From Actinomycetota bacterium (GTDB lineage: Bacteria > Actinomycetota > Geothermincolia > Geothermincolales > RBG-13-55-18): a DNA stretch of 37,707 nt. Where the stretch lies: assembly GCA_013178005.1 (NCBI GenBank), contig JABLXL010000034.1, forward strand, positions 1 through 37,707. Reading direction: 5' to 3'. The stretch's first letter is position 1, and each line of letters opens with the position of its first letter. The translations under genes and the position numbers were made by a program. Of the stretch, positions 1 to 37,707 are shown in pieces. Below the pieces are notes generated by a model. It was not told the DNA's origin. It made no database searches and worked only from the letters and a program-made list of their open reading frames with translations.

Positions 1-2029
1 GGGGGCCGGACTCGGTCATCAAGGTGATGTCCAGGGTCACCGGGTCCGGGTTAGGGTTCTGCACCAGCACCCAAGTCTCCATGCCCCCGTCGGTGGAACC
101 CTCGGCCAGGTACCAGGTGGAGGCGGCATGCCCATAATAAATCGTGCATCCTGGCCCTACCGTCCAGATATTTCCCTGATCGAAAGCGTCGATGGCGGAA
201 AGTTGATAACCCCGATACGTTTCCAATTGCTTTGACCACACTGAACCATCCCACTTGAATACTACACCATATGTATCAACATTTTTGCTTATTAGGCATC
301 CTCCAACTGCCCAAACATGGTTCGCATCAAGGGCGGAGATCCCAGTTAGCATAAATGCACCCAGGTCCGTGCTAGACCAAGTAGTGCCGTCCCAGTGCAT
401 TACGACCCACTTCTCCACACTTTCTTCGTAATAGGATCCCGTCACCCATAAGTTATCTTTATCCAGGGCGGAGATGCAGTTGATTCTGATTTGCATGTCC
501 GGATCCAGCATGGTCCAGTCCGTCCCATCCCAGAAACCGACACATGTCCCCGCTATCCATATGTTGTTCTCGTCCAAAGCGTCTACCGCCCAAAAACCCT
601 CTTCATCTCCAAAAGGCTTGGGAAAAAGCGACCAGGATGAACCATCATAGTGATAAAGATATCCTGAACTCTTTGTTGCCCAGACATCGTTACGATTTAT
701 GGCATGGACGTCAACAAAACAAGAATAATAAGGATCTACGCTACCCTGCATTTGACAAGACCAACTCGTGCCGTCCCAGTGAAGGATAGTCGCGTTACAA
801 CCCGCGGCCCATACGTTGTCGCGATCGAGAGCCGAGACGCAATACAGATCAGCTGTAGTCCCCGAATCCTGAAAAGACCAAGAGTGCCCGTTCCAGAAAG
901 CTATGGCCCCCCCGTCTCCGACGGCCCAGACGTTGTCTTTATCGAGGACAGAGACGTCGTTAAAGCCCCGTATTTTGCGGAATACCGTCGATATATGTTT
1001 GCCATCAAAGCGCAGTATATCGCCATATCTACCCAACACCAATATGTTATCTCTTTGCATGGCTTTTACGGCAATTGGACAAGTGATGTCTTCAGGGCTT
1101 GTATCTCTTACCGACCATTGAGCCCCGTCCCAATGATATATGCGCTCGGCGGATCCGTCTCTGCCCTCATGGCCTGTCACCCAAATGTCGTCCGTTCCCC
1201 TGGCATCAATATCGTTGAGATAGTGCTCCCCACTGATGCCATCGAAACCGCGGGGTGCCCATGAGGAACCGTCCCAGTGGAGGATCTTCCCTGGCCCAAC
1301 GGCCCATGCGTCATTTACCCCAAGTGCACGGATACAGGGAGTGCACGATTTTAGATCGGTATCGATACCTTCTCCCTGCCTCTTCCACTCCTTGCCGTCC
1401 CAGTGATAAATGCCCAGATCGCCAACCGCCCAGGCATTGTTGCTATCCAAAGCATGTACGTCATAGAAATAATAAGTTGTATAATACTGGCTGTAGATTT
1501 TAGGCGATACATAATCGACAGCCCATGAGGAACCGTCCCAGTGCAATATTACAGCGCAAGAATCGGTGGTTCCGCCGCCGACTGCCCAAACGTTGTTCTT
1601 ATCCAAGGCGAACACACCGTAAATATCCGATACGGTGCCGGAGCTCTGGGATGTCCACCTGAGCCCATTCCAATAGAGGATTGTGCCGCGCTCCCCTACC
1701 GCCCAGACATTCTCGTTATCGAGGGCGTACACCCCATATAGCTTGCCCTCCCCGCCGGAGTACCGCTGATGCCATCGGTTGCCGTCCCACTGGTATACGA
1801 CCATGCTGACTGGGTTGTTGTAGGCATCTACTCTATAGCCCACTGTCCATATATTGCAGTCATCTAGAATGGATGCATTGAAAAACATTGTACTAAGCGA
1901 GATCTGCGAGTACTGTAGCTCCCACTGGAACCCCTCATCAGCGCTCGCCTTATCAGCATATGTTGGGCAGATCATTGGGAATACTACGACGAGTATCACT
2001 AACAGAATGATCTTCGGGTAATCCCTCAT
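1..2029 (-). CDS. Secreted repeat protein: about 14 propeller-type repeats plus start of a YLAEG domain (3' end off window)
   Basis: The minus strand is open from an ATG at 2029 to the window edge (676 codons, no stop). An AAGGAGAAGG ribosome site lies just upstream. The N-terminus (MRDYPKIILLVILVVVFPM) is a signal peptide. About 14 imperfect repeats of 35-50 residues follow, each with an 'LDxNNVWAVG' strand, then 'ILHWDG' and 'SW'. These resemble Ycf48/BNR/Kelch-like beta-propeller blades; 14 could form two seven-bladed propellers (inference). The last 40 visible residues (STWYLAEGST...ETWVLVQNP) start the same domain seen in the genes at 12291-14243 and 36737-37707. The protein is therefore probably an exported cell-surface or extracellular protein of unknown ligand. 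Codons such as TAT, ATA and AAT are much commoner here than in neighbouring genes, suggesting recent transfer or relaxed composition. The repeats are divergent, so this is not a recent array. Confidence 0.85.
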   Translation of the reverse strand, partial: MRDYPKIILLVILVVVFPMICPTYADKASADEGFQWELQYSQISLSTMFFNASILDDCNIWTVGYRVDAYNNPVSMVVYQWDGNRWHQRYSGGEGKLYGVYALDNENVWAVGERGTILYWNGLRWTSQSSGTVSDIYGVFALDKNNVWAVGGGTTDSCAVILHWDGSSWAVDYVSPKIYSQYYTTYYFYDVHALDSNNAWAVGDLGIYHWDGKEWKRQGEGIDTDLKSCTPCIRALGVNDAWAVGPGKILHWDGSSWAPRGFDGISGEHYLNDIDARGTDDIWVTGHEGRDGSAERIYHWDGAQWSVRDTSPEDITCPIAVKAMQRDNILVLGRYGDILRFDGKHISTVFRKIRGFNDVSVLDKDNVWAVGDGGAIAFWNGHSWSFQDSGTTADLYCVSALDRDNVWAAGCNATILHWDGTSWSCQMQGSVDPYYSCFVDVHAINRNDVWATKSSGYLYHYDGSSWSLFPKPFGDEEGFWAVDALDENNIWIAGTCVGFWDGTDWTMLDPDMQIRINCISALDKDNLWVTGSYYEESVEKWVVMHWDGTTWSSTDLGAFMLTGISALDANHVWAVGGCLISKNVDTYGVVFKWDGSVWSKQLETYRGYQLSAIDAFDQGNIWTVGPGCTIYYGHAASTWYLAEGSTDGGMETWVLVQNPNPDPVTLDITLMTESGP

Positions 2030-2160
2030 TGGCCTTCTCCTTATCCCGTACAATTAATCATAGAATTGTAAGGAGCATACTGGTTGCGTGATCCGAGTAC
2101 TAGGCAAAACTTCCAGAACAAACTCGTTTTTTATTAAATCGGTTGATCTGATTTCCCTCT

Positions 2161-2202
2161 TTATAACGTCTGGCTAGATTCAGAAATATCAATATTTCCC
2201 AT
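2161..2202 (-). other. Possible 13-codon mini-ORF with perfect Shine-Dalgarno
   Basis: On the minus strand an AGGAGG motif precedes ATG at 2202 by about 5 nt, and the frame MGNIDISESSQTL ends in TAA at 2161. It lies about 130 nt upstream of the propeller gene in an AT-rich leader. It could be a leader peptide or the stub of a decayed gene. No homology is recognised. Confidence 0.25.
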
Positions 2203-2903
2203 ATACACCTCCTGATAACAATATTCTGTTATCCGGCGGGCTTGTTAAGGTGATTAAACGCCGGATTTCCTGTATCATCTTGAGTATCCCGCTGGATATA
2301 GGATGGACGATGCCTCCCGAATCGAGGTCCGTAGAGCCTTGAGCGCAGTGGTGTATTCCATATGCGGCTCTTTTCTCCTTGCGCTGCCTCACGAGAAGGC
2401 TGAGGCGAGGGATCCCGTGCGGGCAGGGAACCTGATGAAGAACTCCCTTGAGATGGCTGCCTTCGCCATCTGAAAAACCGTCCTGCGGGCATGGCTTACG
2501 ATCCTTGTGCCGATCCCGATCAGCTTGAGCTGCACACTGCGGAGAGAAGTGGGTTTCTACCCAGGGATGGCGAAGCGTCTGAGATAATTTACCAGGTTTT
2601 AGGCGAGGACGAAAAGAGCCAGCCTCCCCTGGTTGGGGACAAAGCGAGAGCAAGAAATGCATCCGGCAAAGAGCATTCTCTCCCTCCTTGATGTATTGTT
2701 AGCATGAACCACTTTGGTTGCAGAAACACATCGCCTTCTCTGCCGCCCTAATCGGGCTGGTGATGAATCCCATACGGGAATAGCTCTTCCTGACGCCACT
2801 CCATCTTGGCAATGACCCTCCTTGACTTTCCCCGGATGCCGGCCTGGTAGGAGAATTCATGGTTGATTTCCTTTCATTTTATCCGCAACCATTTTCCTTC
2901 CCA
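2203..2903. other. Gene-poor 0.7 kb stretch, possibly decayed coding DNA
   Basis: No frame on either strand here has both a credible ribosome site and a recognisable product. Short open frames exist: 2303-2473 plus, 56 codons with no clear ribosome site; 2491-2691 plus; 2189-2662 minus. Their translations are low-complexity and Pro/Arg/Ser-rich, typical of chance frames in high-GC DNA. It may be a remnant of lost genes. The 2030-2220 part is AT-rich and probably holds the promoter of the minus-strand propeller gene. Confidence 0.5.
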
Positions 2904-3338
2904 TCAACCTCCCGGCCAAGGCTCGACCTTGCGCTTTGCGAAGATGCCGCACACCAGGTCCTCGCGGCTGATGATGCCCAGGATCTTTTTCTTCTCCGTG
3001 ACCACCAGCAGGCGCACGTTGGCGTCGAACATCCTCTCCACCGCCTCCTGGGCCGAGGCTTCGGGGGATATGGTGTGAGGGGGAACCCTCATCACGTCGC
3101 GCGCCGTCTCCGCGAGCACCGCGTCGGGCCGGGTCATCACGAAAAGCTTGAGGATATCCGAGTCCCTGACCATGCCCACCAGCTCGCCCTTCTCGTCCAC
3201 CACCGGGAACCCGGCATAGCGGTAACGCTGAAACTTCCAGATCAGGTCCTCAATAGGATCATCTACGCCCACGGTCACCACCCCGGTGCTCATGAACTCC
3301 CGCACCGGACGGTCGGTGAGCACGTATACCTTGGACAC
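2904..3338 (-). CDS. CBS-domain pair protein
   Basis: This protein of about 144 residues is little more than two CBS domains in tandem: about residues 8-65 (VREFMSTGVVTV...GFPVVDEKGELVGMV) and 75-135 (ARDVMRVPPHTI...LLVVTEKKKILGIIS). Such stand-alone Bateman modules usually bind adenosine nucleotides and regulate a partner in the cytoplasm. The frame can begin at GTG 3347, but that codon overlaps the AGGAGG at 3352-3347. GTG at 3338 has ideal spacing (8 nt) and is preferred. It lies 211 nt downstream of the antiporter gene on the same strand and could regulate it (inference). There is no fused effector domain. The biochemical role is unknown. Confidence 0.9.
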   Translation of the reverse strand: MSKVYVLTDRPVREFMSTGVVTVGVDDPIEDLIWKFQRYRYAGFPVVDEKGELVGMVRDSDILKLFVMTRPDAVLAETARDVMRVPPHTISPEASAQEAVERMFDANVRLLVVTEKKKILGIISREDLVCGIFAKRKVEPWPGG

Positions 3339-3549
3339 GACAACCACCTCCTGGCCCGCCCTTCAAGGGGTTCGGCACACACCCGATGTATATTTCCCTG
3401 CTATTACGGCGAACACATTATTCCCGCTCGACGACATATCGCGGGCGCTGAAGACAAGACGGATTCCCCCATCCTCGATGCATGAGCCCTTCGTGCGTCG
3501 CCTGATGCACGCGTCCCGGCTGGAGAGCCCCGGCTGCCGCCTTCGCCCA

Positions 3550-4824
3550 TCAACCCGCACCGACCTCGCTTTCGCCCAAGGAACCCTTTTTCTTGACCAC
3601 CTTCGCCTCCCCCGCCTTGATGATCGCGTGGCGCGTGCAGGGAGGACCGATCAACTGGAAAATCAAGGTGGTGGCGGCGATGACGGTTATGGCCATGGCT
3701 CCCAGCTCCAAGCCAGCGGTCCCGAACTCCTTGGCCCCGAACTCGAGCATGGTCTCGATGGACAGCCCGATGGCCACTCCCGCCTGGGAGAAAAGGCACA
3801 AGCCCAGGTAACGCGAAACCGCACGGGGGGCCCTTCCTATGCGCGCGCCCAGGTACGTCCCCCCTTGCTTGCCGGCGCTTCTGAAGACGATGTAAAGAAC
3901 CCCGATCACTCCCAGCGATCCAAGCTTGGTGACGTCGAGCCTCGCCCCCACCAGCACGAAGAAGAGGATGAACAGCGGAGGGGTAATCCCTCGCGCCACC
4001 TCGAAGAGGTCCGGCCTTCCATACTTTGGCAGGTTGATCACCGTCATCCCCACCGCCATGTTGGCCAGGATCAGGGAGAGGTCCAGGAGGTTGGCGAGAC
4101 CGGTGGTGACCAGTATGGCGCCCACCACGCAGGTGAGGATGGTGGCCCTGGAAGTGACCCTTCGCACCAGCAACAGGAGGATAAGGCCGATGACGAACCC
4201 CATGACGAGGGCCCCGATGATCTGCGCGAAGGGCAGGAGGATGAGCTTGGCGTAATTGAGGGACTGCGCCCCGGCCAGGAGTATCTTGGCGAACAGGGCC
4301 GCGAAGGCGTAGATGGCTATGGCCAGGCCGTCGTCGATGCCCACCACGGCGAAAAGCGTGGTGGTGAGGGGGCCGGAGGCCTGGTATTCCCGCAGCACGT
4401 CCACGGTGGCCGCGGGGGCGGTGGCGGAGGAAAGGGCCCCGAAGATCAGGGCAACGTAAAGCTTGCGCGTGTAGAGGAAGATGGCTATGGTCACCAGGAG
4501 AAAAGCGCCCAGGGATTCGAGGAGCGAGATCCAGAGGATGGGCCTCCCCAGCTTGCGCAATCCCCGAATGGAAAGCTCTCCGCCGATATCGAAGCCGATG
4601 AAGGCGAGGGCAAGGAAGTTGATGAAAACCAGCCCGTCAAGCATGCCGGAACCTATGACCCCCAGCGCCGATGATCCCAGGACGACCCCGGTGAGGATGT
4701 ATCCAACCACCTGCGGGGCCTTCAGCTTTCGCGCCAGGCTCCCGGATCCCCACCCCAGAAAAAGCGCCAGTCCTGCTATGACGAGAACTATGTTGCCGTT
4801 GTCAGGGATCAGATCTTTGAGCAA
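3550..4824 (-). CDS. CPA2-type cation:proton antiporter (Kef/NapA-like membrane domain)
   Basis: The 424-residue protein is almost entirely hydrophobic, with about 12 predicted membrane helices. It matches the Na+/H+ exchanger fold of the monovalent cation:proton antiporter-2 family. Visible signatures are the N-terminal 'LKAPQVVGYILTGVVLG' helix typical of Kef/NapA proteins, an 'SSATAPAATVDVL' segment, and an adjacent Asp pair in 'GIDDGLAI' (residues 164-165), probably the ion/proton site. There is no C-terminal TrkA-N domain, only a short Lys-rich tail, so a nucleotide-gated Kef system is unlikely unless the CBS protein downstream serves instead. The start is TTG at 4824, preceded by GAGGTG, and an extended -10 promoter lies about 40 nt upstream. 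Transported ion (Na+ or K+) cannot be told from sequence. Confidence 0.9.
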   Translation of the reverse strand: MLKDLIPDNGNIVLVIAGLALFLGWGSGSLARKLKAPQVVGYILTGVVLGSSALGVIGSGMLDGLVFINFLALAFIGFDIGGELSIRGLRKLGRPILWISLLESLGAFLLVTIAIFLYTRKLYVALIFGALSSATAPAATVDVLREYQASGPLTTTLFAVVGIDDGLAIAIYAFAALFAKILLAGAQSLNYAKLILLPFAQIIGALVMGFVIGLILLLLVRRVTSRATILTCVVGAILVTTGLANLLDLSLILANMAVGMTVINLPKYGRPDLFEVARGITPPLFILFFVLVGARLDVTKLGSLGVIGVLYIVFRSAGKQGGTYLGARIGRAPRAVSRYLGLCLFSQAGVAIGLSIETMLEFGAKEFGTAGLELGAMAITVIAATTLIFQLIGPPCTRHAIIKAGEAKVVKKKGSLGESEVGAG

Positions 4825-4864
4825 CGCAACACCTCTTCCTCCGCCATGAGGTCACGTTCTTTCC

Positions 4865-4873
4865 AATATAGCA
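4865..4873 (-). promoter_or_regulatory. Extended -10 promoter of the antiporter gene
   Basis: Read on the minus strand the motif is TGC-TATATT (TGn extended -10, hexamer 4870-4865). It would start transcription near 4858, about 34 nt before the TTG start. No good -35 is visible. The rest of 4874-5036, between the divergent antiporter and Crp genes, holds nothing recognised. Confidence 0.5.
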
Positions 4874-5036
4874 CCATGATGCGCGCGCTTGTGGCCCGGC
4901 TGGCCAGATGCCTCGAGGCGATGCCGGTTGATACGGCGCGCGAGGCGGGAGCCCGCCCGTTCCGGATCCGCCGCGGAGGGCTTACCGGAGAAGGCTGACG
5001 GAGATCATGCTTCGCCGACACGTCGCAACGCGCTTC

Positions 5037-5045
5037 TGTTATAAT
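5037..5045 (+). promoter_or_regulatory. Extended -10 promoter of the Crp/Fnr gene
   Basis: TGT-TATAAT gives a perfect -10 hexamer at 5040-5045 with the TGn extension. The -35 region is weak (GACACG at 5017-5022, spacer 17). The leader to the ATG at 5142 would be about 90 nt. Confidence 0.6.
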
Positions 5046-5141
5046 CTACCTGCACAAACAGGCCTTTTCCCGGTCGCGGGCGAACCGGGAGAACGGGACC
5101 GGCAGATAAGAAGACGAGGCCGTCGACGCCGGAAGGGAAAG

Positions 5142-5825
5142 ATGGAAGATCATCACCTGAGCGAGTTCCTCAACCACCTCGAGGAGGGATTGCGCAAGGA
5201 GGCGCGTGAGCTCTTCAAGCCCGAGCGCTACGACCGCGAGCAATACATCTTTATCGACCAGGAGGAGGCCACCCACCTCTACCTGGTGGAGGAAGGCACC
5301 GTGGAGGCGAACATAGTGCACGGGGACGGCAAACTGCTCATCCTGGACTTCCTCTATCCGGGCGGTGTCTTCGGAGAAGGCGCCCTCTACGAGGACGGCA
5401 TCTATTCCTATTCCGCGGTGGCGAAAGAGCCGGCGCGCACCTGGAGGATAAGCTGGGACGACCTGCAGTGGCTGGTGTCGCGCGACCAGCTGTTCGCGCT
5501 TCATCTTATGAGGATCGTGGTCGCCAAGCTGGACCAGGCCTATTACAAGGACCGCTGCATAGCGGGCGAGAAGGTGGAGAAGCGCATCGCCTGCGTGTTG
5601 TTGAAGATGGTGGACGAGATAGGCATCAGCGACAAGTGCGGCCTGGTCATCGACACGCCGCTCACCAACCGGGACATAGCCGGCCTGGTGGGATCGACGG
5701 AGGAAACGGTCTCCCGCATCATGAGCCGCCTGAAGAAGGAGGGCATCATGGGCACGGAGGGAAAGCTGCTGGTGGTCAGGGACAAGAAAGCCCTTCTCGC
5801 CTACTTCGACGACATACAGGCCTAG
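5142..5825 (+). CDS. Crp/Fnr-family transcriptional regulator
   Basis: A 227-residue cytoplasmic regulator. Residues about 15-125 form the cyclic-nucleotide-binding jelly roll (YIFIDQEEATHLYLVEEG; the GxFGE-like 'GGVFGEGALY' turn). About 150-222 form the winged helix, whose helix-turn-helix reads 'TNRDIAGLVGSTEETVSRIM', very close to Crp. The three Cys residues are not arranged like the Fe-S ligands of Fnr, so an Fe-S sensor is unlikely. The effector (cAMP, haem or another small molecule) is not evident. The start was chosen because GGAAGGGAAAG directly precedes ATG 5142; the upstream extension of the frame reads as non-coding. It diverges from the antiporter gene. No matching Crp box was recognised in the window. 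Confidence 0.92.
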   Translation: MEDHHLSEFLNHLEEGLRKEARELFKPERYDREQYIFIDQEEATHLYLVEEGTVEANIVHGDGKLLILDFLYPGGVFGEGALYEDGIYSYSAVAKEPARTWRISWDDLQWLVSRDQLFALHLMRIVVAKLDQAYYKDRCIAGEKVEKRIACVLLKMVDEIGISDKCGLVIDTPLTNRDIAGLVGSTEETVSRIMSRLKKEGIMGTEGKLLVVRDKKALLAYFDDIQA

Positions 5826-5927
5826 CGCCTCCCGGTGAGGATCGTGCGAGGCGACAAGGAATTTTCACACTCAAGGATCTGTGCATGGAAGGCTTAGCGC
5901 TTCCCCGTAAGGACCGTGCGAGGCGAC
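5818..5927 (+). repeat. Two 38-nt hairpin-forming direct repeats after the Crp gene
   Basis: Copies at 5818-5855 and 5890-5927 differ at about 5 of 38 positions. The first includes the TAG stop of the regulator gene. Each has CGCYTC...GAGGCG arms. One arm change (C to T) keeps pairing as G-U, which suggests that RNA structure matters. They may form a terminator or processing element. There is no T tract. Confidence 0.5.
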
Positions 5928-5957
5928 CAACGGTAAGCCTCCCTTGATGTAGGTCAT

Positions 5958-5985
5958 TTGCCCGCGCTGCACCTTGATCTATATT
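5958..5985 (+). promoter_or_regulatory. Sigma-70-like promoter of the 46-aa gene
   Basis: TTGCCC at 5958-5963 and TATATT at 5980-5985 are separated by 16 nt, and the expected start is near 5992. It lies 45 nt upstream of the ATG of the small Cys protein. Confidence 0.5.
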
Positions 5986-6029
5986 TTAGGCAGCGGAAAG
6001 AGTGAGAGAGGCGCGAGTAAGGAGGACAC

Positions 6030-6170
6030 ATGGCAAAGAAAGAGGCGCCGGAAAGAGGAGGGCTCTGTTGCCCCCATTGCGCGGATTCCAAGTATCCATG
6101 CGTCACCATGGAAAAACAGATGAGGAAAGGCGAGGAAGCGGCAACGGCCAAAAAGGACAAGAAAGGCTGA
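6030..6170 (+). CDS. Small Cys-containing, Lys-rich protein (46 aa)
   Basis: ATG at 6030 is preceded by AAGGAGGACAC, one of the best ribosome sites in the window. The frame gives 46 residues. An N-terminal half contains 'LCCPHC' and a further Cys at 'YPCVTM', followed by a highly charged tail (KKDKKG). The CC-x2-C...C pattern could bind Zn or a cluster, or act in redox chemistry. Only four Cys are present, so a single metal site is the most it could hold. The gene is free-standing, with its own promoter at 5958-5985 and a strong intrinsic terminator at 6208-6239, directly upstream of the sulfur operon. No family is recognised. Coding status rests on start signals and codon use; the transcript could also act as an RNA. 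Confidence 0.7.
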   Translation: MAKKEAPERGGLCCPHCADSKYPCVTMEKQMRKGEEAATAKKDKKG

Positions 6171-6207
6171 AGGAGGCCGCTCGAAGCCTGGAAAACGACG
6201 CAGTGCC

Positions 6208-6239
6208 GAGGGGCGGACCTTCCGCCCCTCTTACATTTT
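6208..6239 (+). terminator. Intrinsic terminator
   Basis: A perfect 10-bp stem (GAGGGGCGGA at 6208-6217 with TCCGCCCCTC at 6221-6230) and a 3-nt loop are followed by TTACATTTT. It ends the 46-aa gene transcript. Confidence 0.85.
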
Positions 6240-6457
6240 GGGACGGCAGCGTAAAGTAGCAAGGCAACCTTATCGGCGGGCCACCGGGACACGGAAGTCA
6301 GTAAACCGGTGGTCGAGGTCGTCGCGTAAAGAACGGAATTCAGGGAACGGGGCATAGCTACGAGCCCGAATGCTCTCTTTCTCCTCTCCTCCGCCGTGAC
6401 TAGCCACACGGAAAAGCATGAGAGGCTTTTCCTGGAAAGAGAAGGAAGGTGGCGCGC
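6240..6457 (+). other. Leader region upstream of the sulfur operon; possible RNA structure
   Basis: No gene is seen. CCACCGG at 6281-6287 pairs perfectly with CCGGTGG at 6306-6312 around an 18-nt loop containing GGAAGTCAG. The loop faintly recalls the 3' part of a cobalamin riboswitch, but the other conserved boxes are missing. The promoter of the downstream operon must lie here but no clear hexamers are visible. Confidence 0.3.
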
Positions 6458-8293
6458 ATGCGGGATAACAGTGAAGGGGAAAGCTGCGGGATACGCGAGG
6501 AGTTCAGGTTCAGCCCCCGGCCTAACCGCGCGGCGGATATCGCCTGGATGAACTGGGGCGAGGCCGCATTTGCGAGGGCCGCAGCGGAGGGAAAGCCTGT
6601 GCTGCTCTCCATCTCGGCGGTGTGGTGCCACTGGTGTCACGTCATGGACGAGACCACCTATTCGGACCCCGCGGTGATCGAACAGGTCAACCGCCTGTAT
6701 GTTCCCGTGCGCGTGGATAGCGACCGCAACCCGGACATCAACCGTCGCTACAACCAGGGCGGGTGGCCCACCACCGCCTTCCTTGACCATCACGGGAACC
6801 TCCTGGCGGGCGCGACCTATATCCCCCCCGAAACCATGCGCACCGCGCTGCAGCGGATCGCGGAGCTTTACCGCGACCACGAGGTCGACGTCGGTGCGCC
6901 GGAGCAGGCGCTTTCGGCGTCTTCCTCCCCGGGCTTGGAGTTGAGCCTGGAAATGGTCGAGGAAACGGGAGCCGCCCTGCTGCGCGCCTGGGATCGCGCA
7001 TACGGAGGGCTTGGGCGGGAGCCCAAATTTCCCCAGGTGGAAGCCCTGGCACTGGCCCTTGACCTCTATAGCGACGAAGGCAACGGGGAGTACCTGGTCT
7101 TCGCCGGTTCCACGCTGGAATCCATGATCAGGGGTAACCTCCTTGACAAGGTGGAGGGCGGTTTCTTCCGCTATTCCACCACCCGGGACTGGTCCATCCC
7201 CCATTACGAGAAGATGCTCGCGGACAACGCGATGCTCATCCCCGTGCTCCTGAGGGCCTATGCAATGACCGGATCGGAGGTTTTCAGGCGCACGGCCTCC
7301 GAAACCGCGGCCTATATATACCGCACCTTGAGCGACGGGGAGGCCCGTTTCTTCGGCAGCCAGGACGCCGACGAGGAATACTACCTGCTTCCCGCGGGCG
7401 GGCGCGAGGGGGCGTCGCCCCCGCCTGTGGACCGCACCGTTTACACGGACCTGGCGGCACGGGCCGCCTCGTCCTTCCTCGCGGCCGGGGCGGCTTTGGA
7501 AAATGATGCCTATATTGCCCTGGCCCTGGCGGCACTGGAATACCTCTGGTCGCGCGCCTTCCTGGCCGGCGTGGGGATGGCGCATTACCTGGACAGCGAG
7601 GGGCGCGGCCGCCGGCACGGATTCCTCGGGGACCTGACGGAAACCGCGTCGGCCTTTCTGGCGGCCTACGGGTACACCGGTGACGGCACGTGGATGGAGC
7701 GGGCGCGGACGCTGCTCGAGCTGGCGGTCAAGCGTAACTGGTCGGAGGAGAGGTCCGCGTTTATGGACGTGGCGCCCGGCAGCGAGCCGTCAGGCTTGAC
7801 CCCCCTTCCCGCCGAGCTGCCCGCGCAGTCACGCGCTGCCCATGCCATGCTTTCCCTCTGGGCTTACGGGGACGACGGCGGATGGCGCGAACTGGCTGGA
7901 AAGGCCCTGGAGGCCGTGGCGCCTGCTGCGCCCGCATACGGTTTCCAGGCCGCCCCCTTCGCCCTGGCGACCAACCTCTACCTGCGCGGGCCGCTGATAC
8001 TGCGCCTGTCCGGGCCGGAGAAAACCGTTCCGGCATCGATGCTCAGGACGGCCGCCCTGTCGGCCAAATCCCGCACCATGCTTAAAATGGAGCCGCGAAC
8101 GGGAACAATGGAGGGGAAAGTGACGGCGGAGCTCTGCGCGAGGGAAAGCTGCCTCCTGCGCGTCTCCAGCCCGGAAGAGTTGAAGGACGCGCTGGGGATC
8201 CACCCGCGGGTGGATATCGGTCACGGCAGTCCGCGCGACGCGTTCGGAGGCGAGGGAGAGCGCGGCGCCACGGAAGGAGGAAGGAAGAGATGA
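6458..8293 (+). CDS. DUF255 thioredoxin-domain protein (YyaL/SPATA20 family)
   Basis: The 611-residue protein has an N-terminal thioredoxin-like DUF255 domain (about residues 15-150) with the active-site motif WCHWC (Cys57 and Cys60) and the family's 'YNQGGWPTTAFLD' strand. A large helical (alpha/alpha)6-barrel region follows, including 'GGFFRYSTTRDWSIPHYEKMLADNAML', a hallmark of the family. Proteins of this family are cytoplasmic and of uncertain role; a redox or thiol-handling function is likely here from the CxxC and from its position at the head of a sulfur-transfer operon. The start at ATG 6458 is preferred over GTG 6449, which overlaps the AAGGAAGG ribosome site. It ends in an ATGA overlap with the next gene, indicating translational coupling. 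Length is slightly below the usual 650-700. Confidence 0.92.
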   Translation: MRDNSEGESCGIREEFRFSPRPNRAADIAWMNWGEAAFARAAAEGKPVLLSISAVWCHWCHVMDETTYSDPAVIEQVNRLYVPVRVDSDRNPDINRRYNQGGWPTTAFLDHHGNLLAGATYIPPETMRTALQRIAELYRDHEVDVGAPEQALSASSSPGLELSLEMVEETGAALLRAWDRAYGGLGREPKFPQVEALALALDLYSDEGNGEYLVFAGSTLESMIRGNLLDKVEGGFFRYSTTRDWSIPHYEKMLADNAMLIPVLLRAYAMTGSEVFRRTASETAAYIYRTLSDGEARFFGSQDADEEYYLLPAGGREGASPPPVDRTVYTDLAARAASSFLAAGAALENDAYIALALAALEYLWSRAFLAGVGMAHYLDSEGRGRRHGFLGDLTETASAFLAAYGYTGDGTWMERARTLLELAVKRNWSEERSAFMDVAPGSEPSGLTPLPAELPAQSRAAHAMLSLWAYGDDGGWRELAGKALEAVAPAAPAYGFQAAPFALATNLYLRGPLILRLSGPEKTVPASMLRTAALSAKSRTMLKMEPRTGTMEGKVTAELCARESCLLRVSSPEELKDALGIHPRVDIGHGSPRDAFGGEGERGATEGGRKR

Positions 8294-9468
8294 GGGAAGT
8301 ATACCTGGACAATTACGCGGCCACGCCCATGCTGCCCGAGGCTCGCGAGGCCATGCTTCCCTTCCTGGGAGAGAGATTCGGAAACCCCTCTTCACTGCAT
8401 TCCCGGGGGGACGCGGCCCGCGAGGCGGTGGAAGAGGCGCGCGAGAAGGTCGCCGCGCTGTTGGGTGCGGAGCCGGAGGAGATAGTGTTCACCTCCAGCG
8501 GCACCGAGGCCAACAACATGGCGGTGAAGGGAATAGCGGCGGGCTCGCGGCGCAAGGGCAGGCACATCGTCCTCTCCTCCATAGAGCACTTCTCCGTGTT
8601 GCACGCGGCGCGCTCCCTGGAGAAACAGGGCTACGAGCTGACCTTGGTGCCCGTCGACGCCAACGGCGCGATCGACCTCGGGGAGCTGGAAGCCGCCATA
8701 GGTGACTACACCGTGCTGGTGTCGGTGATGGCCGCCAACGGGGAGATAGGCACCATCCAGCCCATCGCAGAGGCGTCACGCATCGCCGCGGAGAAGGATG
8801 TCCCGTTCCATACCGACGCGGTCGCCGCTGCGGGCACCCTGCCCCTGGACGTTAAGGAGCTGGGGGTCTCGGCCCTTTCCATCTCCTCCGACCTCATCTA
8901 TGGACCCCAGGGCGTGGGGGCGCTCTGGGTCAAACGGGGGCTGCGCGTCATCCCGCTGCTCGACGGCGGGGTGCAGGAGGGGGGGCGCAGGGGAGGCACG
9001 GAGAACGTGGCCGGCATCGTGGGCATGGGGGCGGCGGCCGAGGTCGCCAAGCGGGACATGGCGGAGAGGAGCAGGCGACTGTCCGCCCTGCGCGACGCCC
9101 TCATATCCGCCCTTCCCGGCAGGATAGAGCACCTTTACCTCACGGGCCACCCCGAAAACCGCCTTGCCTGGAACGCCAGCTTCGCGGTGGAGTTCATCGA
9201 GGGCGAGGGCATGCTCCTCTTCCTGGACCAGAGGGGAGTGGCGGTCTCCAGCGGTTCCGCCTGCACCTCCCGCGCCCTCAAGGGCTCTCATGTGCTCTCC
9301 GCCTGCGGCATCCCGGCGGAGCGGGCGCAGGGATCCATACTCTTCAGCTTCGGCCTCCAGAACACCATGGAGGACGTGGATTACGTCCTGGAGGTCTTCC
9401 CTCCCATCGTGGAGAGGTTGCGGCAGATGTCGCCGCTTTACGCCAAATACCTTAAGGAAAGGGGGTAA
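8290..9468 (+). CDS. Cysteine desulfurase (NifS/IscS) homologue lacking the PLP-binding lysine
   Basis: The 392-residue protein aligns along its length with IscS/NifS: 'GTEANN' at 71-76, 'IEH' with His100, Asp176, and 'SSGSACTS' with the sulfur-accepting Cys325. The segment that should read S-x-H-K-x-Y-G-P-K reads S-S-D-L-I-Y-G-P-Q (199-207), so the Schiff-base lysine is Leu202 and the preceding His is Asp. The Gln that contacts PLP (D-A-x-Q) is Ala179, and both Arg of 'IRFSLGR' are Leu (351, 356). Classical cysteine desulfurase activity is therefore unlikely. From memory, Archaeoglobus fulgidus IscS also lacks this lysine and works as an IscU partner without bound PLP. The frame is intact and codon use normal, so this is a conserved variant rather than a decaying gene. 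IscU lies 5 nt downstream. Confidence 0.93.
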   Translation: MREVYLDNYAATPMLPEAREAMLPFLGERFGNPSSLHSRGDAAREAVEEAREKVAALLGAEPEEIVFTSSGTEANNMAVKGIAAGSRRKGRHIVLSSIEHFSVLHAARSLEKQGYELTLVPVDANGAIDLGELEAAIGDYTVLVSVMAANGEIGTIQPIAEASRIAAEKDVPFHTDAVAAAGTLPLDVKELGVSALSISSDLIYGPQGVGALWVKRGLRVIPLLDGGVQEGGRRGGTENVAGIVGMGAAAEVAKRDMAERSRRLSALRDALISALPGRIEHLYLTGHPENRLAWNASFAVEFIEGEGMLLFLDQRGVAVSSGSACTSRALKGSHVLSACGIPAERAQGSILFSFGLQNTMEDVDYVLEVFPPIVERLRQMSPLYAKYLKERG

Positions 9469-9473
9469 CGCGC

Positions 9474-9857
9474 ATGGCACAGTACAGCGACGTGGTAATG
9501 GAACACTTTACCAACCCGCGCAACGTGGGCGAGATCGAGGACGCCGACGGCGTGGGAGAAGTTGGGAACCCGGTCTGTGGGGACATGATGACCTTCTACG
9601 TCAAGGTGGGCGAGGACGGCCGCCTGGAGGACGTGAAGTTCAAGACCTTCGGCTGCGGGGCGGCCATCGCCGTCTCCAGCATGGTGAGCGAGATGGCCAA
9701 GGGTAAAACGGTGGAGGAAGCCCTGAAGATAACCCGCGACGACGTGGCTCGGGAGCTGGGAGGGCTTCCCAAGCAGAAGATGCATTGTTCCAACCTGGGG
9801 GCTGACGCCCTCCACCTCGCCATAGAGGACTACCTGAAAAGGAAAGGAAAGAGCTGA
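9474..9857 (+). CDS. iscU: Fe-S cluster scaffold protein IscU/NifU N-domain
   Basis: A 127-residue protein of the IscU/NifU-N family, the scaffold on which [2Fe-2S] clusters are built before transfer to client proteins. All ligands are present: Cys in 'NPVCGD' followed by the conserved Asp, Cys in 'FGCGAAIA', and His-Cys in 'MHCSNLG'. Length is typical. The ribosome site AAGGAAAGGGGG precedes the ATG, only 5 nt after the IscS-like stop. Pairing with a lysine-less IscS suggests either the IscS-like Cys serves as the fourth cluster ligand in a complex, or sulfur comes from other carriers in the operon (inference). Confidence 0.95.
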   Translation: MAQYSDVVMEHFTNPRNVGEIEDADGVGEVGNPVCGDMMTFYVKVGEDGRLEDVKFKTFGCGAAIAVSSMVSEMAKGKTVEEALKITRDDVARELGGLPKQKMHCSNLGADALHLAIEDYLKRKGKS

Positions 9858-9858
9858 C

Positions 9859-10047
9859 ATGGAAGGGAAAGACAACATGGACAGGGCGACGTGCAAATGC
9901 CCGTTCTGCGACGAGGAGGTCGCCTTCTGCGCGGATCTGCCCGTCACCTGCCGGTCGTGTTCGATAGTCATCGTGGCCTGCTCGTCCTGCGGGGGGCCGG
10001 TGCGCGAGGGAAGCGAGACCTGCCCTTCCTGCGGCGGGAAGCCTTGA
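9859..10047 (+). CDS. Double zinc-ribbon small protein (62 aa)
   Basis: A 62-residue Cys-rich protein with CxxC-type pairs 'CKCPFC', 'CRSC', 'CSSC' and 'CPSC' plus a further Cys in 'FCAD', enough for two zinc-ribbon knuckles. The second half (ACSSCGGPVREGSETCPSCG) is a standard zinc-ribbon. ATG 9859 lies 1 nt after the iscU stop; ATG 9877, with GGAAGGG upstream, is an alternative giving 56 residues. Located between iscU and a DsrE-like gene, it may be a Zn structural adaptor or a thiol carrier. No specific family is recognised. Confidence 0.85.
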   Translation: MEGKDNMDRATCKCPFCDEEVAFCADLPVTCRSCSIVIVACSSCGGPVREGSETCPSCGGKP

Positions 10048-10098
10048 GGCGCGCCGCGCCCGGGCCTGGGCATCCGGTGTCGGAAGGAGGTGCCGTCC

Positions 10099-10584
10099 AT
10101 GGACGATAATAAGGAAAAGGCGACCATCGTGGTCTTCAGCGGAGAACTCGACCGCGCCCTGGCGGCTTTCAACATCGCCACCACGGCGGCCTCCATGGGC
10201 ATGGAGGTCACTATGTTCTTCACCTTCTGGGGGCTCAACGTGGTGGCCAGGGAGAGGTCCGGCGGGAGCGGGCGCAGCGGACTCCAGAGGATGCTGGGGC
10301 TCATGAACCGCGGTGGAGCCCGGCGCCTTAAACTGTCACGCCTCGACATGCTGGGGGGCGGCAGGGCGGCCATGAAGAGGCTGATGCGGGAACACCGCAT
10401 GCCCTCGCTGGAGGAGATGATCCACATGGCCGACGAGCTGGGGGTGCGCTTCATCGCCTGCACCACCTCCATGGCCCTCATGGGCCTGGGTGAGGAGGAC
10501 TTCATCCCCGAGGTGGACGAGTTCGCGGGCGCCGCCACCTACGTGGAGAAGGCTTCGGGATCCGCGATAAATCTCTTCATCTAG
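10099..10584 (+). CDS. DsrE/DsrF/DrsH-like family protein
   Basis: A 161-residue cytoplasmic protein of the DsrE-like fold: a Rossmann-like beta strand 'ATIVVFSGELDRALAAFNIA', then 'GMEVTMFFTFWGLNVV', a long basic helical insertion, and a C-terminal 'FIACTTSMALMGL' strand. The only Cys is in this last motif, the position used by DsrE-family proteins to carry persulfide sulfur. The start was set at ATG 10099 by the GGAAGGAGG 10 nt upstream; an in-frame GTG at 10090 overlaps that site. It is followed by TusA, its usual partner in sulfur relay. A role in moving sulfane sulfur between TusA and the IscU scaffold is inference. Confidence 0.88.
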   Translation: MDDNKEKATIVVFSGELDRALAAFNIATTAASMGMEVTMFFTFWGLNVVARERSGGSGRSGLQRMLGLMNRGGARRLKLSRLDMLGGGRAAMKRLMREHRMPSLEEMIHMADELGVRFIACTTSMALMGLGEEDFIPEVDEFAGAATYVEKASGSAINLFI

Positions 10585-10666
10585 GCGCACGTTCGCGGCT
10601 GGAACCCCGGGACGCCGGCGCTTGACCCAACGGACGGGAAAGGGATATGGAAAAGGAGGTGCGGAT

Positions 10667-10897
10667 ATGAAGGCGGACAGGACGCTTGACTGCGTGGGCC
10701 TGTACTGCCCCATGCCCATCGTCAAGACCTCCCAGGAGATAAAGGAGCTGGCGGAAGGCGAGGTCCTTGAGGTCATCGCGGACGACAAGGGCATAAAGAG
10801 CGACATGCCCGCGTGGTGCTCCAAGACCGGGCACGAGTTCATGGGCATCGAGGAGGAGGACGGAGAGTACCACGTCTTCGTGCGTAAGAAGGGTTGA
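10667..10897 (+). CDS. TusA-family sulfur carrier
   Basis: A 76-residue SirA/TusA/YeeD-family protein. It contains the signature 'LYCPMPIV' near residue 14, whose Cys in the CPxP motif carries persulfide. 'GEVLEVIADDKGIKSDMPAWC' is the second strand-helix element, with a second Cys as in many family members. The start at ATG 10667 follows AAGGAGG. It is the fifth gene of the sulfur operon, 82 nt after the DsrE-like gene. TusA proteins receive sulfur from desulfurases or rhodaneses and hand it to DsrE proteins or to tRNA, cofactor or dissimilatory pathways; which acceptor applies is not shown by sequence. Confidence 0.94.
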   Translation: MKADRTLDCVGLYCPMPIVKTSQEIKELAEGEVLEVIADDKGIKSDMPAWCSKTGHEFMGIEEEDGEYHVFVRKKG

Positions 10898-11024
10898 GGG
10901 GGTGGCCGGGACCACCTTTGTGTGCACGCCGGCAAGACCCGGTGGCCTGCAGACGAACGGGCGTTTACGTTGTACGGACAGGAAAGAGGCTTCCGTCCTC
11001 TGGAGAGACGCGAAAGGGGGAGGC

Positions 11025-11522
11025 ATGGGAGAGAAGACGCGTAAAAACCTGTACGAAGCCTACACCGGGGAATCCAAGGCGGTGGTCAGGCTCAAGGCCT
11101 TCGCCATGAAGGCGGAGGAGGAGGAATACGAGGGCGTTGCCAAGCTTTTCCGGGCGGTGGCCGAATCGGAATCCGTGCACGCCTTCAATAACCTGCGCCT
11201 GCTGCGGGAGATCAAGGACACCGAGACCAATCTGGAGGAGGCCCTGGCCAGCGAGCAGAAGATAGCTGCCGTGGGCTATGACTCCTTCATCGCCGAGGCG
11301 GAGGCGGAGGGAGAAAAGGCGGCAGCCACCATGTTCGCGTACGCGCGAGATGTGGAGGAAAGGCACGCCAAGCTCTACGAGGGGGCATTGCAGCACATGG
11401 TCGCGGACCGCGTGCCCAACTATTACGTGTGTAGCGTTTGCGGATACGTCGCCGACGACGTGATCCCCGAGAAGTGTCCCATCTGCGGGGCGCCCGAGGA
11501 CCAGTTCTTCGAGGTTGAATAG
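11025..11522 (+). CDS. Rubrerythrin
   Basis: A 165-residue non-haem diiron peroxidase. The four-helix domain (about 1-125) shows the ligand motifs 'GESKA', 'ESESVHA' and 'DVEERHAKLY'. The C-terminal rubredoxin domain has two CxxC pairs ('YVCSVCGY' and 'KCPICGAP') for one Fe. Rubrerythrins detoxify peroxide in anaerobes using NAD(P)H-derived electrons via rubredoxin. The chosen start is ATG 11025, preceded by GGGGGAGGC; sequence upstream in frame reads as non-coding. Length is at the short end for the family, consistent with the compact form. As the last gene of the operon it would protect Fe-S and persulfide chemistry from oxidants (inference). Confidence 0.95.
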   Translation: MGEKTRKNLYEAYTGESKAVVRLKAFAMKAEEEEYEGVAKLFRAVAESESVHAFNNLRLLREIKDTETNLEEALASEQKIAAVGYDSFIAEAEAEGEKAAATMFAYARDVEERHAKLYEGALQHMVADRVPNYYVCSVCGYVADDVIPEKCPICGAPEDQFFEVE

Positions 11523-11605
11523 GCCTCGGTCATCCTCTTCCCGCCCCCGCCCCCTGGCGGCGCCAGTAAGGTGTCCCCCTGGGCTTAACGAATCACGGCA
11601 CTAAC

Positions 11606-11638
11606 GAGGGAAAGGCTTCCGCTGGAAGCCTTTCCCTC
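11606..11638. terminator. Perfect 15-bp hairpin, probably a bidirectional terminator
   Basis: The left arm 11606-11620 and right arm 11624-11638 pair without mismatch around the loop GCT. It sits between the convergent rubrerythrin and coiled-coil genes. No long T tract is present, so termination efficiency is uncertain. Confidence 0.7.
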
Positions 11639-11668
11639 CGAATCCGTCTCCGGTATTGCCGAAATCGG

Positions 11669-11899
11669 CTATTCCATCCCGCACTGCTTGAGGGATTCCA
11701 TCACCTCGGCGAGGACCTTCTTCCTCTTCTCGATCTCCGCCAGCTTGGACTCTACGTCCTGCATCTCGGGATCGAAAACGCAGGCCCCGAAGGAGCAGTC
11801 AACGCCCGCAAGCTCCTGCAGCTTGCCCGCGAGCACCTTTAGCTCCTCTTCATAGCCCGCTATCTCCTTGTTCAGAAGTTCTTCCTTCTCGCTCGTCAT
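11669..11899 (-). CDS. Small coiled-coil protein with paired Cys (76 aa)
   Basis: The product is mostly charged heptad-like helix: residues 3-30 (EKEELLNKEIAGYEEELKVL) and 45-70 (VESKLAEIEKRKKVLAEVME). Between them is a loop 'VDCSFGACVFD' with two Cys four residues apart, and a third Cys is near the C-terminus. It would form an antiparallel helical hairpin in the cytoplasm. The start was set at ATG 11899, 8 nt after AAGGAGG; the frame extends upstream to 11941 but without a ribosome site. A TATAAT at 11945-11940 fits as its promoter. It faces the rubrerythrin gene. Family and function are unknown; the Cys loop might bind metal or form a disulfide. Confidence 0.75.
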   Translation of the reverse strand: MTSEKEELLNKEIAGYEEELKVLAGKLQELAGVDCSFGACVFDPEMQDVESKLAEIEKRKKVLAEVMESLKQCGME

Positions 11900-11939
11900 C
11901 GATGCTACCTCCTTCTTGGTCGAAACGATTGTCCCATAC

Positions 11940-11945
11940 ATTATA
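11940..11945 (-). promoter_or_regulatory. -10 element for the coiled-coil gene
   Basis: TATAAT on the minus strand lies about 40 nt before the ATG at 11899. The -35 region is poor. Confidence 0.4.
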
Positions 11946-12290
11946 CCCGAACCCAGCGGCTTTTCACCGACCGCCGGAGAGGAGACGGAGCGCTATAACG
12001 CATGGATCAAACATCTGGGAGGTCGCCCCTTTCATCTTGCTGAATTTGCCTGTTCTATCAGGGTGACATTGCATTCTCCCCACCTCTTTCAAATCCCGGA
12101 AACCACCTATCAAAACGGAATGGCATCGCGCTGACCCGTATGACCCGTCGCGACGCCGGTTTTCCCTTATGGGCCCCATTACGACCGCCGTCGACCGCTG
12201 GGACCAGGGCACCCGTGGAGCCGCCAAGGAATCACGCCCGGGTAAAAGAGCTCAACCCCCACGGAAGCGCATGCGTCCTGATGATCCGTT
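11946..12290. other. Intergenic, nothing recognised
   Basis: No frame in this 345-nt stretch has a ribosome site and plausible product. It should hold the terminator of the polysaccharide deacetylase gene, but no clear hairpin with T tract was seen. Confidence 0.5.
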
Positions 12291-14243
12291 TCAAGGCATC
12301 GCGCGCTCGAAATAGAGGGCGCGCTCCGCCACGATGCCCTCCTCGCACCATACCTCCATGGCCACCTCGGCACGCTCCCCCACCTCGCCGCCCACATCCA
12401 CCGTCACCCGCCCGGACGGCGGGAGCGCATACTCGCGCTCCAACTCCTCCTCCCCGCACACATACTTCACCCGCGCGGTAAATTCGCGCGGATGCGGGTT
12501 GAAGAGGGCGAGCCACTGGCGGAACCCCGCACCAGTGCTCCCCTCCGCGAAGAGCCACCGCTCCGAGGCCTCCGCCTCCCCCACGTCACAGAAACCCCCC
12601 GCAACGTTCTGCGCCTGGAAATACACCGCGCGCTCAGCGGTCACAGGCAGCAGGCTCACCAGCTCCAGGGAATAGTCGCAAGCGGTCGGGAGGAAGGAAT
12701 CGAGGCATAACGTCTTCCGTTCACCCGCTCCCAGGCTCATCCTTTCCTCGCGCACGGAACCGTCGGAGACGTACATCCTCGCGACCAGCCAGGTCGGCTG
12801 GGCGCAGGGGTTGAAGAGCGCAAGGTAGGCATGGAAGCTCTCCCGGGTGGTGCCCTCGGCGAAATAGAGCCGAGCGGCCGGCCGCGCCATGCCCGCCGAA
12901 CAGCTCGCCCCCGAGTACAGCCCCTCGTAGAGAAAGTATTGAGAGCGTTCCACGGCCACCAGCTCGCTTGCGAACACGGTCGCGGAATAGTCGCCCTCCG
13001 GCAAAAGGTCGTTCACGCGCAGGGTTATCCGGGAGAAAGGACGCATCTCCATGCTTTCGGACCAAGCCTCTCCCGCCGCGCCGTGGAAGGACACGTCGAC
13101 GTCGGCGGTCTTCCCCGTGGGGTTGAAGACGACCAGGTACTCCTCGAAACCAGGACGCACCGTGCCCTCGGGGAAATAGTGGGCGGCGGCGCCCTCCGTG
13201 GCTCCCCTGGAAGTCGAGCCACCCCCGAAACCCGCGCCGCGGGAAAAGAAGAGCGTCCGCTCAGCCGCCACGGGCTGGGAGGACTCCAGGACCACCGAGA
13301 CGTCCCCCTTCCAGGGAACCTCCCGGTTGACGGCGAGGGAAAGGCGGCGGCGGCCCGGCACCTCGTACTCCCTCTGGACCTCCTCGCCCCCGGAGTAGTA
13401 CCTGGCCCGCACGGCGGCCGGGGTTTCGTTGGGGTTGAACAGTAGCAACCACTCCTCAAAACCGTCCCGGGTGGTGCCCTCGGCGAAGATGTGTCGCAAC
13501 GAGGGCTCCCTCTCCCCGGCGCCGGCCTCCCCTCCCCTTACCAGCTTTTTCCATCCATATAGCTCGCTCAGGGTCACGAAAGCGAATCCCCGCTCCCGCA
13601 GGCCGGCGACGATGCCGGTCACCAGGTCGATGGTATTCCGGCCGCCGAAATGGAAGAGGATGATGCTCCCGTCCCTCGCCGAGGCCACGATGCGGTTGAT
13701 GCGCTCTTGCACCGACAATGACGTGTTCAAGGCGTCCATGCTGTCGAAATCCCACATTACCGGGGAGAAACCTGCCGACGCCGCGACGGCGTTCACCCTG
13801 GCGTCGATAAAGCCGCCGGGAGGGCGGAAGATGGGCAGGCTCTGCCCGGTTATGGAGGTTATCACCGCCTGGCAGGCGTTCAGCTCCGCAACGATCTGCT
13901 GGTCCGTGAGTTTGGTAAGCCAGGGGTGGTTCTGGGTGTGGTTGCAGACATCCCACCCCAGGGCATCCATTTCCTTCAATAGCGCCGGGTTCCGCTGCGC
14001 CCACGATCCGATGACGAAGGCGGAGGCTGCAATGCCCTGTGAGGACAGAAAATCCAGGATGCGGTGGTCCAGGCCGTAGCCGTCGTCGAAGGTGAGCACG
14101 ACGCGGGGTTGCGAAGATGCCGCCGCTGCGCCCGCCCCCAGCGGGATCCCTCCGAGGCACCCGAGCGAAGCCGCCGCCACGCACGCGATCGCCACCAGGG
14201 CGGCCTTTATGGGCGAACCTCCCGTGAAACGCCTGCCGGTCAA
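12291..14243 (-). CDS. Secreted polysaccharide deacetylase with four C-terminal YLAEG-type beta domains
   Basis: This protein of about 650 residues begins with a signal peptide (RR, then a hydrophobic stretch ending GAGAAAASSQ). Residues about 47-245 are a NodB/CE4 deacetylase: 'TFDDGY' (motif 1), 'HTQNHP' (motif 2), 'RPPGG' (motif 3), 'WDFDSMDA' and 'ILFHFGG'. The metal-binding Asp and His residues are present, so it is probably an active esterase removing N- or O-acetyl groups from extracellular glycans. Four tandem domains of about 95-110 residues follow, each 'FAEGTT..GFEEWLLLFNP...AERxxYF', related to the domains at 1-120 and 36737-37344. They are probably wall- or glycan-binding. The start is TTG 14243, in a TTGA overlap with the stop of the upstream gene and preceded by GAGGTG, suggesting coupled translation. 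Starts further upstream would lie inside the neighbouring gene. Confidence 0.9.
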   Translation of the reverse strand: MTGRRFTGGSPIKAALVAIACVAAASLGCLGGIPLGAGAAAASSQPRVVLTFDDGYGLDHRILDFLSSQGIAASAFVIGSWAQRNPALLKEMDALGWDVCNHTQNHPWLTKLTDQQIVAELNACQAVITSITGQSLPIFRPPGGFIDARVNAVAASAGFSPVMWDFDSMDALNTSLSVQERINRIVASARDGSIILFHFGGRNTIDLVTGIVAGLRERGFAFVTLSELYGWKKLVRGGEAGAGEREPSLRHIFAEGTTRDGFEEWLLLFNPNETPAAVRARYYSGGEEVQREYEVPGRRRLSLAVNREVPWKGDVSVVLESSQPVAAERTLFFSRGAGFGGGSTSRGATEGAAAHYFPEGTVRPGFEEYLVVFNPTGKTADVDVSFHGAAGEAWSESMEMRPFSRITLRVNDLLPEGDYSATVFASELVAVERSQYFLYEGLYSGASCSAGMARPAARLYFAEGTTRESFHAYLALFNPCAQPTWLVARMYVSDGSVREERMSLGAGERKTLCLDSFLPTACDYSLELVSLLPVTAERAVYFQAQNVAGGFCDVGEAEASERWLFAEGSTGAGFRQWLALFNPHPREFTARVKYVCGEEELEREYALPPSGRVTVDVGGEVGERAEVAMEVWCEEGIVAERALYFERAMP

Positions 14244-15187
14244 CGCGCCAGCACCTCGATCACGTCCCCGATGGCCCTGCGTGCCACCCTTGCATCGGCG
14301 CCTCCCGAGAGCACGTAGCACACCCTCTCCGGGAACACCTCCTTTACCTTGCGTGCAAAGGAGGCGTACACCCCGTCTCCCAGCTCGAAGGCGCCGTAAT
14401 CATCGCGGTGGCTGTCGTGCCCGAAGATCACGAAAAGCAGGTCGTGCTCAAATGCGCGGGCCGCCTCAAGGGCCTCGCCCACTCCCTCCAGGAAGCGCCG
14501 GTCATCCGCGTTGTGGGGAAGGGCGATGTCCAGGTTATGAAGCCCCTCGCCCTTGATCATGGGGTGCCCCGAGTGAAAGTTGACGTGCAGGACCTCGGCA
14601 TCGGGCCCGAGAATGTCCCTGGTCCCGTCGCCGAAATGCGGATCGATGTCTATGATCGCGAACCGCCGCAGGTCGGATCTTTCCCGCAGGTGCGTCACCG
14701 CCATGGCCACGTCGTTTAGGAAACAGAAGCCCCAGAAACCATCGTGGGAGGCGTGATGGCCCGCCGCGCCCACGAAACAGAAAGAGGAGAGGGCTCTCCC
14801 CTCCCCCGCCTCGGATGCCCCCATGACCACCGACCCGGCGGAGAGCAGGGCGATATCGTAATACCCGCTGGCCTTCACCCCCCGGAGATGTGATTCGCTG
14901 TGCACTTCCGCGGCGAGGTCATCGTCCGCCGGGGTGGCCTCCATGACGCGCACGCCCTCCAGGTCCAGCAGTCCCCGCGACCCCAGCTCCTCGAAGGCGG
15001 GGGCCACGCGGCCTTTGAGCGCCGGGTATCCATGCGCCCCGAAGTCTTGATGGTATACGACCGTAACCTTGCAGGGAGACGGGCTATCGATCATCTCCCG
15101 GACCAATGCCACCACCTCCCAGGGAAGTCGGCGCCGGTACGCGACATGCCTGGATCTCTCGCTGCTTTCGAGAAGAGTATACCCCAT
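14240..15187 (-). CDS. Histone deacetylase-fold family protein (AcuC/HDAC-like)
   Basis: A 315-residue arginase/HDAC-fold protein. Catalytic motifs are intact: 'GHHASHDGFWGFCFLND' (the His-His pair and substrate channel), 'IDIDPHFGDGT' (Zn ligands Asp and His), and 'FGHDSHRDD' (third Zn ligand). It would hydrolyse acetyl-lysine, acetylpolyamine or a related acyl amide in the cytoplasm. There is no signal peptide. The ATG at 15187 has GAAGAGAG immediately upstream; a later start near 15094 is possible but has no better site. Its stop overlaps the TTG start of the secreted polysaccharide deacetylase, linking two unrelated deacetylase folds in one transcript. Confidence 0.9.
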   Translation of the reverse strand: MGYTLLESSERSRHVAYRRRLPWEVVALVREMIDSPSPCKVTVVYHQDFGAHGYPALKGRVAPAFEELGSRGLLDLEGVRVMEATPADDDLAAEVHSESHLRGVKASGYYDIALLSAGSVVMGASEAGEGRALSSFCFVGAAGHHASHDGFWGFCFLNDVAMAVTHLRERSDLRRFAIIDIDPHFGDGTRDILGPDAEVLHVNFHSGHPMIKGEGLHNLDIALPHNADDRRFLEGVGEALEAARAFEHDLLFVIFGHDSHRDDYGAFELGDGVYASFARKVKEVFPERVCYVLSGGADARVARRAIGDVIEVLAR

Positions 15188-15540
15188 CTCTCTTCACTTA
15201 CCATCGTCTTCCATCAACCCGCGTTGTACGCCGGCGTCCCGCGCCGGAGAGCGGCACGGGACACCATGCCGGCTGGACATGGGTGAGCAGGGCATCGGGA
15301 TAGCAAGCTTACCCCGATGCCATAAACTTTTCACAGGCGTTTTCAGGTTAGAGGCCATTCATGTGAGAACATCATCATCCCAGCGATACAAATTGCTTTG
15401 CCAGGACCGTAGCGCGTGCGGAAAGGGTGTTTTATAATCACACACATTCGGACTGGGACGGGGTCCGGGCCGGCCTTCATCCCCGCGACATCTTCAGCAC
15501 GGGGCACGGCCTTGCCCCACGCGATGCAGGGAGGTAAACG
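15188..15540. other. Intergenic, divergent HDAC/GYD region with a promoter for the GYD gene
   Basis: No gene is seen. TATAAT at 15433-15438 lies about 100 nt before the GYD ATG and is flanked by GTGT (15427-15430) and ACAC (15440-15443), a small dyad centred on the -10. This could be an operator half-pair or chance. No -35 is evident. Confidence 0.45.
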
Positions 15541-15825
15541 ATGCCTATCTTCGTCATGATAACCAAGCTCACGGACCAGGGCGCCAACACCGTCAACCGC
15601 GACCCCGGACGCATCAAGGAGGTCAACCGGGACGTAGAGGAGCTGGGCGCGAGGGTGCTGGCGCAGTACGCGCTGCTGGGAGAGGACGACTTCCTGAACA
15701 TCCTCGAGGCCCCGGACACCGAGACGGTGATGCGCATCTCCCTGAAGCTGGCCTCCCGCGGCACCCTGCGCATAAGGACCATGGCCGCGCTGCCCGTCGA
15801 CGATTTCATCAAGTCCATTAAATAG
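15541..15825 (+). CDS. GYD-domain protein, copy 1
   Basis: A 94-residue protein of the GYD family, small ferredoxin-like-fold dimers of unknown function. It begins 'MPIFVMITKLTDQGANTV', has a central 'DPGRIKEVNRDVEELGARVLAQYALLGEDDFLNI' and ends 'LPVDDFIKSI'. The eponymous G-x-Y/F-D turn reads G-E-D-D-F here. GGGAGG precedes the ATG. It is about 60% identical by eye to copy 2 at 16175-16459, with the same length, so the pair arose by tandem duplication. The two are separated by a 101-bp tandem repeat. Function is unknown. Confidence 0.92.
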   Translation: MPIFVMITKLTDQGANTVNRDPGRIKEVNRDVEELGARVLAQYALLGEDDFLNILEAPDTETVMRISLKLASRGTLRIRTMAALPVDDFIKSIK

Positions 15826-15849
15826 GCCGATACGATCTTTTTAAGATGG

Positions 15850-16061
15850 CCGGGTCACATACCCGGGCGTAGGGTCGTGTCTTTACTTTTTCATTCCGCC
15901 GCATCGATAAGGCAAATGCGCACCGCATACCCGGAACAAAAAAGTCAAGACACGACCCGGGTTCATACCCGCACGTGATGTCTTTACTTTTTCATTCCGC
16001 CGCATCGATAAGGCAAATGCGCACCGCATACCCGGAACAAAAAAGTCAAGACACGACCCGG
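15850..16061 (+). repeat. 101-bp tandem repeat with long internal inverted repeat
   Basis: 15880-15960 and 15981-16061 are identical over 81 nt, with period 101. The sequence before each copy (CCGGGT..CATACCCG) is also related. Each unit carries near-complementary ends (GTCTTTACTTTTTCATTCCG versus CGGAACAAAAAAGTCAAGAC, reading inward) and could fold as a long hairpin. It looks like a small MITE/REP-type element or a repeated terminator. No open frame of interest and no transposase is nearby. Confidence 0.9.
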
Positions 16062-16174
16062 ATTCCATACCAAAACCCCCGTTCCCCGTTTACGCTGCGA
16101 CCAGGCTGGGTAGATATCTATATCGTCAATGAGTAGTCTTTACCCGTTGCCGGGGCGAGGGAAAGGAGAAAGGC

Positions 16175-16459
16175 ATGGCCATTTACATCCTCATAAGCCG
16201 TCTCACCGACGAGGGGTGCGCCACGTTGACCAAGAACCCCGACCGCATCAAGGAGGTCAACAAGGACGTCGAGGCCATGGGGGGCAAGGTGCTCTCGCAG
16301 TACGTCATCCTGGGGCAGTACGATTTCATCAACATCGTGGAGGCCCCCAACAACGAGACCATCGGGAAGATCTCGGTGCAGCTGGCCTCGCGGGGCACGG
16401 TGCGCATCATGACCCTGCCGGCCATCGACGTGGACACCTTCATCGAGAGCCTCAAGTGA
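16175..16459 (+). CDS. GYD-domain protein, copy 2
   Basis: A 94-residue paralogue of the gene at 15541-15825, same length and order of motifs: 'IYILISRLTDEGCATLTKNPDRIKE', 'GGKVLSQYVILGQYDFINIVEAP', 'TLPAIDVDTFIESLK'. The GQYD turn is closer to the family consensus than in copy 1. The AAAGGAGAAAGGC ribosome site precedes the ATG. Its last 8 bases overlap the convergent membrane-protein gene. Function is unknown. Confidence 0.92.
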   Translation: MAIYILISRLTDEGCATLTKNPDRIKEVNKDVEAMGGKVLSQYVILGQYDFINIVEAPNNETIGKISVQLASRGTVRIMTLPAIDVDTFIESLK

Positions 16460-16940
16460 CCCGGGCGAACCGGTTGAAGGGGCACATGGCGAGGGGACAT
16501 CGCCGGCACCCCAGGCCGTTCAGGGTCCCCAGGAAGAGAGCCCAGGCCGCGAGGTAAGCGAGGAAGAAGCGCTTGGAGATCCGGTAGGCTTCCGGAGCGG
16601 CCAGGGCGAACAATATGGGCGCCAGGGCTACGTCCCAGTAGAACCCCCTGGTCGAAAGCGGCTCGTCGCTGCGGGGCCACATGAGAGGAGTCAGCTTGCC
16701 GAAGAGGGTGGAGCAGTACTCCCCGTAGTAGGGGCAGCGGGCGCAGATATGGCGCCGCGACACCGTGGTCAGGGCGAGCCATGATCCCCCCCACAGGGGG
16801 AGCTTGCGGCGGCCACCGCGCCATAGCGACGCCGTTCCCAGCGCCACGGCGGGCAGCGCCGACGCCGTGGTGACGAAGGACACCCAGGGCGGCCAGGGGT
16901 TCTCCGGAATGCCTTCCCGCATCTCATCCACTTTCTTCAT
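16452..16940 (-). CDS. Four-helix membrane protein with two Cys clusters
   Basis: A 162-residue protein with about four hydrophobic segments: residues 20-38, 50-62, 103-117 and 125-142. Two Cys clusters are visible: 'ICARCPYYGEYCSTL' near 65-78 and 'GCRRCPLAMCPFN' near the C-terminus. Six Cys in CxxC-like settings could bind a metal or cluster at the membrane face, or form disulfides. It converges on GYD copy 2 with an 8-bp overlap. The start ATG 16940 is preceded by AAAGGGG with almost no spacing; ATG 16922 is an alternative. No family name can be given with confidence. Confidence 0.75.
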   Translation of the reverse strand: MKKVDEMREGIPENPWPPWVSFVTTASALPAVALGTASLWRGGRRKLPLWGGSWLALTTVSRRHICARCPYYGEYCSTLFGKLTPLMWPRSDEPLSTRGFYWDVALAPILFALAAPEAYRISKRFFLAYLAAWALFLGTLNGLGCRRCPLAMCPFNRFARVT

Positions 16941-17238
16941 CCCCTTTCACGTGGCCCAGGCGAAACTGCCGCGACTCGGCCTTAACGCCGCGAGGCGCTT
17001 TCGGGTCGTCTCATAATGACCGGGCGTTTTAAAACCAAAGCCCCTTCCCGCCTACCGCCGCCAAGCCCGCAGTCATCGAGGGTCAGGTACCGTGGAGCCG
17101 GCGCGGCCTTTCCCCCACAAGGCGAAGACGGATAGCGGAGTGGTCCCGATGTCTTCCTCTTTTCCTCTTTCGCCAAAACGCCGCACCAACGTCTGCAGGG
17201 CTGTTGTGGACCTTACGTCACTCTCCGAAACCACACGC
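16941..17238. other. Intergenic, nothing recognised
   Basis: A 298-nt stretch between the Cys-motif membrane protein and the glycosyltransferase. Chance frames exist on both strands, but none has a good ribosome site. Confidence 0.5.
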
Positions 17239-17925
17239 TCAATCGGTGAACCGGTATTTGATCAGCGCCCAAAGGGCCGGTATGCCGTCGCGCCAGCTTA
17301 TCTTCTTGCCCTCCTCCATCTCGCGCCCAGTGTAGGAGATGGGGACTTCATAGATACGTATCTTCTTCTTGAGGATCTTGGCGGTGATCTCGGGCTCGAT
17401 ATCGAAATGGTCGGACTTGAGCTCGATTCCCTCCAGGGCTTCGCGGGTGAAGAGCTTGTAGCAGGTCTCCATATCCGAGAGGGTGGTGTTGTAGAGGATG
17501 TTGGTGACCAGGGCCAGGAAGCGGTTGCCCACGAAATGCCAGAAGAGCATGTTCTTGCGGGGCCCGGTGAAACGCGACCCGTAGACCACCTGCGCTTTTC
17601 CCTTGAGCACCGGCTCCAGCAGCTTGGGGTAATCCTCGGGGTCGTATTCGAGGTCCGCGTCCTGGATGAGGATCAGGTCCCCGGTGGCGGCGGCGAACCC
17701 GGTGCGCACCGCCGCTCCCTTGCCGCGGTTTTCGGGATGGTATATGACCCGCGTCATGGAGTTCTCCTCCATGGCGAGGATGTCCCGGGTGCCGTCGGTG
17801 GAGCCGTCGTCCACGATGACCACCTCGCGCTCCAGGTCCCCCAGGTCTACCTGCCTGACGCGGCGCAGGATCTCCTTGATGGTGTTGCGCTCGTTGAAAA
17901 CCGGCATGACGATGGAAAGCTTCAT
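17239..17925 (-). CDS. Family 2 glycosyltransferase (dolichol/polyprenol-phosphate sugar synthase type)
   Basis: A 228-residue GT-A fold enzyme. The N-terminus 'LSIVMPVFNERNTI', 'VVIVDDGSTDGT', 'NRGKGAAVRTGF' and the DxD-like 'LIQDADLEYDP' are standard GT2 nucleotide-sugar and metal sites. 'GNRFLALVTNILYNTTLSDMETCYKLF' is typical of the DPM1-like subgroup. It has no C-terminal membrane helices, so it would work at the inner leaflet on a polyprenyl-phosphate acceptor. It is the last gene of the rml-type operon, 77 nt after rmlB. The sugar donor is unknown; a link to the dTDP-sugar made by the upstream genes is inference. Confidence 0.93.
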   Translation of the reverse strand: MKLSIVMPVFNERNTIKEILRRVRQVDLGDLEREVVIVDDGSTDGTRDILAMEENSMTRVIYHPENRGKGAAVRTGFAAATGDLILIQDADLEYDPEDYPKLLEPVLKGKAQVVYGSRFTGPRKNMLFWHFVGNRFLALVTNILYNTTLSDMETCYKLFTREALEGIELKSDHFDIEPEITAKILKKKIRIYEVPISYTGREMEEGKKISWRDGIPALWALIKYRFTD

Positions 17926-18002
17926 CTCCCAACCACTCCCGTCTCTCGGCTCCTTAAGGTCGTGACCATACCCGCGCCCGTACGCCTCTCCGGGCCGCGG
18001 GC

Positions 18003-19001
18003 TCAGATGTCCCCGTACTTCTCCACGTAGTATCGCCGGAACTCACCGCTCTTGATGGGTTCCCACCACTCGCGGTGCTCCTGGTACCAGCGCACCGTCT
18101 CCCGCAGCCCTTCCATGAAGTCGCGGCGCGGAGCCCAGCCCAGTGCCCTCACCCTGGAGCTGTCCACGGAGTAGCGCAGGTCGTGTCCGGGCCGGTCGGC
18201 AACGTGCTCGATGCGGTCCTCCCCCGCGCCCATGATCTCCAGTATGGCCCGGGTGAGCTCGAGGTTGGTCTTCTCCTGTCCTGCCCCGATATTGTATATC
18301 CCTCCCGCCTCGCCCTTCCTCAACACCAGGTCGATGGCGCGGCAGTTGTCCTCAACGAAAAGCCAGTCACGCACGTTCCTTCCCTCCCCGTAGAGGGGCA
18401 CTTTTCTCCCCTCCAGAATATTGGTCACGAAGAGCGGGATGACCTTCTCCGGGTACTGGTAGGGGCCGTAGTTGTTGGAACTGCGCACGATGACCGCATC
18501 GATGCCGTAGGTGCGCACGTAGGAGCGCACCAGCAAGTCGGCACCCGCCTTGGAGGCCGCGTACGGGCTGTTGGGGCGCAGGGGGCTGTCCTCGTCAAAG
18601 GAACCCTCCTCTATACTCCCGTAGACCTCGTCGGTGCTCACGTGGAGTATGCGCGTTCCTCTTTCCCTCGCCTTTTCCAGCAGGCGAAAGGTCCCCAGCA
18701 CGTCGGTGCGCACGAAATCCTCGGGCGAGATTATGGAGCGGTCCACGTGCGTCTCGGCGGCGAAGTTCACCACCGCGTCGGGACCGCGCGAGAAGGCCTC
18801 CTCCACGTCGGAGGGCTCGCAGATATCGCCCTTGAGGAAAAAGTACCGCGGGTCCCCCTCTATGTCGCTCAGGTTCATGGGATTCCCGGCATAGGTGAGC
18901 TTGTCCAGGTTGATCACCTCGTCCTCGGGATGTTCGCGAAGGACCAGCCGGATGAAGTTGCTGCCGATGAAACCGCAACCGCCGGTGACGAGCAGGCGCA
19001 T
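18003..19001 (-). CDS. rmlB: dTDP-glucose 4,6-dehydratase
   Basis: A 332-residue extended short-chain dehydrogenase. It has an N-terminal 'GGCGFIGSNFIR' NAD-binding loop, 'NLDKLTYAGN', 'FAAETHVDRSI', the catalytic 'STDEVYG' with the Asp-Glu pair used for dehydration, 'YAASKAGAD' (YxxxK), and 'SSNNYGPYQYPEKVIPLF'. It converts dTDP-glucose to dTDP-4-keto-6-deoxyglucose in the cytoplasm. Length and motifs match RfbB/RmlB closely. It lies between the rmlC-like and GT2 genes. Confidence 0.96.
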   Translation of the reverse strand: MRLLVTGGCGFIGSNFIRLVLREHPEDEVINLDKLTYAGNPMNLSDIEGDPRYFFLKGDICEPSDVEEAFSRGPDAVVNFAAETHVDRSIISPEDFVRTDVLGTFRLLEKARERGTRILHVSTDEVYGSIEEGSFDEDSPLRPNSPYAASKAGADLLVRSYVRTYGIDAVIVRSSNNYGPYQYPEKVIPLFVTNILEGRKVPLYGEGRNVRDWLFVEDNCRAIDLVLRKGEAGGIYNIGAGQEKTNLELTRAILEIMGAGEDRIEHVADRPGHDLRYSVDSSRVRALGWAPRRDFMEGLRETVRWYQEHREWWEPIKSGEFRRYYVEKYGDI

Positions 19002-19065
19002 GTCCCCTTATCACTCCCCTTATGTATCCGTCGATCCGTCGGCGGCGCGCCCTCGCGTGGCCCAC

Positions 19066-19503
19066 CTACTGCATGACTATCTCCCAGTCGTAGGGCACCT
19101 GCGCCTCCTCCTGGGTCAGGTCGCGTGTCCGTCCTCCCCCGCCCTCCGTTGCCAGGCACACCAGGGCTTCACGGGACCCCACCGCCTTCCAGCCCCTAAG
19201 GACCCCGGGGGGCACCAAAACCTCACGAGGGCGGTATTCGCCCAGGAACAGTTCCATGACCTCATCCCTGGTAGACGATCCCTCGCGCCGGTCGCAAAGC
19301 ACCAGCTTTATCATCCCCTCCAGGCAAAAGATCCTCTCCGCCGCGCCCTCGCGCAGCTTCCAGGCCTCCACCATCCCGGGGAAAACGCGGCGCGCGACAA
19401 GGGAGCCAAGCTCCCCGGGGGGACCTTCCCCCCATATCCTTATGCTTGTCCCCGCCGCGTCAAGGGCCGCAGGCAGTTCCCTTACCTCGACTCCCGCGAT
19501 CAC
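19066..19503 (-). CDS. RmlC-like cupin with catalytic His replaced
   Basis: A 145-residue single-cupin protein of the dTDP-4-dehydrorhamnose 3,5-epimerase superfamily: 'RRVFPGMVEAWKLRE', 'GMIKLVLCDRREGS', 'LVPPGVLRGWKAVGS' and C-terminal 'VPYDWEIV'. In active family members the second strand reads W/L-H-x-H/Q; here it is W-K-L-R, so the catalytic base His is missing. It may be a sugar-binding pseudoenzyme or act differently. The start is GTG 19503, with GGGGAGG 5 nt upstream; ATG codons further upstream lack a site. It lies between rmlA and rmlB in the operon. No rmlD is present, so dTDP-rhamnose is not made by this cluster alone. Confidence 0.85.
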   Translation of the reverse strand: MIAGVEVRELPAALDAAGTSIRIWGEGPPGELGSLVARRVFPGMVEAWKLREGAAERIFCLEGMIKLVLCDRREGSSTRDEVMELFLGEYRPREVLVPPGVLRGWKAVGSREALVCLATEGGGGRTRDLTQEEAQVPYDWEIVMQ

Positions 19504-19582
19504 GGTTCCTCCCCTCGGGCATTTCTCTTGATTTCCCCGCCGTAAAAAGGCCGGGGCCATTAATCCGCCGTCCGTGTTGGCT

Positions 19583-20653
19583 TCAGACCAACCCCACCCT
19601 GGAATTGTCTCCTAAAACGAAACGGAAAGTGCTGGGGCGAGCCATGGAACGGGCTATCTCCACGTTTTTACCGATGAGGCTGTCCTCGATGCGCCCCGGT
19701 ATGTCGGAAATATGGCTGTTCTCGAGCACGATGGAGTGCTCTATCTCGCTCCTCTCCAGGGTCACGCCGTAATATATGGAGGTGAAGGGCCCGATGAAAG
19801 AATCCACCACCTTCGAGCCCCTGCCCACTATGGCCGGGCCTCTCAGGACGCTGCGCACGACCTCCGCTCCCTCCTCGATCACCACCCGGCCGTCGACGCG
19901 CGACTCTTCGTCAACGCTGCCGTCGCAGCGGGACACGACGCCCTCCAGTATCATGCGGTTGGCCTCGAGCAGGTCCTCCAGCCGCCCGGTGTCCTTCCAC
20001 CAGCCGTTGATGATGTGCGCCTCAACCTGCTTTCCCTCGTCGATGAGATGCTGGATGGCATCGGTTATCTCCAGCTCGTCGCGCCAGGAGGGCTTGATGG
20101 CGCGGGACGCCTCGATGATGGAGGGGCGGAACATGTAGGCCCCCACCAGCGCCAGGTCGCTTGGCGGCACCTTGGGCTTCTCCACCAGCCTGACTATCCT
20201 GTTTCCGTCAAGCTCGGCCACCCCGAAGCGCTGTGGCTCCTCCACGCGCGCGAGGAGGATCAGCGCCTCCACGTCCTTGCGGCGGAACTCGTCCACGAAG
20301 GAGGCCACTCCCTCCTTGATGAGGTTGTCCCCCAGGTACATGACGAAAGGCGAGTCGGCGAGGAAGGGCTCCGCGGTAAGCACGGCGTGCGCCAACCCCA
20401 GGGGGGCCTCCTGGCGGATGTAGGTCACCTCAACCCCCCAATCCGACCCGTCGCCCACCGCCGCCCGTATCTCCGCCTCGGTGTCCCCCACGATGATGCC
20501 GATATCGCGTATGCCCGCCTCCCTCAAGGCCTCGAGGCCGTAGAAGAGGATGGGCTTATTGGCCACGGGAACAAGCTGTTTGGCGCTGGTATGGGTGATG
20601 GGACGCAGGCGCGTCCCTTCTCCCCCGGAAAGTATCAACCCTTTGAGTTCCAT
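19583..20653 (-). CDS. rmlA: Glucose-1-phosphate thymidylyltransferase, long form
   Basis: A 356-residue nucleotidyltransferase. The N-terminus 'GLILSGGEGTRLRPIT' is the nucleotide-binding signature. 'PVANKPILFYGLEAL', 'YLGDNLI' (metal Asp) and 'VEKPKVPPSDLALVGAYMF' follow. The C-terminal 110 residues form a left-handed beta-helix with hexapeptide-like repeats (VDGRVVIEEGAEVV..., SIVLENSHIS), as in the long RmlA/GraD type. It makes dTDP-glucose (or a related NDP-sugar) for RmlB. ATG 20653 has no ribosome site, and a TGATAAAAT extended -10 ends only 8 nt before it, so the transcript is probably leaderless. It is the first gene of the rmlA-rmlC-like-rmlB-GT2 operon. Confidence 0.95.
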   Translation of the reverse strand: MELKGLILSGGEGTRLRPITHTSAKQLVPVANKPILFYGLEALREAGIRDIGIIVGDTEAEIRAAVGDGSDWGVEVTYIRQEAPLGLAHAVLTAEPFLADSPFVMYLGDNLIKEGVASFVDEFRRKDVEALILLARVEEPQRFGVAELDGNRIVRLVEKPKVPPSDLALVGAYMFRPSIIEASRAIKPSWRDELEITDAIQHLIDEGKQVEAHIINGWWKDTGRLEDLLEANRMILEGVVSRCDGSVDEESRVDGRVVIEEGAEVVRSVLRGPAIVGRGSKVVDSFIGPFTSIYYGVTLERSEIEHSIVLENSHISDIPGRIEDSLIGKNVEIARSMARPSTFRFVLGDNSRVGLV

Positions 20654-20658
20654 AGATG

Positions 20659-20690
20659 CAAATTTTATCACAAGCGACGTGTATAATGGG
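20659..20690. promoter_or_regulatory. Overlapping divergent promoters of rmlA and the transglutaminase gene
   Basis: The minus-strand extended -10 TGA-TAAAAT (hexamer 20667-20662) serves rmlA. The plus-strand TATAAT (20682-20687) serves the transglutaminase-like gene. The -35 region of each (about 20685-20690 and 20659-20664) coincides with the -10 of the other, so both cannot be occupied at once. Confidence 0.6.
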
Positions 20691-20751
20691 CGTGGCGGGA
20701 ATAATGACTTTGGACTGCGTCGCGTCGAAAACACATCCGGAGGTGCACGCC

Positions 20752-21855
20752 ATGAGCAAGCCGGTGAGGACAATTCTCATCCTCCTTGTCGCCCTGGTTT
20801 TCCTGAGCTCCACCGCGGGGCTGGTGTTGACCCTCACCTCGGGCGGCACCGAGGAAGGGGGGGAGGTGAAGCTCGACGTCAAGCTCCATGCCCGCGAGGA
20901 ACTCGTGACCGCCGCCTATAAAATCTACGGCGACGACAGCCAGAACTTCTGGGCGGCCAAGACCCTGATCAAGAACGTGGGGAAAACGCCGGTGAGGGAT
21001 TTCCGCATTTCCTACAAGATCGAGGGATACTGCGACTGGACGTCCACGGAGGTATATCCAGAGATACTGCCCGGCCAGACGGTGCGCGATTACTGCTGGC
21101 CAAATCTGGACGACGAGAAGATGAAAGCGGTCACCTCCAAGACGCCGGTCGAGCTGACCGTGCGATATGAGTACGAGGGCCTGGACAAGCCCATCGAGGA
21201 CACGGAGAAGCTTTTCCTGCTGGGGAGGAACGACTTCGTGTTCACCGAACTCGCGGAGGAGGACATCCTCACCTTCGCCGACGCCTTCGACAACTACCCC
21301 ATGATCGCCGCCTTCGTCACCCCCAACCAGGAGACGGTTAAGAGCGTGGCTAACGCCATCGGCTCAGGGCTGGAGACCAATACGAACGACGACGACGTCT
21401 ATGCCGCTTTCCTCCGCTGTTTCAACGTCATGCGCGAGCTGGGCGTCAAGTATATCCAGGAGCCTCTGAGCTACTGGTCGGACCGCACGGCGCAATACGT
21501 GCAGTATCCCCATGAGACCCTGGAACGCGCCTCCGGCACCTGTCTGGACCTGGCGATATGCATGGCCGCCCTCATGGAGGCCATCGGCATCCGTTCCTAT
21601 GTGGCCCTCATCCCCGGTCACGCCATACCGGTCATCGAGCTTCCCAACAGCGGGGAGATGTTCGCCATCGAATCCACCTTCGTGGACCGGGATTACGTGC
21701 TCAGCCACTTCCCGGGGGAGACCAGTCCCGAGGTCACCGCCGAGGAATGCGTGGAGTTCGCGGCGGCGGAGATAAGCGGCGCCATTGAGGAAGGCAGCTA
21801 CATCCTCATCGACATAGAAGATGCATGGCAGCGGGGGGTGATGCCGATATGGTAG
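20752..21855 (+). CDS. Transglutaminase-like protein with N-terminal membrane anchor
   Basis: A 367-residue protein. Residues 5-30 form one membrane helix or uncleaved signal (VRTILILLVALVFLSSTAGLVL). A beta-sandwich-like region about 40-155 follows, with the transglutaminase/protease-like domain at about 230-340. The motif 'ASGTCLDLAICMAALMEAIG' carries the putative catalytic Cys, 'LIPGHAIP' the His, and 'AIESTF' the acidic third residue. It is therefore probably an extracytoplasmic Cys peptidase or cross-linking enzyme. GGAGG 9 nt before ATG 20752 fixes the start; upstream in-frame sequence is leader. It overlaps the next gene by 7 nt, so the two form a coupled pair. Confidence 0.88.
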   Translation: MSKPVRTILILLVALVFLSSTAGLVLTLTSGGTEEGGEVKLDVKLHAREELVTAAYKIYGDDSQNFWAAKTLIKNVGKTPVRDFRISYKIEGYCDWTSTEVYPEILPGQTVRDYCWPNLDDEKMKAVTSKTPVELTVRYEYEGLDKPIEDTEKLFLLGRNDFVFTELAEEDILTFADAFDNYPMIAAFVTPNQETVKSVANAIGSGLETNTNDDDVYAAFLRCFNVMRELGVKYIQEPLSYWSDRTAQYVQYPHETLERASGTCLDLAICMAALMEAIGIRSYVALIPGHAIPVIELPNSGEMFAIESTFVDRDYVLSHFPGETSPEVTAEECVEFAAAEISGAIEEGSYILIDIEDAWQRGVMPIW

Positions 21856-22805
21856 AAAGGATGGAGCCGCGTGCCCTCGTGAAGATTGTCCTGGTGGCGG
21901 GCGTGCTTCTGCCGCTGCTCTTCGCCGGGGCCCACGCCGCCGCGCAGGGGCTGGGCGAAGAGGGGGAATTCGTCCTCCAGGAGGAATACCGCGTCGAGAT
22001 TAACGAGCTCGGTGACGCCCATATCACCGACATCATCTCCTACGACGAGGCCTGGTTCGACGAGTACGGCTACATCTTCGAGGAGAACCCTAACCTCCTC
22101 TCGCGCCGATACCGCTCCGACAGCAACGTGGGAGAGGTCGAGGATTTCGACGTGGACATAGACGCCCGCAATGCGAAGGTCACCATTTCCTTCGACACCC
22201 CGGGGCTGGCATACAACCTCCAGGACGGGTGGACCCTCTTCGGCTATACGGGGTATGAGCTTGAAGAAGAGGGCAACGACGAGGTGGTGTTGAAGGCGGC
22301 CTGGACCCTCAACAACGAATGGACCCTCTTCGAGACCATGGGGCTGGAGGAAAGGGTGGTGATCGACCTCCCATCGGGAGCGCAAGATGCCGACTTCGAC
22401 GAGAGTTCCGGCACCCTGACCTATTCCCTGCCCGTCGCTGCGGCCGGGAAGGGGTTCTTGGAGGCCAACAAGACGGCTCTCACCATCGTGTTTTCCCTGC
22501 TCATGGCCCTGTCCCTGGTGGCCCTTCTCTTCCTGTTGACCCGCAAGCCCGCCCCGGCCCAGCCCGTTGCCGCCTACCCGCATCCTGAGCCGCCGGCGGG
22601 ACGGGACACCTTCGTCGCGCCTGCACCCCCCGCGGCTCCGGTGGAATCCGAGGCGGGCGGGACGGAGCAAGCGGCGGGCGTCACCATGCCGCATGAGGGC
22701 ACAGGCGACATCGCCCCTTCACCGCAATATTGCCGCAAATGCGGCCATCCCAGGGGATCGCCCGAGGAGAAGTTCTGCCGCAAGTGCGGCGCACCTCACT
22801 CCTGA
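21849..22805 (+). CDS. Exported protein with C-terminal membrane helix and zinc ribbon
   Basis: A protein of about 318 residues. It has a signal peptide (ALVKIVLVAGVLLPLLFAGA), then an extracytoplasmic domain of about 180 residues rich in acidic residues and beta strands (VLQEEYRVEINELGDAHITDI...). A membrane helix (TALTIVFSLLMALSLVALL) and a Pro/Ala-rich linker follow, then a terminal zinc ribbon with 'YCRKCGHPRG' and 'FCRKCGAP'. The topology puts the zinc ribbon in the cytoplasm. The start at ATG 21849 overlaps the stop of the transglutaminase gene; ATG 21861 is an alternative. The pair may form a membrane complex in which the zinc ribbon senses or recruits on the inside (inference). No named family is recognised for the outer domain. 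Confidence 0.82.
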   Translation: MVERMEPRALVKIVLVAGVLLPLLFAGAHAAAQGLGEEGEFVLQEEYRVEINELGDAHITDIISYDEAWFDEYGYIFEENPNLLSRRYRSDSNVGEVEDFDVDIDARNAKVTISFDTPGLAYNLQDGWTLFGYTGYELEEEGNDEVVLKAAWTLNNEWTLFETMGLEERVVIDLPSGAQDADFDESSGTLTYSLPVAAAGKGFLEANKTALTIVFSLLMALSLVALLFLLTRKPAPAQPVAAYPHPEPPAGRDTFVAPAPPAAPVESEAGGTEQAAGVTMPHEGTGDIAPSPQYCRKCGHPRGSPEEKFCRKCGAPHS

Positions 22806-22927
22806 TATGGCGACCCGTGGTGGGCGGGGTCTCGCGGAGGAGCTGCGGCACGGCGGTCGTTCATTGGAGATCGTTTCTCATGTAAGAGCGGCAACGCAAT
22901 CATCTGCGGGCTACCACGGCACAGAGG

Positions 22928-24049
22928 TCATTCGCCGGAGATTATCTCCTGCATGATGCCAAGGCGCCAGCCCTTGAGCAGGCCGCTTTTCTCCAGCTCG
23001 GCGGCATCAGCGGGCTTGAGCCGCGCGACCGCCTTCAGGACTGCGTTCGGCATGAGGAAGCCTGGGTCCATGTTCAGCTCCGCCGCCTTGCGGTCACGGG
23101 ACGCTTTGAGTTCCCGCAGGATCTTCTCCGCCACGAAGTCGCGCTTCTGGCGCGGGGGGGGCGAGAAGGAGGGCAGCTTTCCGCGCGGAATGCGCATCCC
23201 CCTCTCCACCGCTGCAAGTATATCGGCACCGAAACGGGCGAGCTGCCTTTCGGAGAGAATCCCCGATGCCGCCAGTTGCCCGCGGCTGCGCGGGCATGAC
23301 TGCGCTATTCCCATTAGCCTGTCGTTTCCGATGACCTTGAAGGAGGGCAGATCCCTCTCCCTCGCCCGCTCCTCGCGCCACTGCAGGAGCTCCCGCAACA
23401 CCGCGAGCTGACGTGGAGAGAGGTCCCGCGCGCCCTTAACCCGCGAGACGTCGACCGCCCTCTCCGGCATGGGCTCGAGCGTTTCCAACAGGCGCTCGAA
23501 TTCCTCTCTCGCCCATGCCATCCTCCCAGTCCTTTCCAGTTCGTCCACGAGCCGTTCGCGCAGGGCGGCAAGGTATGCCACATCCATGGCTGCGTATTCG
23601 AGCATCTCGCCGCCGAGGGGGCGCTCGGACCAGTCGGCTTTCTGGAACTTCTTATCCATCTCCAGCCCGAAATACTCCCCCAGCAGGTCGGCCAGGCCCA
23701 CCCTTTCCTTGCCCAGGATGCGGGCGGCGATCATGGTGTCAAAGACCGGTGATGGTTTCACCCCCAGGAAGGTCAGGAGCATGCGCCCGTCGTAATCCAC
23801 GTCGTGGAACACCTTCTCGATGCTCGCGTCCGTCAGCAGGCCGGCCAGGGGCGACAGGTCGACTCTCAGGGGATCGAGAATGAAAATGTCCTTTCCCCCG
23901 CACACCTGCACCAGGGCGATCTTCTCGGCGTAGTGGTGGTAGCTGTCCGATTCCAGGTCCACGGAGATGCTGCGACAGCTCCCGAGGCGCTCGACGGCCT
24001 CTTCCAGCGCGGCCCGGTCTCCCACGTACTCGTAATCCATCATGCGCAT
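22928..24049 (-). CDS. rnd: Ribonuclease D family exonuclease with HRDC domains
   Basis: A 373-residue protein. The N-terminal DEDDy 3'-5' exonuclease has Asp31 and Glu33 in 'VDLESD', 'FHDVDYDGRML' (motif II) and 'YAAMDVAYL' (motif III, with Tyr and Asp). One or two HRDC helical domains follow: 210-290 'SPRQLAVLRELLQWREERARERD' and a weaker second one to the end. RNase D trims the 3' ends of tRNA precursors and other structured RNAs. The frame starts at ATG 24049, but a TATAAT at 24055-24050 sits directly against it. The message could therefore begin at ATG 24043 or 24040 as a leaderless transcript, shortening the protein by 2-3 residues. Confidence 0.93.
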   Translation of the reverse strand: MRMMDYEYVGDRAALEEAVERLGSCRSISVDLESDSYHHYAEKIALVQVCGGKDIFILDPLRVDLSPLAGLLTDASIEKVFHDVDYDGRMLLTFLGVKPSPVFDTMIAARILGKERVGLADLLGEYFGLEMDKKFQKADWSERPLGGEMLEYAAMDVAYLAALRERLVDELERTGRMAWAREEFERLLETLEPMPERAVDVSRVKGARDLSPRQLAVLRELLQWREERARERDLPSFKVIGNDRLMGIAQSCPRSRGQLAASGILSERQLARFGADILAAVERGMRIPRGKLPSFSPPPRQKRDFVAEKILRELKASRDRKAAELNMDPGFLMPNAVLKAVARLKPADAAELEKSGLLKGWRLGIMQEIISGE

Positions 24050-24055
24050 ATTATA

Positions 24056-24820
24056 AACCTCAACTAAGCCGGGTATGGGACAGCCCTTACCCCATGCCTG
24101 GTATAAGATAAGCCACAGCAGTTCGATACTGGCGAGGTTGGATCGTTTAAAAAAGGCGCTTTACCGACGGAAAAAGACCGAGGTATCACCATTCTTCCCT
24201 GCCAAGACAACCTCTCTGGAAAGAGAGTGAGATGGACTCCCGGGCGCCAGGCCTGTCCAATACGGAACCGCACCTGGTTTCCGAAATAGGAGAACTGGAG
24301 GGAATATTGAGGAGGGGATCGCGTAGCGCCGGGCCAGGAGGGAAACGTGAAGGGCCCGTGAGGCCTATCCTGATCGCATATGTTCCGAGAGGAAGATGAG
24401 GTCGTAAGCGCATATCGTTGGCTTGCTGTTGTGTATATCATGATTCGATATTCCAACGGAGCAGAGGCAACAACCGCCTCCGCGATCCTTGCCTGCTTCT
24501 TTACGCAGTATAATGTAATAACCGATCTATCTGAGCAGGGGGCAAGCGCGGAGGTCAAGCGTCTTTGAGCCGGGTAAAGGAAAGCATGTCGGGGGTCCAT
24601 GGCTGTCCAGTATCGAAGATGGGGCTTCTTCCCGGAGCTCGGAGGCGGCGATCCCAAACTTCAACCGGGAGCCAGTGGGGAAGGGGTTCTTTCCCTTTTG
24701 CGGGCGGAGTGTTTTTTCATGATATAAGATAAGGGCCCGCACCGTAGTCAACAGCGCCCGTCGCTTGCGGACCCAGTGTCTACGGGATACAAAGGGTGCC
24801 TTCTCCAGAAAGGGTGGGAA
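24056..24820. other. Gene-poor 0.77 kb stretch
   Basis: No convincing gene on either strand. Open frames at 24064-24657 minus and 24231-24398 plus (MDSRAPGLSNTEPH...) lack good ribosome sites or recognised homology. A TATAAG-like -10 near 24724, in an otherwise AT-rich spot, may serve the histidine kinase gene. It may contain decayed genes or a small RNA; nothing definite is seen. Confidence 0.5.
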
Positions 24821-27037
24821 ATGACAGGGAAGATACGCGTCCTGCACGTGGAAGACAACGAAGACCACGCCTTGTTGATCAGGCGCGGCTTGGCGATGCA
24901 AGATCCCGACCTCGAGATCCTGGGCGCCTCCAGCGCCGAGGAAGCCCTGCGCGTTCTCGACGAGCAGTGCGTGGACCTTGTGCTCAGCGACTACGTCCTG
25001 GGGGAGGCCATGGACGGCCTTGACCTGCTCCGAGAGGTACGCAGGCGCTATCCGGACTTGCCCTTCGTCTTCCTCACCGGACAGGGAAACGAGGAGGTGG
25101 CTTCCGAGGCGCTGCGCGAGGGCGCGAACGACTACTTCATCAAGCGGTCCGGATCCCTGCAATTCAAGCGCCTGTCCATCACCCTGCGCAAACAGTGGGA
25201 GGCGCAGGAGGCGCAGCGCGGGAGGAAGGAAGCAGAGGAGCGCTACCGCCACCTGGTGGAAAACGTGAACGCGGGCATTGCCCTGGCACGCGGCGAGCGC
25301 TTCGTTTACGTCAACCCCAAGCTCTGCGAGATCATGGGCTATGGAGAGGATGAGCTCACCTCCCGGGCCTTCCTGGATTTCGCCTCTCCCGACTCACGCG
25401 GGATCATAGCGGAACGCTATCGCCGCCGCCAGGCCGGCGAGGAGATACCCGGGACCTACGATATCCGCGCCAGGCGAAAGGACGGGCGGGAGATAACCCT
25501 CGAGCTCACAGCCTCGGTCATCGAGGACCAGGAGGGAATCGCGACCCTGGCGGTGTTCCGGGATGTGACCAGGGAACGAGAAGCGGAGGTGCGGGCCCGT
25601 GAGGCGGAGGAGTTCTTCCGCCTCGTCTTCGAGCAGGCCACGGAGGCCATTATCCTTAGCGAGCTGGATGGGCGTATCATCGCTGCCAACCCCGCCACCA
25701 CCTTCCTGACCGGATACAGCCTGGAGGAGCTGTGCTCCATGCACGTGCAGGACCTGCACGTGCCCGAGGAGCGCGAGCTGTCGGAGCACGAGCTCGAGAA
25801 GGTCCGCCGCGGGGATTTCACCGGCTTCATAGGAACAGGAAAGTGCAAGGACGGCACGGTGAAGAGGTGCGCGGTGACGGGGAGCGTCGTCGACCTCGGG
25901 GAGCGCAAGCTGATGCTTGGCCTGGTCACCGAGCTGTCCCGCGTGGATCATAGCGAGCTGGAAGCGCTCATCGCCGAGGAGGCCGAGACGCGCTTCAAGC
26001 TCGCCATAGACCAGGCTCCGCTGCTCGCGGTGCAGGGCTACGACTCGCAGGGGCGCGTAACCTACTGGAACCGCGCCTCCGAGAGCCTCTACGGATTTTC
26101 TCGCGATGAAGCCCTGGGCAAGACCCTGGACGAGCTCATCCTCGACGAGACGGAGGCCGCCGAATTCAGTGCCCTCCTCAACGAGGTGTGGAGCAAGATG
26201 AAGCCCTCCTCTCCGCGGGAGTGGAGCATACGCGATCGGGAGGGCAAGGAACGCTGGGTGCTGTCCACGGTCTTTCCCCTGGTGGTCGAGGGGAAATGCG
26301 TGGAGGCCTTCTGCCTGGACCTGGACATCACCTCCCGCAGGGAGCTCGAGGCGGAGCTGCGCCGCCGCAACATGGAGCTCGAGGCATTCGCCCACACCAT
26401 CTCCCACGAGCTGCGCGCCCCGCTGGCCAGCCTGGACGGATATATCAACCTGCTCAGGGATTCAGCGGCAGGGAAACTGGACCCCGAGGAGGCGGATTTC
26501 CTGGAGCGCTGCTCCCGGGCATGCGCAAACATGGAGCGGATAATCGAATCCCTGCTGGCATTCGCGCGCTGGGGCTTTGGGGATCAGGCCCCGGAGAATG
26601 TGGACCTCGAAGAGCTAGCACGAGAGCTGTGGGATGAGCTCCTCGCCTCTTTCTCCGATCGCAACCCCCGCCTCGAGGTATCCTTCAACCCGCGTGAGAT
26701 AAAAGCCGACGCGTTTCTCCTGCGCAGGTGCATGGCCAACCTGCTGGAGAACGCGCTCAAGCACCACCTGGGACCACATTCGCCTACCGTGGTGGTGGGC
26801 TCCATGTCGGGTGACGGCGAGACGGTGGTCTTTGTTCGCGACGACGGCCCCGGCATCCGGCCCGAGTTGCAAGAGGAGCTTTTCTCCCCCTACAGGCGCG
26901 GCTCGGATTCCACGCCAGGTCTGGGCATCGGGCTGGCTATGGCCAGGAAGGCGGCGGAAAGCTGGGGAGGTCGCATCTGGGTTGAATCCGGTGAGGGCCA
27001 GGGCTCGACCTTCTATTTCACCGTTCCGGGAAACTGA
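24821..27037 (+). CDS. Hybrid sensor histidine kinase: REC-PAS-PAS-PAS-HisKA-HATPase
   Basis: A 738-residue cytoplasmic protein without membrane helices. Domains in order: receiver (about 1-125; 'VEDNED', phosphoacceptor Asp57 in 'LSDYVL', Lys in 'FIKR'); PAS 1 (about 145-260), PAS 2 (about 270-385) and PAS 3 (about 410-520), each ending in a 'DVT/DIT' linker; HisKA with phospho-His529 in 'ISHELRAPL'; HATPase with N box 'NLLENALKHH', 'DDGPGI' and 'GLGIGLAMARKA'. A receiver at the N-terminus means that the kinase is itself a target of an upstream phosphorelay. Its output partner is not in the window. ATG 24821 with AAAGGGTGGG upstream is preferred over an earlier in-frame GTG/ATG at 24776. It is probably a single-gene transcript. 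Confidence 0.93.
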   Translation: MTGKIRVLHVEDNEDHALLIRRGLAMQDPDLEILGASSAEEALRVLDEQCVDLVLSDYVLGEAMDGLDLLREVRRRYPDLPFVFLTGQGNEEVASEALREGANDYFIKRSGSLQFKRLSITLRKQWEAQEAQRGRKEAEERYRHLVENVNAGIALARGERFVYVNPKLCEIMGYGEDELTSRAFLDFASPDSRGIIAERYRRRQAGEEIPGTYDIRARRKDGREITLELTASVIEDQEGIATLAVFRDVTREREAEVRAREAEEFFRLVFEQATEAIILSELDGRIIAANPATTFLTGYSLEELCSMHVQDLHVPEERELSEHELEKVRRGDFTGFIGTGKCKDGTVKRCAVTGSVVDLGERKLMLGLVTELSRVDHSELEALIAEEAETRFKLAIDQAPLLAVQGYDSQGRVTYWNRASESLYGFSRDEALGKTLDELILDETEAAEFSALLNEVWSKMKPSSPREWSIRDREGKERWVLSTVFPLVVEGKCVEAFCLDLDITSRRELEAELRRRNMELEAFAHTISHELRAPLASLDGYINLLRDSAAGKLDPEEADFLERCSRACANMERIIESLLAFARWGFGDQAPENVDLEELARELWDELLASFSDRNPRLEVSFNPREIKADAFLLRRCMANLLENALKHHLGPHSPTVVVGSMSGDGETVVFVRDDGPGIRPELQEELFSPYRRGSDSTPGLGIGLAMARKAAESWGGRIWVESGEGQGSTFYFTVPGN

Positions 27038-27070
27038 AAAAACCTTTCCCGCGCGGCCGAGCAGACCACG

Positions 27071-27244
27071 CGCGACCCCGTGGGAATGGCTACGTTTCAG
27101 GATACGCCTTTCTCGTGCCCAAATCCCGAATTTTCCTATTTACCATTGTGGGGAGTGATTAAGGTCGTTCCCGCGCACCCAGGCATGACCTACGCAACCC
27201 CATGGGAATGGCCCCGTGTCAGGACAAGCCCTTCTCGTGTCCAA
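27071..27244 (+). repeat. Imperfect 52-nt direct repeat upstream of the first TetR gene
   Basis: 27071-27122 and 27193-27244 align without gaps (offset 122) at about 80% identity, sharing GTGGGAATGGC/CATGGGAATGGC and CTTTCTCGTG/CCTTCTCGTG blocks. The second copy ends 9 nt before the promoter of the TetR gene, so the copies could be operators. Confidence 0.5.
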
Positions 27245-27252
27245 GCCTTGGA

Positions 27253-27261
27253 TGCTAATAT
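27253..27261 (+). promoter_or_regulatory. Extended -10 promoter of the first TetR gene
   Basis: TGC-TAATAT, hexamer 27256-27261, with start expected near 27268, only about 10 nt before the ATG. Confidence 0.45.
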
Positions 27262-27277
27262 GTTGCGGGGTGAGAAG

Positions 27278-27904
27278 ATGAAAGAAGGAGACGAAAATCG
27301 TAAAAGGCGCCTTCCGGCCTCGGAGCGCAAGAAGGTGATTCTGGACGCCGCCTTGAGCGCCTTCGTGGAATTCGGGTATCACGGCGCCCTCATGGACACC
27401 ATCGCGGAGCGTGCAGAGGTCACCAAGCCCATCCTCTACCGCCATTTCTCCAGCAAGCTCGACCTGCTGCTCGCCATAATCGAAAACGCGGGCGAGGAAC
27501 TCCGGGCCTCCCTGCTCCTCCCCACCCCGTCGGAGATGGACTGGCTCACCTCCATAAGGCATAGCGTGCGCGCCTATTTCGATTTCGTAACCAAGTCTGA
27601 AGCCGCCTTCCGCCTCATATACGACACCGACCTCAACGTGGACGCCAAGGCGCGGGAGAGGGTGATACAGATCCGCAAGAGCATCATCGACGTCGTCTCG
27701 AAGGTCGTGAGCTCCTATACCGACACCTCCAGGGTGCCCCAGGAAGACATCGACGTGCTGGCAGTGATCCTCATCGGGATGGTGGAATCCACCGTCACCT
27801 ACTGGATGAACAACAAGGACCGTCCGCCCGAAGTATACGAGCAGGGTCTCGTGAGGGCCATCTCCGCCATACTCTCCAAGCTGCCGCCCAGGCTAGCGCC
27901 TTGA
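27278..27904 (+). CDS. TetR/AcrR-family regulator 1
   Basis: A 208-residue one-component regulator. The N-terminal helix-turn-helix (about 15-62) reads 'VILDAALSAFVEFGYHGALMDTIAERAEVTKPILYRHFSSKLDLL', classic TetR. A helical ligand and dimer domain follows. The start at ATG 27278 fits GGGGTGAG upstream and the short leader. It is followed after 16 nt by the VOC gene, so both are probably co-transcribed and autoregulated. By context (acyl-CoA dehydrogenases nearby) the ligand may be an acyl-CoA, which is inference. Confidence 0.93.
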   Translation: MKEGDENRKRRLPASERKKVILDAALSAFVEFGYHGALMDTIAERAEVTKPILYRHFSSKLDLLLAIIENAGEELRASLLLPTPSEMDWLTSIRHSVRAYFDFVTKSEAAFRLIYDTDLNVDAKARERVIQIRKSIIDVVSKVVSSYTDTSRVPQEDIDVLAVILIGMVESTVTYWMNNKDRPPEVYEQGLVRAISAILSKLPPRLAP

Positions 27905-27920
27905 GGAAAGGGGGATAGCG

Positions 27921-28469
27921 ATGTCCAGGGGGAACAACCTGCATATGCCGCGACTGTCCCAGATCGGCATCTACGTCAAGGACATGGAAGCGGCCGTCTC
28001 CCGCTACCAGCAGGTCTTCGGCATCGGGCCCTGGCTGGTGCTCGAGGGTGAGACGGCCTATTGCATGGACCGCGGATGCGAGGTCACGGTCAAGGGGCGA
28101 ATCGCCATGGGATACAGTGGTGGTGTTCAGCTCGAGCTCATCAACATCGTGGAGGGAAACAACCTCTACCTCGACACCCTGGGGGGACGCGAGGAGGGCC
28201 TGCACCACTTGGGATTCGAGGTGGACAACCTGGAGGAGCGCCTTCTCGCCTGCAGGGAAGCGGGCATAGAGGTGCTGCAACGCGGCACCCTCAAGCAACT
28301 TGGGATGACCATAGATTACGCGTACCTGGACACCTTGGATTCGGTGGGGGTGATCCTCGAGTTCATCCAGACCCGCTTCCTGGGCTTCAAGGCACGCCAG
28401 TCACCGTGGCTTCTCAAACCGCTGGCGCGCATCCAGGAGCGTTTCGGGTTCCCGCCCGGCCGCGCCTGA
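27921..28469 (+). CDS. VOC/glyoxalase-superfamily protein (methylmalonyl-CoA epimerase-like)
   Basis: A 182-residue protein with two beta-alpha-beta-beta-beta VOC modules: 'LSQIGIYVKDMEAAVSRYQQVFGIGPW' then 'GLHHLGFEVDNLEERL'. Compared with methylmalonyl-CoA epimerase, the metal ligands Gln ('VQLELI'), His ('LHHLGF') and Glu ('VILEFI') are kept, but the first His is Gln ('SQIGIYV'). Metal use may therefore differ. The C-terminus adds a 25-residue amphipathic basic tail. AAAGGGGG precedes the ATG. Substrate is unknown; an acyl-CoA or lactone is plausible from the neighbourhood. Confidence 0.88.
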   Translation: MSRGNNLHMPRLSQIGIYVKDMEAAVSRYQQVFGIGPWLVLEGETAYCMDRGCEVTVKGRIAMGYSGGVQLELINIVEGNNLYLDTLGGREEGLHHLGFEVDNLEERLLACREAGIEVLQRGTLKQLGMTIDYAYLDTLDSVGVILEFIQTRFLGFKARQSPWLLKPLARIQERFGFPPGRA

Positions 28470-28635
28470 CCCTGACCTGCTTCCCGGGCTTCAGGACACG
28501 CCAGTTCCCATGCTGAGCGCAACCACGGCTCGGTAACGCCGTTGGGTATGCCCGTAGACCTGCCATCAAGCAAACGGCGTCGCCGTCCGAATAACGGATA
28601 GTTGGACCTGTTCTGTATATTCGCGAGGTGGGGCG

Positions 28636-28827
28636 ATGGGCGGCAGGTTCGTTGAGATCGACGGCGATACTTTCGACCTTGACGACCCCGAGGACAAGAA
28701 ACGCGCCATACGGGCGTGGCTCAAGGCCAAGTCAAGAGAGAGAAGTGAAGAAAACCCCGCTGCGGCGGTAGAAGCGCCGCCATTCGGCGACAAGGACGAG
28801 AGCGATTTAAAAGGAAACGGTGCCTAA
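28636..28827 (+). CDS. Small charged hypothetical protein (63 aa)
   Basis: ATG 28636 follows GAGGTGGGG with good spacing. The product starts 'MGGRFVEIDGDTFDLDDPEDKKRAIRAWLKAKSRE', a probable short beta hairpin plus amphipathic helix, and ends in a disordered charged tail. Codon third positions are GC-rich, as in real genes here. It stands alone between the VOC gene and the next TetR gene. Family unknown. Confidence 0.6.
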   Translation: MGGRFVEIDGDTFDLDDPEDKKRAIRAWLKAKSRERSEENPAAAVEAPPFGDKDESDLKGNGA

Positions 28828-29013
28828 CCTCAGATTTCGCCTCCAGCGCCGCCTCGATGTCTTTTGTCCAGTGCCCAAGGCATAGGAAGCTTGGCCAACG
28901 GTGTGGTATTATAAGCCGGAGTGAAGACGGAATTCCCGCGTATCTGGACAAGCCCTACGCAGATCTCCTGGTCAGGCGGCGGGATCACCTCGGCGACGCG
29001 AAGGTTAAGGTAT

Positions 29014-29619
29014 ATGGGCAGGAAAAGACTTCCCGCGGACAAAAGAAGGTTGAGCATCATAAAGGCCGCGGAAAGGTGCCTGGCGCGGAGAGGCTATTAC
29101 AGTTGCACCACCTCGGACATCGCGGCCGAGGCGGGGATAACCGAGCCCGTGCTCTACCAGCACTTCCGGGACAAGGCCGACCTGGTGGAGAGCATGCGCA
29201 ACGCCGCCGTGGAGGATATCTCCAAGTACGTCACCCGGCGCGTGCTCAGGAAGAGCACCCCCTTGGAGGGGCTTCGCGAAGCGGCCGAGGCCATCTTCGA
29301 TTACACTGTCCGCCACCGCAGCAAGATGCGCGCCTACTACTATTCCATTCCCGAGCTGGGTTCGGGAGGCTTGCGCAAGTCTCCCGTGCAGCGCCTGCAC
29401 CGCCTACACGAGGCGGTCTCTTACATGCTCGAGGAAGCGCAGCGCCAGGGGACGGTGAAAAAAGACCTCGAGGTGGCCAACTTCGCCTGGAGCTTCATAT
29501 CCCTGGTGGAGATCATTTATATCGCCAACGCCCTCGGCCTGGAGGTCCCCTTCCGGGACAAGGGCGAATACATGGACCTAATCGAGCGGCTGCTGGCGAC
29601 GGTCAAGGTGACGGGCTGA
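29014..29619 (+). CDS. TetR/AcrR-family regulator 2
   Basis: A 201-residue regulator. The helix-turn-helix spans about 12-60: 'SIIKAAERCLARRGYYSCTTSDIAAEAGITEPVLYQHFRDKADLV'. The C-terminal domain is helical and carries the 'FAWSFISLVEIIYIANALG' dimer helix. The frame is open from 28921, but ATG 29014 is preferred because TAAGG sits just before it and the upstream residues do not look like protein. The next TetR gene follows 12 nt later, so the two are one operon of paired regulators. Confidence 0.9.
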   Translation: MGRKRLPADKRRLSIIKAAERCLARRGYYSCTTSDIAAEAGITEPVLYQHFRDKADLVESMRNAAVEDISKYVTRRVLRKSTPLEGLREAAEAIFDYTVRHRSKMRAYYYSIPELGSGGLRKSPVQRLHRLHEAVSYMLEEAQRQGTVKKDLEVANFAWSFISLVEIIYIANALGLEVPFRDKGEYMDLIERLLATVKVTG

Positions 29620-29631
29620 GCGGGGGTCGAA

Positions 29632-30243
29632 ATGGCGGATCGGAAACGCAGGTCCAGGGGCAAGCGCCGGCAGCAGATCATCGAGGCCGCGGTCAAGGCC
29701 TTCGCGGCAAAGAACTACGATGGGGCCTCCATGAACGACATCGCCCAAGCCGCGGGCATCACCAAGCGCGCCATCTACCGCTATTTTCCCAGCAAGCGAG
29801 AGCTCTTCTATGCCGTGCGCAACGAGGTTTACGGCACCATCGTGGACAACCTCTGGAAGGAACTGCCAGAGGCGAACGATTTCAACGAGCTGGCCGACGC
29901 CCTGATGAGGAACCACTTCCGCTTCGGTATGGATAACCCCGAGATGCTGCGCATCGTGGTGAACACCATCTCGGAAGCGGCTACGCGGGAGTTCCAGGAG
30001 AACATCGAGGGCCTGCTCGCCGAGCGGGCGGAGGAGATAGAAAAGCTGATGCGGGCCGGGATCGAGGAAGGCACCCTCGATCCCGCCCTCGACACCAACT
30101 TCGTCTCCTGGATCCTGGTGCTCATCTTCTTTTTCCTGGTTTACATGCTCGCGTACGAAGAGGACTGGCTCATACCGCGCGGAGAGGACGCCGCTTCCGT
30201 CTTGTTGCGCCCCTTCCTCGCCTCCCTCGCCCCACGTGAATGA
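29632..30243 (+). CDS. TetR/AcrR-family regulator 3
   Basis: A 203-residue regulator with helix-turn-helix at about 10-58: 'QIIEAAVKAFAAKNYDGASMNDIAQAAGITKRAIYRYFPSKRELF'. The helical ligand domain contains an unusually hydrophobic helix 'FVSWILVLIFFFLVYML' that could be part of the dimer or ligand pocket; a membrane insertion is less likely. GCGGGGG precedes the ATG. It is co-transcribed with regulator 2. The pair faces the acyl-CoA dehydrogenase genes, which run toward it on the other strand. Confidence 0.92.
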   Translation: MADRKRRSRGKRRQQIIEAAVKAFAAKNYDGASMNDIAQAAGITKRAIYRYFPSKRELFYAVRNEVYGTIVDNLWKELPEANDFNELADALMRNHFRFGMDNPEMLRIVVNTISEAATREFQENIEGLLAERAEEIEKLMRAGIEEGTLDPALDTNFVSWILVLIFFFLVYMLAYEEDWLIPRGEDAASVLLRPFLASLAPRE

Positions 30244-30568
30244 GCCCGCGGTCAACCTGCCCCACCGTGAGAATCCCGGACCCCTGTCAGCACAGGATCT
30301 TGCAACAACCCGCACGGCGGAGCGTTAAAATTGAGGGTGAAGGGTGGAAAGGAAATGAGAGCCTTTTATAACATGGTCCTGAAATCACCCTCGCGTCAAG
30401 GTTGAGGGAGAAGGGTGCGGAAATACGCGCCTCGCGGAATTGCATCCTTCAATCACATCCGCACCCGCACGTCACCCTGACCCTCGCGCTGCTTGTTGAT
30501 CTTCTCCTCCTGGTTTAAAGTTGTGGGCTTCCATATACTGGGTATATTGCGGGAATACACCATCCGCA
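30244..30568. other. Intergenic with short repeats between convergent genes
   Basis: Contains two related segments (TTGAGGGTGAAGGGTG near 30331 and TTGAGGGAGAAGGGTG near 30403) and a partly complementary stretch CACCCTGACCCTCGCG near 30475, which could pair to form a terminator. On the minus strand, a reading frame downstream of the dehydrogenase stop continues to 30453 in another frame, but this is probably chance. No gene is called. Confidence 0.45.
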
Positions 30569-31804
30569 CTACTCGTAGATCTTCTCCTCCTCGTTGAAGG
30601 CCTCGGGGGCGTCCTGCTCCACGTCGCGCTTGCCCTTCACTTTTTCCTCCAGCTCCTTGTAGAACTCGTGCTGGATGATGAGGTTCATGATCTCGTTGGT
30701 GCCCGTCCAGATGGAGAGCAGGCGGCTGTCCCTGAGCATCCTCTCGATGGGGTAAACGTTGGTGTAGGCGATGCCCCCCATGGCCTGCATGGCGTTGTAG
30801 ACGATGTCCCATACCGCCTCGGTGGCGTACTTCTTGGACTCCGAGACCATGCGGCGCATGCGCCCGTGGGGCACCCCGGAGTCGATGGCCCTGGCGGTCA
30901 TCCAGATGAGGCTGGCCATGGAGTCCAGCTTGACCAAGCTTTCGGCGATCATGAAGGAGACCGCCTGGAAGTTCTTTATCTGCATGCCGAAAGCCTTGCG
31001 GCGCGTGGTGTAGCGGGCCGCCAGCTCGATGGCCTCCCGCGCCGCCCCCACGCATCCCGAGGCCGAGGTCATGCGCTCGGGCACCATCATGCGGTAGAAG
31101 ATATGCGAGGCGCCGTTCTCCTCGCCCACGAGGTTCTCCGCCGGCACCTTGGTGTCGCGGAAGAGCACCCGGCCGGTGCCGCTTCCCCGCGCCCCCATGA
31201 GGCCGTAGACCGTTTTCACCTCCACGCTGTCGTCGCGCTCCACCAGGAAGCAGGAGATGCCGTCGCGCGGCGGCGCGTCGGGGTTGGTGCGCGCGTAGAC
31301 CATGAAGTAGTCGGCGCCCTCCGCCCCCACGATAAAGCGCTTCTGGCCATGCAGGATGTAGTGGTCGCCCTCGCGGCGCGCCGTGCAGGTGGCGCCGAAG
31401 AAATCCGAGCCGCCGCGGGGCTCGGTGAGGGCCTCGGCGCAGACCTTCTCGCCCTTGAGGGTGGGCACCAGGAAGCGCTGCTTCTGGTCCTCGTTGCCGA
31501 ACTGCACGATGCACTCCCCCACGATGCTAACCAGGGAGTAGAGGCAGGTGAGCGGCACCCCCACCAGGGACATCTCGGAGATGGCGATGATCTCGTCCTC
31601 CCACTTCAGGCCCCTGCCGCCGTACTCGGGCGGGAAGCGCAGCCCCAGAAGGTTGCGCCGGCCGGCCTCCTCCAGGAAGAACCTGGGAAAGGGCGCGATC
31701 ATGGCGTCCATGTCCAGGATGAGCTGGCGCGGCACCCAGCTCACCAGGTCGCGCACCTCCTGCTGCAGCGCCTTCTGCTCCTCGCTCATGATGAAATCGA
31801 ACAT
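30569..31804 (-). CDS. Acyl-CoA dehydrogenase
   Basis: A 411-residue FAD enzyme of the acyl-CoA dehydrogenase family. '[45 protein letters not shown]' is the FAD- and acyl-binding middle domain. '[21 protein letters not shown]' and '[34 protein letters not shown]' are the C-terminal signatures. The usual catalytic Glu of the YEGT motif is Thr (WTGT). A Glu in '[10 protein letters not shown]' lies where isovaleryl-CoA and long-chain dehydrogenases place theirs, so the enzyme is probably active with that geometry. It would pass electrons to ETF in beta-oxidation or branched-chain acid breakdown. GAGGAGGAG precedes the ATG. It is 123 nt downstream of the MerR gene, on the same strand. Confidence 0.93.
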
Positions 31805-31927
31805 CTCGCTCCTCCTCTATCCCGCCGCAACGGTATCTTCCTTGCGACCGCCGCTCTCTTTCTCCGCTCTCCACCAACCCGGGACATGCCTTGACTCGTC
31901 ATGGCCGTGGTGCCGGACGGCGACGCA

Positions 31928-32398
31928 TCAGTTCCCTTTCTCCATCGCCTCCACGATCTCGCGGGCGCGGCCTACGAACTCCCCGTCCTCTCCCTGCTCC
32001 TCCAGGATGCGCAGGAAACTCGCGGCGAACTCCAGCATCTCCCCGCGTATCTCCCGCAGTTCCTCGATCCTCTCATCTATTTCCTGGATATGGCGCAGGC
32101 CATATTCCAGGGTGCGCATGATCTGCTGCCTTTGGCTGGGGTCGATCTCGTAAAGCTCCAGTATGTCCTTTAGCTCGGCTAAGGAATACCCGAAGCGCTT
32201 TCCGCGTAGGATGAGCTTGAGGCGCGCCCGGTCGCGTTCGTTGTAGAGCCTCTGGCTGGTCGGGGTGTCGCGGTGCGGGGAGAGCAGGCCTACCTCCTCG
32301 TAGTAACGGATGGTGCGCGGGGTGATCCCGAACTCCGCCGCGAGCTCGGAGATGGTCATCCTGGTGCGCCTTTTCCCGCTTCTTCCCGCTTCGCTCAT
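31928..32398 (-). CDS. MerR-family regulator, LiuR-like
   Basis: A 156-residue regulator with N-terminal winged helix 'MTISELAAEFGITPRTIRYYEEVGLLSP'. 'YNERDRARLKLILRGKRFGYSLAELKDILELYE' is the arrangement typical of LiuR, the MerR-type repressor of branched-chain amino acid and fatty acid catabolism in Proteobacteria. A coiled coil (IQEIDERIEELREIRGEML) serves for dimerisation. Metal-binding Cys residues are absent. The start at ATG 32398 is set by AGGAGG 7 nt upstream; GTG 32401 is closer. It lies between the two acyl-CoA dehydrogenase genes on the same strand and probably controls both, using the operator at 34357-34376. Confidence 0.9.
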   Translation of the reverse strand: MSEAGRSGKRRTRMTISELAAEFGITPRTIRYYEEVGLLSPHRDTPTSQRLYNERDRARLKLILRGKRFGYSLAELKDILELYEIDPSQRQQIMRTLEYGLRHIQEIDERIEELREIRGEMLEFAASFLRILEEQGEDGEFVGRAREIVEAMEKGN

Positions 32399-32595
32399 CA
32401 CCGCGCCTCCTCAGCCGCTCCGTGCTACCGCCTCGACAGGCTGGGCCGCGCCGCTGCGCCGCCCGTCCGGTTCCAAACCAGTCGAATTCTCTTCACGAGA
32501 CGCTCCTTCGCCTCCCCCGGCGACTTCGATCTACCTGCTCGCGTTAATAGTTGCCGGTAAGGGGCCAAGACGCTTCCTTATCTCCCCGGCGACTT

Positions 32596-34236
32596 CTATC
32601 CGTCCCTGGCCAGTTCCCCCACCTTGCTTGGGCTCTCCACCGCCGCGCCTTCAGCCTCAGCCAGCGCCAGGTCTTGGTAAGCGTGAAAAAGGCGGGCGCA
32701 GTAGTCGTCCCAGCGCTCGCAGATCTCGAGCGTCCTCGCGTTCATCTCGAAGAGGTGCGGGATGGCGAGCAGCTCCTCTATCTCCCGGGAAAAGTCCGCG
32801 ACGAGGCCTGGGTCGGCTCCCCGCAGGATGCTGGCCACGCATTCCGGCGCCGGGTACCATTCCGCCACGCGCTGGAAGTCCCGGTGCATCTGGGTGAGAA
32901 GCACATTGCGCGGCCCCTCCCAGAGCTCGTTGACCAGGCCGTCCCGCAGCATGCGCGGGAAGCTGGAAAAGTCCTCCATGACCCCGTGGCCGCCGAAGAC
33001 GCTGATGCCCAGGCGCGACATGTCGTTGGCGTCGGAGGCGGTGGTGATCTTCTGCAGCATCACCAGCTGCCTCACGTCGAAGCGCTTTCTCTTTATCTCC
33101 AGGGGCTCGTCGGTGGTGAGCCCCGGCGCCAGGCCGCCCGGGAGGGCGATGAAATCCCGGTAGAGCTTGAAGCACCCCGCCACGCTGCGCCGCGCCAGGC
33201 GCTCGTGCCTATCCAGTTGCCAGGCCGCCATGGGGAAGGAGGCGATGGGCAGCCCGAAGGCGGTGCGGAATTCGGCGTACTTTCGGCACTCCCGCAAGCC
33301 GCGCAGCAAGCCGCTGCTCATGCCGATGCCCACCACCAGGCGGGAGAGGGTGAGCACGATGCCCACTACGTTGGCCACCCCCCGGTCCAGTGGCCCCACG
33401 GGATAGGCCAGGGCGCCGTCGAAGGTGATCTCGGCGGTGGGGAGTTCCACCGTCCCCAGCTTCCACTTCAGGCGGTCGATGGTGTAGCCGTTGCGCTTTT
33501 CCCTTTCCTTGTCCCCGGGCAGCCACATGGGGACGACGAAGAGGCCTACCCTCTCCGAGCCCTGGGGTTTGGCCGTGACCACTGCATAGTCCGCGTGGGC
33601 TGCGGAGCAGAAGAACTTGTTGCCGTAGAGGCGCCAGTCTCCTTCCTCCTGGACCGCCTCCAGGAGGTTGGCGGGTACGTCCGAGCCCCCCTGTATCTCG
33701 GAGACGAACTGGGATCCGATGGCGAAATCGCCGTCGATGCCGTCCCTGGCGTGCTCGAGGATGCGCAGGGTCTCCGGGGTATCCGCGTACTTCTCCAGCA
33801 GCGCCACCAGACCCCAGGTGCAGGCCACGGGGCAGAGGACGCCGGCCTCGGAGTTCTGGCTCAGGATGGCGATCTTGATCAAGCGGGTCCAGGGCGAGGT
33901 GCGGGGGGAGAAAAGGGCTTCGGAGAAGACTTCCTTCTCCATGACCTCGATCTCGTATGGCCTGACGATGCGGTCGATGCGGTTCTTGTGGCCGTCGTAG
34001 TGCATCATGTAGGGGCGCTTCTCCGGCGTGGAGATGCGCTCCGCGAAGTCCCGCCAGCGGAAGGAGGCCTTCTTCGAGAACGCCCTCGCCTCGCGGTCCA
34101 CCTCCTCCGCCTCCTCGCCCGCGAAGGCGCGCACCATCCCCTGGAGGAAGGGGTCATCGGCGTAGTAATCGACCTTGCTGCGCCACTCCAGGTAGGGGTT
34201 GAAAGTGTAGGGATTGTTCCTGTCCGGAAGGGACAT
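32596..34236 (-). CDS. AidB-like acyl-CoA dehydrogenase
   Basis: A 546-residue protein close to E. coli AidB in length (about 541) and layout. It has an N-terminal extension 'NNPYTFNPYLEWRSKVDYY', acyl-CoA dehydrogenase middle and C-terminal domains ('FAIGSQFVSEIQGGSDVPANLLEA', 'FGGHGVMEDFSSFPRMLRDGLVNELWEGPRNVLL'), and a helical tail. The Glu of 'LWEGPRN' aligns with the catalytic Glu. AidB itself binds DNA and has weak isovaleryl-CoA dehydrogenase activity. The linked LiuR-like regulator favours a metabolic role here, perhaps on branched or bulky acyl-CoAs. GAAGGAGG precedes the ATG. A strong promoter with an embedded operator lies about 115 nt upstream. Confidence 0.92.
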   Translation of the reverse strand: MSLPDRNNPYTFNPYLEWRSKVDYYADDPFLQGMVRAFAGEEAEEVDREARAFSKKASFRWRDFAERISTPEKRPYMMHYDGHKNRIDRIVRPYEIEVMEKEVFSEALFSPRTSPWTRLIKIAILSQNSEAGVLCPVACTWGLVALLEKYADTPETLRILEHARDGIDGDFAIGSQFVSEIQGGSDVPANLLEAVQEEGDWRLYGNKFFCSAAHADYAVVTAKPQGSERVGLFVVPMWLPGDKEREKRNGYTIDRLKWKLGTVELPTAEITFDGALAYPVGPLDRGVANVVGIVLTLSRLVVGIGMSSGLLRGLRECRKYAEFRTAFGLPIASFPMAAWQLDRHERLARRSVAGCFKLYRDFIALPGGLAPGLTTDEPLEIKRKRFDVRQLVMLQKITTASDANDMSRLGISVFGGHGVMEDFSSFPRMLRDGLVNELWEGPRNVLLTQMHRDFQRVAEWYPAPECVASILRGADPGLVADFSREIEELLAIPHLFEMNARTLEICERWDDYCARLFHAYQDLALAEAEGAAVESPSKVGELARDG

Positions 34237-34354
34237 GACACACCTCCTTCGCCCGCCGCCATCGCCTTTCGCGATCGCGACACCGCAGGCCGCTCTTGGA
34301 ATCCGGCCTCAATCGAGCCCGCAAATCCGGATAGCCTTGACGACTGCCCCAACA

Positions 34355-34384
34355 ATTTAACGTTTACGTTAACGTTATTGTCAA
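34355..34384 (-). promoter_or_regulatory. Promoter with embedded ACGTT-repeat operator for the AidB-like gene
   Basis: On the minus strand, TTGACA (34384-34379) and TTAAAT (34360-34355) are separated by 18 nt. The spacer contains the perfect palindrome ACGTTAACGT (34366-34375) within three tandem hexamers of (T/A)ACGTT type at 34359-34376. This places a repressor or MerR-type activator site exactly between -35 and -10. The likely protein is the LiuR-like MerR regulator downstream. Confidence 0.75.
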
Positions 34385-34408
34385 TATGATAATATCTGCC
34401 TCTTCCGC

Positions 34409-35007
34409 CTGTCAACAAGATGGCCGCGCCTTGAGGTCCCCTTTCGCGCGCCCTATGCATGCTTCCGCCTGAGTTGACGCCATGCGGTTTGGCTTTTCAC
34501 GCTCCCTGTCAACAAGATGGCCGCGCCTTGAGGTCCCCTTTCGCGCGCCCTATGCATGCTTCCGCCTGAGTTGACGCCATGCGGTTCGATTGTTCACGTA
34601 CACAAGGCCGGTGGCCGGCTTTGGCAGGATAATGCGCGCCTCGGTCCGAAACCCGGGCCTGGCACCCTAGCCTCAGGCCGATGGCCAGCCCTGACCCCTA
34701 GGCCTACGCCTGAGTTGACGCCATGCGGTTTGGCTTTTCACGCTCCCTGTCAACAAGATGGCCGCGCCTTGAGGTCCCTTTTCGCGCGCCCTATGCATGC
34801 TTCCGCCTGAGTTGACGCCATGCGGTTCGATTGTTCACGTACATAAGGCCGGTAGCCGGCTTTTGCAGGATAATGCGCGCCTCGGTCCGAAACCCGGGCC
34901 TGGCACCCTGGCCTCAGGCCGATGGCCAGCCCTGACCCCTAGGCCTAACCCGAGATCCGGGCCTGGCACCCTGGCCTCAGGCCGATGGCCAGCCCTGACC
35001 CCTAGGC
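34409..35007. repeat. 241-bp tandem repeat array (about 2.4 units)
   Basis: 34471-34711 and 34712-34952 are near-identical (a few substitutions, such as ACACAAGG versus ACATAAGG). A partial unit precedes them from 34409 (CCTGTCAACAAGATGGCC...), and a third copy of the last 50 nt follows at 34958-35007. Inside each unit GAGTTGACGCCATGCGGTT occurs twice, so the array is nested. The final copy includes the TAG stop of the FGGY kinase gene. No coding sequence is credible here, although the repeat opens chance frames on both strands. Confidence 0.9.
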
Positions 35008-36567
35008 CCAGTGGGAGGCGCGCTGCACCGCTTTCTTCCAGCCGGCGTAGAGCCTCTCGCGCATCTCCGCCTCCATGGCGGGCTTGAAGACGCGGTCCAC
35101 GCCGCGTATGCGCAGGATATCGTCGGGGTATTTCCATATCCCCGCCGCGATGCCGGTGAAGAAGGCGGCGCCCAGGGCGGTGGCCTCGAGCACCCGCGGG
35201 CGTTCCACCTCGGCGTCAAGGATGTCCGCCAGGAACTGCAGGAGGAAATCGTTGGCAGACGCACCCCCATCCGCCCTGATCTTCTTTGCCTCCATGCCGG
35301 TGTCCTTCTGCATGGCCTCGATGACGTCCCTGCACTGGTAGGCGATGGACTCCAGGGTCGCCCTCACCACCTGTTCCTTGGTGGTGGCGCGGGTGAGGCC
35401 GATGACGGTTCCGCGGGCATAGGGATCCCAGTAAGGCGCGGTGAGCCCGGTGAAGGCGGGGACGACGTAGACGCCCCCGCAGTCCTCGCAGGCCTGCGCC
35501 AGGTCCTGCGACTCCGCGGCGTCCTTGATTATCTTCAGGTTGTCCCTGAGCCACTGCACCGAGGAGCCGGCGCTGGAGATGATGCCCTCCATCATGTAGG
35601 TGGTCTCGCCGCCCATCTTCCAGGCGATAAGCGGGGTCAGCTTGTACACGGAGGCCATGGGCGCGTCGCCGGTGTTCATGTCGATGAAGGTGCCGGTGCC
35701 GTTGGTGCACTTAACGCTGCCCTTCTCGAAGCAAGCCTCGCCGAAGAGGGCGGCTTGCTGGTCGGCGACCACGCACCTGATGGGGATGGGGTCGCCGAAG
35801 GCCTCGGTGACGCCGAAGTCGCCGGCGGTCTCCCGGATCTCCGGGAAGACCAGCCCCCCGGGGAGACCGAAGGGCTTGAGCAGGAGGGGGCTCCAGCGCA
35901 TGCCGAAGGGGTCGTACATCCCGGTGGCGCTGACGTTGGAGAAGTCGGTGGCGTGCACCGCGCCGCGGGTGTAGTTCCACACCAGCCAGGTATCCACGGT
36001 ACCCAGGAGCAGCTTCCCCGCTTTCGCCTTCTCCGCCGCCCCCGGCACGTTGTCCAGCACCCAGCGCGCGTGGGCGGAGGACTGGGCGGGGGTCACGGTG
36101 AAATGGGCGGCGGTGATGAGCAGTTTCCCCACCAGGTTGCGGCGCAGCCCCTCGCTCAGCGGCGCGATGCGCTGGTACGCGCCGCCCAGGATGTGGAGCA
36201 GCCTGAACATGGCGCTGCGGTTGATCCTCTCGCAGGTGTCGGACATCCTGGTGTCCTGCCAGGTGATGGCGTTGTAGACCGGGTTCCCCGTCTCGGCATC
36301 CCAGATCATGCTGGTCGCCCTCTGGGTGGCGATGCCCATGGCCGCGATCTCCGCCGCCTTGATCCCCGACTCCTCAAGGACCCTTCTGGTCACCTCCACG
36401 CAGCTCTCGAAGAGGACGGACGGGTCCTGCTCCGTCCACCCGGGCTGCGGGAATATCTGCGGTATCTCGCGGTATACCTCGCGCACCACGTTGGTCTCGT
36501 GGTCGAAGATGACCGCCCTTACCCCGGTGGTGCCCACGTCGTTTACCAGGATGTATTTTTCTTCCAT
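35002..36567 (-). CDS. FGGY-family kinase, glycerol kinase-like
   Basis: A 521-residue two-domain sugar/polyol kinase. 'LVNDVGTTGVRAVIFD' is the N-terminal phosphate loop. 'YNAITWQDTR', 'DNVPGAAEKAKAGKLLLGTVDTWLVWNYT' and 'VADQQAALFGEACFEKGSVKCTNGTGTF' follow glycerol kinase closely, and 'GLTAPYWDPYARG' and 'LESIAYQCRDVIEAM' complete the FGGY signature. The glycerol-contact segment NQRET of GlpK is TQRAT here, so the contact Glu is Ala, and the PYFSGTK segment is PAQSSAH, losing the contact Tyr. The catalytic Asp of 'ADQQ' remains. Another polyol or a modified glycerol may be the substrate. The start has GAGGGCG upstream and a TATAAT about 50 nt away. The gene's 3' end falls inside the tandem repeat. 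Confidence 0.9.
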   Translation of the reverse strand: MEEKYILVNDVGTTGVRAVIFDHETNVVREVYREIPQIFPQPGWTEQDPSVLFESCVEVTRRVLEESGIKAAEIAAMGIATQRATSMIWDAETGNPVYNAITWQDTRMSDTCERINRSAMFRLLHILGGAYQRIAPLSEGLRRNLVGKLLITAAHFTVTPAQSSAHARWVLDNVPGAAEKAKAGKLLLGTVDTWLVWNYTRGAVHATDFSNVSATGMYDPFGMRWSPLLLKPFGLPGGLVFPEIRETAGDFGVTEAFGDPIPIRCVVADQQAALFGEACFEKGSVKCTNGTGTFIDMNTGDAPMASVYKLTPLIAWKMGGETTYMMEGIISSAGSSVQWLRDNLKIIKDAAESQDLAQACEDCGGVYVVPAFTGLTAPYWDPYARGTVIGLTRATTKEQVVRATLESIAYQCRDVIEAMQKDTGMEAKKIRADGGASANDFLLQFLADILDAEVERPRVLEATALGAAFFTGIAAGIWKYPDDILRIRGVDRVFKPAMEAEMRERLYAGWKKAVQRASHWA

Positions 36568-36614
36568 GAGACGCCCTCGTTTCTCTCCGCCTCCCCCGCT
36601 TCCGCCGTGCCTCT

Positions 36615-36620
36615 ATTATA
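36615..36620 (-). promoter_or_regulatory. -10 element of the FGGY kinase gene
   Basis: TATAAT on the minus strand lies about 48 nt before the ATG at 36567. No convincing -35 is present. Confidence 0.45.
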
Positions 36621-36736
36621 ATGCCTCAACCCGGCGTGGGATGGTTCGTCGACTGCGTGGACACCGAGGTCAACTATTTCAACTGCTTCAGGCGGACGAG
36701 TAGGTGGGTTAAGGCAAGGGCTGTGAAGCGGTCCGT

Positions 36737-37707
36737 TCAAGGCGCATAGCCGATGGAGTCGTGGGCCCATGTCCTCCCTCCCCCGTACACCGCGCGCTCG
36801 CAGACCACGGGCCGGTCGGAGGTTATGGCGGTGGAGACGTCCCAGGAGGTGACGTACCTGCCCACGTTGTAGGTGCGGCGGGAGCGGGCGGGAACGGTCT
36901 CCCGGGGGCCTTCCACCGGGCCCTCGGAGGTCTGGAAGTCCATGGCAACGGAGGCGGGCTGGTCCCCGGGGTTCTGCACCAGCACCCAGGTCTCGAAGTC
37001 ACCTTCCGTGCAGCCCTCGGCCAGGTACCAGGTGGCGGAGGGGGCGGTGACCCCGATGGAGTCGTGGGCCCACGTCCTCCCTCCCCCGTACACCGCGCGC
37101 TCGCAGACCACGGGCCGGTCGGAGGTGACGGCGGTGGAGACGTCCCAGGAGGTGACGTACCTGCCCAGGTTGTAGGTGCGGCGGGAGCGGGCGGGAACGG
37201 TCTCCCGGGGGCCTTCCACCGGGCCCTCGGAGGTCTGGAAATCGATGGCAACGGCGGCGGGCTCGTCCCCGGGGTTCTGCACCAGCACCCAGGTCTCGAA
37301 GTCACCTTCCGTGCAGCCCTCGGCCAGGTACCAGGTGGCGGAGGGGGCGGGACCGGAGACCGTGAAGGCGAGGGCGTTGGAGGTGCCCCCGTCGGTGGTG
37401 ACGGTCACCTCCACTACTCCCGAGACGCCGGGAGGGACGTAACAGGAAACCGAGGTGTCGCTCCAGGAATCGTAGAGGACAGCCTCCACCCCGCCGAAGG
37501 AGACGGCGGAGCCGCCCCGCGAGGGACCGAAGGCCTTGCCCACCAAGGTGACTTTATCGCCCACCCCACCCCGCGAGGGGGAGAGGGAGGTGAGATTGGG
37601 AACGACGCGGAAGGCGAGGGCGTTGGAGGTGCCCCCGTCGGTGGTGACGGTCACCTCCACTACTCCCGAGACGCCGGGGGGGACGTAACAGGAAACCGAG
37701 GTGTCGC
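36737..37707 (-). CDS. Secreted TIG/YLAEG repeat protein (5' end off window)
   Basis: The frame is open through the right edge and ends at a TAG at 36737, so only the C-terminal 320 or so residues are visible. They show the end of one TIG/IPT domain, a complete second TIG domain ('LTSLSPSRGGVGDKVTLVGKAFG', 'SVSCYVPPGVSGVVEVTV'), then two YLAEG domains of 101 residues each ('ATWYLAEGCTEGDFETWVLVQNPGD', 'YNLGRYVTSWDVST', 'VVCERAVYGGGRTWAHDSIG'). The two YLAEG domains are nearly identical in DNA (36752-37054 and 37055-37357, period 303 bp). TIG domains are immunoglobulin-like, common in surface adhesins and glycan-binding proteins. It belongs to the same exported family as the protein at 1-2029. 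Confidence 0.9.
   Translation of the reverse strand, partial: DTSVSCYVPPGVSGVVEVTVTTDGGTSNALAFRVVPNLTSLSPSRGGVGDKVTLVGKAFGPSRGGSAVSFGGVEAVLYDSWSDTSVSCYVPPGVSGVVEVTVTTDGGTSNALAFTVSGPAPSATWYLAEGCTEGDFETWVLVQNPGDEPAAVAIDFQTSEGPVEGPRETVPARSRRTYNLGRYVTSWDVSTAVTSDRPVVCERAVYGGGRTWAHDSIGVTAPSATWYLAEGCTEGDFETWVLVQNPGDQPASVAMDFQTSEGPVEGPRETVPARSRRTYNVGRYVTSWDVSTAITSDRPVVCERAVYGGGRTWAHDSIGYAP

Follow-up and report, generated by a model that had tools for sequence, protein, structure and literature searches.

MerR proteins are frequently activators, and activators of this family have their operators within promoter spacers of 19–20 bp. For metal-sensing members, Korostelev et al. reported transcription factor position 14 and operator positions 6/13 as the top correlated pair; the residue is E in MerR, K in CueR and D in the ZntR-like group, and the residue-base pairs are C-K, T-E, G-D and A-A (PMC5045206). 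LiuR, a proteobacterial regulator of branched-chain amino acid and acyl-CoA catabolism, has been described as a repressor (PMC3223726). Here, we describe a LiuR-like MerR regulator encoded in a stretch of 37,707 nucleotides (the window) from an Actinomycetota bacterium. From our sequence comparisons, we consider it probable (roughly 0.8) that this protein represses its own operon as a dimer, which would bind ACGTTAACGT at the transcription start and read the base pair at palindrome position ±4 through Arg28.

The operon runs from an AidB-like dehydrogenase gene through merR to a second acyl-CoA dehydrogenase gene, with the operator upstream (Table 1); that merR follows the AidB-like gene in the same direction had been read correctly from the sequence alone. 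Beyond the second dehydrogenase lie a convergent pair of TetR genes and a glyoxalase/epimerase-like gene, and the upstream neighbour is a glycerol-kinase-like gene (Pfam, NCBIfam). The regulator contains an N-terminal winged helix-turn-helix (PF13411/PF00376) and PF09278, above the Pfam cut-offs, and its structural model (mean pLDDT 84) matches the folds of CueR and MtaN. It resembles the metal sensors CueR, ZntR and MerR in fold and in the recognition-helix position that reads base ±4 (PMC5045206), but lacks their cysteine ligands, and its operator lies outside any 19–20-bp spacer. All NCBIfam scores for CueR, ZntR and CadR were far under their cut-offs, and a metal-sensor identity was rejected because none of the 156 residues is a cysteine.

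Table 1. Features of the acyl-CoA dehydrogenase–merR operon and its upstream region in the window
Feature	Position	Strand	Remarks
Operator, near-perfect 20-bp palindrome TAACGTTAACGTAAACGTTA (operon strand)	34358..34377	-	Core ACGTTAACGT
Likely -35, TTGACA	34410..34415	-	Position conserved in family relatives
Likely -10, TATCAT	34386..34391	-	18 bp from -35; operator starts directly downstream
Promoter of the sequence-only reading, TTGACA-18-TTAAAT	34355..34384	-	Present, not conserved in relatives
AidB-like acyl-CoA dehydrogenase, 546 aa	32596..34236	-	Pfam Acyl-CoA_dh_1, Acyl-CoA_dh_M, AidB_N
LiuR-like MerR regulator, 156 aa	31928..32398	-	Pfam MerR_1, MerR, MerR-DNA-bind
Arg28 codon, recognition helix of MerR	32315..32317	-	Residue covarying with operator base pair ±4
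Second acyl-CoA dehydrogenase, 411 aa	30569..31804	-	Pfam/NCBIfam

The operator reads TAACGTTTACGTTAACGTTA on the plus strand and contains three ACGT half-sites with a period of 6 bp. Since it is retained in all congeneric genomes and also further out, it is not a product of chance, and the palindrome is confirmed as genuine. Orthologues of merR (58–88% identity) occur across the genus, the family, the order and part of the class, with weaker homologues at the level of the phylum; AidB-like orthologues within the family are 78–92% identical. Three genomes of the same genus or close to it (G001, G002 and G012) have the exact operator 130–147 bp ahead of the AidB-like start. In relatives with swapped gene order, where merR comes first, the site is still found at the front of the operon: the order is operator, merR, AidB-like gene in G019, in Rubrobacter radiotolerans (G080, identical in sequence to plasmid record L084) and in G091, and the site immediately precedes merR in G003 and in a second copy in G013 (G013:C13). 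R. radiotolerans (RRADSPS_RS14530-14525) and Cytobacillus spongiae share with the window the merR and AidB-like pair, the operator lying immediately upstream of merR, but differ in that their AidB-like enzyme is only 26–36% identical and the annotated neighbourhood shows no second dehydrogenase. The R. radiotolerans homologue offers a testable putative repressor in a named bacterium. In the window's family, both operator types described below retain the three half-sites with their 6-bp period (34358-34377 in the window).

The likeness to LiuR consists of about 50% identity over the DNA-binding half, an RLKLILRGKR linker, an ACGT-core operator, an acyl-CoA dehydrogenase target and a putative repressor role. 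Over 117 residues, the window protein shares 50% identity with the MerR of Vibrio nereis (L135), which heads a liu-type operon of acyl-CoA dehydrogenase, carboxyltransferase and hydratase genes; in L135 and L155, merR stands first in an operon that combines acyl-CoA dehydrogenase and carboxyltransferase genes with those for a hydratase or thiolase. In this analysis, we took the LiuR motif from such liu-type operons, and the window site shares the core of the L135 and L155 sites. If the protein were a true LiuR orthologue in control of a regulon for branched-chain amino acid catabolism in the window lineage, this common core and identity would be accounted for, but we regard this as quite improbable: the window MerR belongs to a separate clade (union of the window class with L135, L155 and L173 rejected, p-AU 1e-4, the groups in our AU tests having been chosen after a quick tree was seen), it has a single target operon, and its neighbours are two dehydrogenases rather than the liu carboxyltransferase and hydratase genes. 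The designation as LiuR-like therefore holds for identity, linker and ACGT-core sites, but not for clade membership.

The sequence-only reading had also envisaged an extension of the LiuR regulon logic to this lineage, with similar sites upstream of other acyl-CoA genes. A pattern search of the 3.6-Mb genome (3,611,910 bases) yielded no credible second operator: the 20-mer TAACGTTWACGTWAACGTTA has one match even when up to three mismatches are allowed, and the 18-mer form has two more matches, each with two mismatches and within coding sequence. Secondary sites with one or two mismatches in G000, G001, G012, G013, G014 and G019 lie nearly all inside coding sequence, in genes that are, from their translations, hisF-like, proA-like, guaB-like and others; the AAGTT-type genomes have at most one site each. 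We therefore rejected a genome-wide regulon, and the site probably serves a local, self-regulated operon. One perfect site away from merR was found, upstream of a LacI-family gene in G041 (L070 7926-7943); the sequence ahead of this gene, GTAAACGTTTACGTAAACGTTTAC, is a look-alike that belongs to another regulator family.

The promoter proposed earlier is present as described: on the minus strand, TTGACA (34384-34379) is followed by the 18-base spacer ATAACGTTAACGTAAACG, which contains ACGTTAACGT, and by TTAAAT (34360-34355). With both hexamers in place and the palindrome between them, classical MerR activation could be envisaged, in which the ligand-bound protein would untwist an over-long spacer, as relatives in the PDB such as CueR do. 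When the upstream regions of operator-bearing family and class relatives were aligned on the operator, however, the operator-abutting TTGACA was found in the window only and was absent from G001, G002 and G012, three genomes with intact operators. Instead, the relatives share TTGAC[ACGT] and a -10-like hexamer, 16–18 bp apart and both 5' of the operator. The conserved promoter thus lies about 30 bp upstream of the one first proposed, which places the operator just downstream of its -10, in a repressor geometry. The operators of Rubrobacter, G091 and G088 occupy the whole of a spacer of 17 bp, not 19–20 bp, between TTGACG and a -10-like hexamer, and no elongated conserved spacer around the operator was found in the window's family or in the Rubrobacter-type genomes. 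Both layouts suggest repression rather than untwisting of the MerR type, which we consider unlikely, although MerR may activate from a downstream site.

In the repression that we favour, a MerR dimer would bind ACGTTAACGT ahead of the operon, where in the window's family it would overlap the transcription start just downstream of the TTGACA/-10 promoter; bound in this position, it would block RNA polymerase. A pathway acyl-CoA would then release MerR from the operator, by analogy with LiuR.

Scanning genome contigs with the MerR alignment yielded 581 encoding stretches, the best 80 of which belong to Bacillota, Alpha- and Gammaproteobacteria, Desulfobacterota, Actinomycetota and one Archaeoglobus metagenome-assembled genome (MAG). 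Sites precede merR homologues in all of these groups. The core used for counting, TNAxGTWWACyTNA, leaves the base at ±4 free; exact matches were present in 62 of the 128 regions examined upstream of merR, against 0.20 expected from dinucleotide shuffles, and matches with at most one mismatch in 89 of 128 (3.9 expected). Upstream regions without the site include L105, L107, L110, L117, L121, L122 and L127. A Desulfobacterota group with Arg28 (STRAIRFY/STRTIRFY; L105, L107, L110, L117, L132, L134 and L136) has no recognisable site upstream of merR. The idea that this site logic reaches beyond Proteobacteria is borne out for the window lineage, but it extends also to Bacillota, Desulfobacterota, Rubrobacter and the Archaeoglobus MAG. 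Within the window MerR's own clade, the most widely conserved partner is the second dehydrogenase (about 49–64% identity in Bacillota, Archaeoglobus and Desulfobacterota), not the AidB-like one. In the Archaeoglobus MAG JdFR-37 (L093 4455-4500), a merR–dehydrogenase pair has GTTAACGTTTACGTAAACGTTAA abutting the start codon; this occurrence may reflect transfer or a binning error.

The base pair left free in the core follows the residue at position 28. Arg28 accompanies ACGTTAACGT, and Ser, His or Pro at this position accompanies AAGTTAACTT. Among symmetric cores, Arg28 occurred with C/G in 71 cases and with A/T in none, whereas Ser, His or Pro occurred with A/T in 12 and with C/G in none (Fisher p = 1e-14, relatedness ignored); this count left out 10 asymmetric cores (R with A/G, C/T or T/G; S with C/T or A/C). 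Residue 28 and operator type were concordant in 93 of 93 rows. Three genera of the window's family (g3-g5) have AAAGTTAAAGTTAACTTT or a near form as operator in the same place, and their recognition helix has I-A-P-S in place of I-T-P-R. Within Desulfobacterota, too, there are proteins in which residue 28 has become Ser, His or Pro and whose operators are of the AAGTTAACTT type. In a tree built without residues 26–28, residue and operator changed four times each, and the hypothesis that the non-Arg state arose just once was rejected (p-AU 4.1e-6). Because there are only 2–4 independent switches among related sequences, these formal statistics are of limited weight. Across about 110 columns, residue 28 alone tells the operator types apart in each of the two lineages; T26 was rejected as a shared determinant, since it changes to A in Actinomycetota and is unchanged in Desulfobacterota.

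In the model of the window MerR, Arg28 lies within helix 27–35 and aligns with the CueR lysine. Close to the N-terminal end of the recognition helix, it would read the C:G pair at ±4, presumably by direct contact with the G, and its replacement by Ser, His or Pro would shift the operator to AAGTTAACTT. Residue 28 and base ±4 align with the pair of Korostelev et al., so the principle is already known from metal sensors (PMC5045206). What is new, as far as our literature search shows, are the pairs C-R, A-S and A-H, in place of C-K, T-E and G-D, and the repeated switch inside one acyl-CoA-linked subfamily, on whose operator switch the search found no paper. G013, G098, G105, G106, G109, G110 and G119 each encode two paralogues, only one of which has Arg28, and wherever a site is found its type matches residue 28. 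We are fairly confident that Arg28 versus Ser, His or Pro sets ACGTTAACGT versus AAGTTAACTT in these widespread regulators, that the switch had two or more origins, and that it separates the operators of paralogues in G013 and several Desulfobacterota. The paralogues are apparently insulated from one another by operator type. The subfamily thus represents a natural experiment in the joint change of transcription factor and operator, in which one amino acid and one symmetric base pair switch repeatedly across distant lineages. It extends the residue-base code of metal-sensing MerR proteins to acyl-CoA-linked regulators and provides a simple, testable case of switching in a protein-DNA recognition code.

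This covariation also bears on ownership of the site. Two TetR genes adjoin the operon and the LacI-type gene of G041 carries the look-alike AACGTTTACGTAAACGTT, so another regulator, such as a TetR or LacI protein, might own a site that lies near merR by coincidence. We consider this highly improbable, as the operator bases change with a residue of the MerR recognition helix, and as the site accompanies merR in Rubrobacter, G019, Bacillota and Proteobacteria, where the window's TetR pair is lacking.

Elsewhere in the window, the interval from the operon promoter to the glycerol-kinase-like gene contains near-identical direct repeats (34408-35008), with a 241-bp unit present twice at 97% and a 94-bp unit three times. 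A coding tandem repeat of 303 bp (36750-37354; two copies, 97%) falls in a protein with ATWYLAEGCTEGDFETWVLVQNPG repeats.
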